64,000 nt of DNA, from positions 124,001-188,000 of the forward strand of contig NZ_SOAW01000002.1 of the NCBI RefSeq assembly GCF_004364645.1, written 5' to 3'. The translations under genes and the position numbers were made by a program. Origin of the DNA: Naumannella halotolerans (GTDB taxonomy: Bacteria; Actinomycetota; Actinomycetes; Propionibacteriales; Propionibacteriaceae). The notes beneath the pieces were generated by a model. The model did not search any database. It had not been told where the DNA came from and saw only the letters and a list, made by a program, of their open reading frames with translations. Positions 1-64,000 of this stretch are shown one piece after another (the first letter of the stretch is position 1; each line of letters begins with the position of its first letter).

Positions 1-881
1 GTCCGGCCCTGAGCCGGTTCGCGGTGCTGATGCGCCCGGCGATCTGGGTGCTGTCGGTGTCAACCAATGCGCTGGTCCGGCTGCTCGGTGGTGACCCGAA
101 TGCCCACACCGAGGAGGTGTCGGACGAGGAGCTGCGCGACATCGTCAGCAGCCATGAGGGGCTGAGCGCCGACGAACGGCAGATGCTCGACGATGTGTTC
201 GAGGCGCGCGAGCGCAGTCTGCGGGAGGTGATGCGTCCTCGCCACGAGGTGGCATTCCTGGCCGCCGACCAGCCGCTGGAGGAGGCCGCAGCGGAGGTCG
301 AGGAACTGCCCTACTCCCGCTATCCGATCACCGGAGAGAACTTCGACGACGTGATCGGGTTCCTGCACATCCGGGATCTGATCGGCAGGCGCGCCACGAA
401 CTCCCGGGTGGTGGGTGACGTCGCCCGGAACATCTTGTCCCTGCCGAACAGCAACCGGGTGCTGCCGACGGTCGAACTGATGCGGGAGAAGCGGGTACAC
501 ATGGCCGTCGTCATCGACGAGTACGGCGGCACCGACGGCATCGTCACCCTGGAGGATCTGCTGGAGGAGATCGTCGGCGAGATCGCCGATGAGTACGACA
601 CCGAGGAGAAGGTCCACGAAGTCGGCAGCACCACCATCTCGGCCGGTCTGTCGATCGAGGACTTCGCCCAGGAGACCGGGGTGGAACTGCCCGACGGTGA
701 TTACGAGACCGTGGCCGGATACGTGATCTCCCAGCTGGGCAGGCTGGCCGAGGTCGGCGATCAGGTCGGTACGCCCAGCGGCGCGATGCTGACCGTGAAC
801 GAGGTCGACGGCCACCGGATCAGCGAGGTGACGGTCAGCACTCCGGAGCCCCCGGCAACCGAAGCCGAGCCGGCCGACTGA
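1..881 (+). CDS. CorC/HlyC-type CBS-domain transporter, C-terminal part (5' end outside window)
   Basis: The reading frame is open from base 3 to a TGA at 879-881, so the gene begins before the window. The visible part carries the end of a membrane region, a pair of CBS domains (MRPRHEVAFLAADQPLEEA, then VELMREKRVHMAVVIDEYGG) and a C-terminal CorC_HlyC (transporter-associated) domain ending in TVS. The GGTDGIVTLEDLLEEIVGEI stretch is diagnostic of the HlyC/CorC family, whose members work in magnesium/cobalt homeostasis at the cytoplasmic membrane; the DUF21 membrane half would lie upstream. The last ten residues are a low-complexity acidic tail. Two 57-bp palindromes follow directly. The family is certain; the transported ion is not. 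Confidence 0.9.
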   Translation, partial: PALSRFAVLMRPAIWVLSVSTNALVRLLGGDPNAHTEEVSDEELRDIVSSHEGLSADERQMLDDVFEARERSLREVMRPRHEVAFLAADQPLEEAAAEVEELPYSRYPITGENFDDVIGFLHIRDLIGRRATNSRVVGDVARNILSLPNSNRVLPTVELMREKRVHMAVVIDEYGGTDGIVTLEDLLEEIVGEIADEYDTEEKVHEVGSTTISAGLSIEDFAQETGVELPDGDYETVAGYVISQLGRLAEVGDQVGTPSGAMLTVNEVDGHRISEVTVSTPEPPATEAEPAD

Positions 882-891
882 CCCGCCGCGT

Positions 892-948
892 CTGTTCCGC
901 AGCAAACGCACCCAAGACGCGCTCTGAAGTGCATGTCCTGCGGAACAG
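892..948. repeat. 57-bp palindromic repeat, copy A
   Basis: The copy begins CTGTTCCGCAG and ends with the reverse complement CTGCGGAACAG. The interior shares CGCACCCAAGA with copy B at 1012-1068. A third copy of identical length is at 42694-42750. It lies just past the CorC stop codon, so it could also act as a transcription end. Confidence 0.8.
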
Positions 949-1011
949 ACGGAGCCGCGGGACGGTGAAGGGTACGAGACACCGCGACCCCGGCCGAGTA
1001 GACCTCTGCAT

Positions 1012-1068
1012 CCATTCCGCAGGAAACGCACCCAAGAAGCGCTCATGGGTGCGTTTCCTGCGGAACAG
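1012..1068. repeat. 57-bp palindromic repeat, copy B
   Basis: This is the best-paired copy. A perfect 20-bp stem (1015-1034 against 1046-1065) encloses an 11-nt loop. It sits 63 bp after copy A in the 254-bp gap between two convergent genes, where a bidirectional terminator role is plausible. Confidence 0.85.
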
Positions 1069-1135
1069 ACGCAATCGGGAGGCGGTGAGGGACGAGGGGA
1101 GACCCAGGGGAGACCCGAGGGACTCACTGGTCCGC

Positions 1136-2293
1136 TCAGCCGAACCGCTGCGGGTCGAACAACGCGATGTCGTGGTCGGTCTTCCCGGTCATCGCCAGGT
1201 CGGCGAGGATCTCGCCGATCACCGGGACGAACTTGAATCCGTGACCACTGCAGCCGGTCATCATCGCCACCTGGTCGTGCTCGGGATGCAGTCCGAGGAT
1301 GAAGTGCTCATCGGGGCTGGTGGTGTACATACAGGTCTTCGCCTGCACGATCGGCCCGGTCAGCCCGGGGAAGAACTGGGTCGCCCGGGCCCGCATCAAC
1401 CGGGTCTCCTCCTCGTGGACGACCCGGTCGATCAGTTCCGGGGTGGTCGGCGTACCACCGCGGAAGAAGCCGAGCTTGAACCCGCCGTCGAGACCGTCGG
1501 TCATCGGGAACCCGTAGATCTGGCCGTTGCCGTGGGTCTCCTCGATGTAGATCGGATGGTTGGCCTGGTCGTAGGCCGACAGCGGAAGCGCGGCGGTCGG
1601 CGTCGGGGTGAACCAGTAGAAGACCATCCGTTCGACGGTCAGCGGCAGACCGAGATCGGCCAGCAGTCGCGGCGCCCAGGCACCGGAGGCCATCACCAAC
1701 CGGTCGGCGCTGTAGGTCCCTTTGGTGGTCACCACCTCGACACCCCCGCCGGGGGTGGCCGCCCAATGGGTGACCGGTTCGGAGAAGTGCAGCTCGGCCC
1801 CCTTCCTCGCCGCCACCTCGGCATTGGCGAACATGGTCTCCTCCGGACGGGCGTACCCGGCATTGTCTTCATAGACCGCCAGGGCATCCGGTTGCGGATT
1901 CATGGTCGGGAAACGTGCGCGGATCTGCTCGGCGTCCAGCACCTCGTGCGGAAGATCATGTTCGACCGCGGCGGCCAGGCTGCCGGCATAGACCGTGCTC
2001 GCCGGGTCACCGACATAGATGCCACCGCACAGGTCGTAGACGTCGCGACCGGATTCGACCTTCAGCTTCTCCCAGCCCTCATAGGCCCGACGCAGCAACG
2101 GTACGTAGGCCGGCGACTCGAAGTAGGACTGACGGATGATCCGGCTGCCACCGTGCACCGAACCTTGATCATGTCCGGGCTGGAACTGCTCGAAGCCGGC
2201 GACCGAGAATCCTCGCTCGGCCAGTGCATTGGCCGCGGCACCACCGAAGGAGCCGAGCCCGATGACGATCACGTCATAGCTGTTGTCGCTCAC
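1136..2293 (-). CDS. Sarcosine oxidase / N-methyltryptophan oxidase-like flavoprotein
   Basis: A 385-residue FAD-dependent amine oxidase of the monomeric sarcosine oxidase (MSOX/MTOX) type, oxidising N-methyl amino acids to the free amino acid, formaldehyde and hydrogen peroxide. It opens with a Rossmann motif (VIGLGSFGGAAA). Near residue 300 it has KTCMYTTSPDEHF, whose Cys matches the covalent flavin attachment site of the family, followed by GCSGHGFKF. The GTG start at 2293 is chosen because it overlaps the stop of the dimethylglycine oxidase gene (GTGA), which implies translational coupling; longer in-frame starts would lie inside that gene. Next to a dimethylglycine oxidase, sarcosine is the natural substrate. 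The substrate is inferred from context, the family is clear. Confidence 0.88.
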   Translation of the reverse strand: MSDNSYDVIVIGLGSFGGAAANALAERGFSVAGFEQFQPGHDQGSVHGGSRIIRQSYFESPAYVPLLRRAYEGWEKLKVESGRDVYDLCGGIYVGDPASTVYAGSLAAAVEHDLPHEVLDAEQIRARFPTMNPQPDALAVYEDNAGYARPEETMFANAEVAARKGAELHFSEPVTHWAATPGGGVEVVTTKGTYSADRLVMASGAWAPRLLADLGLPLTVERMVFYWFTPTPTAALPLSAYDQANHPIYIEETHGNGQIYGFPMTDGLDGGFKLGFFRGGTPTTPELIDRVVHEEETRLMRARATQFFPGLTGPIVQAKTCMYTTSPDEHFILGLHPEHDQVAMMTGCSGHGFKFVPVIGEILADLAMTGKTDHDIALFDPQRFG

Positions 2294-4788
2294 CGCCGGA
2301 TCCGCTCCATCCCGGGATCGAACAACGGTTCGGACCGGACCGTGGCCGGTAGTCGTTCCCCGAAGTACTCGATGCTGAACTTGCCACCGACCTCGGCCAG
2401 CTCGGCGGGCAGCCAGGCGTAGGCGATCGTCTCCCCGATGGTGTATCCCTGATCGGCGCTGGTGACATAGCCGACCGGTCCGGAGTCGGCATCGGCATAG
2501 ACCGGTTCGGAACCGAGAACGATCTTGGTCGGATCGTCCAGGACGAGGCAACTGAGCTTGCTGCGTACCGGCCGTTCGGCCAAGGCCTGCATTCCGACGA
2601 AATCTCCTTTGTCGGTACGCACCGCGAAGCCCAGCCCGGCCTCCTCCGGGGTGTTCTCCCGGGTCATGTCGTGACCGAAGGAGCGATAGCCCTTCTCCAG
2701 GCGCAGCGAGTTGAACGCCCGCCTCCCGGCTGCCACCAGACCAAGATCACGACCGGCCTGCCAGATCTCGTCCCAGAGGAACAGACCATGATCAGCAGTG
2801 GTGTACAGCTCCCAGCCGAGCTCGCCGACATAGCTGACCCGCAGCGCGAGCACCGGGATGCCGGCGACCTCGATCCGCGCCGAGCGGAAGTACTTCAGGC
2901 CCGCGTGGGAGATGTCGTCCTCGGTCAACCGCTGCAGCAGGGTACGGGCATTCGGCCCCCACAGGCCGAGACCACAGGTGCCGGAGGTGATGTCGCGTAC
3001 CCGGATCGGGGAATCCTTCGGCAGCCGCGACTGCAGCAGCACGGTGTCGCAGTTTCCGTTGATGCCGATCATGTAGTGCTCCTCGGCCAACCGGGTGACG
3101 GTGACATCGGAGAGGATGCCACCGGACTCGTCGAGCAGCAGGGCGTAGGTCACCGCGCCGACACTCTTGGCGATGTGATTGGTCGTCTGTGCCTGCAGGA
3201 ACTCGGTCGCCCCCGGTCCCTCAACCTCCAGCCGGGCCAGCGGAGTCATGTCGTACAGGGCCACCGATTCCCGCGTCGCCCTCGCCTCCGCCGCGGCGAT
3301 CGGCGACCATTCGACCGCTGCCCAGGGTTCGCGGTCGGGTGCCTGCGCGACTGCCGGCAGGTCGGCATTGGCCTCGAACCACATCGGCCGTTCCCAGCCG
3401 TTCGCCACCCCGAAATGGGCGCCGAGCTCGACCTGCCGCATGTAGAACGGTGAGCGCCGCTGTCCGCGCAGCTTCAGCGTCGGCCGGGCGGGATGGATGA
3501 TGTCGTAGACCTCGTCATAGGCCTCCTCGCCGCGCTCGATCGCGAACCTCCGGGAGACCACCGCCGGATCGAACCGGGACAGGTCCAATTCGTGGGTGTC
3601 GATGCCCGGGTTGTCGTGGACGATCCAGTCGGCGACGACCTGGCCGACCCCGGCGGACTGGGTGACCCAGACGGCCTGGGCCATCCACAACCCGTCGGTG
3701 CCCGGAACCGGGCCCAACAGCGGACCGCCGTCGGGGGTGAAGGAGAAGATGCCGTTGAACCCGGAGTCGAACTCGACCTCACCGAGTTCGGGCACGATCC
3801 GCCGCGCCTCGGCCCAGGTGGGAGCGAAGTCGTCCCAGGTCAGCGGATGCACGGCCGGATGGATGCCGGTGCGCTGGTAGTCCTCGGCGCTGGCGATCTG
3901 CTCGGGCCGGACGCCGATCGGGCGGTGGTGGTAGGCGCCGATACCGATCCGGTCGACGTACTCGCGCAGATAGAGCGAGAAGTCCTGGTGGCGCAGCATC
4001 GGATAGCGCAACTCATCGGTCGCGATGTTCTGTCCGGCCAGTGACGGCACCGCTTTGGAGTAGCCGAAGCAGTGTTCGATCGGCAGCATCGGGATCTCGA
4101 AGCCGAGCATCTCCCGGGCCATCCCCGGACCCCACAACCCGGCGCAGGAGACGACGATGTCGGCGGCGACGAACTCGGCGGGCTGCTCGCTGCCGACCGC
4201 TTGCACCCGCACCCCGGTGACCTTGCCGGCCTCGGATTCGACCGCCACGACCTTGGTCAGCGGTACGAGCCGCACCCCGCGGGACTGCGCCCGTTCGGCC
4301 TGCCAGCGCACCGTCGGTACGGACTTCACCACCGCGTCGGTCGGGGTGTGGAAGGCCCCGAGGATGGTGTCGGGGTCCAGCCCGGGCCACAGCTTGGCGG
4401 CCTCCTCGGCCGAGATCAGTTCCGAGGGCACCCCCCAGGCCGAGGCCAGCCCGTGCCGGCGCTTGAGATCGTGCAAACGCGCCTCGGTGGTGGCGATCTC
4501 CAGGCCACCGACCCGCTTGGACAGCCACTGCCCGTCGACGGACTGCCCGTCGAGCTTGTTCAGGGTCCGCTGTGCCAGTTCCGACATCACCCGGCTCGGG
4601 TTCGTCTGGAAGACGAACCCCGGTGCGTGCGAGGAGGAGCCTCCGGTCTCCCAGAGCGGGCCGGAGTCAAAGACCGTCACCTCGGTCATTCCCCGGGCGG
4701 TGAGTTCGTCGGCCAGCGCGGCACCGACGACGCCGAGCCCGATCAGGACGATTTTCGGCTGGTGGTCGAGAGCGGAGAGGTTCGTCAC
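2290..4788 (-). CDS. dmg: Dimethylglycine oxidase (FAD domain plus GcvT-like folate domain)
   Basis: An 832-residue protein, close to the 830 residues of Arthrobacter globiformis dimethylglycine oxidase. Residues 12-400 form an FAD-binding oxidoreductase domain (IGLGVVGAALADEL; SSSHAPGFVFQTNPS is typical). Residues from about 430 to the end form a GcvT/aminomethyltransferase-like domain that hands the methylene group to tetrahydrofolate. It converts dimethylglycine to sarcosine, the substrate expected for the coupled downstream gene. The GTG start at 4788 has AGGGA about eight bases upstream. A GTTGC-N7-GCAAC dyad lies at 4808-4824, within the likely promoter. Sarcosine or another N-methyl glycine derivative could be an alternative substrate. 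Confidence 0.88.
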   Translation of the reverse strand: MTNLSALDHQPKIVLIGLGVVGAALADELTARGMTEVTVFDSGPLWETGGSSSHAPGFVFQTNPSRVMSELAQRTLNKLDGQSVDGQWLSKRVGGLEIATTEARLHDLKRRHGLASAWGVPSELISAEEAAKLWPGLDPDTILGAFHTPTDAVVKSVPTVRWQAERAQSRGVRLVPLTKVVAVESEAGKVTGVRVQAVGSEQPAEFVAADIVVSCAGLWGPGMAREMLGFEIPMLPIEHCFGYSKAVPSLAGQNIATDELRYPMLRHQDFSLYLREYVDRIGIGAYHHRPIGVRPEQIASAEDYQRTGIHPAVHPLTWDDFAPTWAEARRIVPELGEVEFDSGFNGIFSFTPDGGPLLGPVPGTDGLWMAQAVWVTQSAGVGQVVADWIVHDNPGIDTHELDLSRFDPAVVSRRFAIERGEEAYDEVYDIIHPARPTLKLRGQRRSPFYMRQVELGAHFGVANGWERPMWFEANADLPAVAQAPDREPWAAVEWSPIAAAEARATRESVALYDMTPLARLEVEGPGATEFLQAQTTNHIAKSVGAVTYALLLDESGGILSDVTVTRLAEEHYMIGINGNCDTVLLQSRLPKDSPIRVRDITSGTCGLGLWGPNARTLLQRLTEDDISHAGLKYFRSARIEVAGIPVLALRVSYVGELGWELYTTADHGLFLWDEIWQAGRDLGLVAAGRRAFNSLRLEKGYRSFGHDMTRENTPEEAGLGFAVRTDKGDFVGMQALAERPVRSKLSCLVLDDPTKIVLGSEPVYADADSGPVGYVTSADQGYTIGETIAYAWLPAELAEVGGKFSIEYFGERLPATVRSEPLFDPGMERIRR

Positions 4789-4807
4789 GAAAGCATCCCT
4801 GAGCCAT

Positions 4808-4824
4808 GTTGCGTCATGTGCAAC
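4808..4824. promoter_or_regulatory. Candidate operator upstream of dimethylglycine oxidase
   Basis: GTTGC and GCAAC arms are separated by seven bases, and another GTTGC half-site follows at 4828-4832. The site is 20 bp upstream of the GTG start on the minus strand. The IclR gene at 5740-6567 is the nearest unassigned regulator, but no direct link is shown by the sequence. Confidence 0.45.
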
Positions 4825-4994
4825 GCTGTTGCGTTCTGTGCCAGTTTAGGACCGGTCCAGCGGCGGCGTCCACGGTTTGCGGCCCTGCAGGAAACGTTTT
4901 ACACAGCCGAAACCGGCCGCTGCTGGGCCGCCTCCACCGGGCCTGCGGCAGAATCGCCACGGCGTCCCCGCCACCACCAGCCACGAGGAGCCCG

Positions 4995-5729
4995 ATGACG
5001 ACGATCGACGGTACGGTCAACTTCCGCGACATTGGCGGCCTGCCGCGCCGCGACGGCGGTCGTACCCCCGGCGGCGTGCTGTTCCGCTCCGACACCCTGG
5101 CCACCGTCACCGACACCGGGCTGTCGCAGTTCGCTGCCACCGGCATCGCGACGGTGATCGACCTGCGAACCCCTGCCGAGCGCGACAGCGCACCGGATCG
5201 GCTGCCGCCGGTACCCGAGCCACGAGTGGTCGATCTCCCACTGTTGGAGGGAGCGGTGGCACAGATGATCAGCATGCCATCGGAGGAGTTGCAAATTCCG
5301 ACCCTGGGCGAGCTCTACATCGACCTGCTCGGTCATGCCGGTCCGGTCTTCGCCGAGGTCGCCACGATCGTCGGTGAGAGCGGGGACGGCGTGCTGGTGC
5401 ACTGTTCGGCGGGGAAGGACCGTACCGGCGTGGCGATCGCAGTGCTGCTCGATGCCGTCGGGGTGGATCGCGCTGCGGTGGTCGCCGACTACGCCGCCAG
5501 CACCGAGCGACTGGCCGGCCCGTGGGCGGAGCAGGTCATCGAGTTGATCAAGGCCTTCGGCATCGACCCCACACCCGAGCTGATCACCCTGGCCACCACC
5601 AGCCCGCCGGAGGCCATCAAGACGGCACTCTCCTGGCTCGACGAGCAGGGCGGTACGCGGGCCTACCTGCTCGACCACGGCGCCACCGCCGAGCAACTCG
5701 ACCGGCTCGGCGCCCGACTCCGGGCCTGA
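4995..5729 (+). CDS. Tyrosine-protein phosphatase, IphP-like family
   Basis: A 244-residue cytoplasmic protein. It starts with NFRDIGGLP, the usual opening of the IphP/DUF442-type dual-specificity phosphatases, and carries the CX5R active site in HCSAGKDRTG (about residues 136-145). The preceding TVIDLRTPAERD segment is also typical. The ATG at 4995 is preceded by GAGGAG at a good distance. It is divergent from the dimethylglycine oxidase gene and convergent with the IclR gene. Physiological substrates (phosphotyrosine protein or phosphoinositide) cannot be told from sequence. Confidence 0.9.
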   Translation: MTTIDGTVNFRDIGGLPRRDGGRTPGGVLFRSDTLATVTDTGLSQFAATGIATVIDLRTPAERDSAPDRLPPVPEPRVVDLPLLEGAVAQMISMPSEELQIPTLGELYIDLLGHAGPVFAEVATIVGESGDGVLVHCSAGKDRTGVAIAVLLDAVGVDRAAVVADYAASTERLAGPWAEQVIELIKAFGIDPTPELITLATTSPPEAIKTALSWLDEQGGTRAYLLDHGATAEQLDRLGARLRA

Positions 5730-5739
5730 GCCCGTACCC

Positions 5740-6567
5740 TCAGACGTCGCGGGCCACGGCTGCGGCACCACCGAGCCGGGCACTGAGCACTCCGGCGTGA
5801 CGCTGCAGGACCTCGACCACCCCGGGCACCTCGTCCTGGCCCAGCCGGAAGCTGGGTGCGGTGACGCTGAGGGCGGCGACCACGGTGCCGTCGCGCCCGA
5901 TCACCGGGACCGCGACCGCATTCGCCTCCTCCTCCCACTCACCGATCGCCGCCGCCCAACCGAGTCGGCGGATGTTGTCCAACTCCTGGGCCAGCTCGGC
6001 CGGATCGGTGATCGTGGCATCGGTGCACTGTTCGAGCGCTCTGCCGGTAATCGCCCGGAACAACTCACCGGGGGCGTGGGCGAGCAGCATCTTCCCGGTG
6101 GAGGTGGCATGCAACGGGGTGCGTTGGCCGACGTACTGCCGACTGACGGCGATGAAGCGGGTGCTCGTGGCCTGGGTGACGTTGACCGCCCACTCGCCCT
6201 CCAACAAGGCGACGTTCGAGGTCTCGTCGATCTCCTCCACCAGCGCGTCACAGACCGACTGCGCATCCCGCACGATGTCGCGGCGGGCACGTACCGCACT
6301 GGCCAGCCGCAGCACCCCCAGACCGAGTTGGTACTCGCCGCGGCGCTCCTCCTGTTCGACGAAATTCCGCGACTCGAGGGTCGCCAGCAACCGGAACGCG
6401 GTGGATCGGTGGACCCCCAGTTCGCGGGAGATCTCGCTCACCCCCAGCGAATCCGAGGAGGCCAGCAGGTCGAGGATCTGCAGGGCACGGTCGACCGACT
6501 GCACCGGCCCGTTGGCCGACTCCTCGCGGTCGCTCGACGCGCGTCCCCTGGTTGCCATGTCGCCCAT
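5740..6567 (-). CDS. IclR-family transcriptional regulator (first of two)
   Basis: About 275 residues. The N-terminal winged helix (SVDRALQILDLLASSDSLGVSEIS, then HRSTAFRLLATLESR) is followed by the IclR effector-binding domain (RTPLHATSTGKMLLAH). The start is 6567, with GGAC nine bases upstream; ATG 6558 (MATRGRAS) is an alternative. It follows the second IclR gene with a 65-bp gap on the same strand, so the two may be co-transcribed. It is the plausible regulator of the nearby dimethylglycine/sarcosine genes or of the phosphatase; neither link is proven. Confidence 0.9.
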   Translation of the reverse strand: MGDMATRGRASSDREESANGPVQSVDRALQILDLLASSDSLGVSEISRELGVHRSTAFRLLATLESRNFVEQEERRGEYQLGLGVLRLASAVRARRDIVRDAQSVCDALVEEIDETSNVALLEGEWAVNVTQATSTRFIAVSRQYVGQRTPLHATSTGKMLLAHAPGELFRAITGRALEQCTDATITDPAELAQELDNIRRLGWAAAIGEWEEEANAVAVPVIGRDGTVVAALSVTAPSFRLGQDEVPGVVEVLQRHAGVLSARLGGAAAVARDV

Positions 6568-6632
6568 GATCACATGTCCACGGCCGGTGGCGTCGGCACC
6601 CCTGCCCGCCCCGGTCCAAACCGCCTTCCGGT

Positions 6633-7406
6633 TCAGCTCCGCAGCCGTTCGGCCAGACCGCCGGCGGCCTGCACCACCTGCTCGCCCAGCCACCTCACGC
6701 GGTCGGGGTCGTCGCCCTCACCGCGTTCGTCGAAGGTCAGCGCCACGGCACCGGCCGGATGCCCCGAGTGATCGATCACCGCTGCCGCGACCGAGGCCAG
6801 CCCGGGGGTGACCGAGCCGCGCTCGCGGGCGTACCCGTCACGTCGGGTCTCCACCAGCAACTGTTTCAACTGCGCCGGGGTACGCGGACCCGCATCATGC
6901 CGCAGGACGAAGGCCTCGGCATTCGGGTACAACGCACGTACCTGTCGGGTGCTCAGCGCGGCCAGCATCGCCAACCCGCTGGCGGTCAGCTGCGCCGGCA
7001 GCCGTACCCCGACATCGGTCACCAACGGCGGGCGGCGCGGGGCGCGTTCCTCGATCAGGTACACCACATCGGCGCCGTGCAATGCGGCGAAGTGGCCGTT
7101 CACCCCGGTGGCATCGACCAACCGGTTCAGCACCGGCCGGGCGATCCGCTGCAGCGGTGCCTGCCGGGCGTAGGCCGAGCCGAGCTCGTGGGCGGCGACG
7201 CCGAGGCCATAACGACGCTCCTCGGCCAAGTGCACCACATAACCGTGCTCGATCAACACCTTCAACAGGTGGTACGTACTCGAGCGCGGCATCCCCAGCT
7301 CGACGGCCAGGCGGGCTGCCGGTTGGGGTTCGGCGCGCCGGGCGAGCAGCGTCAGCAAGGTCAGCGCCTGCGCGGCCGCCGGCGCTCGCTGTTCCATGGG
7401 CCGCAT
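6633..7406 (-). CDS. IclR-family regulator divergent from hutH (probable hut regulator)
   Basis: A 257-residue protein with an N-terminal helix-turn-helix (RLAVELGMPRSSTYHLLKVL) and the IclR ligand-binding domain. ATG 7406 is chosen because GGGA lies seven bases upstream; ATG 7397 is also possible. It is transcribed divergently from hutH, and the shared 93-bp gap holds a 16-bp dyad (7429-7444) that recurs before hutU. This arrangement is classical for a local autoregulated repressor, so urocanate or histidine is the likely effector (inference). Confidence 0.9.
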   Translation of the reverse strand: MRPMEQRAPAAAQALTLLTLLARRAEPQPAARLAVELGMPRSSTYHLLKVLIEHGYVVHLAEERRYGLGVAAHELGSAYARQAPLQRIARPVLNRLVDATGVNGHFAALHGADVVYLIEERAPRRPPLVTDVGVRLPAQLTASGLAMLAALSTRQVRALYPNAEAFVLRHDAGPRTPAQLKQLLVETRRDGYARERGSVTPGLASVAAAVIDHSGHPAGAVALTFDERGEGDDPDRVRWLGEQVVQAAGGLAERLRS

Positions 7407-7428
7407 TGTTTCCCAGATGATCTGGTTT

Positions 7429-7444
7429 GTCCCGTATACGAGAC
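7429..7444. promoter_or_regulatory. Candidate IclR operator between iclR and hutH
   Basis: GTCCCGTATACGAGAC is a near-perfect dyad. It matches GTCTCGTATTTGAGAC at 10613-10628, upstream of hutU, at 13 of 16 positions. A second palindrome, CCAGATGATCTGG, lies beside it at 7413-7425 and could be another regulator site or part of the iclR promoter. Confidence 0.7.
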
Positions 7445-7498
7445 ACAACCGGCTCGACCGGGCCCGCGCGACGGTGGCGCAACCGGTGCAATGGGTGC

Positions 7499-9040
7499 AT
7501 GAACACAGTCACGGTGAGCACCGGCCCGCTGTCGCCGGAGGAGGTCGTGGCGGTTGCCCGCGACAACGCCCTGGTGGAGATCTCCGCCGAGGCCCTGGCC
7601 GCGGTCGAGCAGACCCGCTCGGTGATCGAGTCTTTGGCCTCGGACCCGATTCCGCATTACGGCATCTCGACCGGCTTCGGCGCTCTGGCCACCCGGCACA
7701 TCCCGCCGGCCTCGCGTACCCAGTTGCAACGATCGCTGATCCGCTCCCATGCCGCCGGCACCGGCCCGGAAGTGGAGACCGAGGTGGTCCGGGCGCTGAT
7801 GCTGCTGCGCCTGTCGACCCTGGCCACCGGGCGCACCGGGGTCCGACCGCAGACTGTGGCCGCCTATGCGAATCTGCTGAATGCCGAGATCACCCCGATC
7901 GTCCGCGAATACGGGTCGTTGGGTTGCTCCGGTGATCTTGCTCCGCTGGCCCACTGTGCATTGGCGATCATGGGCGAGGGGCAGGTACGCAATGCCGCCG
8001 GTGAGCTGGTCGATGCCGCCGAAGCCCTGGCTGCGGCGGGTCTGCAACCGGTCGAGCTGGCCGAGAAGGAAGGCCTGGCACTGATCAATGGCACCGACGG
8101 CATGCTCGGCATGTTGCTGTTGGCGATCACCGATCTGCGACGGTTGTTGATCACCGCCGACATCACCGCGGCCATGAGCGTCGAGGGTCTGCTGGGCAGC
8201 GATTCGGTCTTCGCCGACGACCTGCAACGGCTCCGGCCACAGATCGGGCAGGCCGTCTCGGCGACGAACCTGCGGGCGTTGTTGGCCGGCTCCGAGATCC
8301 GGGAGTCCCACCGGGACCCGGCAGCCGATACCCGGGTCCAGGATGCGTACTCGCTGCGCTGCTCACCGCAGGTCGCCGGAGCGGTCCGCGACACCGCCGA
8401 TCATGCCCTGGCCGTCGCCGGACGCGAGCTCGCCTCGGCGGTCGACAATCCGGTGGTGACCACCGACGGCCGGGTGGAGTCGAACGGCAACTTCCACGGT
8501 GCGCCGGTCGCCTACGTCCTGGACTTCCTGGCGATCGCCGTCGCCGACCTCGCCTCGATCAGCGAGCGACGCACCGACCGCTTCCTGGATGCCGCACGCA
8601 GTCACGGTCTGCCGCCGTTCCTGGCCGACGACCCCGGGGTGGACTCCGGGCACATGATCGCCCAGTACGCCCAGGCCGGGATCGTCTCGGAGCTGAAGCG
8701 GCTGGCGACGCCGGCCTCGGTCGACTCGATCCCGAGCAGCGCCATGCAGGAGGACCACGTCTCCATGGGCTGGGCTGCTGCGGGCAAGCTGCGGCGGGCG
8801 ATCGACGGTCTCACCCGGGTACTGGCGATCGAACTGCTGACCGCTGCCCGCGGCATCGACCTGCGCGCGCCGCTGCAGCCCTCACCGGCCACCGGTGCGG
8901 TGATCGAGGCACTGCGCGAACGGGTCGCCGGCCCGGGCCCGGACCGCTACCTGTCCCCGGAGATCGAGGCGGCCGTGGAGTTCGTCGCCACCGGCGCAGC
9001 GGTACGCGCGGCGGAATCGGTCACCGGGCCGCTGGGCTGA
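7499..9040 (+). CDS. hutH: Histidine ammonia-lyase
   Basis: A 513-residue enzyme that deaminates histidine to urocanate, the first step of the Hut pathway. It shows the aromatic amino acid lyase signature GSLGCSGDLAPLAH, in which the Ser-Gly of the MIO cofactor triad is preceded by Cys rather than the common Ala; the same CSG form is, to my knowledge, usual in actinobacterial HutH. STGFGAL near residue 55 and the QEDHVSMG segment near residue 415 are also family landmarks. The ATG at 7499 has no Shine-Dalgarno sequence, and a -10-like TGCAAT ends six bases upstream, so the mRNA may be leaderless. hutH is separated from the other hut genes by two unrelated genes. Confidence 0.96.
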   Translation: MNTVTVSTGPLSPEEVVAVARDNALVEISAEALAAVEQTRSVIESLASDPIPHYGISTGFGALATRHIPPASRTQLQRSLIRSHAAGTGPEVETEVVRALMLLRLSTLATGRTGVRPQTVAAYANLLNAEITPIVREYGSLGCSGDLAPLAHCALAIMGEGQVRNAAGELVDAAEALAAAGLQPVELAEKEGLALINGTDGMLGMLLLAITDLRRLLITADITAAMSVEGLLGSDSVFADDLQRLRPQIGQAVSATNLRALLAGSEIRESHRDPAADTRVQDAYSLRCSPQVAGAVRDTADHALAVAGRELASAVDNPVVTTDGRVESNGNFHGAPVAYVLDFLAIAVADLASISERRTDRFLDAARSHGLPPFLADDPGVDSGHMIAQYAQAGIVSELKRLATPASVDSIPSSAMQEDHVSMGWAAAGKLRRAIDGLTRVLAIELLTAARGIDLRAPLQPSPATGAVIEALRERVAGPGPDRYLSPEIEAAVEFVATGAAVRAAESVTGPLG

Positions 9041-9150
9041 GCGAGACAGACCGGTGGTGCCGCCCGACACGAGCACGCAGCGGGGCGGGTGCACCGCGAC
9101 AGGTTCGGGATCTCCGGGTGCGGCTACGGCAGATCGCCGGCGGTTCGTTC

Positions 9151-9156
9151 TAGAGT
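9151..9156 (+). promoter_or_regulatory. -10 hexamer of a leaderless promoter
   Basis: TAGAGT ends six bases before the ATG at 9163, which would put the transcription start at the start codon. No ribosome binding site is visible. Confidence 0.5.
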
Positions 9157-9162
9157 CGTTGC

Positions 9163-9918
9163 ATGCAACGGGATCCCGCTGACCGGTCTCGGGTGCCCGC
9201 GCGACTGCAGGGCGTCCTCGACCGGCTCCCCGCCTGGCTGCCGGTACGGATCGTGGTGCTCTGGCTGATCACGGTGCTGGCGGCGGCCGTCCTGCTGATC
9301 ATCGACGCGATCGTCCGGCAGCACAGCTCCGACACTGTTTCGGTCTGGCGGCTGGACCGGGACAGTTCGGTCGCCGATCTGCTGGTGAATCTCTGCCTGG
9401 TCGCGGTCGCGGTGCTGCTGGTCCTGCGCGCCCGGGCGCTGAGTGACTCCGTGGTGCTGGTGGTCTTCGCAGTGATCACGGTGTTGATGGCAGTCGACGA
9501 CCTGTGGAATCTGCACCTCCGGTTCGGCGCGGTGATCGCCCACCAGCTCGGGCTCACCGGTGCCCTCGGGGTGGACGGCGCCGGTTGGGGTGCGATCTCG
9601 GTCTGGTTGTGGGCACTCGCCGCGGCGATCGTGGCGGTCGGCAGCGCCTATCGCCGCAGTGCGACCGGCCCCCGCCGGCTCGCCCGGGGCCTGATTCTCG
9701 GCACGGCGCTGCTCAGTCTCAGCAGCGTCGGCAGCACCCCGCTGGCTGCACTGGTGGACGCTCCGACGAACCCCGCCGCGACCTGGCTGCTGGCCGCACT
9801 CGGCACCCTGCTCGGCCTGGTCTCCTGCGCGCTGCTGCTGACCGTGTGCCTGACCGAGGTCGACGACGAGGAGTATCTGACCTTCGATCGACGCTCGACG
9901 GTGACCGGATCGGCCTAA
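9163..9918 (+). CDS. Polytopic membrane protein of unknown function
   Basis: I do not recognise this 251-residue protein. Hydrophobicity suggests six membrane segments (around residues 29-50, 68-88, 91-110, 137-157, 170-190 and 205-228) and a short acidic cytosolic tail (EVDDEEYL). The start codon is immediately preceded by a -10-like TAGAGT, suggesting a leaderless mRNA. It lies between hutH and the FBP gene, on the same strand but with its own promoter signal, so membership of the hut pathway is not implied. Confidence 0.75.
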   Translation: MQRDPADRSRVPARLQGVLDRLPAWLPVRIVVLWLITVLAAAVLLIIDAIVRQHSSDTVSVWRLDRDSSVADLLVNLCLVAVAVLLVLRARALSDSVVLVVFAVITVLMAVDDLWNLHLRFGAVIAHQLGLTGALGVDGAGWGAISVWLWALAAAIVAVGSAYRRSATGPRRLARGLILGTALLSLSSVGSTPLAALVDAPTNPAATWLLAALGTLLGLVSCALLLTVCLTEVDDEEYLTFDRRSTVTGSA

Positions 9919-10024
9919 CCTTGCTGCCGGGAGCAGAGATTTCGGATGCATCAGCGCCGATCATCGGCGTAGCGTGGCAGGTCGCAGTGGCGGCCCGCGC
10001 TGCGAACGGTGACCGGACGGAACC

Positions 10025-10513
10025 ATGGACCAGCCAGAGCTCGACAAGTTGACTTGGGTGAACTCCTCGAAGACCCAGGCGAAGCGGATCCAGCTACCCG
10101 ATCGCGATCGGGTCGACTGGGACTCACTCGACTACTGGGGGTGGCGGGATCCGAAGGCGCCGCAGCGGGGATACCTGATCGTTCCCGCCGACGACGGCTG
10201 GATCGGGATCGCACTCACCACCACCAGCGGCGGCGGCAAGAAGCCGCGGGCCGGTATGTGCTCGCTGTGCCTGACCCCACACCCGATGTCGAGCATCGGG
10301 CTGTTCGCCGCGCCTCGCGCCGGCGCCGCGGGCCGCAACGGCAACACCGTCGGTCGCTACATCTGCGCCGACCTGCAGTGTTCGCTCTACATCCGGGGCA
10401 TCCTCAAACCCGAAGGTATGTCGGCGCTGAAGGAAACCCTCAGCCCGCAGGAGAAGGCCGCCCGGCTGGAGCTCAACCTGCATGACTTCGTGCACCAGGT
10501 GATCGACGGCTGA
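10025..10513 (+). CDS. FBP-domain protein (EF-G-binding treble-clef zinc finger)
   Basis: A 162-residue protein of the FBP/FusB-C family. The treble-clef zinc site is visible as MCSLCLTPH followed about 35 residues later by a second Cys pair (YICADLQCSLYIRG). Homologues bind elongation factor G, and the FusB members protect it from fusidic acid; the actinobacterial chromosomal proteins are shorter and of unknown physiological role. It sits between hutH and hutU and is followed by a 77-bp palindrome that probably ends its transcript. A direct role in histidine use is unlikely. Confidence 0.82.
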   Translation: MDQPELDKLTWVNSSKTQAKRIQLPDRDRVDWDSLDYWGWRDPKAPQRGYLIVPADDGWIGIALTTTSGGGKKPRAGMCSLCLTPHPMSSIGLFAAPRAGAAGRNGNTVGRYICADLQCSLYIRGILKPEGMSALKETLSPQEKAARLELNLHDFVHQVIDG

Positions 10514-10523
10514 GCATCCTCGC

Positions 10524-10600
10524 TGAGCGAGATCCGCCACTCGATCGCCGAACAGCCACGATTCGGGCCGAAATCGCGATCGAGTGTCCGATTTCGCTCA
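10524..10600. terminator. 77-bp long palindrome after the FBP gene
   Basis: The 25-bp arms (TGAGCGA...CACTCGATCGC against its complement) have three mismatches and enclose a 27-nt loop that itself contains a weaker dyad (CGATTCGGGCCGAAATCG). It starts 11 bp after the stop codon and ends 13 bp before the hutU operator. A terminator or insulator between FBP and hutU is the simplest reading. Confidence 0.6.
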
Positions 10601-10612
10601 CATCTCCGGTGA

Positions 10613-10628
10613 GTCTCGTATTTGAGAC
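10613..10628. promoter_or_regulatory. Candidate IclR operator upstream of hutU
   Basis: GTCTCGTATTTGAGAC is a dyad with two central mismatches. It matches the site between iclR and hutH. It lies 79 bp upstream of the hutU ATG, so the same regulator probably controls both hut transcription units. Confidence 0.7.
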
Positions 10629-10706
10629 AACTCGAACGGATTTCTCACCCATCGGCCCCGGCACGCGCTGTCCAATGGAGTCATCCGATCCGAAAGGTGG
10701 CATCCC

Positions 10707-12362
10707 ATGGAAGGCGCCCGCCCCGTCCGCGCGAATCGCGGCACGTCCCTCACTGCCCGCAGCTGGACCACCGAGGCTCCCCTGCGGATGCTGCAGAACA
10801 ACCTCGACCCCGAGAACGCCGAACGCCCCGACGACCTGGTCGTCTACGGCGGTACGGGCCGCGCCGCGCGGGACTGGAAGTCCTACGACGCGATGATCCG
10901 CACCCTGACCAACCTGGCGCAGGACGAGACCATGTTGGTGCAGTCGGGTCGCCCGGTCGGTGTCATGCGCACCCATGAGTGGGCACCGCGGGTACTGATC
11001 GCCAACTCCAACCTGGTCGGGGACTGGGCGAACTGGCCGGAGTTCCGACGGCTGGAGCACCTGGGCCTGACCATGTACGGCCAGATGACCGCCGGTTCCT
11101 GGATCTACATCGGCACCCAGGGCATCGTCCAGGGCACCTACGAGACCTTCGCCGCGGTCGCCGAGAAGCGGTTCGGCGGCACCCTGGCCGGAACCCTGAC
11201 CCTGACCGGCGGTTGCGGCGGTATGGGTGGTGCGCAGCCGCTGGCGGTGACCCTGAACGACGGCGTCTGCCTGATCGTCGACGTCGACCGCAGCCGCCTC
11301 GACCGTCGGGTGGAGCACCGCTACCTCGACGAGGTGGCCGACGATCTGGACTCGGCGATCGAGAAGGCGCTGGCGGCGAAGGCGGCCAAGCGTGGCTGGT
11401 CGGTCGGCGTGGTCGGCAATGCCGCCGAGGTCTTCCCCGAACTGCTGCGGCGCGGGGTGGAGATCGACATCGTCACCGACCAGACCTCGGCGCACGACCC
11501 GCTGTCATACCTGCCCGAGGGCATCGACGTCGACGACTGGCACGACTACGCCGAGAAGAAGCCCGAGGAGTTCACCGACCGGGCCCGCGAATCGATGGCC
11601 AAGCAGGTCGAGGCGATGGTCGGGTTCGCCGATGCCGGCGCCGAGGTCTTCGACTACGGCAACTCGATCCGCGACGAGGCCCGGCTGGGCGGGTACAAGC
11701 GTGCCTTCGACTTCCCCGGATTCGTCCCGGCCTACATCCGGCCGCTGTTCTGCGAGGGCAAGGGCCCGTTCCGCTGGGCCGCGCTCTCGGGTGACCCGAA
11801 GGACATCGCCGCCACCGACAAGGCCGTGCTGGACCTGTTCCCCGACAACGACCGCTTGCACAAGTGGATCCGCGGCGCGCAGGAGCGGATCTCCTTCCAG
11901 GGCCTGCCGGCGCGTATCTGCTGGCTCGGGTACGGCGAACGGGACAAGGCCGGTCTGAAATTCAACGAGCTCGTCGCCGACGGCACCATCTCCGCGCCGA
12001 TCGTGATCGGCCGCGATCACCTCGACGCCGGATCGGTCGCCAGCCCGTACCGGGAGACCGAGTCGATGGCCGACGGGTCGGATGCGATCGCCGACTGGCC
12101 GCTGCTGAACGCCTTGATCAACACCGCCTCCGGCGCCACCTGGGTCTCCATCCACCACGGCGGCGGGGTCGGCATCGGCCGTTCGATCCATGCCGGTCAG
12201 GTCTCGGTGGCCGATGGCACCGAGCTGGCCGCGGAGAAACTGGCCCGGGTACTGACCAACGATCCGGGAATGGGTGTCATCCGCCACGTCGATGCCGGGT
12301 ACGAGATCGCCCGCGAGGTCGCCGCCGAGCGCGGTGTGCGGATCCCGATGCAGGAGGTCTGA
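10707..12362 (+). CDS. hutU: Urocanate hydratase
   Basis: A 551-residue cytoplasmic enzyme converting urocanate to imidazolonepropionate with tightly bound NAD+. Conserved family segments are evident: [19 protein letters not shown] near residue 90, [20 protein letters not shown] near residue 165, DQTSAHDP and [11 protein letters not shown] near the C-terminus. Length is normal for the family. AAAGGTGG about eight bases before the ATG is a good ribosome binding site. It is the first gene of a five-gene operon; one base separates its stop from the permease start. Confidence 0.97.
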
Positions 12363-12363
12363 G

Positions 12364-13788
12364 ATGGCGACAGTCGCACGTACTCGCGGGATCGAGCGCC
12401 GCAGCATCGATGTCATTCCCGACAGTGAGCGGCACGGACACCCGTTCAGCCAGTTCACGTTGTGGTGTGGCGCGAATCTGCAGATCACCGCGATCGTCGA
12501 CGGTGCCCTGGCGGTGGTCTTCGGCGCCGACCCGATCTGGGCGATCATCGGGCTGCTGATCGGCAACCTCTTCGGTGGTGCCGTGATGGCCCTGCACTCG
12601 GCCCAGGGGCCGAGGTTGGGGCTGCCGCAGATGATCAGTTCCCGCGCCCAGTTCGGGGTGATCGGTGCGATCCTGCCGCTGATCCTGGTGGTGATCATGT
12701 ACTTGGGCTTCGCCGCCACCGGTACGGTGCTGACCGGTCAGGCGATCAACCTGATCATCGGTGTGGACCTGCCCTGGGTCGGGATCGTGATCTTCGGCCT
12801 GCTGACCGCGATCACCGCCATCGTCGGCTACCGCTGGATCCACCGCCTGGGCCGGATCGCCTCGGTCCTGGGAATCATCGGCCTCGGCTGGCTGGCGATC
12901 CAGCTGTTCACCACCTTCGATGTGGCCGCCCATGTCGGGGTGAAGGGTTTCGACATCGTCAGCTTCGGCCTGGCGGTGGCCCTGGGTGCCGGTTGGCAGC
13001 TCACCTTCGGCCCCTACGTCGCCGACTACTCGCGCTATCTGCCGCGCAGCACCTCGACCAAGGCCACCTTCTGGTTCACTTACGGCGGCTCGGTGATCGG
13101 GTCGATGATCTCCATGACCATCGGTGCGCTGATCGCCGCCGTACCCTCGGCCGAGGGCGGGACCGCCTTCACCAAGAACCAGGTCGGGTTCGTCGGCGAG
13201 ATCGCCGGGGGTGGCCTGCTCGCCCTGGCGCTGTACCTGGTGATCGTGGTGGGCAAGCTGACGGTGAACACGTTGAATGCCTACGGCGGGGCGATGACCA
13301 TGCTCACCACCGTCTCGGCCCTGCGGAAGGAGGCACGGATCTCCACCGTGGCGCGAGCCGCCTACATCGCCGCCTTCATCGCGGTCTCGGTGATCATCGC
13401 GATCGGCGCCAGCTCCGACTTCATCAACCTGTTCAAGAACTTCATCCTGGTGCTGTTGCTGGTGTTCACCCCGTGGAGTGCGATCAACCTGATCGACTAC
13501 TACTGGGTCTCCCGCGAGCGGGTGGACATCCCGGCGCTGTACGACGCCGACGGCCGGTACGGGGCCTTCAACTGGCCGGTGCTCGGCTGCTACCTGTTCG
13601 GCATCCTGGTGCAGATCCCGTTCGTCGCCCAGACCCTCTACACCGGTCCGCTGGCCGAGCTGATGGGCGGTGTCGACGTCTCCTGGATCATCGGCCTCGT
13701 GCTCACCGCCGCGGTCTACCTGCCGATCGCCCGGGCGCAGAATCGGGCACCGGCGCAGATGATCTACCCCGCCGAGGTCAACGAATGA
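12364..13788 (+). CDS. NCS1-family permease in the hut operon
   Basis: A 474-residue integral membrane protein with about 12 hydrophobic segments. The family is nucleobase:cation symporter-1 (purine, cytosine, allantoin, hydantoin): HPFSQFTLWCGANLQITAIV is the usual first-helix motif and GPYVADYSRYLP a conserved internal one. The start is ATG 12364, directly after the hutU stop. Its stop overlaps the start of the next gene (ATGA). Its place inside the hut operon suggests histidine, urocanate or another imidazole compound as substrate instead of a nucleobase; that is inferred from context. Confidence 0.9.
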   Translation: MATVARTRGIERRSIDVIPDSERHGHPFSQFTLWCGANLQITAIVDGALAVVFGADPIWAIIGLLIGNLFGGAVMALHSAQGPRLGLPQMISSRAQFGVIGAILPLILVVIMYLGFAATGTVLTGQAINLIIGVDLPWVGIVIFGLLTAITAIVGYRWIHRLGRIASVLGIIGLGWLAIQLFTTFDVAAHVGVKGFDIVSFGLAVALGAGWQLTFGPYVADYSRYLPRSTSTKATFWFTYGGSVIGSMISMTIGALIAAVPSAEGGTAFTKNQVGFVGEIAGGGLLALALYLVIVVGKLTVNTLNAYGGAMTMLTTVSALRKEARISTVARAAYIAAFIAVSVIIAIGASSDFINLFKNFILVLLLVFTPWSAINLIDYYWVSRERVDIPALYDADGRYGAFNWPVLGCYLFGILVQIPFVAQTLYTGPLAELMGGVDVSWIIGLVLTAAVYLPIARAQNRAPAQMIYPAEVNE

Positions 13789-14969
13789 CTACGTCCTTCG
13801 AGCAGATGTGGTCCGAGCTGACCCCGATCGGACGGGCCGGTAGCGGAGGCTACCGGCGCTATGCCTGGACCCGGGAGGACCACATCCTGCGGGAATGGTT
13901 CGCCGGTGAGGCCGCCCGGCGGGGGCTGGACCTGGTCGAGGACCGAGCCGGCAACCAATGGGCCTGGTGGGGCGATCAGACCGCGGGCAACGCCCTGGCG
14001 ATCGGCTCGCACCTGGATTCGGTACCCGATGGTGGCGCCTTCGACGGACCGCTGGGGGTGGTCAGCTCGCTGGCGGTGATCGATCGGTTGCAGGCAGCCG
14101 GGGTACGCCCGTCGCGGCCGGTGGTGGTGATCAACTTCGTCGACGAGGAGGGTGCCCGGTTCGGTATCGCCTGCGCCGGGTCGCGGATCATCACCGGACA
14201 ACTCGATGCCGACAAGGCCCGTTCGCTGACCGACGCCGACGGCATCAGCATGGCCGAGGCCTGGCGCGGCGCCGGACGGGATCCGGAGGACCTCGGCACC
14301 GATCCGGAGCTGCTGGGCCTGTTGGGCCAGTTCGTGGAGTTGCACGTGGAACAGGGCAGGGCCCTGGTCGACACCGATGACCCGATCGGCATCGGCTCCG
14401 ACATCTGGCCGCACGGACGCTGGCGCCTCGACTTCGCCGGGGTGGCCAACCATGCCGGTACGACTGCCCTGGCCGATCGCCACGACGCGATGCTCGGGTA
14501 CGCCCGGACGGTGCTCGATGCGCGCCGGTTGGCCGCCGATCACGGTGTGGTCGCCACCATGGGCAAGGTCCGGGTCGAACCCAACGGGGTGAATGCGATC
14601 CCCTCGGCGGTGACCGGCTGGCTCGACGTCCGTGGCGCCGACGAGGCCGCGGTGACCGCCTGTGTCGAAGCGATCGCCGCCGCGGCAGCCGACTGCGATG
14701 CCACCATCTCGCGAGAGTCCTGGACCGCCACCACCGGTTTCGACCCCGCACTGACCCAGCAGTTGTCGGAGCTGCTGACAGCCCCGGTGCTGGGCACCGG
14801 AGCCGGCCATGATGCCGGGGTGCTGGCCACCCACGGCGTACCGACCTCGATGATCTTCGTCCGCAACCCGACCGGGGTCTCCCACTCCCCGGCCGAGTAC
14901 GCCGAACTCGACGATTGCCTGGCCGGGGTCGACGCCCTGCAGACCGTGGTGGAGGAACTGACCCGATGA
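13785..14969 (+). CDS. M20-family amidohydrolase (allantoate amidohydrolase-like) in the hut operon
   Basis: A 394-residue dinuclear-metal hydrolase of the M20/AllC (N-carbamoyl-amino-acid hydrolase) group. Metal-binding motifs are GSHLDSVPDGGAFDG near residue 72 and DEEGARFG near residue 122; ELHVEQG and NHAGTT are also typical. It overlaps both neighbours by 4 bp (ATGA), so it is translated as part of the pathway operon. No HutG-type N-formylglutamate amidohydrolase is present in the cluster, so this enzyme is the best candidate for cleaving N-formylglutamate after HutF. A related gene in the same position is, as I recall, found in Streptomyces hut clusters. Allantoate or hydantoin use is the alternative. 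Confidence 0.88.
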   Translation: MTTSFEQMWSELTPIGRAGSGGYRRYAWTREDHILREWFAGEAARRGLDLVEDRAGNQWAWWGDQTAGNALAIGSHLDSVPDGGAFDGPLGVVSSLAVIDRLQAAGVRPSRPVVVINFVDEEGARFGIACAGSRIITGQLDADKARSLTDADGISMAEAWRGAGRDPEDLGTDPELLGLLGQFVELHVEQGRALVDTDDPIGIGSDIWPHGRWRLDFAGVANHAGTTALADRHDAMLGYARTVLDARRLAADHGVVATMGKVRVEPNGVNAIPSAVTGWLDVRGADEAAVTACVEAIAAAAADCDATISRESWTATTGFDPALTQQLSELLTAPVLGTGAGHDAGVLATHGVPTSMIFVRNPTGVSHSPAEYAELDDCLAGVDALQTVVEELTR

Positions 14970-16135
14970 TCACCCTTCCCGGGTTTGCCAATGCCCATTC
15001 CCATGCGTTCCACCGGGCACTGCGCGGCCGTACCCATGCCGACGGCGGTACGTTCTGGACCTGGCGGACGCTGATGTACGCGGTCGCGGACCGGCTCGAC
15101 CCCGACCGCTACTTCGCCCTCGCCCGGGCGACCTATGCCGAGATGGCCTTGGCCGGGTGGACCGGGGTCGCCGAGTTCCACTACGTGCACCACCGGCCCG
15201 GTGGCCGCCCGTACACGAACCCGAATGCGATGGGTGAGGCGCTGGCCGCGGCGGCGGCCGAGGCCGGGATCAGGCTGACCCTGCTGGATGTCTGCTACCT
15301 CTCCGGTGGTCTGGACGCCGACGGGCACCGGCCGTTGGATGATCATCAACTCCGCTTCTCCGACGGCGATGTCGAGGCCTGGCTGTCCCGGGCCACCTCC
15401 CGGCCGGACTGGGGGGAGCATGTCCGTCTGGGCTATGCCATCCATTCGGTACGCGCCGTACCTCGACCGGCGCTAGGGGTGATCGCGCAGGCACTGGCCG
15501 GCACCGAGGCACCGATCCACGTGCACCTGTCCGAGCAACCGGCGGAGAACGATGCCTGTCTTGCCCACTACGGGCTGACGCCGACCGGGCTGTTGGCCGA
15601 GGCGGGATTGGTTGACCGCCGGTTGAGTGCGGTGCACGCCACCCACCTGAGCGCCGACGACATCGCCGTCCTGGGCGCCGCCGGGGCGACCGCGGTCTTC
15701 TGCCCGACCACCGAACGGGACCTGGCCGACGGGGTCGGGCCCGGCCGGGCGCTGGCCGACGCCGGGGTACGGCTGGCGCTGGGCACCGACCAGCATGCGG
15801 TGATCGATCCCTTCGAGGAGATGCGGGGTCTGGAGCTGGATGAGCGACTGGTCACCGGTCAGCGCGGCCGGTTCGCCCCCGCCGAGTTGTTGCAGGCCGC
15901 GGTCGCCGACGGCTGGCACTCGCTCGGTTGGCAGGCTCCCCCCGAGGACCGGGTACTGGTCGCGTCCTCGACCCCGCGTACTGCCGGAGCGGATCCGTCG
16001 CAGATCATGTTCGCGGCCACCGCCGCCGATGTGGTCGAGGTGGTGTGCAACGGTGGGACCGTCGTCGCCGACGGCGAGCATCGGCTGGGAGACGTCGGCG
16101 CCCTGTTGGACCAAGCGATCGGAGACCTGCAATGA
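14966..16135 (+). CDS. hutF: Formimidoylglutamate deiminase, short N-terminus
   Basis: A 389-residue amidohydrolase-superfamily enzyme that deiminates N-formimidoylglutamate to N-formylglutamate and ammonia. Metal ligands are visible: HSHAFHR near residue 11, HVHLSEQ near residue 187, HATHL near residue 223 and GTDQHA near residue 270. The protein begins almost at the first metal motif ([15 protein letters not shown]), whereas family members usually carry about 50 residues of N-terminal beta-sandwich first. The ATG at 14966 overlaps the preceding stop (ATGA). A longer start would run deep into the M20 gene and add only 17 residues. Confidence 0.92.
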
Positions 16136-17271
16136 GCAGCACCCTGATCACCGGTATCACCGAGTTGATCACCAATGACCCCGACACCGAGGTGCCGCCG
16201 GACCCGGCGCTGATCGTCACCGACGGCCGGGTCAGCTGGATCGGATCGGCTGATCGGGCACCGGCGGCCGACACCGCACTGCCGGCCGAGGGGACGGTGC
16301 TGCCGGCGTTCGTCGACTCCCATTCCCATCTGGTCTTCGACGGTGACCGATCCGTGGAGTTCACCGCCCGGATGATCGGCGCGCGTTATGACGGTGGCGG
16401 GATCGCGACCACCGTGGAGGCGACCCGGGCAGCAACGGATGAGCGATTGCGGGCACTGGTCGAGGCGCGGGTGGCAGAGATGCGCCGCCAGGGCACCGGC
16501 GTGGTGGAGATCAAGTCCGGTTACGGACTGAACACCCCCGATGAGTTGCGCTCGCTGCGGATCGCTGCCGAGTTCACCTCCGAGGTCACCTTCCTCGGGG
16601 CCCATGTGGTGCCGGTGGAGTACCGCAGCGACCGGGCAGGGTATGTCGACTTCGTGATCGGTGAGATGCTGCAGCGGGCCGCCGAGTACGCCCGCTGGAT
16701 CGATGTCTTCTGTGAGCCGAACAGCCCCCATGCCTTCACCGGTGAGGAATCCCGGGAGATCCTACTCGCCGGGCGGGCCGCCGGCCTGGAACTGCGGGTG
16801 CATGGCAACCAGTTGGGGCACGGCCCCGGAGCGCAATTGGCCGTCGAGCTGGATGCGGCGAGTGTCGATCACTGCACCTACCTCAGCGACGCCGATATCG
16901 ACGCGCTGGTCGGTTCGGCGACCGTCGCCACCGTGCTGCCCGGAGTGGAGTTCTCCACCCATTCGCCCTATCCCGATGCGCGGAAGTTGATCGACTCCGG
17001 GGTGACGGTGGCGATCGCCTCGGACTGCAACCCCGGCACCTGCTACTCGACCTCGATCCCGTTCATGATCAGTTTGGCGGTACGCGAGATGGGGATGACC
17101 CCGACCGAGGCGGTCTGGGCCGCCACCCGCGGTAGCGCGCTGTCCCTGCGCCGCGACGATCTCGGGGTGATCAAGGTCGGCTCCCCGGCGGAGCTGACGG
17201 TCCTGGACGCACCGAACCATCTGCACCTGGCGTACCGTCCGGGAGTGCCGTTGGCGCGGCGGCTGCTCTGA
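16132..17271 (+). CDS. hutI: Imidazolonepropionase
   Basis: A 379-residue amidohydrolase that opens the imidazolone ring to give N-formimidoylglutamate, the third Hut step. Typical features are [10 protein letters not shown] near residue 63, EIKSGYGLN near residue 126, HGNQLGHG near residue 224 and [13 protein letters not shown] near residue 298, which carry metal- and substrate-binding residues. The ATG at 16132 overlaps the hutF stop by 4 bp. It is the last gene of the operon; a convergent esterase gene follows 45 bp later. Confidence 0.96.
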
Positions 17272-17316
17272 GCCGCGTCGCTCGCAGGCTGCTGGGCCGA
17301 CCCCGCTCGTCCGGGT

Positions 17317-18435
17317 TCAGCCCTGCGTCGTCCCGGTGATCGTCTGCAACCAGTTGTCGATGTCGGTGTACATCCGCCGGGATTCACCGGGGGTGATCAA
17401 GGTGTGCCCGCGGACGTACTCGTGGCAATCGATGCGGACCCCGGACCCGGCGAGCAGCGCGGCATAGAGTTCCCCGCCGACCACGGTCTCGTCGTACTCA
17501 CCGACCGCGATCATGGTCGGCGGCAGGGCGCGAGCGAAACCAGGCTCGATCAGGACCGGATTGGCCAGCGGGGAGACCCCGACAAGTTCCCGCACGAGCT
17601 CGGGTTCGGGCAGGCCGAAGACGGCCTGCAACTGGGCCCAGCGGGCAGCCCGGGCCTCCTCGCTCCGGCGATGCTCCGGGCCCAGGGTCGCCAGATCGAG
17701 TGAGGGGACGATCAGCAGCTGCCCGTCGATCGGTCGCTGATGATCATGGGCCGCGAGCAAGGCGGCGACCGCGACCGTGTGCGCTCCGGAGGAGGTCCCG
17801 GCGAGCACCACCGGGCCATCGTGGCGCTGCCGTACCCAGTCGATCGCGGCCAGCACATCGAACACTGGCAAGGGGTAGGGATGCTCCGGCACCAGCCGCA
17901 CGTCGAGGTCGAGCACCCGCCATCCGGTGAACTCGGCCAGGCTGATCGCCTGGGGTACGCCGAGCGTCGCCCGGACCGCACCGTCACCGGTCCACCAAGC
18001 CCCACCGTGGACGTTGATCAACGTCCCCCGGGGCTCATCGGGTGTGCATTCGGCGAGTGAGATCCGGTCACGGACGAAGGCCGGCAGCGGTACCTCCGGA
18101 TCGATCGGCGCGATCACCGCACCGGCCAGCCCGTCGGTCGGCCACTGTGCGTCCACCGGCACCTGCAGACTGTGCCAGGACTGGTTCACCCGGTGACGAT
18201 CCGCCGGCAGCGGTTCACCGCCATGATCACCGGGGAGCGCGCTCAGCAACGGTGCGAGACGCTGACGTACCTCGACACCGGTGGCATTGGCCCGGACCCG
18301 ATCAGCCCGTACCCGTTCCCACCACTCCGCACGCCGAGCGGGCGACCGCGGTGCCACCAGTTCCGGTTGCGGCACCGGCAGCTGCACCTGTTGAGCGATG
18401 CCGACGGCCTCGGCGAACGCCTCCTCGGCATTCAC
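17317..18435 (-). CDS. Alpha/beta-hydrolase (hormone-sensitive-lipase type esterase)
   Basis: A 372-residue cytoplasmic hydrolase. The oxyanion-hole motif HGGAWW (about residue 144) and nucleophile motif GTSSGAH (about residue 217) place it in the HSL/Est family. A C-terminal Asp (VGEYDE) and His (RGHTL) complete the expected triad. The GTG start at 18435 lies six bases after the stop of the upstream fabG-like gene, so the two form an operon. The natural ester substrate is unknown; the first 100 residues are an uncharacterised extension compared with minimal family members. Confidence 0.88.
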   Translation of the reverse strand: MNAEEAFAEAVGIAQQVQLPVPQPELVAPRSPARRAEWWERVRADRVRANATGVEVRQRLAPLLSALPGDHGGEPLPADRHRVNQSWHSLQVPVDAQWPTDGLAGAVIAPIDPEVPLPAFVRDRISLAECTPDEPRGTLINVHGGAWWTGDGAVRATLGVPQAISLAEFTGWRVLDLDVRLVPEHPYPLPVFDVLAAIDWVRQRHDGPVVLAGTSSGAHTVAVAALLAAHDHQRPIDGQLLIVPSLDLATLGPEHRRSEEARAARWAQLQAVFGLPEPELVRELVGVSPLANPVLIEPGFARALPPTMIAVGEYDETVVGGELYAALLAGSGVRIDCHEYVRGHTLITPGESRRMYTDIDNWLQTITGTTQG

Positions 18436-18441
18436 GACAGC

Positions 18442-19212
18442 TCAGTCCTGGGGTCCGCCGGCGACGTAGATCACCTGTCCGCTGACGAAACCGGCCTCGT
18501 CGCTGGCGAGGAAGGAGGCGGTGGCTGCGATGTCCTCGGGTTTGCCCGGACGGGCAACCGGGATCTGCGAGATCGCGGCCGCGATGAAGTCCTCATAGGG
18601 CACCCGCATCCGCTCGGCGGTCTGCTTGGTCATCTCGGTCTCGATCAGGCCGGGCGCGATCGCATTCGCGGTCACCCCGAACTTGCCCAGCTCGATCGCC
18701 AACGTCTTGGTGAAGCCCTGCATACCGGCCTTGGCCGCGGAGTAGTTGACCTGGCCCCGGTTGCCCAGCGCCGAGGTCGAGGACAGGTTGATCACCCGCC
18801 CGAACCTGTTCTCCACCATGTACTTCTGTGCCTCCCGGGTGGTGAGGAAGGCGCCCCGCAGGTGCACGGCCATCACCGTGTCCCAGTCGGCGACCGACAT
18901 CTTGAAGATCAGGTTGTCCCGCAGCAGACCGGCGTTGTTCACCACGATCACCGGGCCCCCGACCTCCTCGGCGACCTTGGCCACCGCGTCGACCACCTGC
19001 TGTTCCTCGGAGACGTCGACCCCGTAGGCCTTCGCGACCCCACCGTCGCGCTCGATCTCGGCCACCGTGTCCGCGGCGGCGTCGGTAGTCAGGTCGAAGA
19101 TGGCGACCGCATTGCCATCGGCGGCCAGCCGCTTGGCGACGGCCGCTCCGATACCGCGGGCGCCGCCGGTGACGATGGCGACGCGGGAGTGCTCATTGGC
19201 TTCGTTGCTCAT
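18442..19212 (-). CDS. fabG: SDR-family reductase, 3-oxoacyl-ACP reductase (FabG) type
   Basis: A 256-residue NAD(P)-dependent short-chain dehydrogenase. The dinucleotide motif GGARGIG is near residue 16, NNAG near residue 92, and the catalytic Ser-Tyr-Lys is seen in SSTSALG and NYSAAKAG. LRDNLIFKMS after NNAG is characteristic of the FabG/PhaB group. It is followed after six bases by an esterase gene on the same strand. It may serve fatty acid or hydroxyacyl metabolism; being outside a fab cluster, it may well be a specialised paralogue. Confidence 0.88.
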   Translation of the reverse strand: MSNEANEHSRVAIVTGGARGIGAAVAKRLAADGNAVAIFDLTTDAAADTVAEIERDGGVAKAYGVDVSEEQQVVDAVAKVAEEVGGPVIVVNNAGLLRDNLIFKMSVADWDTVMAVHLRGAFLTTREAQKYMVENRFGRVINLSSTSALGNRGQVNYSAAKAGMQGFTKTLAIELGKFGVTANAIAPGLIETEMTKQTAERMRVPYEDFIAAAISQIPVARPGKPEDIAATASFLASDEAGFVSGQVIYVAGGPQD

Positions 19213-19266
19213 GACACCGCAGCTTATCGAACGCTCAGTGAGGCTCGGGGTACGGTCGCGGCACGG

Positions 19267-19893
19267 TCATCCCCGGCCGGATCCGCCGGCCGGAGGCGGG
19301 CGCAGGCCGGTGTCCTTGAGTTCCAGCAGGGCAAGCTCGCGGATCACCTTCCCGTCCCCCTCACGCCAGGCCCGCGCCGGGTCGGCGCTGATGGCCGCCA
19401 GCCGTGGCATCGGCTGGTTCGCCATCGCCCGCAGGGCGAACAGGTCGAGGTCGCCGGCACTGTCGATGAAGGCCTGGGAAGCCGTTGCCCGGCGGACGAA
19501 GCGCCACCGTCGGCTGAGCCAGAAGCTGCCGACGATCAGGATCGGGGTCAGCGCGACCACCCAGCCGAGCAGACCGGCGAGGGTCTCCACCGCCCGGATC
19601 AGGTCGGTTCCCGCATCGGCGATGCTGGTCCCGGCCTGCGCCGCCTCGTTGAACGGCTGGGCCACCCGGTCCTCCAGGATCGGCAGGTCGTCCACCGACG
19701 CCCCGGCCCCCAGCATTCGGTCCCGGAAACCCTCACCCGCACTCTGCAACTGCCGTCCCGGTGCCGCCAGCTCCATGGTCGCCCGGTGCACGGCGAACCC
19801 GATCCAGACCCAGACCAACACCCAGACCAGCATCGCCAGATCTGCCAGCACCTGCCGGATCCGGCGCGGGGTGTAATCGGCATACAGCTTCAC
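19267..19893 (-). CDS. Membrane protein of unknown function
   Basis: A 208-residue protein with a membrane helix near the N-terminus (VLADLAMLVWVLVWVWIGFA) and a second near residue 110 (LLGWVVALTPILIVGSFWLS). The segment between them is probably extracytoplasmic and the basic, helical remainder cytosolic. The GTG start at 19893 has GGAG eight bases upstream. Proteins of this type are common in actinobacteria without assigned function. It lies between fabG and a broken P-loop gene and shows no operon link to either. Confidence 0.75.
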   Translation of the reverse strand: MKLYADYTPRRIRQVLADLAMLVWVLVWVWIGFAVHRATMELAAPGRQLQSAGEGFRDRMLGAGASVDDLPILEDRVAQPFNEAAQAGTSIADAGTDLIRAVETLAGLLGWVVALTPILIVGSFWLSRRWRFVRRATASQAFIDSAGDLDLFALRAMANQPMPRLAAISADPARAWREGDGKVIRELALLELKDTGLRPPPAGGSGRG

Positions 19894-19992
19894 AGACGCT
19901 TCTCCAGACCGGCCGCGCCACATGGAACCCCCATGTCGGCCAAGGCCTGCCGCTCACCCTACGCAGCCGGTCGGCAGCTGCGCGCTCGAAGC

Positions 19993-20348
19993 TCAGCCGA
20001 GCAGCACCGGTACGTGCAGCCGGCTGCGTACCCGATCCACCACGTGGTCGCGGTCGGTGACCTCGATCTACCGCCAGGGCTCACCTGCCCGTTCCCCGGT
20101 ACGCAGCAGCGCATCGGCGCGGCGGCAGTGCTGGTGGAACGACTGATCGGGCACCATCCGGCCGCGGACCAGTTGTCCGAGCACCGCCTGGTCGGCGGGG
20201 GTGTCCAGGTAGACCAGATCTGTTCAGGATCCAGGACCAGTGCATCGGGTTCCAACGCGGTCAACTCCCGCAGCGCGGTCGACTTGCCCGCACCGGGGAG
20301 TCCGCCGAGGACGACCACCGGCGACTTGTCTCGCGCAACACCTTCCAT
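19993..20348 (-). pseudogene. P-loop AAA-family ATPase/kinase, broken by a frameshift and a stop
   Basis: The gene begins with an intact Walker A (VVVLGGLPGAGKSTALREL). After DPEQ (about 20222) the sense continues one frame over as DLVYLDTPADQAVLGQLV, then VRGRMVPDQSFHQHCRR, which is what this family (small P-loop nucleotide kinases/AAA_33) normally has. An in-frame amber codon at 20068-20070 then interrupts the new frame, and IEVTDRDHVVDRVRS follows up to a TGA at 19993-19995. A one-base deletion plus one substitution would explain both lesions. Sequence error is possible for the first, less likely for both. Confidence 0.8.
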
Positions 20349-20477
20349 GTCTCCATCATCCGCACCGAGCTAAGCCCGGCCTGTGCAGGGACTGTCTGCG
20401 GTCGATGGCACCACCGGTAGTCGACACATGCCGAACATGCATGACGAAACCAACTGACGAGCACAGGTGACCGAGGC

Positions 20478-20495
20478 GTCCGCCTGGGGGCGGAC
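20478..20495 (-). terminator. Hairpin terminator after the M56 peptidase gene
   Basis: GTCCGCC and GGCGGAC pair perfectly around a 4-nt loop, 9 bp beyond the stop codon of the minus-strand gene. There is no T-tract, as is common in actinobacteria. Confidence 0.5.
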
Positions 20496-20504
20496 AGCTT
20501 CCGC

Positions 20505-21383
20505 TCAGGCGACGGCGGCACCGAGACCGAGGACCACCACCGGGGAGAGCACCAGCGCGGCAGCCAGGGCGTAGACGGCTGCTGCCAGCAGTACCGGTTT
20601 CTGCCCGTCGTCCTGCAGTCGGCGTACCCGGCGCAGCACCTGCCCGCCGGCGCCCAGGGTGTGTTCGGGTACGCGGGTGCCGGCCATGGCCACCAGGGCC
20701 CGGGCCAGGCTGGTCGCACCGACCTGTTTGCGGGCCACATCATCGGCCAGCATCTCGACCAGTTCGCGACTCTCGCTGAGCGCGATGTCGCTGCGTACCC
20801 AATGCGGGAAGGCCTTGTGCACGGCAGTGAAGAAGTCCAGCACCACGTCGTGGCGGGCGCGTAGATGTGCCCGCTCGTGGGCCAGCACCGCGGCCACCTC
20901 GTCCGACGCCAGGGTGTCCAGGGTTCCCTGGCTGAGGACCACCCGGGAGTCCCAGATGCCGGGCAGGCAGTAGGCGACCGGCACGGCCTGGGCGAGCACC
21001 CGCAGCCCGCCCTCGGCGCTGGCCTGGGCCACCAGGTCGACCGCGGTCCGGTGCCGGGCACGACGGCGCCCGGTCTCCCGGGCGACGCTGATCACCGACC
21101 AGGTGAGCCGGAGTACCACGTTCAGCGAGAACAGCCCGAACAGCGCCAGGGCCACGAGCAGGACCGGACTCTGCGGCGGCGTGCGGATCAACTCCACGAC
21201 GATCCACGCGCCGGCACTGATGATCGCGATCAGTGCGGTGACCGTACCTGCCTGCCAGAGCACCGTCGCCGCCCGCGGTACGCGTTGCAGAAAGCTCCAC
21301 CGGCGTACCCATTGCGGTCCCGGTAGCACCAGCACCAGGGCCAGGACGGCAAGCAGCGGCCCCACCCAGTCCTCCAGTCGCAT
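20505..21383 (-). CDS. M56-family membrane metallopeptidase (BlaR1/MecR1 peptidase-like)
   Basis: A 292-residue membrane protein. Membrane segments are predicted at residues 8-21, 43-65, 72-92 and 268-290. The zinc site HERAH (about 169-173) and a downstream Glu in ELVEMLADD (about 210) fit M56 peptidases. It lacks the penicillin-binding sensor domain of BlaR1, as do most actinobacterial relatives. It starts 8 bp after the stop of a BlaI-type regulator, the normal pairing: the peptidase probably inactivates the repressor in response to a membrane signal. The inducer is unknown, and no beta-lactamase gene is nearby. Confidence 0.88.
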   Translation of the reverse strand: MRLEDWVGPLLAVLALVLVLPGPQWVRRWSFLQRVPRAATVLWQAGTVTALIAIISAGAWIVVELIRTPPQSPVLLVALALFGLFSLNVVLRLTWSVISVARETGRRRARHRTAVDLVAQASAEGGLRVLAQAVPVAYCLPGIWDSRVVLSQGTLDTLASDEVAAVLAHERAHLRARHDVVLDFFTAVHKAFPHWVRSDIALSESRELVEMLADDVARKQVGATSLARALVAMAGTRVPEHTLGAGGQVLRRVRRLQDDGQKPVLLAAAVYALAAALVLSPVVVLGLGAAVA

Positions 21384-21391
21384 ACTGCGCC

Positions 21392-21835
21392 TCAGACGGA
21401 TTCGTGCGGCGGCCCACTGGAGCGGTTGGCCTCCACCGCAGCCAGGGCCTCCAGGAGCAGGGCTGCCTCGTCGGGGCTGACCCGATCGGCGAAGGCCACC
21501 AACGCTGCCGTGCGCTCCTGGACGTCCTCACCCAGTGCGGTGTCCATGATCTCGGCAGCGAGTTCGTCGCGGCCGGTGGCCGACCGGTAACGCCAGGCGC
21601 GGCCGTCGCGCTCACGGTCGACGAGTTGCTTCTTGGCCAGCCGATCGAGCACGGTCATCACCGTGGTGTAGGCGATGTCGCGGTTCTCGCTGAGCGCGGT
21701 GTAGACATCACGCACCGTCAGCGCCTGATCGGCCGACCACAGCTGATCCATGATCACCCGCTCGAGCTCACCCATGCCGCGGGTACGCGCGGCGCCGGAG
21801 CCCCCCGATTTCTTCGCGTGCGATGTCTCTGTCAT
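21392..21835 (-). CDS. blaI: BlaI/MecI/CopY-family repressor
   Basis: A 147-residue DNA-binding protein with the family's winged helix (MGELERVIMDQLWSADQALT, then VYTALSE and YTTVMTVLDRLAKKQLV) and a C-terminal dimerisation helix. The ATG at 21835 gives the usual family length. It is co-directional with, and 8 bp from, the M56 gene. A TACACT hexamer ends ten bases before the ATG on the coding strand. The family binds TACNAC/GTNGTA-type dyads; one such site lies at the start of cydA transcription 2 kb away (23872-23890), making cytochrome bd a candidate target. Confidence 0.92.
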   Translation of the reverse strand: MTETSHAKKSGGSGAARTRGMGELERVIMDQLWSADQALTVRDVYTALSENRDIAYTTVMTVLDRLAKKQLVDRERDGRAWRYRSATGRDELAAEIMDTALGEDVQERTAALVAFADRVSPDEAALLLEALAAVEANRSSGPPHESV

Positions 21836-22056
21836 GGTGCCGGTGAGTGTAGTCCACGCCGCCGCGGCACGGTCGGACGAGTGAGCCCTCTCACACCGCA
21901 AGACAGCCCGACGAGGATACGACCAAATACGCCGCGTGGCGACGAGTCACCAAGCATCGGGCCGCGGGAGTTCGGCTCGCACGGTACTGGCCGCCCCGGG
22001 TGCGGCGAACGTAGACTGGACGTGCACCAAACGGACAATTGAATCGAGTGATCATC

Positions 22057-22614
22057 ATGTCAACCTCCCCCCTCCCTCGGATCGCCTCGGGTATGCGGAC
22101 CTTCCTGCTCGTCGCCGGTATCGTCACCGCGATCGTCGGTCTGCTGATCCTGATCTGGCCAGCCAAGACCGCTGCGGTCGGTACGGCCATCGTCGCCGTC
22201 TATGCCATCCTCACCGGCCTGGTCTACATCGCGATGGGAATCCGGCTGGGTGCGATGAAGACCTGGCTCCGCGTGCTGAACGTACTGCTCGGCCTGTTGT
22301 TCGTGGTCGCCGGGATCGTCGCCTTCAGCAATCTCGCCGAGACCACGGTCTTCCTCGCCATCTTCGTCGCGGTCTTCATCGGCATCACCTGGATCGTCGA
22401 GGGTGTGGTCGCACTGACCACGATGTCCGCCGGCTCCCGTGGCTGGACCATCTTTTTCGGCATCGTCAGCATCCTGGCCGGCATCTCGTTGCTCTTCTCG
22501 CCGATGATGATCGCCTTCCTCTGGCTGCTGGTCGGTGCGGCAGCCCTGGCGATCGGCATCGTGCAGATCATTCGCGCGATCCAGCTCGGGCGGGCCGACA
22601 AGGCGCTGAGCTGA
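22057..22614 (+). CDS. DUF308 (HdeD-like) membrane protein
   Basis: A 185-residue protein with six evenly spaced membrane segments and paired glycine-rich helices, the pattern of the HdeD/DUF308 family. E. coli HdeD is linked to acid resistance; actinobacterial members have no settled function. ATG 22057 is preceded by GAGTG; TTG 22039 in the same frame is possible. A -10-like TAGACT at 22012-22017 would give a short leader. It is divergent from blaI across a 220-bp gap. Confidence 0.8.
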   Translation: MSTSPLPRIASGMRTFLLVAGIVTAIVGLLILIWPAKTAAVGTAIVAVYAILTGLVYIAMGIRLGAMKTWLRVLNVLLGLLFVVAGIVAFSNLAETTVFLAIFVAVFIGITWIVEGVVALTTMSAGSRGWTIFFGIVSILAGISLLFSPMMIAFLWLLVGAAALAIGIVQIIRAIQLGRADKALS

Positions 22615-22660
22615 GCCGAGCACGGCGGGGCCGTACCCGGTGACTCAGCCCTTCGGGGTT

Positions 22661-23661
22661 TCAGCCCTCCGGGTCGGTTCCCCCGGCCGGTGTGCCGCGG
22701 TTGTCGCCGAAGTCGATCCGGGCGTAGTCGGCCCAGAACCGTTCCGCGCGCCGCGGATCGGTTGCGGCCAACCAGGCGATCCGTCCCCGCAGGTGGGCGG
22801 CGAAATCGGGATGGCCCTCCCGATTCGCCGCCCGGGGACCGTTCATCCGGGCGTCATGCAGCACCGCCCGCAACCGGTCGCGGTACTGCCGCGGCGGCCG
22901 CAGCAGCTGATTGGTCACCAATCCGGTGACCTGCTGGCGAACCCCTGAGCGTTGCACCCGGGTCTTCGCCGGGTTCACCGTGAACCCTTCCTCGGCAACG
23001 ATCCGGCTGACCCCGGCAACCAGGCAGGTACGGCGCAGCGAGCACCGGAGAACGTCAGGTCGTCGACATAACGGGTGTAGACCAGGCCGGACCGTTCGGC
23101 GTAGCCTGCCAGCCGGCGATCCAGCCGGAAACAGGCCAGGTTCGCCAGTGCGGGGGCAGTCGGCGAACCCTGCGGCAGATGTGCGGCCCGCAACAGGGCC
23201 CGCAGTCGGTACCGCGCAGTGCTGTCCCCGCCGGCCGGCATTGCCCGCAGCACCGCTCCCGGCACCCGATGGGTGCTCAGACCGGTCAGCGCCCGGACGA
23301 CCGGCTCGGGGTAGCCGAGTTGGGCGAAGATCCCACCGACCCGGATCACACCGGTCGAGCCGGCGTCGGAGGCTGCGATCTCCAACCGGATCGGATGCCA
23401 CTGCTCGGCCCCGAGCAGGGCCCAGGCAATCGCCCGGGCCCGGGGATCGACCCGCTCGCCACTCATCGGCCGACCGGGGACGATGTGGCGACGGCCGGCG
23501 ACCAGTCCTTGCTCGGCGGGTGCTCTGCTGCGCGCAGCGCAGTCCGGCACCTGCGGTCCTGCTGCTGGGTGATCCTGCTGTCGCCCGGAGGGAACCTCGG
23601 GCGCCGATCCGACCCCGGAGACCTGCCCCGGCGTCGATCGATGTCTCGCTGCCGCCGCCAC
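22661..23661 (-). pseudogene. Reverse transcriptase (retron/group II-like), degenerate and frameshifted
   Basis: Two overlapping frames encode adjoining parts of one reverse transcriptase. The first holds LPQGSPTAPALANLACFRLD and the catalytic YTRYVDDLTFSG. Near 23045 the sense moves one base to a frame reading LVAGVSRIVAEEGFTVN and VTGLVTNQ, the usual thumb-side motifs; a single-base deletion explains it. Upstream, the motif expected to hold the first catalytic Asp (LDLxxFF) reads RLEIAASDAG, and the finger region is barely recognisable (APAEQGLVAGRR). Even with the frame restored the enzyme would probably be dead. The 5' boundary is uncertain: ATG 23466 or 23661. No obvious retron msr/msd hairpin was identified upstream. 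Confidence 0.75.
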
Positions 23662-23864
23662 ATCCGGTTCAGCCTAACCAGCCGGGCCGACCACCGGAAC
23701 ACCTCCGGCAGTGAATCGGAGCAGTTCACCCCGAATCGCAGTTGCGGCGGCAACGGATGGGCCAGACTGGTCCGGAAAGGCCATCGACGGCCTTCGCCCG
23801 AGCCGCGGGCACTGGGGCCGGAGGCTGCGCGATCGGTGCCGATTCTCCGGCTCGAACCCTCGAA

Positions 23865-23870
23865 TAGGTT
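23865..23870 (+). promoter_or_regulatory. Putative -10 element of the cydA promoter
   Basis: TAGGTT lies 29 bp before the cydA start codon. The BlaI-like dyad begins two bases downstream, where transcription would start. Confidence 0.4.
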
Positions 23871-23871
23871 G

Positions 23872-23890
23872 CTACGACGATGAGTAGTAG
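23872..23890. promoter_or_regulatory. BlaI/CopY-like dyad at the cydA promoter
   Basis: CTACGAC and GTAGTAG are separated by five bases and match as inverted repeats at six of seven positions. This is the spacing and sequence type bound by BlaI-family repressors. It overlaps the presumed transcription start of cydABDC, and a blaI-type gene is at 21392-21835. Confidence 0.5.
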
Positions 23891-23899
23891 GTTGTGCCC

Positions 23900-25363
23900 A
23901 TGACCGTGGAAACGCTGGCTCGGTGGCAGTTTGCGATCACAACTGTCTACCACTTCTTCTTCGTGCCGCTGACGATCGGCCTGAGCGGCCTGGTCGCCGT
24001 GATGCAGACGATCTGGCTGCGTACCCAGAGTGATCGCTGGCTGCAGATGACCAAGTTCTTCGGCCGGCTGATGCTGATCAACTTCGCCATGGGCGTGGTC
24101 ACCGGCATCGTCCAGGAGTTCCAGTTCGGCATGAACTGGTCGGAGTACTCCCGCTTCGTCGGCGACATCTTCGGCGCCCCGCTGGCGCTGGAGGCGTTGG
24201 TCGCCTTCTTCCTGGAATCCACCTTCCTCGGTCTGTGGATCTTCGGCTGGGACCGGCTGCCCCGGAAGATCCACCTGATGTGCATCTGGCTGGTGGCGAT
24301 CGGCACCACCCTGTCGGCCTACTTCATCCTGGCCGCCAACTCCTTCATGCAGAACCCGGTCGGGTTCACCTTCAACGAGGCCCGCGGACGCGCCGAGCTG
24401 ACCGACATCGTCGCCGTCCTGACCAACCCGGTCACCGTGGTCACCTTCCCCCACCAGATCTTCGCCTGCTACATGACCGCCGGCGCCTTCGTCGCCGCGG
24501 TCGCCGGTTTCTGGATGGTCCGCGATGCCCGGCGGGCCCGCCTGGAATCGCTCAGCGACGCCGATCGGGCGAAGGTCGAGGCGAACAGCCGGGCCTTCCT
24601 CTCGGCGATGCGGATCGGCGCGATCACGATGATGATCGCCGGTATCGGGGTGATCATCAGCGGAGACTTCCAGGGCAAGGTGATGACCGATGTGCAGCCG
24701 ATGAAGATGGCGGCGGCCGAGGCGCTGTACAACACCGAGCAGCCCGCGCCGTTCTCGATCTTCACCATCGGCACCCTGGACGGCAGCGCTCCCCTGTTCT
24801 CGGTGGAGGTGCCGTACCTGCTGAGCTTCCTCGCCACCGGTTCGTTCACCGGCGAGGTGCAGGGCATCTACCAGCTGCAGGCCGCCTACGAGGCGACCTG
24901 GGGTCCGGGTACGTACTCGCCGAACATCCCGCTGGCCTACTGGACCTTCCGCCTGATGATGGGCCTGGGTATCGCCGCCCTGGCGATCGGCGCGGTGATG
25001 CTCTGGGTGACTCGCAAGGGCGGGTTGCCGGACTGGCTAACCCATCTGCCGCGGTTCTGCCTCGGAGTGATGATCGCGCTGCCGTTGCTGCCGCTGTTCG
25101 CCAACTCCTTCGGCTGGATCTTCACCGAGACCGGGCGCCAACCCTGGGTGGTGTTCGGCCTGCTGCCGACCGCGGCCGGTGTCTCGCCGGCGACCTCGCT
25201 GGTCGACGTCTGGATCTCGCTGATCTCCTTCACCGCCATCTACGGCATCCTGGCCGTGATCGAGGTACGTCTGCTGCTGCTCTACATCAAGAAGGGACTG
25301 CTCCCCGAACAGGCTCCACCGGAGGAGGTCGACGACGACGCGCCGTTGACCTTCGCCTACTGA
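23900..25363 (+). CDS. cydA: Cytochrome bd quinol oxidase subunit I
   Basis: A 487-residue membrane protein that carries haems b558, b595 and d and oxidises quinol while reducing oxygen. Family landmarks are the haem ligand His in TTVYHFFFVPLT near residue 20, the second His in TFPHQIFACYMTAG near residue 187 and the haem-ligand Met region FRLMMGLG. The quinol-binding loop contains GDFQGKVMTDVQPMKMAAAEA. ATG 23900 (MTVETLARWQ) fits homologues and has AGG nine bases upstream; GTG 23894 is an in-frame alternative. It is the first gene of cydA-cydB-cydDC. Confidence 0.97.
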   Translation: MTVETLARWQFAITTVYHFFFVPLTIGLSGLVAVMQTIWLRTQSDRWLQMTKFFGRLMLINFAMGVVTGIVQEFQFGMNWSEYSRFVGDIFGAPLALEALVAFFLESTFLGLWIFGWDRLPRKIHLMCIWLVAIGTTLSAYFILAANSFMQNPVGFTFNEARGRAELTDIVAVLTNPVTVVTFPHQIFACYMTAGAFVAAVAGFWMVRDARRARLESLSDADRAKVEANSRAFLSAMRIGAITMMIAGIGVIISGDFQGKVMTDVQPMKMAAAEALYNTEQPAPFSIFTIGTLDGSAPLFSVEVPYLLSFLATGSFTGEVQGIYQLQAAYEATWGPGTYSPNIPLAYWTFRLMMGLGIAALAIGAVMLWVTRKGGLPDWLTHLPRFCLGVMIALPLLPLFANSFGWIFTETGRQPWVVFGLLPTAAGVSPATSLVDVWISLISFTAIYGILAVIEVRLLLLYIKKGLLPEQAPPEEVDDDAPLTFAY

Positions 25364-25379
25364 GGACGGGAGAGGAATC

Positions 25380-26387
25380 ATGGATCTCGCATTTGTCTGG
25401 TTCATCCTGCTCGCGGTCCTGTGGACCGGCTACTTCGTGCTCGAGGGTTTCGACTTCGGCGTCGGTGTGCTGCTCAAGCCGCTGGCGAAGAACGAGAAGG
25501 AACGCCGGGTGATGATCAACACCATCGGACCGGTCTGGGACGGCAACGAGGTCTGGTTGCTGACCGCCGGTGGTGCCACCTTCGCCGCCTTCCCGGAGTG
25601 GTACGCCACCATGTTCAGCGGCTTCTACCTGCCGCTGCTGGTGATCCTGCTGGCCCTGATCCTGCGCGGCGTGGCCTTCGAGTACCGGCACAAGCGCAGC
25701 GACGGCAACTGGCAGCGCAATTGGGAACGCTGCATCATCATCGGTTCGTTCGTACCGGCCCTGCTGTGGGGCGTCGCCTTCGCCAACCTGGTCCAAGGGG
25801 TGCCGATCGGGGCGGACCGGAACTTCACCGGCAGTGTGCTCGACTTGCTCAGCCCGTACACCCTGCTGGGCGGCCTGCTGACCCTGGGCGTCTTCGTCAC
25901 CCACGGTGCAGTGTTCCTGTCGCTGAAGACCCTGGGCGACCTGCGCCACCGCGCGCGTACCTTCGCGGTACGCACCGGCCTGGTCACCGCGGTGATCGCG
26001 GTCGCCTTCATCGTCTGGACCGCGGTGGCCTACTCCTCGACCGTGTGGACCTGGATCGTCGGTGGGATCGTCGCAGTGGCGTTCCTGGCCGGGCTGGCGG
26101 CTGTCGCCCGCGGCCGGGAGGGCTGGGCGTTCCTCTTCGACTCGGTGGCCATCGCCGCCTTCGTCGCGATGCTGTTCGTCACCTTGTTCCCCAATGTGAT
26201 GGTCTCCTCGCTCAACCCCGAGTGGAACCTGACCATCGCCAACGCCTCGGCCACCCCCTACACACTGCAGATCATGTCGATCGCCGCACTGGTGATGACC
26301 CCTGTGGTGATCGCCTACCAGGCGTGGACATACTGGGTGTTCCGGCGCCGGCTGGGCACCCAGCACATGCCTGCCACCGATCACTGA
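25380..26387 (+). CDS. cydB: Cytochrome bd quinol oxidase subunit II
   Basis: A 335-residue membrane subunit that supports haem insertion in CydA. The start LAFVWFILLAVLWTGYFVLE followed by GFDFGVG is diagnostic, as are IGPVWDGNEVWLL and the ALILRGVAFEYRHK segment. GGGAGAGG precedes the ATG by about six bases, and only 16 bp separate it from the cydA stop, so the two are co-transcribed. Length is normal for the family. Confidence 0.97.
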   Translation: MDLAFVWFILLAVLWTGYFVLEGFDFGVGVLLKPLAKNEKERRVMINTIGPVWDGNEVWLLTAGGATFAAFPEWYATMFSGFYLPLLVILLALILRGVAFEYRHKRSDGNWQRNWERCIIIGSFVPALLWGVAFANLVQGVPIGADRNFTGSVLDLLSPYTLLGGLLTLGVFVTHGAVFLSLKTLGDLRHRARTFAVRTGLVTAVIAVAFIVWTAVAYSSTVWTWIVGGIVAVAFLAGLAAVARGREGWAFLFDSVAIAAFVAMLFVTLFPNVMVSSLNPEWNLTIANASATPYTLQIMSIAALVMTPVVIAYQAWTYWVFRRRLGTQHMPATDH

Positions 26388-26412
26388 GATACGAGTCACT
26401 GACTTACGAGGA

Positions 26413-29400
26413 ATGCCGATGGCAGGACCTGTCGACCCACGACTGCTGCGTCGCAGTCGACCCACCAGGAGCTACATCGGCGCCCTCGTCGGGCTGGGCG
26501 TGGCGCAGTCCCTGGTCACGATCGGGCAGGCCTGGTTGCTGGCGGTCGGGATCTCCGGGATGGTCGCCGGCGGACCCTGGCAGCTCTTCGGTTGGCAATT
26601 GCTGGGGGTCGCCGGAGGGTTCGCGGTCCGGGCACTGATCGCGGCCGGGCAGCAATGGGCGGGTCATCGGGCCTCGGCGGCGGTGAAGTCGCAGCTGCGC
26701 CACGACCTGCTGGCCGCCCGGTTGCAGCGGCCGTTCGACGCCGACACCAATGGCGGGAAGCTGATCACGGTGGTCACCGAGGGGGTGGAGGCACTCGACG
26801 GGTGGTTCTCCGGTTACCTGCCGCAATTGGTGCTGGCGGTGGTCGTACCGCTCACCTTGTTGGTGGCGATCGGCTGGGCGGATCCGATCTCCATGGGGAT
26901 CATGATCGTCACCTTGCCGCTGATCCCGATCTTCATGATCCTCATCGGTCTGGTCACCAAGGCCAGGATGGATGCCCGGTGGCGGTCGGATTCACGGCTG
27001 GCCCACCACTTCGCCGATCTGTTGTCGGGCCTGACGACCCTGCAGATCTTCGGCCGTGCCCGCGGTCAGCTGACCGGTCTGCAACGGGTCGAACAACAGC
27101 ACCGGCGAGCCACCATGCAGGTTCTGCGAATCGCCCTGATCTCGGCCCTGGTGCTGGAGGTGCTGGCCACCTTGTCGGTGGCCTTGGTCGCGGTCAGCAT
27201 CGGTCTGCGGGTGGTGGAGGTCGAGATGTCGCTGCTGTTCGGCCTGTTCGTGCTGGTCCTGGCGCCCGAGGCCTACCTGCCGCTGCGGCAGGTGGGGGCC
27301 CGCTACCACGATGCCGCCGACGGTATGGCCGCCGCCGAGGACGCCTTCGCCCTGATCGACGCCGATGCCGATGCCCCGTCCGGACGGGAGAAGGTCGATC
27401 TGGCCACGAGCACGATCGAACTGGACCGGGCCTCGTTGTCCCCGGCCCCGGGGGTACGACCGGTGATCAGCGGATTGTCGATGATCATCGGTCCCGGATC
27501 GGTGGTCGGGATCGCCGGTCCCAGCGGGGTGGGCAAGTCGACCCTGGTCCGTACCCTGCTCGGCCAGGCGCCGCCGGTCTCCGGCCGCTTGCTGATCGGC
27601 GGGGTGGAGATCACCGAGGTGGACCGGGACGACCTGTGGCGACAGATCGCCTGGGTGGAGCAGAACCCGGGGTTGCTGCCCGGGACCATCGCCGAGAACG
27701 TCGCCGTGGGCTGCCCCGGCGCCCCTGCCGGGCGGGTACGGGCAGCGCTGCGCCGCGCATCGGCCGGATTCGGCGATGCGGCCACGGGCGGATCGGTGGC
27801 GACCGGGTTGCACCCCGACCGGATGATCGCCGACGACGGCAGTGGACTGTCGGCCGGTGAGGTCCGCCGGATCGCCCTGGCCCGGGCGTTGTTGAAGATC
27901 GATTGCGGTGGCGCCAAGCTGCTGCTGCTGGACGAGCCGACCGCCGGCCTGGACGCGACGACCGAGGCCGATGTGGTGGCCGAGCTGGCGGCGCTCGGAG
28001 TGACCGTGGCGATGGTCAGTCACCGCAGCGCCGCCCTGCAGGTCACCGACGAGGTGATCGAGCTGCACGGCGCCGAGGTCCCGGCCGGCGCAGACCCCGC
28101 GTCCGACAGCGGCTCTGCCCCGGTCATCGCGGCGACTTCGACGGCGAAGGTCAGCGACGCCGTGCCGGTCGGGAAGACCGACGCCACGGGGGCCGGTGAC
28201 GCCCTCGGCACGGCCGCAGCGGCCGGTGGCCATCCGCGGGACCGCGCCCCGCAGGACCGGGCCGAGGAGACCCCGGGTGAGCAGACCTCGCTGACCCGCC
28301 TGGCCGATCGGATGTGGCTCAACGGCGGCTGGCAGCGACGGCTGCTCTGGGTGGGTACGACCCTGCTCGGCACGGCCGCCGCAGGCTCGGCCGTGGCCCT
28401 GCTCGGGGTGTCGGGATGGCTGCTCGCCCGGGCCTCGGAGCACCCTCCGGTGCTGTTCTTGATGGTGGCCGTGGTGGGTGTCCGGTTCTTCGGTCTGGGC
28501 CGCGGAGTGTTCCGTTATGCCGAGCGACTCGCCGGTCATCATCTCGGACTTCGAGACCAGTCCGAGCTGCGGATACGTACCTACGACGCCCTCTCCGCAG
28601 CCCCCGCCGCCGGTCGGCGGCAGGGGGAACTGGTGGACCGGGTGGTCGCCGATGTGGCCACCTCCGCCGACCGGATCCTGCGCTTCCGATTGCCGCTGGC
28701 GGTGGCCGCCGCGGTGAGCGTCGCCGTGGTCGTCTTCCTGGCCTGGTCCGCCCCCTTGGTCGCTCTGGTCTTCGCCCTCTATGCGGTGGTCGCCGGCTGG
28801 TGGGTGCCCCGTCTGGCGGTCCGCCTCTCGCGGCGCCAGGACAGCACCATCGGAGCCCTGCGTGGTGACCTGGCCGAGGTGGCGTGGCGGATCCACCGCA
28901 ATGCCCCGATGCTGGCCACCCATGCCGCAGCCGGCCGGGAGCTGCAGCTGCTGGATGCTGCCGATGCCCAGCTGGTGGCTGCCGAGCGTCGCGCTGCCAC
29001 CGCGCGGGCGTTCAGCTCCTTGGGTCAGCTGCTGTGCCTGGCGATCGCCTGGCCGCTGCTGGTGATCACCGCGGGGATGGCGGCGCAGAGCGGCCAGTGG
29101 GGGTCGATCATGATCGCCGCCGTGGCTCTGCTGCCCCTGGGGATGCATGAGGTGTTCCTCCCGCTGACCGAGACCCGGCAGGCCGGAATCCGTTCTGGTG
29201 CAGCATTTCAGCGGGTTTCCCAGGTCATCTCCGAGGCGAATGCGCAACCACCGGTCAGCCCCGTACCGGCACTCGACCGGGTCGGTGTGGAGACCTCCGG
29301 GCTGGTTCTGCAGCGGGGTTCGCTACCGCCTGTTGATCTTGATCTGCGCAGCGGCGACCGGGTGGTCCTGGTCGGCCCCTCGGGGATCGGCAAGAGCACC

Positions 29401-29937
29401 CTGTTGGCCACCCTGCTCGGGCAGTTGCCGCCGGCCTCGGGTTCGGTCCGGGTGGGCGGCAAGATCAGCTGCCTCAGCCAGGATGCGCACATCTTCGACA
29501 CCACGGTGGAGGAGAACCTGCGGATCGGTGATCCGCGGGCCGGTGCCGACCGGCTGCGACAGACCCTGGTCGAGGCCGGTGCCCCCGGTTTGGAGCTCGA
29601 CCGTCGGGTGGGTGAGCACGGCAGCCGGATCTCCGGCGGGGAGTCGCGCCGGCTTGCCTTCGCCCGGGTGCTCGCCGCCTGCCCGGAGGTGCTGTTGCTG
29701 GACGAGCCGACCGAGCACCTGGACGTACCCACGGCCACCGCACTGCTGCGTGACGTGGATGCCTCACTGCCCCGGGCGGCGATGTTGGTGGTCAGCCACC
29801 AACCGGACCTGATTCTGGCGACATGGGGAGCTTCTGCGCGCGTCATCGACGTGACAGAACCGGATTGGCAGCTACAGTGGCAGGCGTCCGGTTTCCCATC
29901 GACAAAGGAATCTCATGACCAAGAAGGAACTCGTTGA
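26413..29937 (+). CDS. cydDC: Fused CydDC thiol-reductant ABC exporter
   Basis: A single 1174-residue polypeptide carrying two half-transporters. The CydD half has membrane helices to about residue 320, Walker A GPSGVGKST (about 370), signature LSAGE (about 478) and LLLLDEPTAGLD (about 502). A low-complexity linker of about 80 residues follows. The CydC half has membrane helices from about 635, Walker A GPSGIGKST (about 988), signature ISGGE (about 1072) and LLLDEPTEHLD. CydDC exports glutathione/cysteine-type thiols needed to assemble cytochrome bd. The fused form is seen in other actinobacteria. Its last 23 bp overlap the start of hup, and the hup promoter is inside its 3' end. Confidence 0.94.
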   Translation: MPMAGPVDPRLLRRSRPTRSYIGALVGLGVAQSLVTIGQAWLLAVGISGMVAGGPWQLFGWQLLGVAGGFAVRALIAAGQQWAGHRASAAVKSQLRHDLLAARLQRPFDADTNGGKLITVVTEGVEALDGWFSGYLPQLVLAVVVPLTLLVAIGWADPISMGIMIVTLPLIPIFMILIGLVTKARMDARWRSDSRLAHHFADLLSGLTTLQIFGRARGQLTGLQRVEQQHRRATMQVLRIALISALVLEVLATLSVALVAVSIGLRVVEVEMSLLFGLFVLVLAPEAYLPLRQVGARYHDAADGMAAAEDAFALIDADADAPSGREKVDLATSTIELDRASLSPAPGVRPVISGLSMIIGPGSVVGIAGPSGVGKSTLVRTLLGQAPPVSGRLLIGGVEITEVDRDDLWRQIAWVEQNPGLLPGTIAENVAVGCPGAPAGRVRAALRRASAGFGDAATGGSVATGLHPDRMIADDGSGLSAGEVRRIALARALLKIDCGGAKLLLLDEPTAGLDATTEADVVAELAALGVTVAMVSHRSAALQVTDEVIELHGAEVPAGADPASDSGSAPVIAATSTAKVSDAVPVGKTDATGAGDALGTAAAAGGHPRDRAPQDRAEETPGEQTSLTRLADRMWLNGGWQRRLLWVGTTLLGTAAAGSAVALLGVSGWLLARASEHPPVLFLMVAVVGVRFFGLGRGVFRYAERLAGHHLGLRDQSELRIRTYDALSAAPAAGRRQGELVDRVVADVATSADRILRFRLPLAVAAAVSVAVVVFLAWSAPLVALVFALYAVVAGWWVPRLAVRLSRRQDSTIGALRGDLAEVAWRIHRNAPMLATHAAAGRELQLLDAADAQLVAAERRAATARAFSSLGQLLCLAIAWPLLVITAGMAAQSGQWGSIMIAAVALLPLGMHEVFLPLTETRQAGIRSGAAFQRVSQVISEANAQPPVSPVPALDRVGVETSGLVLQRGSLPPVDLDLRSGDRVVLVGPSGIGKSTLLATLLGQLPPASGSVRVGGKISCLSQDAHIFDTTVEENLRIGDPRAGADRLRQTLVEAGAPGLELDRRVGEHGSRISGGESRRLAFARVLAACPEVLLLDEPTEHLDVPTATALLRDVDASLPRAAMLVVSHQPDLILATWGASARVIDVTEPDWQLQWQASGFPSTKESHDQEGTR
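29851..29878 (+). promoter_or_regulatory. Probable hup promoter inside the cydDC 3' end
   Basis: GTGACA at 29851-29856 and TACAGT at 29873-29878 are separated by 16 bp, a good match to a housekeeping sigma-70 promoter. Transcription would start near 29885, about 30 bases before the hup ATG. Confidence 0.6.
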
Positions 29938-30193
29938 CGCGATCGCCAAGGGTGCGGATCTGACCCAGGCCGATGCTGACAAGGCGTTGAGCGCAGTGGT
30001 GGACGCGATCTCGGGTGCACTCACCAAGGGTGACAAGGTGGCCGTTCCCGGCTTCGGTACTTTCGAGGTACGCGAGCAGGCCGCCCGCTCGGGTCGCAAC
30101 CCGCAGACCGGCGAGACCATCCAGATCGCCGCTTCGAAGCGCGCCGCCTTCAAGCCGGCCACCCAGCTGAAGAACGCCGTTTCCGGCAAGTGA
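29915..30193 (+). CDS. hup: HU-family nucleoid DNA-binding protein
   Basis: A 92-residue basic protein with the complete HU fold. MTKKELVDAIA opens it, VPGFGTFEVREQAARSGRNP forms the DNA-binding arm motif, and it ends KNAVSGK. It bends DNA and compacts the nucleoid. GGAA lies six bases before the ATG. Its start lies inside the end of cydDC in another frame, but it has its own promoter and a strong terminator, so it is probably expressed independently. It lacks the long Lys/Ala-rich tail of mycobacterial and streptomycete HupS. Confidence 0.97.
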   Translation: MTKKELVDAIAKGADLTQADADKALSAVVDAISGALTKGDKVAVPGFGTFEVREQAARSGRNPQTGETIQIAASKRAAFKPATQLKNAVSGK

Positions 30194-30200
30194 TCCGCGT

Positions 30201-30233
30201 GAAACGCGCCCATCGGATCGATGGGCGCGTTTC
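30201..30233 (+). terminator. Strong terminator hairpin after hup
   Basis: A perfect 15-bp stem (GAAACGCGCCCATCG and its complement) with a 3-nt loop starts 8 bp after the hup stop. No U-tract follows. It could act in both directions. Confidence 0.8.
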
Positions 30234-30284
30234 GCATGTTCCCGCGGGACCCGGTCGATCGTGACCACCCGCGGAAGACGATGA

Positions 30285-30935
30285 TCAGTTACGGGTTCCG
30301 CGCAGACGTCGGACCGAGTCCGGGAGTGGTTGGTCGACCCGGTCCGGCTCCGGCACCGGATCACCCCAGACCTCCTGCAGCGGAACCACTCCCCGCCATG
30401 CCTCGGGGTCACGATCGGCCGCACCGGCACCACCGCTCCTGATCTTCACGATCCAGTTGCCGTCGATGATCGGCATCCGCAGGGTGAGGGTCGCCGCCAG
30501 CTCCTTGCGGGTCATGTCGACCACCTCCGCCGGACGTCCGGGCAGCAGCCGCTCGGACAAGCTGATCAAGGCATCCCACTGCTCCTCCTCCGGCACCGGT
30601 TCCAGCTGCCCGCGGACCACCGCCGACCGGTAGTTCGCCGAATGGTCGAACAACGAGTCGGCCACCACGATCGCGTCCAGACTGGCCACGGTGAAGGCTG
30701 CCGGTGCGCCGGCGGCGACCTGCCGGAAGGCCCCGGCTCCGGTCGATCCGTGCAACAGCAGGTGATCACCGTCGCGGGCGTACAGGGTCGGTACGGCCCA
30801 GGGCAGGCCGTCGACCACCGTGCTCAAGGTGCCGATCAGCATCGCGTCGAGTACCGCGTCCAGATCGGCGCGCGCATCATGGGCCCGGTCGGGTTTGCGG
30901 TGCAGACGCAGCAGATCGTCGGCAGACATGGTCAT
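30285..30935 (-). CDS. FMN-binding protein of the pyridoxamine-phosphate-oxidase-like family
   Basis: A 216-residue protein with a split-barrel flavin-binding fold. The N-terminal half (GTLSTVVDGLPWAVPTLYARD, then LHGSTGAGAFR) resembles the NimA/PNPOx-like putative flavin-nucleotide-binding proteins. The start is ATG 30935; ATG 30929 is two codons later and in frame, and neither has a clear ribosome binding site. The C-terminus is arginine-rich. A redox or nitroreductase-type role is suggested by the family; the substrate is unknown. It stands alone between hup and the polyol dehydrogenase gene. Confidence 0.8.
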   Translation of the reverse strand: MTMSADDLLRLHRKPDRAHDARADLDAVLDAMLIGTLSTVVDGLPWAVPTLYARDGDHLLLHGSTGAGAFRQVAAGAPAAFTVASLDAIVVADSLFDHSANYRSAVVRGQLEPVPEEEQWDALISLSERLLPGRPAEVVDMTRKELAATLTLRMPIIDGNWIVKIRSGGAGAADRDPEAWRGVVPLQEVWGDPVPEPDRVDQPLPDSVRRLRGTRN

Positions 30936-31039
30936 GTGCCCAGTGAACCCCATCGCTGCTGCCGCGGCGAGGGATTTCGTCGGGTCGGGCCGCGCCACCC
31001 GATGGTGCAGCAGCGGCCACCCGGCGTACCGTAGGGAAG

Positions 31040-32536
31040 GTGTCGAACGATGCCAATGCCGCCGCCCACCTGTCCAACGCCGCCCTGGGCGCTCTGCCCG
31101 AGGAGGTGGCCCGTCCGACCTACGACCGATCGTCGGTCACCCCGGGTGTGATGCACTTCGGCGTCGGCAACTTCCACCGGTCCCACCAGGCCATGTACAT
31201 CGACGCCCTGATGAACCAGGGCAAGGCGCTGGACTGGGGGATCTGCGGTGTCGGGGTGATGCCCCGTGATGCGCAGATGCGGGACGCGCTGAGCCACAGC
31301 GACCACCTCTACACCCTGGTGCTGAAGCACCCCGATGGCAGCCGCGACGTCCGGGTGATCGGCTCGATCGTCGACTTCCTCTACGCACCCGACGACCCGG
31401 AGAAGGTGATCGAACAGCTCGCCTCACCGCAGATCCGGATCGTCTCCCTGACCGTCACCGAGGGTGGTTACAACTTCGACCCGAGCACCGGGGAGTTCCG
31501 GTTGGACAATCCGGCGATCGCCGCCGACCTGGAGGGGAAGGCTGCGCCGACCACCGCCTTCGGACTGATCGTGGCCGGGTTGAAGCGTCGTCGCGAACGC
31601 GGGATCGAGCCGTTCACGATCATGAGCTGCGACAACATCCAGGGCAACGGCGAGATGGCGCACAAGTCGTTCACCGCCTACGCCAAGGCTGACGACCCGG
31701 AGTTCGCCCAGTGGCTGGAGACCCACGTCTCCTTCCCCAACTCGATGGTCGACCGGATCACGCCGGTCACCACCGATGAGGATCGGGCCGAGGTGGCCGA
31801 ACTGCTCGGCGGGGTCACCGACGACTGGCCGGTGGTCGCCGAACCGTTCACCCAGTGGGCCCTGGAGGATTCCTTCCCCGACGGTCGGCCGCCGTTGGAG
31901 GACGTCGGTGTGCAGGTGGTCGAGGATGTCGAACCGTACGAGTTGATGAAGCTCCGATTGCTGAATGCCAGCCACCAGGGCATCGCCTACTTCGGTTGGC
32001 TGCTGGGGTATCGCCTGGTCGACGAGGCCGCCTCGGACGAGCTGTTGGCCCGGTATCTGCGTGCCTACATGGATTCCGAAGCGACACCCACCCTGCAACC
32101 TGTCCCGGGTGTTGATCTTGACCAGTACAAGGACACCTTGATCGAACGGTTCACCAATTCCGAGGTACGCGACACCGTGGCGCGACTCGCCGCCGAGTCC
32201 TCGGACCGGATCCCGAAGTGGTTGGTGCCGGTGATCAAGGAGAACCTCGCAGCCGATCGCCCGGTGGAGTTGTCGGCGGCGATGGTCGCCTCTTGGGCAC
32301 GCTACGACGAGGGTGTCGATGAACAGGGCGAGCCGATCGAGATCGTTGATCAACTGGCCGACGAGCTGAAGGCATTGGCCCAGCAGCAGGCCGATGATCG
32401 ACTGGCGTTCGTGAAGAACACCAAGCTGTTCGGTGATCTTGCCGCCGACGAGCGCTTCACCAAGCCCTATGTCTGGGCGCTGGATTCCCTGCGGGACAAC
32501 GGCGCCCGGAAGACCCTGGAGTTGCTGGTCGGCTGA
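31040..32536 (+). CDS. Mannitol 2-dehydrogenase-family polyol dehydrogenase
   Basis: A 498-residue NAD-dependent polyol dehydrogenase of the long-chain mannitol dehydrogenase group. HFGVGNFHRSHQA near residue 40 is the N-terminal nucleotide-binding signature, and the catalytic Lys-x5-Asn-x2-His pattern is seen in KLRLLNASH near residue 303. It starts with GTG at 31040 close to an AGGGAAG ribosome binding site. The next gene, convergent, is xylulokinase; such pairs oxidise D-arabinitol (to D-xylulose) or D-mannitol. No dedicated transporter or regulator is adjacent. Confidence 0.92.
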   Translation: MSNDANAAAHLSNAALGALPEEVARPTYDRSSVTPGVMHFGVGNFHRSHQAMYIDALMNQGKALDWGICGVGVMPRDAQMRDALSHSDHLYTLVLKHPDGSRDVRVIGSIVDFLYAPDDPEKVIEQLASPQIRIVSLTVTEGGYNFDPSTGEFRLDNPAIAADLEGKAAPTTAFGLIVAGLKRRRERGIEPFTIMSCDNIQGNGEMAHKSFTAYAKADDPEFAQWLETHVSFPNSMVDRITPVTTDEDRAEVAELLGGVTDDWPVVAEPFTQWALEDSFPDGRPPLEDVGVQVVEDVEPYELMKLRLLNASHQGIAYFGWLLGYRLVDEAASDELLARYLRAYMDSEATPTLQPVPGVDLDQYKDTLIERFTNSEVRDTVARLAAESSDRIPKWLVPVIKENLAADRPVELSAAMVASWARYDEGVDEQGEPIEIVDQLADELKALAQQQADDRLAFVKNTKLFGDLAADERFTKPYVWALDSLRDNGARKTLELLVG

Positions 32537-32556
32537 CCTCCCGGTCGGGGAGGGTG

Positions 32557-33945
32557 TCAGGTCCAGTCCTCGGTGAGGTCGCGGACCTGCCGGTAGGCCT
32601 GCAGGACCTCCGGGGTCGCCTGGGCGGTGTGGGTCTCCGAATCCGGCTGCGGCCACTGCGGCGGCTCGGCCTTGCCGGACAACGCCCAGGCAGCTTGGCG
32701 AGCCGCCCCGCGCGCCACGTACTCACCATCGGCGGGCAGCGACACCGACATCCCCAGCACCGCCGGTGCGATCTCCTTCACCGCCGGTGAACGAGTGGCG
32801 CCGCCGATCATCATCACCGAGGTGGTCGGCCTAGCCGTCAACCGGTCCAGTGCCTGGATCTCGTCGGCGACCGAGCACAGCATCGCCTCGAAGGCCGCCC
32901 GGGCGATGTCCTCGGGGGTGGTGGCGGTGGTCAGGCCGTGCAGCGTTCCGCGGGCGTTCGGCCGGTTCGGCGTCCGTTCCCCGTCGAGGTAGGGCAGCAG
33001 CACCGTACCGTTCGCACCCGCCGGGGCGGCCAGCGCCAGCTCGGCCAGGCGATCGTTGTCGACACCGAGCAAGCGGCGGGCGAACTGCAGGATCCGGGCA
33101 CAGTTCAGCGTCACCGAGATCGGCAGCCAGCGACCGGTCGCATCGGCGAATCCGGCGACCATTCCGGTCGGGTCGGCCACCGGGGCCTCGGCGACCGTGC
33201 TGGCGACCCCGGAGGTGCCGAGCGAGACCAGCACCTGTCCCGGTTGCAGGTCCAGGCCGAGCGCGGCAGCGGCGTTGTCCCCCATGCCGGCACCCAGGAT
33301 CACTCCCGCCGCGGTCTCCCCCGCCGCGGCCTCCGGGGCCACGATCTCGGGCAGCCTCGGCACCTTGCCCAATGCCATCTCCACCAGCTCGGTGTCCCAG
33401 CCGTCGAGCTGCGGGGAGAAGTAGCCGGTGCCGGAGGCCTCGGAGCGGTCGGTGACGAGGCGGCGGGAATCGGCCTGCAGCTTCCAGGTCAGGTAGTCGT
33501 GGGGGAGCAGTACGGTTGCGGTCCGCTGCGCGTTCTCCGGCTCGTTCTCGGCCAGCCAGCGCAGTTTCGTGGAAGTGATCGACGGTACGAGCACACTGCC
33601 GGTCCGGCGCGCCGATTCCTCCGGCCCGCCCAGCTCGGCGATCAGCTCGGCGGCCTGTGGGGCCGAACGGGTGTCGTTCCACAGCAGCGCGGGGCGTACC
33701 ACCCGGTCCTCGGCGTCCAGACAGACCATGCCGTGCTGCTGACCGCCGATCGCGACCGCCTTGACCCGGCTGAGCTGCGGCGCTGCCGCCTCGGCGAAGG
33801 CCTTGTCCCAGGCGGACGGGTCGACCTCGGTGCCGTCGGGATGCGCCACCTGCTGCAGATCGACGATCGTTCCGTCGGCGGCATCGACCACCAGCGCCTT
33901 GCAGGACTGGGTGGAGGAATCGACACCCAATACGAGATCGGTCAC
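32557..33945 (-). CDS. xylB: Xylulokinase
   Basis: A 462-residue FGGY-family sugar kinase that phosphorylates D-xylulose into the pentose phosphate pathway. It opens with LVLGVDSSTQSCKALVVD (ATP phosphate-binding), has AIGGQQHGMV near residue 75 and SLGTSGVAS around residue 240, and has a C-terminal MMIGGATRSPAVKEI. GTG 33945 is chosen because AAGGCGG lies just upstream; an in-frame ATG at 33966 has GGAGG touching it, which is too close. It is convergent with the polyol dehydrogenase gene, with which it probably forms a pathway. Confidence 0.93.
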   Translation of the reverse strand: MTDLVLGVDSSTQSCKALVVDAADGTIVDLQQVAHPDGTEVDPSAWDKAFAEAAAPQLSRVKAVAIGGQQHGMVCLDAEDRVVRPALLWNDTRSAPQAAELIAELGGPEESARRTGSVLVPSITSTKLRWLAENEPENAQRTATVLLPHDYLTWKLQADSRRLVTDRSEASGTGYFSPQLDGWDTELVEMALGKVPRLPEIVAPEAAAGETAAGVILGAGMGDNAAAALGLDLQPGQVLVSLGTSGVASTVAEAPVADPTGMVAGFADATGRWLPISVTLNCARILQFARRLLGVDNDRLAELALAAPAGANGTVLLPYLDGERTPNRPNARGTLHGLTTATTPEDIARAAFEAMLCSVADEIQALDRLTARPTTSVMMIGGATRSPAVKEIAPAVLGMSVSLPADGEYVARGAARQAAWALSGKAEPPQWPQPDSETHTAQATPEVLQAYRQVRDLTEDWT

Positions 33946-34064
33946 GGTCCGCCTTTCCGTCGCCATCCTCCACCGTGGAGGCACGACTTTACGGTCGGCC
34001 ACTCTACGGGCGGTGGGCGCCAGGCGCGATCCCCGTGTGAACCACCGCAACCGGTCGGCAGCGA

Positions 34065-34143
34065 ACACCGCTGAACTGGCTCCAGATGCGCGATTAGGCG
34101 CCCAACCCGCCAGAATCACGAACTGGCGCCACGGCAGCGGTGT
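34065..34143. repeat. 79-bp palindromic repeat, copy 1
   Basis: The copy begins ACACCGCTG and ends CAGCGGTGT. Inner arms are TGGCTCCAG and CTGGCGCCA. It is exactly the same length as the copies at 34192, 40466, 41016 and 43742. Confidence 0.85.
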
Positions 34144-34191
34144 CCCTCGGCGCGGCTCTCCCCAAAATGCATGTAGATGCCCCGTCAGACC

Positions 34192-34270
34192 ACACCGCTG
34201 TGGTGGCTCCACACACTGGAACCGGTCTCAGACCCGCCCACTTGCCCATCGGGCGCCACGGCAGCGGGGG
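34192..34270. repeat. 79-bp palindromic repeat, copy 2
   Basis: The left end is ACACCGCTG followed by TGGTGGCTCCA. The right end GCGCCACGGCAGCGG matches copy 1 but has lost the final GTGT. It lies 48 bp after copy 1 in the same orientation. Confidence 0.8.
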
Positions 34271-34492
34271 TTCGGCAGGGAGTTGCGGCCGCGATCCCGG
34301 GTCGGACGGTGCGGGCGCTCGAGATCGATGCTCGCCGACACACCGCGCATTCGCCGCGAGCGGGCGCGTGTCGGATCGGGGTCCCCGGGTGGGCCTCGGG
34401 GGAAACCCACCCGGGAACGTCAGCCGAACTTACCCGCCACAACCGTCCGGAAAACCCCTACACGCCGAGTCGCCTCCACCCGTTCTCCGACA

Positions 34493-34498
34493 TAGGCT
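34493..34498 (+). promoter_or_regulatory. -10 hexamer of a leaderless promoter (MFS gene)
   Basis: TAGGCT ends seven bases before the GTG start at 34506. No ribosome binding site is visible, so the mRNA probably starts at the GTG. Confidence 0.5.
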
Positions 34499-34505
34499 GC
34501 GCTGC

Positions 34506-35852
34506 GTGGATTTCTTCCGCGCATTGCGCCGGCTCTGGCGGCACCGGTTGTTCCGGCGACTGCTCGCACTCCGGGTCGCCACCCAGGCCAGTGACGCGGC
34601 GATGCAGGTGGGGCTCGCCGCCTACGTCCTGTTCTCCCCCAACGAGCAACCCGACGCGGGCTCGATCGTCGCCGTCCTGGCGATCACCTTGTTGCCGTTC
34701 TCCCTGGTGGGGCCGTTCATCTCGCCCAGTCTGGACCGCTGGAACCGGCGCCAGGTGTTCGTCGTCACCGACATGGTCCGGGTCGTGCTGACGACCGGGG
34801 TTGCCGTCCTGGTCGTCTTCGGCGAGCGTTCGGGGCTGGCGATGGCGGCCATCTACGTACTGGCCCTGCTGGCGCTCAGCATCAACCGGTTCATGATGGC
34901 CGGGATGTCGGCGGCGCTGGCCCGTACCGTCGATCCCGACGAGTACCTGCTGGCGTCCTCCACGATGCCGATCGTCGGTCCGATCGGTGGTGCCATCGGG
35001 GCCGGTACGGCAGCCGCGATCCGGCTGATCGGCGGAGCCTCGATGCCGACCTGGCAGGCGGATGCGCTGATCTTCGTCGCCGCCGCGATCGGTTTCGCGA
35101 TCGGCATCCAGCTGGCGTTGCGGATCCCGCGTACCGCATTGGGTCCGGATCCGGAGGAGGCCGAACTGGTGCCGATGCGGCGCCAGGCCGGTCTGGTACT
35201 GGGGGATCTGGCCGACGCGGTTCGGCACCTGCGGGAACGCTCCACCGCCGGCCTCGGCCTGTTGATCGTGCTCGCCCAGCGGATCACCTACGGGATGGTC
35301 ACGGTGAGCGCGATCCTGCTCTATCGGAACTGGTTCAACACCGTCGACCAGGTCGACACCGCACTCGCACAACTGGGGATCTGGCTGGCCGCCACCGGCG
35401 CCGGTTACATCGCCGCAGCACCGATCGCCCCGATCATCGGTCGCCGGTTCGGGGTCCGGAACATGCTGCTGGCCGGGATCGTGCTCTGTGCGGTGGTGCA
35501 GCTCGTACCGGGATCGATCTTCACCCAGGCGACCCTGGTGATCGCCGCCTTCTTCCTCGGCCTGGGGTCGCAGGCTTTGAAGGTCGGGGTGGACACGCTG
35601 ATCCAGGCCCAGGTGGACGACGAGTTCAAGGGACGCTCGTTCGTGCTCTACGACATGATCTTCAATGTCGCCCTGGTCACCGGTGGCGCACTGGTCTGGT
35701 GGCTGTTCCCCAGCGACGGTCACACCCTGGCCGGGTTCGTCGCCCTGGCGGTGGTGTTCGCACTGATCGCCGCCGTCTTCGCCGTCGCTTCCCGGCGGAT
35801 CGGTGTGAGCGTCTTCGACCGGGGCACCGAACGCGCGATCGTGGGCAACTGA
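34506..35852 (+). CDS. MFS transporter
   Basis: A 448-residue membrane protein with about 12 hydrophobic segments in two halves and a charged central loop (residues 205-235). The segment ISPSLDRWNRRQV between helices 2 and 3 corresponds to the MFS loop motif of MFS_3/exporter-type proteins. GTG 34506 gives the protein starting MDFFRAL; it is just downstream of a -10-like TAGGCT. The exported compound cannot be told. It stands alone between the repeat-bearing gap and a quinone reductase gene. Confidence 0.87.
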   Translation: MDFFRALRRLWRHRLFRRLLALRVATQASDAAMQVGLAAYVLFSPNEQPDAGSIVAVLAITLLPFSLVGPFISPSLDRWNRRQVFVVTDMVRVVLTTGVAVLVVFGERSGLAMAAIYVLALLALSINRFMMAGMSAALARTVDPDEYLLASSTMPIVGPIGGAIGAGTAAAIRLIGGASMPTWQADALIFVAAAIGFAIGIQLALRIPRTALGPDPEEAELVPMRRQAGLVLGDLADAVRHLRERSTAGLGLLIVLAQRITYGMVTVSAILLYRNWFNTVDQVDTALAQLGIWLAATGAGYIAAAPIAPIIGRRFGVRNMLLAGIVLCAVVQLVPGSIFTQATLVIAAFFLGLGSQALKVGVDTLIQAQVDDEFKGRSFVLYDMIFNVALVTGGALVWWLFPSDGHTLAGFVALAVVFALIAAVFAVASRRIGVSVFDRGTERAIVGN

Positions 35853-35920
35853 CCCGGTTCGGCCGGCAGGCCGACGGCTCTGCGACGATGGTCCGGTCAA
35901 TGAGGATGAGGAGTGGGCCG

Positions 35921-36922
35921 ATGAAGGCACTACAGCTGACCGAGCTGGGCGTACCGTCCGATGCGTTGCATTACGTCACCGACGCGCCGGTTCCCGAGCC
36001 GGGGCCAGGGCAGGTACGGGTACGGGTGGCCGCCGCGCCGGCCAATTTCCCGGATGTGTTGATGTGTCAGGGGTTGTACCAGGACAAACCGCCGCTGCCG
36101 GCCGTCCTCGGTATCGAGTTGGCCGGTCTGGTCGACGCGGTGGGTCCCGAGGTCGATCGGTGGTCGATCGGTGACCGGGTGATCGCGCTGCCCGAGTTGG
36201 CACACGGAGGTTTCGCCGAGTACGCCCTGGCTCCGGCCGATCAACTGTTCGCAGCGCCACAGGGATTGGACGCCGCCCAAGCGGCGTCGCTGACCGTGGC
36301 CTATCAGACGGCCTGGTTCGCGCTGCACAGACGGGCCCGGTTGCAGCCCGGTGAGGTGGTGTTGGTGCATGCCGCCGCGGGCGGTGTCGGGAGTGCGACC
36401 GTGGAGTTGGCGAAGGCCGCCGGGGCGCAGGTGATCGCGGTCGTCGGCGGCGAGCGCAAGGCCGAGGTGGCTCGGTCGCTGGGCGCCGATCTGGTGGTCG
36501 ACCGCACGATCGACGACTTCGTGGCAGCGACCAAGGAGTTCACCGGTGGTCGCGGTGCCGACGTGATCTTCGATCCGGTCGGTGGTGACACCTACCGCAG
36601 GTCGACCAAGTGCATCGCCTGGGAGGGACGGATCCTGATCATCGGCTTCGCCGGTGGGCAGATCCAGGAGGTCGCACTGAATCACGTGTTGATCAAGAAC
36701 TATTCGATACTCGGTCTGGTCTGGGGCCGCTACCGGCAGCTGGCGCCGGAGACGATCCCTGCCTGCCATGTCGAGTTGAGCCGGCTGGCGGCCGAGGGCA
36801 GCATCCACCCGGTGATCGATTCGCGGCTGTCCCTGGCCGAACTGCCGCAGGGACTGATGCGGCTCGCCGCCGGGGACACCGTCGGCCGGGTGGCCTGGGT
36901 CGACGAGACGGTCGACTTCTGA
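35921..36922 (+). CDS. NADPH:quinone oxidoreductase (zinc-independent MDR family)
   Basis: A 333-residue medium-chain reductase. The NAD(P)-binding motif AAAGGVGSATVELAKAAGAQ is near residue 149, and NFPDVLMCQGLYQDKPPLP near residue 46 is the usual quinone-oxidoreductase segment. No structural zinc Cys cluster is seen, consistent with the QOR subgroup. ATG 35921 has GAGGAG about ten bases upstream. It reduces quinones or enoyl/enone compounds; the natural substrate is unknown. It is 68 bp downstream of the MFS gene and could be co-transcribed. Confidence 0.92.
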   Translation: MKALQLTELGVPSDALHYVTDAPVPEPGPGQVRVRVAAAPANFPDVLMCQGLYQDKPPLPAVLGIELAGLVDAVGPEVDRWSIGDRVIALPELAHGGFAEYALAPADQLFAAPQGLDAAQAASLTVAYQTAWFALHRRARLQPGEVVLVHAAAGGVGSATVELAKAAGAQVIAVVGGERKAEVARSLGADLVVDRTIDDFVAATKEFTGGRGADVIFDPVGGDTYRRSTKCIAWEGRILIIGFAGGQIQEVALNHVLIKNYSILGLVWGRYRQLAPETIPACHVELSRLAAEGSIHPVIDSRLSLAELPQGLMRLAAGDTVGRVAWVDETVDF

Positions 36923-36991
36923 TCAGCTCTGGCACGACGCCGCCTCGAATGTTCCGGCATTGCGGTGACGACCGCTCCGCTGGGCTGGCCC

Positions 36992-37771
36992 TCAGCTGAG
37001 CGGGGCAGAGTGCCGCCGAACCAGCTCCTCGGCGAGTTGCCAGATCCGAGTACGGGCTGCCTCCGGGGCGAGGATCTCGATGTGTCACCGAACTGCAGGA
37101 GTTGGCGTACCGACTCGAGGTCGGGGTAGCCGACGACGGCGGTGCAGAATCCCTGGTCCGCATCGAACACCTCGCGGATCCGCGTACCCAGGATGCGTTT
37201 GGCCAGGTCGAAACGGTTCGTGGGTAGGCGGAAGGTGATGCTCACGCGCCCCTGTCTCTCTGTGTGCTGCTTCAGCGCTGCGGTACCGGATCCGCATCCG
37301 GCGTCGGTGACGCAGGGCCGAGGCGAGACCGGAGATATCGATCGCTGAGGCTGGTTCGGCGAACCAGGCAGTGCTGTCCACCAGCACCAGCTCGGCCAGT
37401 CGCAGCGGATTCGGGTCCTCGGGGGTGGCGACCTGCCGGGCGGCGATCTTGCGCGTGGCCGACTCCCATACCGCTGACAGGCCCAGGCGCTCGAGCTGCG
37501 CCGAGTCCAAACCGGCCACGGAGAGGGCCTCCAGCTCCGGTGGGTCCAGATGGGACGCATTGAGTCGCGCACCCGGCAGCAGGACGATCCCGCCGTTGCG
37601 TCCTCGCTCGGCATAGACCGGCACCCCAGCTGCCGAGAGCGCCTCGACGTCGCGCAGCACCGTCCGCCGGGACACTCCCAAGCGCTCGGCGAGCTCGCCG
37701 GTGGTGATCCGCTGGCGGGTCTGCAGGAGCAGCAGCAGATGCAGCAGCCTCGAGGCCTTCATGCCGAGCAT
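36992..37771 (-). pseudogene. WYL-domain (YafY-like) regulator, frameshifted and missing its core
   Basis: The N-terminal DeoR-type helix-turn-helix is intact (TGELAERLGVSRRTVLRDVE) and runs to about residue 155 (RRRMRIRYRS). The sense then jumps to another frame (VSITFRLPTNRFDLAKRI up to LESVRQLLQFGD), and near 37085 returns to the first frame (IEILAPEAARTRIWQLAEEL) to end at a TGA at 36992-36994. The WYLVG core expected between the two halves is absent. Two opposite frameshifts plus an internal loss suggest real decay. It is divergent from a VOC gene, with a GACAG-GTT-CTGTC dyad between them, a pairing common for this regulator class. Confidence 0.8.
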
Positions 37772-37787
37772 TCTCCACCGAAATGGT

Positions 37788-37800
37788 GACAGGTTCTGTC
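37788..37800. promoter_or_regulatory. Candidate WYL-regulator operator
   Basis: GACAG and CTGTC flank a 3-bp spacer, forming a perfect dyad 17 bp from the regulator start and 57 bp before the VOC gene. Confidence 0.5.
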
Positions 37801-37856
37801 GCGATCACACGATCGACTGGGTGTCGACCGGAAGACCACCGCATCGAGGAGTGTCC

Positions 37857-38222
37857 ATGCCCGCACCGAACCTGTTCCTGATCGGCGTCAGCGATGCCGC
37901 CTCCGCCACGACCTTCTACAGCGACCTGTTCGAGATCGAACCGACCTTCGTCAGCCCCCGCTACGTCGCTTTCGAGGTTGCCCCCGGCGTGCTGTTCGCG
38001 TTGTGGACGGGGTACCGCGAGCAGGTGCTCGCCGGCGCGCCACGTACCAGCGAAGTGGGGTTGATGGTGCCCGGACAGGCCTCGGCGATCGACGAGCTGT
38101 TCGCGAGCTGGGTGCAGAAGGGGGTCCAGGTCGTGCAGCCACCGCACGAAGCGGTGTTCGGACGTACCTTCGTGATCAGCGATCCCGACGGCAACCTGAT
38201 CCGAGTCTCACCGGTGGACTGA
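37857..38222 (+). CDS. VOC-superfamily (glyoxalase/bleomycin-resistance-like) protein
   Basis: A 121-residue protein with the paired beta-alpha-beta-beta-beta modules of the vicinal oxygen chelate fold. The opening LFLIGVSDAASATTFYSDLF and the ending FVISDPDGNLIRVSPVD are typical. ATG 37857 has GAGGAGTG upstream. Family members include glyoxalases, antibiotic-binding proteins and dioxygenases; the specific activity cannot be assigned. It is divergent from the decayed WYL regulator, which probably once controlled it. Confidence 0.82.
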   Translation: MPAPNLFLIGVSDAASATTFYSDLFEIEPTFVSPRYVAFEVAPGVLFALWTGYREQVLAGAPRTSEVGLMVPGQASAIDELFASWVQKGVQVVQPPHEAVFGRTFVISDPDGNLIRVSPVD

Positions 38223-38502
38223 CCTGCGTCCAGGCGAGCGCTGCGGGCAGGTCGCGCGGCCGAAACTGCCCACGCCGCGGATCGGTGACATGATCAACAA
38301 GGATCCGTGGCCAGCACTACCGGCGCAAGATCAACTTCTACCGAACTCCCGTTCACCCCAGCTCCACCTGCTGCCCGCCGGCAGGCCAGTTCACGTTGAT
38401 CAACCTGTCGACGGCAGGACATCTCGATGTCACCCACGATCCTTAGCGTCGATACCGAAGCGCTTCACGAGTTTGTCCACACCCCCCAAGGGAGAAACCC
38501 TG

Positions 38503-40386
38503 ATGCTGTTCGTTTTCCATCCCCCCACTGCTCCACGATCATCTCGGCGATCGACCTCGACGAATCGGATCGCCCTCGCTGCCCGTACCGTCACCGTCCT
38601 CGGGACCGCGACCGTCCTCGGCCTCGGCAGCGCCCTGAGCGGGTACGGCACCGACACCGCGCAGGCGGCACCCAAGGCAGTCCAACCCGACACCTACGAG
38701 GGCCAGGTGGAGGTGGTACGCGGCGGCGCCGAGGATCCCGAGGTGCTCACCGGCACCGTCTTCAACGACAAGGACGAGGACTCGACCAAGGACCGTCGGG
38801 AGAAGGGCATCTCCGGTGTCGCGGTCTCCAACGGCATCGACGTGGTCACCACCGACAGCGACGGCGTCTACGAGCTGCCGGTCCGCGACAACATGACCGT
38901 CTTCGTCACCCAGCCGGCGGGTTGGCAGGTCCCGGTCGATGAGTACCAGTTCGCCCAGTTCAGCTGGAATCACCTGCCTGAGGGGTCCCCCGATCTGAAG
39001 TACGGCGGCATCGCCCCGACCGGCGACCTGCCGAAGGCGGTCAACTTCCCGATGGCGAAGTCCAAGGCGACCGCCCGTACCGATCAGAGCTGCCCGATCG
39101 CCTCCGACACCCAGGCCTACGACATGACCGAGATCGGATACGCCCGGGACGGCGCCGTCTCCGACCTGGCCCAGCGTGAGGACTACGGCGGCTGTGGTGT
39201 GCTGCTGCTCGGTGACAATGTCGGCGACGACCTGTCGTTGAACCCGGCGTTGAAGGACATCTACCGCGACACGAACGGTCCGATCCGGGCGGTTCTCGGC
39301 AACCACGACATGGACTTCGATGCACCGGACCAGTCACACATGGCCGACACCTTCCGCAACGACTTCGGCCCCACCTCGTTCTCCTACGATGTCGGTGAGA
39401 TCCACTTCGTGGTGCTGAACAGCATCGAGTACCCGCTGCCGGCGGGCAGTGATCGCCAGTACAACGAGAAGATCACCGCCGAGCACCTGCAGTGGCTCGA
39501 GAATGATCTTGAGAATGTGGCGAAGAACAAGCAGATCGTGATCGCCAGCCACGCCCCGATCGTCAACTATCGGGAGATGGTCGTCGACAACGCACCCGAG
39601 CTGTACGAACTGCTGGCGGGTCGGAAGGTGATCACCATCGGTGGTCACACCCACACCCTGGAGAACCTGCCCGCCGGAAGTCAGCGCGCGGAGTGGGCCG
39701 AGAGCGGAATCGATGAGCTGCCCTTCCGGCAGCTGGTCGCCGGTGCGGTGTCGGGTGACTGGTACTCCGGTGACCTGAACTCCGAGGGCCTGCCGCTCGC
39801 GCTGATGTCCGACGGTGCGCAACCCGGTGTGATGACCCTCGACGTCCGGGGTTCGTCGATCACCCCGCGCTACACCATCCGCCGGGAGTCCGACGAACTG
39901 CAGATGGGACTGGGTATCAACTCCCCGTCCTGGCGTGAATGGGCCGAGGAGGCTCAGCAGTGGCAGGACAACGACAAGGAAGGCGAGGCCCCTGAACTGG
40001 GCGATGCGAAGGTGATCGACCGGGCCGAGCTGGAATCGGGGGAGACCTGGCTGACGACCAACTTCTACCCCGGCAACATCAAGTCCCGAGTCGAGGTACG
40101 GATCGACGGCGGCCGTACCCGCGTCGCCGAGCACACCCAGCCGAACACCGGCGAGGAGTTGCGTGACGGTTGGGAGTGGGCCGATCCGTACGGGGCCACC
40201 CGCAACCTGCAGCATGACGGGAACGTACCCACGAACTCGTCTCACCTGTGGCGCTACGAACTGCCCGCCGACCTGTCGCCGGGCACCCACACCGCGAAGG
40301 TGACCGCCACCGACGAGTACGGGCGCGAGTTCACCGAGACGATCCGGTTCACCGTGACCGAGGAGCGGACCGTCCAGACCGGCTGA
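38503..40386 (+). CDS. Secreted calcineurin-like metallophosphoesterase with N-terminal beta domain
   Basis: A 627-residue exported protein. A signal peptide (hydrophobic ARTVTVLGTATVLGLGSALSG, cleavage near AQA-AP, about residue 57) is followed by a carboxypeptidase-regulatory/SdrD-B-like domain (LTGTVFNDKDEDSTKDRR), the metallophosphoesterase core and a calcineurin-like C-terminal domain. Metal motifs seen are ASDTQAYD, GDNVGD, GNHDMDF, SHAPI and GGHTHT. ATG 38503 is favoured, with GGGAG eight bases before it; upstream in-frame codons do not look like protein. The role is probably phosphate scavenging or envelope phosphodiester cleavage. The protein ends in a 33-bp terminator hairpin region. 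Confidence 0.9.
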   Translation: MLFVFHPPTAPRSSRRSTSTNRIALAARTVTVLGTATVLGLGSALSGYGTDTAQAAPKAVQPDTYEGQVEVVRGGAEDPEVLTGTVFNDKDEDSTKDRREKGISGVAVSNGIDVVTTDSDGVYELPVRDNMTVFVTQPAGWQVPVDEYQFAQFSWNHLPEGSPDLKYGGIAPTGDLPKAVNFPMAKSKATARTDQSCPIASDTQAYDMTEIGYARDGAVSDLAQREDYGGCGVLLLGDNVGDDLSLNPALKDIYRDTNGPIRAVLGNHDMDFDAPDQSHMADTFRNDFGPTSFSYDVGEIHFVVLNSIEYPLPAGSDRQYNEKITAEHLQWLENDLENVAKNKQIVIASHAPIVNYREMVVDNAPELYELLAGRKVITIGGHTHTLENLPAGSQRAEWAESGIDELPFRQLVAGAVSGDWYSGDLNSEGLPLALMSDGAQPGVMTLDVRGSSITPRYTIRRESDELQMGLGINSPSWREWAEEAQQWQDNDKEGEAPELGDAKVIDRAELESGETWLTTNFYPGNIKSRVEVRIDGGRTRVAEHTQPNTGEELRDGWEWADPYGATRNLQHDGNVPTNSSHLWRYELPADLSPGTHTAKVTATDEYGREFTETIRFTVTEERTVQTG

Positions 40387-40400
40387 GCCGAGGGAACGCC

Positions 40401-40433
40401 AGTGCCCGAATCCGGCTGACGGATCCGGGCACT
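40401..40433 (+). terminator. Terminator hairpin after the metallophosphoesterase gene
   Basis: Stem arms AGTGCCCGAATCCG and CGGATCCGGGCACT (13 of 14 paired) with a 5-nt loop lie 15 bp after the stop codon. Confidence 0.75.
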
Positions 40434-40465
40434 GTGCGTGTCTCGGGGCAGATGGCTCGACGCGT

Positions 40466-40544
40466 ACACCGCTGGAGTGGCTCCAGATCACGAATCGGGC
40501 GGATCCAACGCCGATTCCGGCGACTGGAGCCACCTCAGCGGTGT
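40466..40544. repeat. 79-bp palindromic repeat, copy 3 (best conserved)
   Basis: Its outer 21-bp arms pair at 19 of 21 positions (ACACCGCTGG...CTCCAG against CTGGAGCC...AGCGGTGT). The asymmetric middle (GGCGGATCCAACGCCGATTCC) is found reversed in the copy at 43742, so copies insert in both orientations. Confidence 0.9.
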
Positions 40545-40612
40545 GCCCGCGCTGGCAAGGCCGGTCGCGAAAGCCCTTGCTGACAACTCTCCGCGGGTTG
40601 CAGAGTGGGAAC

Positions 40613-40909
40613 GTGATTGCCACCACGATCGATCCGCGCGACCAGACTTCGGAGTTCGACGCCCCGACCTACCGGGTGTTCTTCTGGGAGGGCAATGGTG
40701 GATGCGCCTGCGAGGAGTGGGAGTTGAGCGAGGCCGATCTCGATGAAGTTCTCGAGTGGATCCCGGCACATTCCCACGGCCGGCCGCACAGTCTATGGGC
40801 GGTCGTCCGCGGTGGCCGCGACGAGGTGACGCAGATCCGGCTGCGCGGAATCGATCCACCTGCGGGTCCGGACACCTGGCCGGTCTGGGCCAAGGAGGAG
40901 CGCTGTTGA
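40613..40909 (+). CDS. Small conserved-looking protein of unknown function
   Basis: A 98-residue acidic protein that I do not recognise. It has an aromatic N-terminal half (YRVFFWEGNGG), a predicted helix (SEADLDEVLEWIPAHS) and a beta-like C-terminal half (SLWAVVRGGRDEVTQIRLRG). GTG 40613 is preceded by GGGA at short spacing. The fold pattern suggests a small cytosolic alpha-beta protein. The gene is bracketed by copies of the 79-bp palindrome, one on the left and a half copy plus a diverged copy on the right. Confidence 0.55.
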   Translation: MIATTIDPRDQTSEFDAPTYRVFFWEGNGGCACEEWELSEADLDEVLEWIPAHSHGRPHSLWAVVRGGRDEVTQIRLRGIDPPAGPDTWPVWAKEERC

Positions 40910-40929
40910 GCGGGTGCATCCGCTTCCAC

Positions 40930-40957
40930 CTCGACTCGAGAGCCACTCCAGCGGTGT
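40930..40957. repeat. Half copy of the 79-bp palindrome
   Basis: Only the right arm (GAGCCACTCCAGCGGTGT) and some inner sequence are recognisable. The expected left arm would fall in the 3' end of the small gene and is not conserved. Confidence 0.5.
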
Positions 40958-41015
40958 TCCTGCCATCTCATGCTGCCGCTGACCCGCGAGTTCGGCTGCC
41001 GCCACCCGGATGCCG

Positions 41016-41094
41016 ACACCGCTACCGCGGCGCCGACACCGCGATCAGAGAACCTCTGCGGCGATTCGACCGCCTGGAGCCAGGTCAGCGGTAT
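41016..41094. repeat. 79-bp palindromic repeat, copy 4 (diverged)
   Basis: It starts ACACCGCTA and ends CTGGAGCCAGGTCAGCGGTAT, exactly 79 bp apart. The left inner arm is poorly kept. Confidence 0.65.
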
Positions 41095-41146
41095 CCCCAC
41101 CTGCCACGGCCACTATTGCGGTGACCCTCGGGGACCACCATCACGA

Positions 41147-42622
41147 TCAGTCGCGGGACTGCCACCACTCCAGCAGCACCTGCTTGGCAGCTTCCTCACC
41201 GAGCGGGCCGTTGTCGATCCGCTGCTCCAACAAGAACTTGTAGGCCTGGCCGACCTCCTTGCCGGGTCCGATGCCCAGGATCGCCATGATCTGATCGCCG
41301 TTGAGGTCCGGGCGCATCGCACCCAACTCCTCCTCCGCGGCGAGGGCGTCGATCCGGTCCTCCAGATCGTCATAGGCCCGACGCAGACGCTCGGCCTTGC
41401 GCTTGTTCCGGGTGGTGCAATCGGCCCGGGTGAGGATGTGCAGACGCTCCAGCTGATCACCGGCATCGCGGACGTAGCGGCGAACCGCAGAGTCGGTCCA
41501 CTGGCCGTCGCCGTACCCGTGGAAGCGCAGGTGCAGTTCCACCAGCTTCGCCACCGCAGCGATCTCATCGGAGGAGAACCGCAGGGCTTTCAGCCGCTTT
41601 TTCACCAGCTTCGCCCCGACCACATCGTGATGATGGAAGGTGACCTTGCCGTCGTCGACGAACCTGCGGGTGGCGGGCTTGCCGACATCGTGCAGCAGTG
41701 CCGCCAACCGGTTGATCAAATCGGGTGCGTGCCCGCGCCGCTTCTCCAGGTCGATCGCCTGGTCCAACACCACCAGGGAGTGCTCGAAGACGTCCTTGTG
41801 CCGGTGGTGCTCGTCCACCTCCAACCGCATCGCGGGCAGCTCGGGCAGGACGTGGTCGGCGATCCCGGTCGCCACCAGCATCGCCAACCCGGCCCGCGGC
41901 TTGTCGGCGAGCAACAACTTCGACAGCTCATCGCGTACCCGCTCGGCGGAGATGATCTGGATCCGATCGGCCATCGCGGTCATCGCCGACAGCACCTCCG
42001 GCGCCGGCTGCATCTGCAACTGCGCGGCGAATCGGGCCGCCCGCATCATCCGCAGCGGATCGTCGGAGAACGACTGTTCCGGCGTACCGGGGGTACGCAG
42101 GACGCTCTGGGCAAGATCGGCCAAACCGCCGTAGGGGTCGGTGAAGGTGTTCTCGCCGACCTTGATCGCCATCGCGTTCACCGTGAAATCGCGCCGGACC
42201 AGATCGCCCTGCAGAGTGTCACCGAAGGCCACCTCCGGTTTGCGCGACTCCGGCCGGTAGATGTCGGCACGATAGGTGGTGATCTCGACGACCCAGTCCG
42301 GACTCTCACCGACATCGCGCGGGCCCTCGGTCGGGATCCGGGCGCCGATGGTGCCGAACTCCTTGCCGATCGCCCAGACCGCGGCGCCCTTGATCCCGGA
42401 GGTATACGAACTCAGCAACCTCTCGATCTCGTCGGGGCGGGCATCGGTGGTGAAATCCAGGTCGTGGCCGAGTCGGCCCAACAAGGCGTCGCGGACGCTG
42501 CCACCCACCAGATGAAGTTCGTACCCGGCGTCGGCGAAGCGCACACCGAGCCGCTCCACCACCGGTGCGATGCGCAGCAGCTCGGCGACGGCGTTCGCCT
42601 GGACTTCGGACAGATCGGGCAC
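41147..42622 (-). CDS. cca: CCA tRNA nucleotidyltransferase
   Basis: A 491-residue enzyme that adds or repairs the 3'-CCA end of tRNAs. The nucleotidyltransferase head shows HLVGGSVRDALLGR near residue 37 and HDLDFTTDA with the catalytic aspartates. RRDFTVNAMA and ERVRDEL belong to the tRNA-NT/RNA-binding parts, and an HD phosphohydrolase domain follows (LLHDVGKPATRR near residue 308). GTG 42622 is used. TACAGT ends eight bases upstream on the minus strand, and no ribosome binding site is seen, so the mRNA may be nearly leaderless. cca beside murJ/sigM is a standard actinobacterial arrangement. Confidence 0.96.
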   Translation of the reverse strand: MPDLSEVQANAVAELLRIAPVVERLGVRFADAGYELHLVGGSVRDALLGRLGHDLDFTTDARPDEIERLLSSYTSGIKGAAVWAIGKEFGTIGARIPTEGPRDVGESPDWVVEITTYRADIYRPESRKPEVAFGDTLQGDLVRRDFTVNAMAIKVGENTFTDPYGGLADLAQSVLRTPGTPEQSFSDDPLRMMRAARFAAQLQMQPAPEVLSAMTAMADRIQIISAERVRDELSKLLLADKPRAGLAMLVATGIADHVLPELPAMRLEVDEHHRHKDVFEHSLVVLDQAIDLEKRRGHAPDLINRLAALLHDVGKPATRRFVDDGKVTFHHHDVVGAKLVKKRLKALRFSSDEIAAVAKLVELHLRFHGYGDGQWTDSAVRRYVRDAGDQLERLHILTRADCTTRNKRKAERLRRAYDDLEDRIDALAAEEELGAMRPDLNGDQIMAILGIGPGKEVGQAYKFLLEQRIDNGPLGEEAAKQVLLEWWQSRD

Positions 42623-42630
42623 GACGGATC

Positions 42631-42636
42631 ACTGTA
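42631..42636 (-). promoter_or_regulatory. -10 hexamer of the cca promoter
   Basis: On the minus strand TACAGT ends eight bases before the GTG start at 42622, consistent with a leaderless or nearly leaderless message. Confidence 0.45.
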
Positions 42637-42693
42637 GCCAATCCCGCCCGGACGGGCCTGATCACGACCGAGGCTGTACCCAGCTCGCCAGAC

Positions 42694-42750
42694 CTGTTCC
42701 GCAGCACTTGCAGCCATCGACGCTGGATAGGTCAATCTACTGCGGAACAG
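42694..42750. repeat. 57-bp palindromic repeat, copy C
   Basis: Terminal arms CTGTTCCGCAG and CTGCGGAACAG are identical to those of copy A, and the length is the same. The interior differs from copies A and B and pairs poorly. Confidence 0.75.
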
Positions 42751-42941
42751 ATGCACGAGATGCGGCGGCCCCAGCCCTCCGCTCCGGAGTGGGTGCGTCC
42801 TCGACGGCGTCCACGAGGAGTCGACTTTCCTCCCGGGCGCCGCCCGCAGCGACTACACCCGGTCGCAGCAGCGAACGACGATCTGGCGGGGGCGACCCTC
42901 GGGCTCGTAGCTCCCGATGACATCGTCTCGCCGGTACGTGA

Positions 42942-43433
42942 CTACAGCCGCCGGTACATGATGTGCAGCCCGACCAAGCCGTCTCGTCGGTGGTCGAAGG
43001 CCTCCGGCACGGTGGCCAGGATCTCGAACCCCAGCGACTGCCACAGCCGTACCGCGGTGGTGTTGGTTTCCACCACGGCGTTGAACTGGATCGCCCGGTA
43101 CCCCTGCTCTCGGCACCAGCCGATCATGTACTCCCCCAGCGCCCGGCCGACCCCGCGACCACGAGCCGCGGGCGAAACCATGAAGCTGGCCGTCGCGACG
43201 TGGGAGCCACGGGCTGGCCGGTTCGGGCCCATCTTCGCCGAACCGAGCACCGTCTCGGTGGTCTCGTCGACGGCGACGACGGTCTGTCCGGGCGGGGGTT
43301 CCAGCCACAGCGCCTTCGCCTGCTCCGAACTCAGGTCCTCGGGATAGGCATAGGTCTCCCCTGCCGCCACGGTCTCGGCAAAGAAGGGGTGGATCTGTTC
43401 CCAGTCGGCATCGGTGGCCGGTCGGATCCTCAT
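42942..43433 (-). CDS. GNAT-family N-acetyltransferase
   Basis: A 163-residue acetyltransferase. It opens with MRIRPATDADWEQI and carries the acetyl-CoA-binding motif VSPAARGRGVGRALGEYMI (V/I-x-x-x-x-R-G-x-G-x-A, about residue 90), followed by FNAVVETNTTAVRLWQSLGF. ATG 43433 gives the usual family start; TAGCGT ends eight bases upstream on the minus strand, so a short or absent leader is likely. The acceptor substrate is unknown. Confidence 0.9.
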   Translation of the reverse strand: MRIRPATDADWEQIHPFFAETVAAGETYAYPEDLSSEQAKALWLEPPPGQTVVAVDETTETVLGSAKMGPNRPARGSHVATASFMVSPAARGRGVGRALGEYMIGWCREQGYRAIQFNAVVETNTTAVRLWQSLGFEILATVPEAFDHRRDGLVGLHIMYRRL

Positions 43434-43741
43434 GGGTACGGACGCTAGCGCTACGGCTGGCCACTGCGACAGCAACTTCTGCCCGGGCCAACGCTCGGTG
43501 AACCACCGGCCGGCTCACTCGGAGACGACTCCGCGGCGGCTGGTGTCCGCGGCAGCTGGTGACGGCCGGTGTCCGTGGCGACGCGTGTCCGTGATGGCTC
43601 TTGGGAATTTTCGGTTGCTCAGCCACTAGAACCGACGACTCATCACCAGCCACCCGCCATCCGAGCTGCCGCAGTGGAACACCCCCCTCAGCGGTTCGTT
43701 AGGTGGTAAGGGAACTTGCGCGGGTGGCGACGGTGAGTCGG

Positions 43742-43820
43742 AACACCGCTGGAGTGGCTCCAGACGCAGGAATCGGCGTTCGATCCACCCGTTTCACGAC
43801 CTGGAGCCACGAAAACGGAG
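43742..43820. repeat. 79-bp palindromic repeat, copy 5 (inverted orientation)
   Basis: The left arm ACACCGCTGGAGTGGCTCCAG is identical to copy 3. Read as the reverse complement, the middle (GGATCGAACGCCGATTCC) matches copy 3 almost base for base, so this copy is inverted. The right outer arm has decayed. Confidence 0.85.
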
Positions 43821-43965
43821 TACCGCGCCCCTGGGCAGCCCACAGCCCCAGCCACCGCAGCCGACGACCACAACCCCAGCCACCCACAGCCGGCTGACGA
43901 CCCCCGCCTGCCGATCGATGCACCCCGCCCAGCGTTTGCGGCGCGGCTTCCCGCGCGTCGGCTCC

Positions 43966-43971
43966 TAGGAT
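43966..43971 (+). promoter_or_regulatory. -10 hexamer of a leaderless promoter (DUF6049-murJ operon)
   Basis: TAGGAT ends six bases before the GTG at 43978. AGGA inside it could alternatively serve as a weak ribosome binding site. Confidence 0.45.
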
Positions 43972-43977
43972 GGCCGG

Positions 43978-46086
43978 GTGAGAAGTGCAGCCTTCCCCGA
44001 GCCTGTGCCCCGGCGCGGGCTCAGCCGCGTGTACGCGGCGCTGGCTGCGCTGTGCCTGGCGACGCTCGGCATCGGCACCGTGCAGACCCTCGGTCCGGCC
44101 GAGACGCCGACCGCGCAGGCGGCCGAAACCGAACTGATCGAGGTCGAGGTGGAGTCCTTCGAGCCCGCGCTACCCGCCCGGGACGGCGAGTTGACCATCT
44201 CCGGCACATTGACCAACACCTCCGATTCGGCGATCGCCAACGTCCGCCCCTATCTGTGGCGCAACCAGGGTCCGCTGACGAACCGGGCCTCCCTGGACCC
44301 GGTGCTCGAGGGCACCCTGCCGAGCGAGGGCCGGGTGTTCGTCGACGGCGCGTTCGAGAACGTGACCGACGATCGCGGCCCGATGCAGCCCGGTGAGGAA
44401 CTGCCGTTCACCGTCACCGCCAAGATCGAGGACCTCGACCTGCCCCGGGCCTCCGGGGTCTATCCGGTCGGGGTGGACGTACTCGGCCAGGTCGACAACG
44501 GCGCGGTGTCCGTTCCCGGGCAGACCCGGCTGTTGCTGCCGCTGCCGGCCGAGGGAGCCACCGAACCCGAGCCGTCGAAGATCACCTCGGTGGTGATGTT
44601 CAACGCCGAACCGACGATGTATGCACCCGGCCAGTTCATCAACGACGACCTGGCCGCCGAGGTCTCCCGCGGCGGCCGGCTGGCGACGCTGCTGGAGACC
44701 GCCCGCACCGAGGGCATCAGTTGGGCGATCGACCCGTCGCTGTACGACGAGTTGACCGCGATGGCGCAGGGCTATCAGGTACGCGATGAGCAGGGCAATC
44801 TCACCGAGGGCAGCGGTTCGGCGGTGGCCGCCCGCTGGCTGGCCGACTTCGACGCCCTGAACGATTCGGTCGGATTCCGTCTGCCCTATGCCGGGGTCGA
44901 CGCCGAGGCGGCGATCGTGAACGAACAACCGGAACTGATCGACCGGGCCGCCGAACTCGGTGCGACCTCCGATCTCGGGGGTCTGCCGGTCCTGGAGTGG
45001 TTCGACGACGGCATGATCGACCTGGACACCCTCGAGGCCACCACCGGACTGGATCCGACGGTGGTGCTGACCTCCAACGCCGACAGCGCGCACCGACTGC
45101 TGCAGTCCCCGGCCGACACCGAGGCCCCGCTGGTCCGTTACGACCCGCTGGCCTACGCCGGCGGCCCCGAGGGTACGAGCGACGCCCACCGCCGGCAACG
45201 GCTGCTCGCCGAGTCCTACATCGACGCGCGCTCCCAGCCGAGCGGCGGCGGCACCGTCCGGGTGATCACCACCGCCGAGCAGGCGCGGGCCGATGTCGCC
45301 GCGGAGGCACCGTGGGTGGAACGGTTGAGCCTGACCGAGCTGCTGGGCACCGACCCCAATGAGTGGAGCGAGACCTTCTCCGGCAGCACCTCCGAACCCT
45401 TGACGCCCGAACAGCTCGAACTGATGGCCGGCATCGAGGAGCGGTCGGACTCCTACATCGGCGCCCAGAGCGATCCCGAAGACAGCGCCCAGAGCATCAC
45501 CCACGCCCTGGCGCGCGCCTCCAGCACCACCTGGCGTGGTCGGGCCGAGGCCCAGGCCGAGTTCCTCGCGCCGGTGCAGGCACGGATCGAGGCCTTCTTC
45601 GGCGGTGACGAACTCAGCCTGGAGGCGACCAGCCGGGTCACCATGGACGACCAGCAGGGCCTGTTCCCGGTGACCATCAGCTCGCAACTGGACGAACCGG
45701 TCAACGTGGCGGTGATCTTCACCTCCAGCAACGACGCCCGGTTGTCGATCCCCGACACCGAGGTGGTACGCGTACCGCCGGGTGAATCGGTGACCGTCGA
45801 CGCCCGGCCGAAGGCGGCCACCAACGGCACCGTGCCGGTGGTGGCACATCTGGTCACCCCGGACCGGACCGAGATCGGCCCGGGAGTGGAGATCGAGGTG
45901 CAGGCGACCCGGCTCGGCGCCGTCGGCTGGGTGATCGTCGCCGTCTCCGGGGTGGTGCTGGTGGTCTCCACCCTGTTGCGGATCCGGCAGGTACGCCGGC
46001 ACGGCAAGGCACCGGCCGAGACCGCCACCGACGACGATCCGGTGCCGACCGAGACCACTTCGGCCCCCAGCGGGGCCGCCCGATGA
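43978..46086 (+). CDS. DUF6049-type secreted, membrane-anchored protein upstream of murJ
   Basis: A 702-residue protein with an N-terminal signal peptide (hydrophobic VYAALAALCLATLGIGTV; likely cleavage near AQA-AE, about residue 49). A large extracellular region follows, then one C-terminal membrane helix (VGWVIVAVSGVVLVVSTLL, about residue 650) and a short cytosolic tail. The extracellular part has an Ig-like start and a central domain rich in Asp and Leu. Proteins of this type lie between cca and murJ in many actinobacteria and are presumed to work with MurJ in the envelope. Its stop overlaps the murJ start by 4 bp. Confidence 0.85.
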   Translation: MRSAAFPEPVPRRGLSRVYAALAALCLATLGIGTVQTLGPAETPTAQAAETELIEVEVESFEPALPARDGELTISGTLTNTSDSAIANVRPYLWRNQGPLTNRASLDPVLEGTLPSEGRVFVDGAFENVTDDRGPMQPGEELPFTVTAKIEDLDLPRASGVYPVGVDVLGQVDNGAVSVPGQTRLLLPLPAEGATEPEPSKITSVVMFNAEPTMYAPGQFINDDLAAEVSRGGRLATLLETARTEGISWAIDPSLYDELTAMAQGYQVRDEQGNLTEGSGSAVAARWLADFDALNDSVGFRLPYAGVDAEAAIVNEQPELIDRAAELGATSDLGGLPVLEWFDDGMIDLDTLEATTGLDPTVVLTSNADSAHRLLQSPADTEAPLVRYDPLAYAGGPEGTSDAHRRQRLLAESYIDARSQPSGGGTVRVITTAEQARADVAAEAPWVERLSLTELLGTDPNEWSETFSGSTSEPLTPEQLELMAGIEERSDSYIGAQSDPEDSAQSITHALARASSTTWRGRAEAQAEFLAPVQARIEAFFGGDELSLEATSRVTMDDQQGLFPVTISSQLDEPVNVAVIFTSSNDARLSIPDTEVVRVPPGESVTVDARPKAATNGTVPVVAHLVTPDRTEIGPGVEIEVQATRLGAVGWVIVAVSGVVLVVSTLLRIRQVRRHGKAPAETATDDDPVPTETTSAPSGAAR

Positions 46087-49000
46087 CCGAACGCAACCGG
46101 TCGCTGGTCTCGGCCACGGCCCTGATGGCCTCGGGCACCCTGATCTCCCGGGTGCTCGGGTTCGTCCGGGTGGCGCTGCTGGCCTTCGTCTTCGGCAATG
46201 CCGGTCTGCAGGCCGATGGGTACAACCTGGCCTTCGCCGTCTCCAACGGTCTGTACTTCCTGATCGCCGGCGGTGTGCTGAACACCGTCCTGGTGCCGCA
46301 GATCGTCCGCGCGATCAAGAACGACGCCGACGGCGGGAACGCCTTCGTCTCCAAGATCGTGACCGCGATCCTGACCATCATGGCCGCCCTCACGGTGGTG
46401 CTGACGATCGCCACTCCGCTGGTGATGATCCCCTACTCCGGGCCGGAGTGGCGCTCCCCGGAGCTGGCCGCACAGTGGCAGTCGGTGCTGCTGATCGCGT
46501 ACCTGATCATGCCGCAGATCTTCTTCTACGGGCTGTACGTGGTGCTCGGCCAGGTGCTGAACGCCCACGGGCGTTTCGGCCCCATGATGTGGACCCCGAT
46601 CGTGAACAACGTGGTCTCGATCGCGGTACTCGTCGGGTACTTCCTGATCTGGGGAGTCACCGCGCCGGAGCAGAGCAACCAGCCGTTCACCACTGCCCAG
46701 GCGGTCACCCTCGGCCTGGGCGGGCTGGCCGGGATCGTGCTGCAGGCGCTGGTGATGATCCCCTATGTCCGGGCGACGGGATTGAAGCTGACCCCGCGCT
46801 TCGACTGGCGCAATGCGGGGCTGGGGCACGTCTTCCGGCTGGCGGTCTGGACCCTGGCCTACATGACGGTCAGCCAGATCGGGTTGATGGTCACCACCAA
46901 CATCGTCTCCTCGGCCTCCACCCTCGGCACCCAGGGTGCGGGTCTCACCGCCTACACCAACGCCCGGTTGTTGTGGCAGGTGCCGCACTCGATGATCACG
47001 GTCTCCCTGGCCACCGCGATGTTGCCGATGGTCGCCCGGCTGGCCCAAGAACACGACCTCCACGGGGCCGCCGGTGAAGGTCTGCGGACACAGAAGATGG
47101 CCGCCACCGTGATGGTGCCGGCCACCTTGGCCTTCGCCGCCCTGGCCTTCCCGCTGTCCCGGATCCTGTTCGGCAGCGGCGCCGGCGCCTTCGACTACGG
47201 GTTCACCGCCTGGACCCTGATCGCCGCCTGTGTCGGGATCATCCCGTTCACGGTGCAGTACATCTGCCTGCGGCTCTACTACGCGCTGGAGGACACCCGT
47301 ACCCCGGCGCTGCAGCAGATCCTGATCGTCGGCGTCAACATCGCCCTGGCCCTCGCCTTCGTCGCCAGCCCACTGGCCTCACCGCAATGGCTCGCCCCGG
47401 GGATGGCCCTGGCCTACTCGCTGTCCTACGTGGTCGGCGTCTTCATCTCCTGGCACAACCTGCGCAAGAAGCTGCCCGATCTCGACTCGATGGTGATCAT
47501 CCGTCACCTGGTCCGGGTCGGTCTGTGTGCCCTGCCGGCCGGGGCGGTCGCACTGGCGATCTCCTGGTTCACCCGCGGTTGGCAGGACTCGCTGCTGCTG
47601 ACCGTGTTGATCACCGCGGTCGCCGGCCTGCTCGGTCTGGTCATCTACTTCGGCATGGCCCGGGTGCTGCGGGTACGCGAGGTGAACGACATCGTCGCCA
47701 CCGTGCTGCGACGTGGCGGGCGCAAGCGTGGGCAGGTGGAGCGGGCCGGCGCCGACTCCGATGACGAGTGGTACCCCGGTGACGACGAGCCGACTGAGGT
47801 CTTCCACTTCCCCGAGCAGTCGATGGACGACCCGAAGACGGTCCTGATGCCGCGGATCGGGGCGGAGCTGCCACCGGCAGGAGTGGCCCTGGAGCCCGAA
47901 CCGCCGGTGGATCCGGGTACCTTTGGCATACCCGATGCGCCACAGAGAGCGGCCGGACCATTGGACACCACTGCCGAGGACGAGCACCCGATCCGGGTGA
48001 AGGCCGGCCAAGAACTTGGCCATCGTTACCGCTTGGAGCGCCCGGTCGTCCGCCGGGAGGGTTCCCAGAGCTGGCAGGCCTGGGATTCGGTGCTCGGCCG
48101 GCAGGTGATGGTGCACCTGCTGCCGGCCGACAGTGCGCAGGCCGAGAGCGTGCTGTACGCCTCCCGCAGCGCAGCGATCGCCACCGATTCCCGGTTCCTG
48201 CGGGTGCTCGACGTGGTGCCCTCGGCGACGGTGACCGAGATCAGCGACCCGGCCCGGCCGCTGCCGGAGGCCGACAGCTGGCCGCGGCGCAGTGTCACCC
48301 CGGCCGAACCCGACCGGCTGGCCTATGTGGTCACCGAGTGGGCCGAGGGATCGACCCTGCAGGATCTGTTGCGCGACGGCCCGCTGACCGCGGTCGAGGC
48401 GGCCTGGTTGTTGCACGAACTGGCCGATGCCCTGTCCGGCATCCACGAGCAGCAGATCGGCCATGAGCGGCTGAACCCCGACACCGTGGTGATCACCCCG
48501 ACCGGCAATGTGAAGATCGCCGGCCTGCTGACCGAGGTCGCGCTGCAGCCGGTCGACCCGCACACCGACGACAATGCCGAGGAACTCGTCGACGAGCTGC
48601 GCGATGTCCACGACCTGGGCCGCTTGCTCTATGCCTGTCTGCTCTGTCGCTGGCCGGGCGGACCTGCCTACGGGCTCGGTGAGGCACCGATCGCCGGTCG
48701 CAGCTGGCTGACCCCACGGCAGGTACGTGCCGGTGTCTCGCCGCTGTTGGATGAACTGTGCGATCGGATGTTGAACCCAACCCCGCGGCACCGCAAGCCG
48801 CCGATCCACAGCTCGGCCGAACTGGCCGGGGAACTGACCCGGGTGCTGGCCGGGGTGGACGCCGTCGCCGAGCTGGAACAGCGGGTACGCCAGCAGCGTT
48901 CGGGTCAGGTGACCCGCGCCGATCAGCGCCTGCCGCTCGCTCGCGGCATCGGCCCGGCGCATCCTCCGGCACCCACACCGACCACCCCGCCGACGCCAAC

Positions 49001-49739
49001 CAGGCCACCGGCCCCGCAGATCATGGTCCGTTCGCGCAGCGGGGAGACCACCCGTACCGCCGCCATCCCCGAGCGACCGCCGGCCGAGGAAGAGCGCCCC
49101 GAGCGCCGGTCCGCGGCCCGGTTGATCTTCCCGGCGCTGCTGGCCCTGGCCTTCGTCCTGGTGATCGCGGTCGCCCGGATCATCGGCGGCGCTGCACCGA
49201 GCAACGAGGGCGAGGCCGGCGCCCCGGCCCAGCAGCAGGGTACGGAGTCGGCGGAACAGCAGCCGAGTGAACCGCAGGTCCACGAGATCGTCGCCGCCCG
49301 GGACTTCGATCCCCAAGGTGATGACCAGACCGAGAATCCGGACCTGGTCGGCGATGCCGTCGACGGCGATCCCGAAACCGCCTGGCGGACCCTGCAGTAC
49401 TACAACAACCCCGAGCTCGGCGGGGCCAAGCGCGGCGTCGGCCTGGTGCTCGACCTCGGCGAACCGGTCCCGGTCTCCACCGTGGACGTGCTGCTGGGTT
49501 CCGGCGACACCGACCTGGAGCTCCGCGTCCCGGACCCGGTGGCGGTCGACGAACCACCGATGCAGAGCGACGAGGACTGGCGTAGCGTTGCCTCGGTGGA
49601 CGGGGCACAGGGGCAGACCGAGCTGACGCTCGATCCTGCCGAGGAGACCCGCTACGTGCTGGTCTACCTGACCCGGCTGCCGGCCAATGACGAAGGCAAC
49701 TATCAGGGCTTCATCTACGAGGTCGAGGTCTCGGGGTGA
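46083..49739 (+). CDS. murJ: MurJ lipid II flippase fused to a pseudokinase and an extracellular domain
   Basis: A 1218-residue protein. Residues 1-540 form the 14-helix MurJ/MviN transporter (SGTLISRVLGFVRVALLAFV at the N-terminus). After a charged linker comes a kinase-like domain (about 638-890) in which the catalytic loop reads HERLNPD in place of HRDxKxxN and no DFG is present, so it is a pseudokinase. A single helix at about 1012-1035 leads to a discoidin-like extracellular domain (ARDFDPQGDD onward). The layout matches mycobacterial MviN, whose phosphorylated pseudokinase recruits FhaA. The ATG overlaps the upstream stop. Confidence 0.94.
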   Translation: MTERNRSLVSATALMASGTLISRVLGFVRVALLAFVFGNAGLQADGYNLAFAVSNGLYFLIAGGVLNTVLVPQIVRAIKNDADGGNAFVSKIVTAILTIMAALTVVLTIATPLVMIPYSGPEWRSPELAAQWQSVLLIAYLIMPQIFFYGLYVVLGQVLNAHGRFGPMMWTPIVNNVVSIAVLVGYFLIWGVTAPEQSNQPFTTAQAVTLGLGGLAGIVLQALVMIPYVRATGLKLTPRFDWRNAGLGHVFRLAVWTLAYMTVSQIGLMVTTNIVSSASTLGTQGAGLTAYTNARLLWQVPHSMITVSLATAMLPMVARLAQEHDLHGAAGEGLRTQKMAATVMVPATLAFAALAFPLSRILFGSGAGAFDYGFTAWTLIAACVGIIPFTVQYICLRLYYALEDTRTPALQQILIVGVNIALALAFVASPLASPQWLAPGMALAYSLSYVVGVFISWHNLRKKLPDLDSMVIIRHLVRVGLCALPAGAVALAISWFTRGWQDSLLLTVLITAVAGLLGLVIYFGMARVLRVREVNDIVATVLRRGGRKRGQVERAGADSDDEWYPGDDEPTEVFHFPEQSMDDPKTVLMPRIGAELPPAGVALEPEPPVDPGTFGIPDAPQRAAGPLDTTAEDEHPIRVKAGQELGHRYRLERPVVRREGSQSWQAWDSVLGRQVMVHLLPADSAQAESVLYASRSAAIATDSRFLRVLDVVPSATVTEISDPARPLPEADSWPRRSVTPAEPDRLAYVVTEWAEGSTLQDLLRDGPLTAVEAAWLLHELADALSGIHEQQIGHERLNPDTVVITPTGNVKIAGLLTEVALQPVDPHTDDNAEELVDELRDVHDLGRLLYACLLCRWPGGPAYGLGEAPIAGRSWLTPRQVRAGVSPLLDELCDRMLNPTPRHRKPPIHSSAELAGELTRVLAGVDAVAELEQRVRQQRSGQVTRADQRLPLARGIGPAHPPAPTPTTPPTPTRPPAPQIMVRSRSGETTRTAAIPERPPAEEERPERRSAARLIFPALLALAFVLVIAVARIIGGAAPSNEGEAGAPAQQQGTESAEQQPSEPQVHEIVAARDFDPQGDDQTENPDLVGDAVDGDPETAWRTLQYYNNPELGGAKRGVGLVLDLGEPVPVSTVDVLLGSGDTDLELRVPDPVAVDEPPMQSDEDWRSVASVDGAQGQTELTLDPAEETRYVLVYLTRLPANDEGNYQGFIYEVEVSG

Positions 49740-50320
49740 GCGAGCGCACGCTGATCGGTGCCGACGAGCGTACCGACGACGAGTTGCTGGCCGCCCATGT
49801 GGCCGGCGACCCGAACGCCTTCGGACTGCTGTTCGCTCGGCACCGCAACCGGATGTGGGCGATCGCGCTGAAGACGATGCGCGATCCCGAGGAGGCGGCC
49901 GACGCGCTGCAGGAGGCGATGATCGCAGCCTTCCGCCGGGCAGGCAGTTTTCGTGGCGAGTCGAAGGTCACCACCTGGCTGCACCGGGTGGTGGTGAATG
50001 CCTGTCTGGACCGGATCCGCCGGAACAAGGTACGCAAGGCCCACCCGCTGCCCGAGGATCCGGACCGGATGAGTGAGCTGGCCGGTTCGACCCGTACCGA
50101 CGAGGTGGAACGCCACGATCTGCGCCAAGCCCTCAACGCCGCATTGGGTCAGTTGAACACCGACCAACGCAGCGCCCTGCTGCTGATCGACGTCGAGGGC
50201 TATTCGGTGGAGGAGGCGGCCACGATCCTCGGTTGTGCGCCCGGCACCGTGAAGAGCCGCTGCGCCCGGGGCCGGGCACGACTCGCCCGGTTGCTGGTCC
50301 ATCTGCGTGAGGACGAGTGA
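49736..50320 (+). CDS. sigM: ECF RNA polymerase sigma factor SigM
   Basis: A 194-residue extracytoplasmic-function sigma factor. Region 2 (AFGLLFARHRNRMWAIALKT, then DALQEAMIAAFRRAGSF) and region 4 (ATILGCAPGTVKSRCARGRA) are both complete. Position directly after murJ, with GTGA overlap, identifies it as the SigM orthologue group. It probably answers envelope or oxidative stress. The soluble zinc-finger protein at 50934-51317 is its most likely anti-sigma factor, separated from it by one membrane-protein gene. Confidence 0.94.
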   Translation: MSERTLIGADERTDDELLAAHVAGDPNAFGLLFARHRNRMWAIALKTMRDPEEAADALQEAMIAAFRRAGSFRGESKVTTWLHRVVVNACLDRIRRNKVRKAHPLPEDPDRMSELAGSTRTDEVERHDLRQALNAALGQLNTDQRSALLLIDVEGYSVEEAATILGCAPGTVKSRCARGRARLARLLVHLREDE

Positions 50321-50823
50321 GCATGGAGACCCTGAAGGCGCGCAAGGATCCGCTGCCGGCGATCGTCGGCACCGGACTGCTCGGTCTGGTCACGGTCGTC
50401 TTCCTGGTCTCCGGTCGACCGATCGGCTGGTGGCAGGCCGCCGCGGTGGTGATCGTGCTCACCACGGTCTACGGACTCTTCCGCTGGTCGCAGGGACACA
50501 CCACGGTGAACCTCTGCAATGACAAGATCACCGTCAGTTCCCCGTTCGGCAGCAAGGAGGTACGTGGTGGCTCGGTCACGGCGGTCCGCGAGATGCCGAA
50601 CGGGCGCAGCCCGAACCACCTGCTGCTCACCGACGACGGGCGGAAGGTGCACGTACCCTCCTCGGAGGTCGAACGCGGGCACAGTGCGCTGTTCGACTGG
50701 CTCGCCGCCCACGCACCGCAGGCCGAGCTGGACAAGCGCTCGATCCGCACCCGCCGGTTGGTGCACGAGCGACGCAGCTCTGCGACGGAGACCACAGGCG
50801 AAGACTCCTCAGAAATTGGTTGA
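50317..50823 (+). CDS. Membrane-anchored PH-like protein
   Basis: A 168-residue protein with two N-terminal membrane helices (LPAIVGTGLLGLVTVVFLVSG and WWQAAAVVIVLTTVYGLF). A beta-rich cytosolic domain resembling bacterial PH (YdbT/YdbS-type) domains follows (NLCNDKITVSSPFGSKEV), then a basic tail. The GTG at 50317 overlaps the sigM stop; ATG 50323 is two codons later. Co-translation with sigM suggests a role in the same stress response, but I know of no function for it. Confidence 0.75.
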   Translation: MSMETLKARKDPLPAIVGTGLLGLVTVVFLVSGRPIGWWQAAAVVIVLTTVYGLFRWSQGHTTVNLCNDKITVSSPFGSKEVRGGSVTAVREMPNGRSPNHLLLTDDGRKVHVPSSEVERGHSALFDWLAAHAPQAELDKRSIRTRRLVHERRSSATETTGEDSSEIG

Positions 50824-50933
50824 AATAGATACGATCGGTGGGGAGCCTACCCACCTTCCGGTTCGTCAGAAGGATCGGGCAGCACGGCTGTCCCGCCCCC
50901 CTCTGCCTTCCCCCGAACCCCTGAGGAGTCCTG

Positions 50934-51317
50934 GTGCGTGAGCATCCGACAACCGACGAGCTCGCCGAACTCGCCCTGGGCGAGACGGCCGCGCCGGTTG
51001 CCGACCATGTCGCCGGGTGCGCCGACTGCCAGGCGGAACTGGCTGCATTGGCAGAGGTCAGCTCCCTGCTCGAGGGAGAGGATCCACCGCCGATCCCCGA
51101 AGCCGTCGCAGCCCGTCTGCAAGCCACCTTGGCCGAAGAGGTCGAACGTGAACGGCAGGGGCAGGCGTTCGAGGACCAGCGCGAGGCCCTGCTGCGCGCC
51201 TCGAAACGGACCGAACTCGGCACCTTCGGGCCGAATCTGGCGACCGAGAAGAAGGACTTCAGCCCCGATGGCCGGCACGCCGTCGCAGCCCGGAACCGGG
51301 CCCGGCGTCAGGGCTGA
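50934..51317 (+). CDS. Zinc-finger (ZAS) anti-sigma factor candidate, soluble
   Basis: A 127-residue protein with the zinc-binding anti-sigma pattern His-x3-Cys-x2-Cys in HVAGCADCQAE (about residues 25-32). No hydrophobic segment follows, so unlike most RsmA-type regulators of SigM it would be cytosolic, in the manner of RsrA/RshA. GAGGAG lies five bases before the GTG at 50934. The C-terminal half is charged and probably disordered. Its location two genes after sigM makes SigM the first partner to test; a thiol-responsive sigma factor is an alternative. Confidence 0.75.
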   Translation: MREHPTTDELAELALGETAAPVADHVAGCADCQAELAALAEVSSLLEGEDPPPIPEAVAARLQATLAEEVERERQGQAFEDQREALLRASKRTELGTFGPNLATEKKDFSPDGRHAVAARNRARRQG

Positions 51318-51318
51318 C

Positions 51319-51332
51319 CCGCTGCGCAGCGG
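51319..51332 (+). terminator. Short palindrome after the anti-sigma gene
   Basis: CCGCTGCGCAGCGG is a perfect 14-bp palindrome two bases after the stop codon. It is short for a terminator hairpin and is followed directly by a tandem repeat. Confidence 0.35.
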
Positions 51333-51350
51333 CTCGGCCGGTCGCTGACT

Positions 51351-51433
51351 CGACCGGCCCGACCGGGATCGCGATCGGCCCTGCCGGGGTCTCGATCGGC
51401 CCGCCGGGATCTCGATTGGCCCCGACGGGATAC
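51351..51433. repeat. Four tandem copies of a ~21-bp unit
   Basis: Units of the form CGATCGGCCC(N)GCCGGGRTCT recur at about 51351, 51372, 51393 and 51413, with slight drift. The array fills the gap between the anti-sigma and monooxygenase genes. A period of two helical turns would place all units on one face of the DNA. Confidence 0.7.
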
Positions 51434-51497
51434 TGGGCCGTGTGCACCAGCGAAGCTCCGATCCGATGATCGGGTCAGTACCGGCGGGTCCGTACCG

Positions 51498-52556
51498 GTG
51501 AACGATCCGCGTCGCAGCGATGTGCTGGTGATCGGTGCCGGGCAGGCCGGCCTTTCGGTCAGTCACCATCTGGACCGGCTCGGTCTGCAGCATCTTGTGC
51601 TGGACGCCGAGGAGGGCCCCGGTGGCGCCTGGCGGCACCGCTGGCCGACGCTGACGATGGGCACGGTGAACGGTATCCGCGAGTTGCCGGACAGCACTCC
51701 CCCGGCCGCCGATGCCGACGAACCGGCCAACCGGGCGATTCCGGAGTGGTTCGGCACCTACGAGCGTGACTTCGGCATCGAGGTCGAGCGTCCGGTACGG
51801 ATCCGCCGGGTCACCTCGGTCGGTGACCGGTTGCTCGCCCACGCCGCCGACGGCAGGTCCTGGTCGGTCCGGGCGTTGGCCAATGCCACCGGCACCTGGC
51901 GCAAACCGTTCTGGCCCTCGGTGCCTGGCCGGGACTCCTTCACCGGCACGCAACTGCACACCCACGACTATCCCGGCCCGCAGCCGTTCGCCGGGAAACG
52001 GGTGGTCGTGGTCGGTGGCGGGATCTCCGCGGTCCAGCATCTGCTGGAGATCGCCCCCCTGGCCGCCGGCACCTTGTGGGTGACCCGCCGGCCGCCGATC
52101 TTCACCGACGGCGAGTTCGGCGAGGAGCGTGGCCGGGCGGCCGTGGCGATGGTGGCCGACCGGGTGAGCAAGGGTCTGGCGCCGCGTTCGGTGGTCAGTG
52201 TCACCGGGCTGCCGCTGACCCCGGCGGTCCGGGACGGCATCCACAGCGGGGTGCTGAACCGGTTGCCGATGTTCAGCGCGGTGACCGCCGACGGTGTGGC
52301 CTGGTCCGACGGCCGCCGCTGCCGCGCCGATGTCATCCTCTGGGCGACCGGATTCCGGCACAACCTCGACCATCTGGCGCCGCTGCACCTGCGCAGCGCC
52401 GACGGCGGGATCGTGATGGACGGCCAGCAGTTGACCCGGGTGGCGAAGGATCATCGGATCCAGCTGGTCGGTTATGGCCCGGGAGCCTCGACCATCGGCG
52501 CCAATCGGGCGGGCCGGGCGGCGGCCCGGGAGATCCAACGGCTGCTGGACAGCTGA
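51498..52556 (+). CDS. Flavin-containing monooxygenase-like FAD/NAD(P) oxidoreductase
   Basis: A 352-residue protein of the CzcO/FMO-like group. An FAD-binding motif near the N-terminus (VLVIGAGQAGLSVSHHL), a second dinucleotide motif (VVVVGGGISAVQHLLE, about residue 168) and the FMO-type ATGFR motif (ILWATGFRHNLDHL) are present. It starts with GTG at 51498. The substrate is unknown. It is in the sigM-trxBA interval but is not overlapped with either unit; an operon with the upstream genes is not evident because of the tandem repeat between them. Confidence 0.85.
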   Translation: MNDPRRSDVLVIGAGQAGLSVSHHLDRLGLQHLVLDAEEGPGGAWRHRWPTLTMGTVNGIRELPDSTPPAADADEPANRAIPEWFGTYERDFGIEVERPVRIRRVTSVGDRLLAHAADGRSWSVRALANATGTWRKPFWPSVPGRDSFTGTQLHTHDYPGPQPFAGKRVVVVGGGISAVQHLLEIAPLAAGTLWVTRRPPIFTDGEFGEERGRAAVAMVADRVSKGLAPRSVVSVTGLPLTPAVRDGIHSGVLNRLPMFSAVTADGVAWSDGRRCRADVILWATGFRHNLDHLAPLHLRSADGGIVMDGQQLTRVAKDHRIQLVGYGPGASTIGANRAGRAAAREIQRLLDS

Positions 52557-52589
52557 ACCCGGAACCGTGCCGGGTCAGATCGTGCCAGG

Positions 52590-52712
52590 TCAGATCGTGT
52601 CGGTCGCCTCGGCCCAGACGGCGGCTTCGAGCTCCCGCTCCTGCCGCAGATGACGGATCCGCAGCACGCCGAGGGTCGTACCGATGGCCACCAGCGGAAT
52701 CAGGATCTTCAT
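52590..52712 (-). CDS. DLW-39-family micro-protein
   Basis: A 40-residue protein with one short hydrophobic helix (ILIPLVAIGTTLGVL), a charged stretch and the ending AAVWAEATDTI. That ending matches the Asp-Leu-Trp/WAEATD hallmark of the DLW-39 family, tiny proteins conserved near the replication origin in actinobacteria with no known function. ATG 52712 gives the expected family length. The convergent gene upstream ends 33 bp away. Confidence 0.8.
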   Translation of the reverse strand: MKILIPLVAIGTTLGVLRIRHLRQERELEAAVWAEATDTI

Positions 52713-52822
52713 GGCTCCACAGGGTACGCGCCCGCTCGCCTTCGTCGCATCCGGCACCCGAACTCCTATGCTGGCGGGCAGTACGTGAGCACCACGTGTC
52801 ACCCACTTCCCCAGGAGGTCCC

Positions 52823-53410
52823 GTGCGCAACCGACGTCTGTGCCTGTTGGTACCGGCCGTCGTCGGGCTCATCGCCATTGCCGGCTGTGCGCCGAGCGAG
52901 CCGACGCCCACGCCGACCATCACCCCCACCACCGCCGAGGTCCCGAGCGAGGACACCTACGACCGGGGGTCGGCACCCACCGAGGCCCCACCGGCCGGTG
53001 ACACCTTCGGCTTCGACGAGGCGGCCCGCTACGACAACAGGGTCCTGGTACAGATCGACTCGGTCGAGGCCGGCACCGCGACCGAGACCATGACCGGCGC
53101 CGAGGGCACCGGCGGGGAGATCGTCACCGTCACCGTGGAGTTGATCAACGAGGGAACCGACACCGTCGACCTGGCCGACTGGGCGGTCCATGCCTACTAC
53201 GGGGACGCCGACGTCGGTGCGGTGATGGTCCGCGACGAAGCGGGTACGGTCGGTGACTCCTTCGACGGGTCGATCGGTCCCTCGCAGTCGGTGACGGCCG
53301 ATTTCGCCTTCGCCGCACCGGCCGCTGAGATCGAGCGGGTGTCGGTGCTGGTCGATCCGCGCGATGACGTCAACGAACCGGTGCTGTTCGTCGGCGCGGC
53401 CGACAGCTGA
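52823..53410 (+). CDS. Lipoprotein with a DUF4352-like domain
   Basis: A 195-residue protein with a lipoprotein signal (VPAVVGLIAIAGC, lipobox Cys at about residue 22), a Thr/Pro-rich spacer and a beta-sandwich domain (VTVTVELINEGTDTVDL) typical of DUF4352/telomeric-repeat-binding-factor-2-like secreted proteins. A perfect CAGGAGG precedes the GTG at 52823. It would be anchored to the outer face of the membrane. Function is unknown. It is convergent with trxA. Confidence 0.85.
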   Translation: MRNRRLCLLVPAVVGLIAIAGCAPSEPTPTPTITPTTAEVPSEDTYDRGSAPTEAPPAGDTFGFDEAARYDNRVLVQIDSVEAGTATETMTGAEGTGGEIVTVTVELINEGTDTVDLADWAVHAYYGDADVGAVMVRDEAGTVGDSFDGSIGPSQSVTADFAFAAPAAEIERVSVLVDPRDDVNEPVLFVGAADS

Positions 53411-53416
53411 GGCTGC

Positions 53417-53746
53417 TCAGCCGCCGAGGGTGGCCTCGATGGCATCACGCATCGTGTTCTTCGGTTTCGACCCGCGGAAGGTGTGCACGGGCTGACCGTC
53501 GGCGAAGATCTGCACGGTCGGCAGGTGCAGCACCTGCTGGTCGGCCGGCGCGATCGGGTTCTCCGCGGTGTCGATCCGGACGAAGTCCATCCGGTCGGCG
53601 AAGCGGTTGGCCAACTCCACCAGGATCGGCTCCAGCTGTCGGCAGGGTCGGCACCACGGCGCCCAGTACTCGACCAGCACCGGCCGGGCAGCACGCAGCA
53701 CCTCGGCATCGAAGGTCTGGTCGGTGACCTCCCGCAGTTCCCTCAC
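53417..53746 (-). CDS. trxA: Thioredoxin with a CRPC active site
   Basis: A 109-residue thioredoxin. The active-site segment reads WAPWCRPCRQLEP, so the usual WCGPC is WCRPC. The cis-Pro (LPTVQIF) and C-terminal helix are present. Replacing the Gly with Arg inside the redox motif should alter the redox potential and partner choice. It follows trxB by 5 bp on the same strand, so it is expressed from the trxB promoter and probably reduced by TrxB. The GTG start at 53746 gives a normal family length. Confidence 0.93.
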   Translation of the reverse strand: MRELREVTDQTFDAEVLRAARPVLVEYWAPWCRPCRQLEPILVELANRFADRMDFVRIDTAENPIAPADQQVLHLPTVQIFADGQPVHTFRGSKPKNTMRDAIEATLGG

Positions 53747-53751
53747 CGAAC

Positions 53752-54789
53752 TCAGGCGGTGACGGGATCCGAGACCGCGGTCTGCTCGACCTCGGCCTCG
53801 TCCACCGCATTGTCGTCCAGCAGTGCCAGGTAGCGCTCGGCGTCCAAGGCCGCCGAACAGCCCGATCCGGCGGCGGTGATCGCCTGCCGGTAGGAGTGGT
53901 CGACCAGGTCACCACAGGCGAAGACACCGGGCAGGCTGGTCTGAGTGGTCCGGCCCTGCACCAGCACGTAACCCTCGGCGTCCAGGTCCACCTGCCCGGC
54001 CACCAGTTCCGAGCGCGGATCGTGCCCGATGGCCACGAACATGCCCTGGACGTCGAGTTCCCGCTGGGTTCCGTCGACGGTGTGGGTCAGCACCAGCTTC
54101 TCCACCCCGGACGTACCCGCGATGTCGGTGACGGCGGCATTCAATGCGAACTCGATCTTCGGGTCGTTCTGCGCCCGGTCGATCATGATCTTGGAGGCAC
54201 GCAACTCGTCGCGCCGGTGGACGATCGTCACCGAATCGGCGAAGCGGGTGAGGAAGGTCGCCTCCTCCATCGCCGAGTCGCCACCGCCGACCACGGCCAG
54301 ATCCTTGCCCTTGAAGAAGAAGCCGTCACAGGTGGCGCACCAGGAGACGCCACGGCCGGAGAACTCCTCCTCCCCGGCGAGTCCGAGCTTGCGGTAGCCC
54401 GACCCCATGGCCAGGATCACCGCCCGGGCCCGGTAGGTCGTACCGGCGGAGTCGGTGACGGTCTTGATGTCGCCGCTGAGATCGACCGAGGCGACGTCGT
54501 CGGTGACCAGCTCGGCGCCGAAGCGCTCGGCCTGGGCGCGCATCTGCTCCATCAGCTCCGGGCCCTGGATGCCTTCGGCGAATCCCGGGAAGTTCTCCAC
54601 CTCGGTGGTGGTCATCAGCGCACCACCGGGTTCGAGTGCGCCCTCGAAGACCAGCGGCGCCAGCTCGGCCCGGGCGGCATAGATCGCGGCGGTGTAACCC
54701 GCCGGACCGCTGCCGATCACGATCACCTCTCGCAGTTCGTTGTCCTGGGCGACAGCATCGCTGGGGGTGGTCTTCGGAAGCTCGATCAT
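53752..54789 (-). CDS. trxB: Thioredoxin reductase
   Basis: A 345-residue FAD- and NADPH-dependent enzyme that reduces thioredoxin. [20 protein letters not shown] is the FAD motif, [11 protein letters not shown] (about residue 158) holds the redox-active CxxC, and [12 protein letters not shown] is the NADPH motif. GGAGAGGA lies a few bases before the ATG at 54789. A SigH/SigR-type promoter (GGAAC-N18-GTT) is found 60-85 bp upstream. About 18 extra residues precede the FAD motif and 20 acidic ones follow the family end, as in other actinobacterial TrxB. Confidence 0.96.
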
Positions 54790-54847
54790 CGTGTCCTCTC
54801 CGGGGATGGGCAAAGTCGGAATCGCCCGCCACATACTACAAACAGCC

Positions 54848-54873
54848 AACCCCGATCCCCCACGGTTTGTTCC
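54848..54873 (-). promoter_or_regulatory. SigH/SigR-type promoter of trxBA
   Basis: On the minus strand GGAAC (54873-54869) and GTT (54850-54848) are separated by exactly 18 bases, the consensus of thiol-oxidative-stress sigma factors. It predicts a transcript starting near 54840 with a 50-nt leader. Confidence 0.75.
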
Positions 54874-55060
54874 CCGGCACGTTCCCGGCGGAGTCGGTCC
54901 CGACAGCCGGGCCGACGGACACGGGCGCCACCGGCAGGCCATCACGTACAGTGGCCTGCGGCCGGTTTGGCTCCGCCGGGGCGCCGACGTAGCCTCGACG
55001 GTCGTCGCCCGCCGACCGCAGCGACCGACACCAGTTGAGCAGAGAGGTACGACCGCAGGT

Positions 55061-56044
55061 ATGAACGACGACCCGAGCGCCGAGAACACCCCTCGGCCAT
55101 CGCGTTCTGCCGGCGAGGCCGATCCGGCCGTACCCGCCCGCCCGGCACGCGCCGCCCGCGCCGCCGAGGACCCGCCGCCGCAGACACCGGCCGCTCGACC
55201 CAGCCGGGCATTGCCGGACCCTGCAGCTGAATCCCAGCCGGCCGGCACTGCCCCGCCGAGCGGCCCGGCGAAATCGCCCACCGCCAAGGGTGTACCGCGC
55301 AAGACGACTCAGAGCCGCGGCGTTCCCCGCAGACCGAGCAGGACCCGGGACCCGAAACCGGCAACGAGCGGTCCCGCCCCCACTTCGGCGCCCACCTCCG
55401 GCCAGACCGGGACCAACCAGACCAGGACCAACCAGACCAGGACCAACCAGACCGGGACCGGCCAGCCCCGATCCGGCCAGGACATCGCAGACGTCGACAC
55501 CGGATCGGCGCCGCCCATCCAGCGCTCGGCCGAGAAGACCTGGTTCGGCCAGTGGTGGCCGATCCTGCTCGCCGGGGTGTCGGTCCTGCTGCTGCTCGGC
55601 ACGGTCACCACCATCGGCGTGCTCAGCCTGCGCCCCTCGCAGGAGACCGTCGCCACCCTCTCCCCGGAGCCGACCGGTCTGCCGGTGCTGCCGCAGACCC
55701 TGGGTGAGTACACCCTGGGTGCCGAGGAGGACCCGTCGGCGGCTGCGAGTACCGAGCCGAGTGCCGAACAGATCGCCACCGGCAACTACTACCGCAACGG
55801 CCAGTTGGCCGTGATCGTCGCCGCGGTACGACCCGCCGGTGACAGTCAAGCCGTGATCGACAGCACCGATGCCACCGCGATCCGGGAGGCCGGTGGCGCG
55901 ATCTGCGGCCGTACCGCCGACGGCGTCCACGACCTGTGCGTGGCCAGTCGTCGTTCGACCAGCGTGACCGTGATCGGCTGGCGCGGCCAGAGCGTCGACG
56001 AACTGGCACCGGTAGCCGTCGACTTCGCCGGCGCCATCGGCTGA
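55061..56044 (+). CDS. Membrane protein with long disordered cytosolic head
   Basis: A 327-residue protein I do not recognise. Residues 1-155 are Pro/Ala/Ser-rich and disordered, including a tandem 15-bp repeat encoding NQTRT-type pentapeptides (55410-55465). One membrane helix follows ([21 protein letters not shown], about residue 168). The 140-residue outer domain contains two cysteines ([16 protein letters not shown]) that could form a disulphide. ATG 55061 has AGAGAGG at a distance. It is divergent from trxB. A role at the cell surface is inferred from topology alone. Confidence 0.7.
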
Positions 56045-56131
56045 CCCCGACCCCGGTGGCAAGCCACGGCGGACCAGGCAGACCGTGGACCTAGTGCCTG
56101 CACCCATCCCGCGGCCTAGTCTGGTGCGGTC

Positions 56132-57595
56132 ATGAGGAAAGCTCTGCGGCTGATCGCCGAACCCGGGCACCGCTCCGATCAGGCGGGGTGGTTGCCGAGC
56201 CTGCTCCTGAGCGGTTTGGCCACCTTGTTCTTCGCCGTCCCGTGGGCACTGCAGGCACTGGCGCTGGCCCCGAGCCTGCGCGCCCTGGATGCGGCGACGA
56301 TGTTCATCGCCAGCGCCATGGTCACCACCGCCTGGGCCCTGCGTCGCCACTACCCCGGACTCATGCTGGTGATGGCGGTGCTGGGCTGCCTGCTGCAGGT
56401 GATCCTGCTCGCCCCGTTCCCGACACCGATCGTGCCGCTGATCGTCTACGACTTCGCCCGTTGGTCGGCCCGCTACAGCCGCGCGGCGCTGGCGGCCGGT
56501 CTCGTCGGATCCTTCATCGGCCCGGCCGTCTGGCTGAGCAGCACCTATTTCGGCACCGAACCGGTCTACTCCCCCGTCGCCTACCTGGTGCTGGTCGTCG
56601 GCTGTGCCGGTCTGGTCGTCGCCTCCTATGTGGTGGCCCGGTTCCTGCGGGCTGCCTCGGACCGGGAGCAGGAGCGACAGGAGAACGCGGCCGAGCGGAT
56701 GCGCCATGCACTGGCCGAACGCGAACACCGGTCACGGACGGCCGAGGCGAACGCCCGCAACCAGATCGCCCGCGAACTGCACGACATCGTCGCCCACAGT
56801 CTGTCGGTGATCGTCGTCCAGGCCGAGGGTGGCAAGGCACTGGCCGAACGCAAACCGGAGAAGGCGGCCGAGGTGCTGACCACGATTGCCGACACCTCCC
56901 GGGAGGCCCTGGGTGAGATGCGCCGGATCGTCGGCGTGCTGCGCGACGGCCCGGATGCGGTCGGACAACCCGACTACCTGCCGGCACCGACACTGGCCGA
57001 GATCCGCGAGATGGTGAAGCGGGCCGGCCCTCGATTCCACTACGCCGAACAGGGAACGCCGCCACTGGAGGCACCGAAGGCGCTGCAACTGACCGCGTAC
57101 CGAGTGGTCCAGGAAGCAGTCACCAATACGCTCAAACACGGCGGCCCGCAGGCCGAGGCCCAGGTCACCGTCACCTACCACCCGAGCTCGGTCGAGCTGA
57201 GCGTGATCGACGACGGCGCCGGTGTCGACACCTACAACGACCGGCAGGGTCACGGTCTGCAGGGAATGCACGAAAGAGTGCATTCCATGGGTGGGCAGTT
57301 GGTGGCCCGCCCGAGCAGGGACGGTGGATTCGCCGTCCATGCCGTACTGCCGCTGCACGGCCGACACCGACTCCCCCGCGCGGCCGGCGATACCGCTGTC
57401 GCCCACGGCCAGGGTGTGCCCGGAGCCGGCCAACCCGGACCGGGCCCGTCCCGTCCCGGTGGCCCGCCGCCGCTGCCGGCCTCGGGCCCGGTACGGCAGC
57501 CGGCCCGGCCCTCGGCTGCGACGACACCGCAATCGCCGCTCGGCCCGTTCCCGGGAACACCCGGCGGCACCCGGGACCAGCTCGAGCAGCGGTGA
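56132..57595 (+). CDS. Sensor histidine kinase (NarL/DesK-type)
   Basis: A 487-residue membrane kinase. Five or six membrane helices occupy residues 20-175. The HisKA_3 dimerisation box NQIARELHDIVAHSLS carries the phospho-acceptor His at about residue 217, and the ATPase domain shows EAVTNTLKHGG and DDGAG with a C-terminal GHGLQGMHERV. A 65-residue Pro/Arg-rich tail follows. A -10-like TAGTCT ends nine bases before the ATG. The response-regulator gene starts 74 bp downstream, and the two form a pair. The signal is unknown. Confidence 0.93.
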   Translation: MRKALRLIAEPGHRSDQAGWLPSLLLSGLATLFFAVPWALQALALAPSLRALDAATMFIASAMVTTAWALRRHYPGLMLVMAVLGCLLQVILLAPFPTPIVPLIVYDFARWSARYSRAALAAGLVGSFIGPAVWLSSTYFGTEPVYSPVAYLVLVVGCAGLVVASYVVARFLRAASDREQERQENAAERMRHALAEREHRSRTAEANARNQIARELHDIVAHSLSVIVVQAEGGKALAERKPEKAAEVLTTIADTSREALGEMRRIVGVLRDGPDAVGQPDYLPAPTLAEIREMVKRAGPRFHYAEQGTPPLEAPKALQLTAYRVVQEAVTNTLKHGGPQAEAQVTVTYHPSSVELSVIDDGAGVDTYNDRQGHGLQGMHERVHSMGGQLVARPSRDGGFAVHAVLPLHGRHRLPRAAGDTAVAHGQGVPGAGQPGPGPSRPGGPPPLPASGPVRQPARPSAATTPQSPLGPFPGTPGGTRDQLEQR

Positions 57596-57620
57596 TCATG
57601 ATGAACTTGACCGATTCGAC

Positions 57621-57641
57621 CCCGATCAGCTGCTGATCGGG
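57621..57641. promoter_or_regulatory. 21-bp perfect palindrome before the response-regulator gene
   Basis: CCCGATCAGC and GCTGATCGGG flank a single T. It lies 28 bp before the response-regulator ATG, in the gap after the kinase gene. It may be a dimer-binding operator for autoregulation or a short hairpin modulating translation. Confidence 0.5.
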
Positions 57642-57669
57642 TCACACGACCTGAGGACGGGAACCACGC

Positions 57670-58335
57670 ATGACGCTGAAGATTTACCTCTGTGATGATC
57701 AAGCTCTGGTCCGGGGTGGTTTTCGGATGCTGATCGAGGCCGAAGATGATCTTGAAGTGGTCGGCGAGGCGAGCAATGGCGAACAGGCCGTCCGCGACCT
57801 GACCCGGCGGCCGGCCGATGTGGTGCTGATGGACATCCGGATGCCGGTGATGGACGGTGTGGAGGCCACCCGGGAGCTCGTCGAATCCGGCAATCCGACC
57901 AAGATCCTCGTGCTGACCACTTTTGATCTTGATGAGTACGTCTTCGCCGCGCTGCGTGCCGGCGCGAGCGGTTTCCTGTTGAAGGATGCCCGTCCCGATG
58001 ATCTTCTGTCGGCGATCCGGGATGTCGCCAGCGGTGAGGCCGTGGTCGCACCGAGTGCGACCCGCCGACTGCTGGAGCATGTCGTTGATCATCTTCCGAC
58101 CGACACCGGACCGAAACCGATCGATCCGCGGCTGGCGTCGCTCACCGATCGGGAACGTGAGGTTCTCGAACAGGTGGCCAAGGGGGCCACCAATGCCGAG
58201 ATCTGCGCCACCCTCTACATGGCCGAGGGCACGGTGAAGACCCACATCGGGCGTTTGCTGTCCAAACTCGAGTGCCGCGACCGGGTCTCCCTGGTGCTGT
58301 TCGCCTACGAAACCGGAGTGGCGAAGGTCGTCTGA
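57670..58335 (+). CDS. NarL/LuxR-family response regulator
   Basis: A 221-residue regulator. The receiver domain has its acidic pocket (YLCDDQALVR), phospho-acceptor Asp near residue 55 (VVLMDIRMPVMDG), and Lys in GFLLKDA. The LuxR-type helix-turn-helix is LTDREREVLEQVAKG, then GTVKTHIGRLLSKL. AGGACGGGAA precedes the ATG. It acts with the adjacent kinase. Several Asp-Leu pairs are written GAT CTT, with the otherwise rare CTT codon. Confidence 0.95.
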   Translation: MTLKIYLCDDQALVRGGFRMLIEAEDDLEVVGEASNGEQAVRDLTRRPADVVLMDIRMPVMDGVEATRELVESGNPTKILVLTTFDLDEYVFAALRAGASGFLLKDARPDDLLSAIRDVASGEAVVAPSATRRLLEHVVDHLPTDTGPKPIDPRLASLTDREREVLEQVAKGATNAEICATLYMAEGTVKTHIGRLLSKLECRDRVSLVLFAYETGVAKVV

Positions 58336-58522
58336 GCCGCCGCTCCGTACCCCGGGTGTGCCCCTCGCCACGACCCGTGGGTGGCCCGCCTGGGGGTTCG
58401 AGTCATCACAGCCTGCCGGTAGGCTGCCTGTGTGCCCTCCACGGGGCTTGACGACGCTCACCGAGCGTGGCGCCGGTCGCCACCGCCGGTGGGTCCACGG
58501 ACCGCAGGTCGAGGAGAAACGC

Positions 58523-60100
58523 GTGCCCGCACACGATTACGACGCACTTCTGAACGCAGATGTCCAAGGCTCCGACGGGGAACGGATCGGCGCTGTCAAC
58601 CAGCTCTTCCTGGACGACCAGACACAGAATCCCTCCTGGGTGACGGTGGTGATCGGCGTCTTCGGCCGTCGCGAGCACTTCATTCCCCTGGCCGACGCCC
58701 AGTTCCGCGACGGTGCCATCCACGTCCCGTACGAGAAGGCACAGATCACTGCGGCGCCGGCCCTCGACGTCGACCAGCACCTCTCCCGCGACGACGAGGA
58801 TGTGCTCTTCGACTACTACGCCGTCCAGGGTCGTGGTGGTATGCCCCCGGCCACGGACCCGGTTGCCGACGAGGACCCGGCCGCGGAAGCGCCGACCGCG
58901 CAGCCGAGCGATGCCGAGACCTCACCGTCGGCCTACGCCGACGAGGTGCGGGCCGAAACCCCGCACGAGCAGACGCTCGCCGCGGAGCCGATCGACGAGC
59001 CCGTCCCGGTCGACCCGGCCGATGCCCCGCTGGCCGAACCGGTCGAGCAGCCGGCCGAGTGGGAGTCCGCGGCCCCGTTCACGGCGACCGACGAGGTACA
59101 GGACGACGATGTCCCGGGGGTGAGTGCCCAGCACGTCGAAGCCCAGGAGGTCGATCCGGCTGCGGAACCCGAGGTGGACGACCGGCCGATCGACGGCGTC
59201 GTGACCGTCGACGAATCCTTCACCGCAAGCACCCCGGAGACCTTCGAGGAACGGTCGATCGGTACGGACCCGGTCGACGACGAGGCAATCATCGTCGACA
59301 ACGAGGCGATCATCGTGTCCGACGAGACCGCCTCACCGTGGGCCGCACCGGAGTCCGCGGCGCCGGTCGACGACGCATCGGCCGATGCTGAGTCGGTCGC
59401 GGACCACCCGCTCGAGGACGAACCCGTGGTCGGCGACGCCGCCTACGCCCCCGAGGAGGATCTGACCGGTGGCGAGCCGCTGGCGCCCCTGCCGGACCGG
59501 GCGGGGACCGAGCCGGAGCCGCTGGTGGAGTCCGAATCCGTACCGGTCGCACCTGCCGGCGAAGCCGAGTCGAACGAGACCGAGCCCGCGATCGTCGCCG
59601 AGGCCGCCGTACCACCGGTGGTTCCCGAGCCCGACCACGGGTCGCCGGCCTCACCGACAACCCCGACCCGGGTCCCGCTCTCCCCCGCCTCATCGACACC
59701 TGCCCCATCGACCACGGCCGCAGCCGGGGAGTCGACCACCGGTGCGTACGGCTCACCGGCCGGCCTCGGTACCGCGAACGACCCCTCGCAGGCGTCGCTG
59801 TTCACCGGCGGCGGCCGTCCCGGACCGGCCGATCCGAAGCCGACGGACGACGACCGTGCGAGCGGGCCGGGATCGCCTGCTTCGGCTGCCACCGGCCCGG
59901 GTTCTGCTGCATCGTCGGCTGACCCGCGCAATGACCGGGTGGCCAAACTGGAGGACGGGTTGGGCCGGGCCCAGCTGGGCGCGACCAAGTTCGTCCGGTT
60001 TCTGCTGGGCGAGGCCGAACGGTGGGCCGGACGTGCCAATTCGCGACTGGACGAGTGGGAGAAGGAAGGCCGCCTGCCGGGCCAGAAGCGTCACAAGTGA
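58523..60100 (+). CDS. PRC-barrel protein with a long acidic disordered region
   Basis: A 525-residue protein. Residues 1-105 form a PRC-barrel domain (YDALLNADVQGSDGERIGAV, then RREHFIPLADAQ and a DEDVLFDYY tail). About 340 residues of Glu/Asp/Ala/Pro-rich, low-complexity sequence follow. The last 55 residues are helical and amphipathic (VAKLEDGLGRAQLGATKFVR) with a basic end. GAGGAG lies six bases before the GTG at 58523. PRC-barrels bind RNA or act in photosynthetic and stress proteins; here a scaffold or stress role is only a guess. No orthologue is recognised over the full length. Confidence 0.8.
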   Translation: MPAHDYDALLNADVQGSDGERIGAVNQLFLDDQTQNPSWVTVVIGVFGRREHFIPLADAQFRDGAIHVPYEKAQITAAPALDVDQHLSRDDEDVLFDYYAVQGRGGMPPATDPVADEDPAAEAPTAQPSDAETSPSAYADEVRAETPHEQTLAAEPIDEPVPVDPADAPLAEPVEQPAEWESAAPFTATDEVQDDDVPGVSAQHVEAQEVDPAAEPEVDDRPIDGVVTVDESFTASTPETFEERSIGTDPVDDEAIIVDNEAIIVSDETASPWAAPESAAPVDDASADAESVADHPLEDEPVVGDAAYAPEEDLTGGEPLAPLPDRAGTEPEPLVESESVPVAPAGEAESNETEPAIVAEAAVPPVVPEPDHGSPASPTTPTRVPLSPASSTPAPSTTAAAGESTTGAYGSPAGLGTANDPSQASLFTGGGRPGPADPKPTDDDRASGPGSPASAATGPGSAASSADPRNDRVAKLEDGLGRAQLGATKFVRFLLGEAERWAGRANSRLDEWEKEGRLPGQKRHK

Positions 60101-60153
60101 GCTGATCCGCACTCCGACCCCGCGGGCCGACGCCCGTCGTCACGGCCGCGAGG

Positions 60154-60723
60154 TCAGCGCAGCGACTGCTCCAATTGCTGGCGCCGGACCGGTTCGACCG
60201 GTACCGGGGTCACCCAGGCCGAGACCCGCTCCCGCAGTTCGGCCAGCGTCGGCACCCAACGGACCGTGGCGTGCAGCTCCAGGCGAAGCACCGGCTCGCG
60301 GTCGGTCGGGGCGAACCCCACCTCACCCAGCAGAGCCATCGAGGCCGAGGGCAGTCTCGCCGCCGGTGCTGCCTCGATCGCACCCATCTGCCGCGGTGCG
60401 CGGGTCAACCGGGCAGCCGCACTGCGGACGAGGTCCTTCGAGGTACGGCGGACCGACACCCCGGGGGCGGTCCACAACTCGACCAGCACCGCGGCGTCGG
60501 CGGCGAACGGGAGCGGCGACTCCACCGCCACGGCCGGGGCCAGCAGCAGACAGCCGCGCAGCTCGTACCCGCGGCCGGATCGGCCGTAACAACCGACCCC
60601 GGCGAAACCCCACTGTGCCTCGGCCAGCTCGGCCAGGACGACCAGCTCGTCATGAGGGGTCCGGACCCTTGGCAGGTCCCGCACACTCGTCGCGGACAGG
60701 CCACGCAGGCGGGGTGCACTCAT
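60154..60723 (-). CDS. Uncharacterised protein divergent from the aminotransferase gene
   Basis: A 189-residue protein I cannot place. It has an alternating hydrophobic pattern (GYELRGCLLLAPAVAVES, VLRLELHATVRW) that suggests a compact alpha-beta fold, possibly distantly GNAT-like, and an Arg-rich C-terminus. On the minus strand TACGAT ends six bases before the ATG at 60723, so its message may be leaderless. The 54-bp gap to the divergent aminotransferase gene would hold both promoters. Confidence 0.65.
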   Translation of the reverse strand: MSAPRLRGLSATSVRDLPRVRTPHDELVVLAELAEAQWGFAGVGCYGRSGRGYELRGCLLLAPAVAVESPLPFAADAAVLVELWTAPGVSVRRTSKDLVRSAAARLTRAPRQMGAIEAAPAARLPSASMALLGEVGFAPTDREPVLRLELHATVRWVPTLAELRERVSAWVTPVPVEPVRRQQLEQSLR

Positions 60724-60729
60724 GGACCC

Positions 60730-60735
60730 ATCGTA
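60730..60735 (-). promoter_or_regulatory. -10 hexamer of a leaderless promoter (minus strand)
   Basis: On the minus strand TACGAT is followed by six bases and then the ATG at 60723. Confidence 0.45.
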
Positions 60736-60761
60736 GATGCAGCTGTGTGCGGACAGGCGCG

Positions 60762-60767
60762 TAGACT
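60762..60767 (+). promoter_or_regulatory. -10 hexamer of the aminotransferase promoter
   Basis: TAGACT ends ten bases before the ATG at 60778, leaving almost no leader and no ribosome binding site. Confidence 0.45.
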
Positions 60768-60777
60768 GCCTCGCATC

Positions 60778-62142
60778 ATGAGTCAGTCAGGAAAGGCGGG
60801 GCAGCCCGCCGTCGAGCCCGATCCCGGCAGCACTTCCCCGGCCCAGCGTCAGGACACCCGGCTCGACACCTATGTCGATCGTTATGCCGAGCGGGCCCAC
60901 GGAATGAAGGCCTCGGCGGTCCGAGCACTGTTCGCCGTGGCGAACCGTCCCGAGGTCGTCTCCCTGGCCGGGGGGATGCCGAACATCGCCGATCTCCCGC
61001 TGAACGTGGTCGCCGACGGCCTGAAGGACATGGTGCTCGAAATCGGTCCGCAGGCCATGCAGTACGGCTCCGGACAGGGCGAACCGATGCTTCGCGAACA
61101 GATCTGCGAGGTGATGTCCCTGGAGGGCATCAGTGCCGATCCCGACGATGTGACCATCACCGTCGGTTCGCAGCAGGCGCTCGATCTGCTGACCCGGATC
61201 TTCTGCGATCCCGGTGACGTCGTGCTGGCCGAGGCACCCAGCTACGTCGGCGCACTGAACACCTTCGGCGCCTACGAGACGACGGTTGTCCACGTCGGTA
61301 TGGATGACGACGGCCTCGATCCGGTGGCTCTGCGGGAGGCACTGGTGCGGCTGCAGCAGTCCGGTCAGCGGGCGAAGTTCCTCTACACGATCCCGAACTT
61401 CCAGAATCCGGCCGCGGTGACCCAGCCGGTGGCCCGGCGCAAGGAGATCCTGGCGATCGCCGAGGAGTTCGACCTGCTGATCATCGAGGACAATCCGTAC
61501 GGTCTGCTGCGACTGTCCGGCGACCCCCTGCCGGCCATGCGTGCCTTCGACAGTGACCGGGTGATCTACCTCGGCTCGTTCTCCAAGACCTTCGCCCCCG
61601 GTTTTCGGGTGGGCTGGGTGCTCGCGCCCCACGCGGTACGGGAGAAACTGGTGCTCGCCCAGGAGGCGGCGACCCTGTGTCCCCCGGTGTTCTCCCAGTT
61701 CGCGGTCTCGAGCTATCTGAGCAACCACGACTGGAAGGGACAGATCGAGTCCTTCAAGTCGATGTACCTGACCCGCCGTGATGCGATGCTCTCCGGTCTG
61801 GCCGAGCACATGCCGACCGGTACGACCTGGACCCATCCCGACGGCGGGTTCTTCGTCTGGCTGACCCTGCCCGAGGGCTTGGACTCCCAGGCGATGCTGC
61901 CGCGGGCGGTGTCGAACCGGGTCGCCTATGTTCCCGGTACGGCGTTCTACGCCGACGGTCTCGGCACCCGGAACATGCGCCTGTCCTACTGCTTCCCCAC
62001 CCCTGAACGTATTCTCGAAGGGACCCGACGATTGGGTGACGTACTTGCCCGGGAGGCCGAGCTGCATCGGACCTTCGGCATCTCCGACAATCAGCCCCGA
62101 ATTGCCGAGCGGTCCCAGGCCCCGCGGCCGAACCAGCGATGA
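60778..62142 (+). CDS. PLP-dependent aminotransferase (2-aminoadipate/MocR-catalytic type)
   Basis: A 454-residue fold-type I aminotransferase. VSLAGGMPNIADLPLN and YGSGQGEPMLREQI are typical of the LysN/2-aminoadipate and MocR-like group, IEDNPYGLLR holds the PLP-contacting Tyr, and the PLP Lys is in YLGSFSKTFAPGFRVGW. It lacks a GntR DNA-binding domain, so it is an enzyme. The stop overlaps the start of a Ddl-like ATP-grasp ligase (ATGA). That coupling suggests a shared product, possibly a D-amino acid or a peptide precursor; this is inference. Confidence 0.92.
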   Translation: MSQSGKAGQPAVEPDPGSTSPAQRQDTRLDTYVDRYAERAHGMKASAVRALFAVANRPEVVSLAGGMPNIADLPLNVVADGLKDMVLEIGPQAMQYGSGQGEPMLREQICEVMSLEGISADPDDVTITVGSQQALDLLTRIFCDPGDVVLAEAPSYVGALNTFGAYETTVVHVGMDDDGLDPVALREALVRLQQSGQRAKFLYTIPNFQNPAAVTQPVARRKEILAIAEEFDLLIIEDNPYGLLRLSGDPLPAMRAFDSDRVIYLGSFSKTFAPGFRVGWVLAPHAVREKLVLAQEAATLCPPVFSQFAVSSYLSNHDWKGQIESFKSMYLTRRDAMLSGLAEHMPTGTTWTHPDGGFFVWLTLPEGLDSQAMLPRAVSNRVAYVPGTAFYADGLGTRNMRLSYCFPTPERILEGTRRLGDVLAREAELHRTFGISDNQPRIAERSQAPRPNQR

Positions 62143-63101
62143 GCGCCGGCACCGGACAGGGTCCGGTCCTGGTCCTCGCCGGCGGTCTCTCCCACGAACG
62201 GGAGGTGTCGCTGAACTCCGGCCGCCGGGTCGCCCGAGCGCTCGCCGAACGCGGGCACGAGGTGATCACCGCCGATCTCGACTCCTCTCTGATCGCCACC
62301 TTGCGCGGCATCGACGATGTCACCGTCTTTCCCCTGCTGCACGGTGAGACCGGTGAGGACGGATCCCTGCGACAGGTCCTCGATCTGCTCGACGTCCCCT
62401 ATGTCGGCGCTGGTCCGGCCGCCTCCCGGATCGCCTTCGACAAGTCGATCGCGACCCCGGTGGTGACCGAGGCAGGTCTGCTGACACCCGAGCAGATCGC
62501 CTTGCCCCACGATGTGTTTCGCGAACTCGGTGCCGCCGAGCTGGTACGCGCGGTCGGTGACCGGCTGGGCTTCCCGCTGATGGTGAAACCGGCCCGCTCC
62601 GGTTCGGCGATGGGCTGTTCGAGGGTGGAGCAACCTGCCGAACTGCCGCAGGCGATGGTTGGTGCCTATGCCTACGGCGACCTGGCGGTGATCGAGTCGT
62701 TCATCTCCGGCACCGAGGTCGCCGTCGGCGTGGTCGACCTCGGGTCGGGTCCCGAGGCGCTGCCGGCGGTGGAGATCCGTCCCGATTCCGGGGTCTATGA
62801 CTATGCAGCCAGGTACACCGCCGGTGCCACCCGGTTCATCGCGCCGGCCGACATCGACGAGCAGACCGCCAAGGCCTGCGCCGACCTCGCGATCCGGGTG
62901 CACGAGGTCCTCGGGTTGCGGGAGCTTTCGCGTACCGACATGATCATCTCTGGTGACGGTGTCCCCGTCTTCCTGGAGGCCAATGTCGCCCCAGGAATGA
63001 CCGAGACCTCAAGCATTCCCCTTGCCATGAAGGCATCCGGGAAGGACCTGGGCGACTTCTGCAGCGAAATGATCATGGCTGCTCGGCGGCGTCAGGCATG
63101 A
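62139..63101 (+). CDS. ATP-grasp ligase of the D-alanine--D-alanine ligase family
   Basis: A 320-residue ligase. LAGGLSHEREVSLNSGRRVA is the Ddl N-terminal signature, PLLHGETGEDGSLRQVLD resembles the family HGxxGEDG motif, PLMVKPARSGSAMG is the ATP-binding part, and SRTDMI with FLEANVAPGMTETS gives the metal/substrate site. It is shorter than typical Ddl (340-370) and lies outside a mur/ddl cluster. Translational coupling on both sides (ATGA with the aminotransferase gene and with the SURF1 gene) suggests a paralogue making another dipeptide-like bond. True Ddl activity remains possible. Confidence 0.88.
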   Translation: MSAGTGQGPVLVLAGGLSHEREVSLNSGRRVARALAERGHEVITADLDSSLIATLRGIDDVTVFPLLHGETGEDGSLRQVLDLLDVPYVGAGPAASRIAFDKSIATPVVTEAGLLTPEQIALPHDVFRELGAAELVRAVGDRLGFPLMVKPARSGSAMGCSRVEQPAELPQAMVGAYAYGDLAVIESFISGTEVAVGVVDLGSGPEALPAVEIRPDSGVYDYAARYTAGATRFIAPADIDEQTAKACADLAIRVHEVLGLRELSRTDMIISGDGVPVFLEANVAPGMTETSSIPLAMKASGKDLGDFCSEMIMAARRRQA

Positions 63102-63829
63102 GCTCTCCGGTCCGGGACCAAGATCAGGTTCGCCCCGCTCCGCTGTGGCAACGTGCGTTGATCATCCTGGTCGGTGTGGCTGCCGCAGGGGTGATGGCCT
63201 GCCTCGGGCTGTGGCAGGCCCAGGTCTTCATCGACGACGGTGAGCGCAATGCGGCCGCCCGCGCCGACCTGCCCTCGGGTGTGGTCGACGAGGTCGCTTC
63301 ACCGGAGGTCTCCCCGGTGGACTGGTACGGCCGCACCGTCACCATGACGGGTGAGTATCTGCCGTCCTACCAGTTGTTCATCCCCGACGGTGAGCATTAC
63401 CGAGTGCTGACGGCCTTCGAGACCGATCGGGGCAACATCGTGCCGGTGATCCGTGGCGTGGTGGACGAACCCTCGGCTCCAGCTCCGCCCTCCGGTGTGG
63501 TGGAACGCTCCGGGGTGCTGCTCGCCTCCGAGCTGGAGGTCGGCGGGGCCCTTCCCGAGGGACAGATCGGGTCGGTACGCCTGCCCGAGCTGGCCCAGAG
63601 TTGGCCCCGGCCGATGATCTCCGGTTACGTCACCCTCCCCCTCGATCAGGCCCAGGCCGAGGGCTTCGCCGAGGCGGATGTGCTTCGACTCCCCGATGCC
63701 TCCGGTTCGGCCCGCAGTCGCGGGTATTCCCTGCAGTGGTGGATCTTCGGCGCGTTCGCGCTCGGCATCTCGATCAAGATCGCCCATGACGCCGGCCGCG
63801 GCAAGGGTGTGCTCACTCGTACCCTCTGA
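63098..63829 (+). CDS. SURF1-family cytochrome oxidase assembly protein
   Basis: A 243-residue membrane protein with helices at both ends (ALIILVGVAAAGVMACLGLWQ and WWIFGAFALGISIKIA) and an outer loop containing VTMTGEYLPSYQLFI and VIRGVV, the SURF1 layout. GLWQ at the end of the first helix is typical. It helps insert haem a into the aa3-type oxidase. The ATG overlaps the previous stop by 4 bp, although the neighbouring ligase has no obvious link with respiration. Confidence 0.92.
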   Translation: MSSPVRDQDQVRPAPLWQRALIILVGVAAAGVMACLGLWQAQVFIDDGERNAAARADLPSGVVDEVASPEVSPVDWYGRTVTMTGEYLPSYQLFIPDGEHYRVLTAFETDRGNIVPVIRGVVDEPSAPAPPSGVVERSGVLLASELEVGGALPEGQIGSVRLPELAQSWPRPMISGYVTLPLDQAQAEGFAEADVLRLPDASGSARSRGYSLQWWIFGAFALGISIKIAHDAGRGKGVLTRTL

Positions 63830-63887
63830 CAGCGATCCGAGATCAGGTGTCACGCTCTGTCGATTCGGCCCGCTCGGGCCGAGCAAC

Positions 63888-63893
63888 TACAGT
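63888..63893 (+). promoter_or_regulatory. -10 hexamer of a leaderless promoter
   Basis: TACAGT ends seven bases before the GTG at 63901. Confidence 0.45.
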
Positions 63894-63900
63894 CGGTAGT

Positions 63901-64000
63901 GTGGATGAAAAGGGTATTCGAGGTGCGCTGACCCGCTATCGGGTGATGGCGTGGATCGTCGGCATTCTGCTCGTGGTGCTGGTGCTGATCGGGCTGCCCT
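63901..64000 (+). CDS. DUF3817 membrane protein, N-terminal fragment (3' end outside window)
   Basis: The first 33 codons are visible: a short charged start, then GALTRYRVMAWIVGILLVVL and more hydrophobic residues. ALTRYRVMAW followed by a glycine-containing helix is the usual start of DUF3817 (YdzA-like) membrane proteins, which often sit next to SURF1 genes in actinobacteria. GTG 63901 lacks a ribosome binding site but has a -10-like TACAGT seven bases upstream. Confidence 0.75.
   Translation, partial: MDEKGIRGALTRYRVMAWIVGILLVVLVLIGLP

Follow-up and report, generated by a model that had tools for sequence, protein, structure and literature searches.

Among bacterial repeats served by a dedicated domesticated enzyme, REP sequences and REPINs are the best known, and their enzyme is described as an HUH transposase. 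In REPIN/RAYT systems, one dedicated gene is flanked by its own type of repeat, and a single genome can hold several repeat families (PMC3116915, PMC6006769). The palindromic elements described here, hereafter called dyads, resemble REPINs in that they are inverted pairs of short conserved sequences that form a hairpin, lie between genes, and are present in many copies. However, the dyad arm itself forms no hairpin, the CGTC foot is absent, and the candidate partner is a DUF559 nuclease. The dyads also resemble the CGTC-tagged palindromic repeats (PMC3733652), which are palindromic, occur mostly as dimers, and have no known dedicated transposase, but they lack the CGTC tag at their ends (1 of 46 arms in genome G154). 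A further likeness is to the AbiEi antitoxins of type IV toxin-antitoxin systems, which bind inverted repeats and autoregulate (PMC7319586). AbiEi models are matched, weakly to moderately, by the N-terminal region of the DUF559 proteins discussed below, in which the AbiEi-like region is instead fused to a nuclease domain.

Results

Five dyads of fixed length in the window

The window is a stretch of 64,000 nucleotides from the 3.47-Mb genome of Naumannella halotolerans (G000), corresponding to positions 124001 to 188000 of contig C2. A first-pass annotation of this DNA had described five palindromes of 79 bp, all of which were recovered on both strands by using an arm pattern and a covariance model. 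The arm pattern ACACCGCTNNNNTGGCTCCAG has 9 matches in the window versus 0.32 in shuffled sequences. Covariance model R1, built from 24 genome copies, identified the five dyads with E values of 2e-17 to 4e-9 on the better strand, and its next-best match in the window has an E value of 0.048. Each dyad has the arm ACACCGCTGnnGTGGCTCCAGAT at one end and the same arm reversed at the other, with a middle of 33 bp between them, and the z-scores of the hairpins lie between -2.1 and -8.2. Two positions required adjustment: the copy reported at 43742 exists with its in-register start at 43743, and the half copy reported at 40930-40957 is present as a single arm at 40937-40957 on the minus strand.

34065-34143, no strand assigned: 79-bp dyad, copy 1, in a divergent gap; R1 scores of 74.5 and 71.6 bits on the two strands
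34192-34270, no strand assigned: 79-bp dyad, copy 2; R1 score of 59.6 bits, right end degenerate
40466-40544, no strand assigned: 79-bp dyad, copy 3; best-preserved hairpin, RNA fold of -52 kcal/mol, z -8.2
40937-40957, minus strand: half copy with 2 mismatches to the arm pattern
41016-41094, no strand assigned: 79-bp dyad, copy 4; R1 score of 46.6 bits, left half degenerate
43743-43821, no strand assigned: 79-bp dyad, copy 5; its middle and that of copy 3 are inverted relative to each other

When a partner arm for the half copy was sought in the 79-bp frame, none was found. Copy 4 begins 52 bp past the 3′ end of a gene resembling CCA-adding tRNA nucleotidyltransferase, a name that was read from its sequence without a family search; by this gene, the nearest named relatives are Granulicoccus, Microlunatus, Tessaracoccus, and other Propionibacteriales. 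The reported inversion between copies 3 and 5 was borne out, since their middles are 81% identical when one is inverted and their flanks are at background. It was also correct that the 79-bp family has no copy elsewhere in the window, where the covariance model yields no other match below 0.04. The window does contain dyads of other families. Those at 885-955, 1011-1069, and 42692-42752 form a second family of 59 to 71 bp with the arm GTTCCGCAG, which has relatives on contig C3 of the same genome (53429, 71435, and 234199). The dyad at 10532-10592 is 61 bp long and has a CACTCGATCG arm, which it has in common with a 77-bp dyad near C3:304779-305717.

Dispersal in the Naumannella halotolerans genome

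A genome-wide search for further copies of the 79-bp family yielded about 29, scattered across contigs C1 to C3, which favours a spread family. The confinement of the copies to gaps between genes, first noted in the window, holds for nearly all copies genome-wide: 27 of 28 are intergenic, in surrounding DNA that is 81% coding as judged by a home-made ORF caller. The copies at C3:207526, 207722, and 207874 have middles that are 90 to 97% identical and flanks that are largely unrelated, and the dyads at C2:26860 and at window position 43743, which are 141 kb apart, have middles that are 81% alike. Because near copies share their middles, including in inverted orientation, without sharing their flanks, we conclude that the 79-bp dyad moves as a unit. 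The presence of five copies within 10 kb makes short-range copying likely. With dispersal, both orientations, discrete boundaries, and intergenic location, the original proposal of a spread palindromic element (REP/MITE-like) is upheld.

Target-site duplications of 2 to 9 bp, with boundary shifts allowed, showed no excess, and most of the copies are old. A T is present at position -13 outside each arm, and thus beyond the 79 bp, in 25 of 46 half-flanks of own-genome copies (p 3e-9). The one other genome of the genus that was examined, G001, has no copies of the family, and the intergenic flanks in this single sister species were too diverged for a clean empty site to be recognized.

Conservation of half-sites and spacing

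Among old copies in G000, the middles are 45% identical (31% for shuffled middles) versus 77% for the half-arms. Halves taken from the same copy resemble each other no more closely than halves taken from different copies do (0.766 versus 0.773), and variable positions inside the genome pair at chance level. Therefore, each half matches a shared consensus rather than its partner arm. The inner CCAGAT motifs are spaced by 33 bp in 22 of 23 copies in G154 and in 24 of 27 own-genome copies, and by 32 to 35 bp in nearly all other copies across genera, with drift of the intervening sequence. We infer from the conserved arms and the fixed spacing that the dyads resemble two facing half-sites for a trans-acting protein.

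The first reading of the window had allowed for either a mobile element or a structured RNA. Although the former stands, the latter appears less likely because the halves within a copy are not more alike, pairing is at chance level, and Rfam contains no matching family for the 79-bp dyads (only miRNA matches were returned, far below the cut-off). Between genomes both arms do change together, but DNA half-sites account for this equally. A-tracts have the same sign in both halves for 20 of 21 copies in G154 but for 11 of 20 in the own genome, and so we make no general claim of polarity. Within G154, A-tract orientation reveals no significant bias relative to the replication strand (13 of 21, counted by hand with the origin guessed from GC skew) or to mRNA (6 versus 8).

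Related dyad families in other genomes

A covarying-arm model matched 21 of 198 genomes of the family Propionibacteriaceae, representing 8 of its 29 genera. Two more carriers were found in another family of the class, and there were none else in a class-wide sample of 247. Each carrier genome has an outer arm of its own, with left and right complementary, and the CCAGAT core is common to most of these genomes. Turnover of the arm between genomes preserves this complementarity (105 cells changed on both sides versus 40.5 in shuffles). All 44 arm matches in G154, with up to 3 mismatches, are paired at the fixed 79-bp spacing, and 18 of 21 copies there are no more than 25 bp from a stop codon, compared with 35% for random places in the same gaps. 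Similarly, 7 of 7 copies in G159 are near a stop codon (25% expected), and the tendency is weaker in other genomes. A survey of the pcnA locus in 60 relatives by using model R2 revealed no element, and phage and plasmid collections yielded one chance half-site match on a viral contig.

The gap between ispH and xseA, two genes named from sequence, permits a comparison of G172 and G049, in which the inner arms are near-identical and the middle and flanks have drifted; no dyad is present in this gap in G161 or G065. Other species of one genus (g8; loci L268, L270, L274, and L281) carry unrelated dyads in the same gap, for instance GTGTCCGAAATCTGC, AAACGGGACAAAGTTGCCGC, and GGTGGACCGAAAGGGGAC. Most copies in G085 (L088, L107, L110, and L133-L138) share long flanks in addition to the dyad, and thus a larger unit is duplicated there.

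DUF559 genes are bracketed by dyads

The first-pass annotation had suggested looking for a RAYT gene, but no match to PF01797 (the Y1/HUH tyrosine transposase) at E ≤ 1e-3 was obtained in nine genomes (G000, G001, and seven other carriers), eight of which carry dyads; control genomes did give matches. Moreover, the first 8 bases of the arms were examined in seven genomes, and no arm contains GTAG or GTGG, the two forms of the GT[AG]G foot. Membership in REPIN/RAYT was rejected on these two grounds. No RAYT is flanked by its own repeat family, and this flanked, RAYT-like position is occupied by DUF559 genes. The dyads do have the REPIN feature of two conserved, inverted repeats with a predicted hairpin, and the 79-bp family is therefore REPIN-like, yet outside REPIN/RAYT.

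Comparison of the immediate neighbours of dyads across genomes yielded one protein family, DUF559. A gene of this family is bracketed by two dyads in G000 (contig C3) and in G154, and adjoins one dyad in G009 and G168. Because these four genes were found by dyad adjacency, independent genes were tested separately in 3.24 Mb of DNA, which comprised 1.18 Mb of G154, all of the own contig C3, smaller pieces, and 80 loci that were picked by their CCA-adding-enzyme-like gene with dyads disregarded. Fourteen further DUF559 matches were obtained, with dyads on both sides of 7 (one bracketed gene, at 806046, was first noticed via its bracket and later recovered by the profile), on one side of 2, and on neither side of 5 at the threshold used. 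For 900-bp places picked at random, dyads flank both sides in 0.24 to 0.38% of cases and any side in 8 to 9%, a null of random places that leaves out the common local clustering of same-family dyads.

The six bracketed DUF559 genes in G154 correspond to six different dyad families (fam0, 1, 3, 4, 6, and 7), and four of these families are each represented by 9 to 14 copies within the 1.18 Mb. The definition of family fam4 rested on solo dyads and preceded the discovery of its DUF559 gene, in a randomly placed stretch (L260). Two of the bracketed genes are from Nocardioides (L175 and L180). In most brackets the 3′ dyad is about 10 bp or less from the stop codon (70 bp in the own genome), and around one DUF559 gene the two fam1 dyads are direct repeats of nearly the same sequence. 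Other occupants of same-family dyad brackets are toxin-antitoxin-like ORFs (twice with fam2, once with fam4) and three ordinary genes (MOSC-, GNAT-, and ADH-like), all named from their sequences without a family search, and therefore bracketing is not unique to DUF559. Nevertheless, the association of DUF559 genes with dyad brackets is well supported. A literature search, which left preprints and most subscription journals outside its range, found no paper tying DUF559 to palindromic repeats.

G000 C3:294419-295237: candidate DUF559 gene of the window's family, bracketed by dyads at 294520-294598 and 295307-295386
G000 C3:304779-305717: second DUF559 gene, with the near-perfect 77-bp dyad (CACTCGATCG arm) at its 5′ side
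G154 C1:791342-792439, 891074-892389, and 1149637-1150350: toxin-antitoxin ORFs in dyad brackets (two PIN-type, one ParE-like)

The Vsr-like nuclease domain DUF559 (PF04480) was detected in 9 of 11 proteins with scores of 22.9 to 37.9 bits against a cut-off of 20.6. Two bracketed proteins fall below the Pfam cut-off: that of L260 scores 20.1 bits, and that of L180 matches PF18741 alone (27.9 versus 38.2). The aligned proteins have conserved D and E-x-D columns, the putative catalytic residues, and the G154 gene at 197361-198212 is an example that encodes an intact protein. The DUF559 profile matches PDB 3hrl (7e-10) and, weakly, the mobile-intron protein 3r3p (E 0.013), which we take to be I-Bth0305I. 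This Vsr-like homing endonuclease likewise uses a distantly related nuclease domain in mobility, but it is encoded within an intron, whereas the DUF559 gene is enclosed by a pair of dyads belonging to a dispersed repeat. With the AbiEi models of PADLOC, the N-terminal half gives a match in 6 of 7 proteins; the AbiEi-like matches obtained with Pfam are weak, and for some of the proteins PADLOC gives stronger ones.

The candidate gene of the window's family is 5′-truncated. Its nuclease half aligns with relatives, the first 90 to 110 residues or so are missing, and the upstream reading frame passes through a dyad. The family may thus be fading in G000, with a bracketed gene that lacks its N-terminal part. 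The arms in G000 are still conserved despite this incomplete candidate, which counts against a DUF559 protein as the partner. Because the DUF559 scan of this genome covered mainly C3, an intact partner gene may exist elsewhere in it.

Discussion

The dyads disperse as discrete units, conserve their half-sites and the spacing between them, form genome-specific families, and are associated with the DUF559 genes that they bracket. On balance, we favour the interpretation that the dyads are REPIN-like palindromes, mobile but not autonomous, and that their half-sites are recognized by a DUF559 nuclease specific to the family, the gene for which is bracketed by the same family. A DUF559 nuclease would then be the likely partner of the dyads. 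Each half, consisting of an arm of about 23 conserved bp and a weaker inner motif, could serve as a half-site for the trans-acting protein, with two such half-sites having to face each other at fixed spacing. The N-terminal part of the DUF559 protein may recognize the arm, which we propose because AbiEi proteins bind inverted repeats (PMC7319586). Two DUF559 molecules would meet on facing half-sites, which would explain the fixed spacing, and the nuclease domain would nick or cut at the dyad. Repair or copying would then take the dyad to a new site, often just beyond a stop codon, where the damage would be smallest, and solo dyads would be the dispersed derivatives.

Pairs of dyads might instead be the ends of cassettes, mobilising the enclosed DNA via an unlinked recombinase, with DUF559 and toxin-antitoxin genes as cargo. 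The two PIN-type modules, the ParE-like module, and the three ordinary genes that also lie in same-family pairs are consistent with this idea, as are the fam1 direct repeats. It nevertheless appears unlikely, given that different families pair with different DUF559 genes in all six G154 cases, that brackets surround 7 of the 14 DUF559 genes identified independently of dyads, and that the majority of dyads are solo. We regard as less likely again a set of operator sites through which a regulator or defence effector controls itself and other genes, such that the spread reflects growth of a regulon rather than transposition. AbiEi antitoxins do autoregulate via inverted repeats (PMC7319586) and are matched at the N terminus, and the retention of arms while middles drift, also in the gap common to the two species G172 and G049, would suit an operator. 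However, the solo dyads of G154 are located mainly at 3′ ends rather than at promoters, and recent copies have near-identical middles within unrelated flanks.

The closeness to stop codons in G154 and G159 and the stability of the hairpins could also point to RNA 3′-end elements, namely bidirectional mRNA hairpins that act as terminators or stabilisers and spread through usefulness at gene ends. This seems improbable because variable positions inside a genome pair no more often than by chance, the G154 hairpins have no following U-tract, and polarity relative to mRNA there is unbiased. Most improbable of all, in our estimation, is that the dyads are an ordinary MITE, derived from a DDE transposon that has since lost its autonomous copy. 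Terminal inverted repeats, dispersal, and both orientations would be expected of such an element, but no full-length element with these ends was seen in G154, where every arm match is paired at 79 bp, target-site duplications showed no excess among copies that are mostly old, and old copies have kept their arms far better than their middles.

What is chiefly new here is a candidate partner for the dyads, namely the DUF559 genes bracketed by dyads of one family. More tentatively than for the dyads themselves, and with our judgment leaning slightly against, we raise the broader possibility of a widespread actinobacterial system in which every AbiEi-like/DUF559 nuclease has a family of palindromes of about 50 to 127 bp to itself and mobilises it, an arrangement that would be REP/RAYT-like through independent invention. 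If the proposed role of DUF559 is true, the principle of one nuclease for one repeat family would have evolved more than once, here with an unrelated nuclease. It would also suggest a function for DUF559, a domain of unknown function, and would offer a means of assigning enzymes to repeat families in the GC-rich genomes of Gram-positive bacteria.
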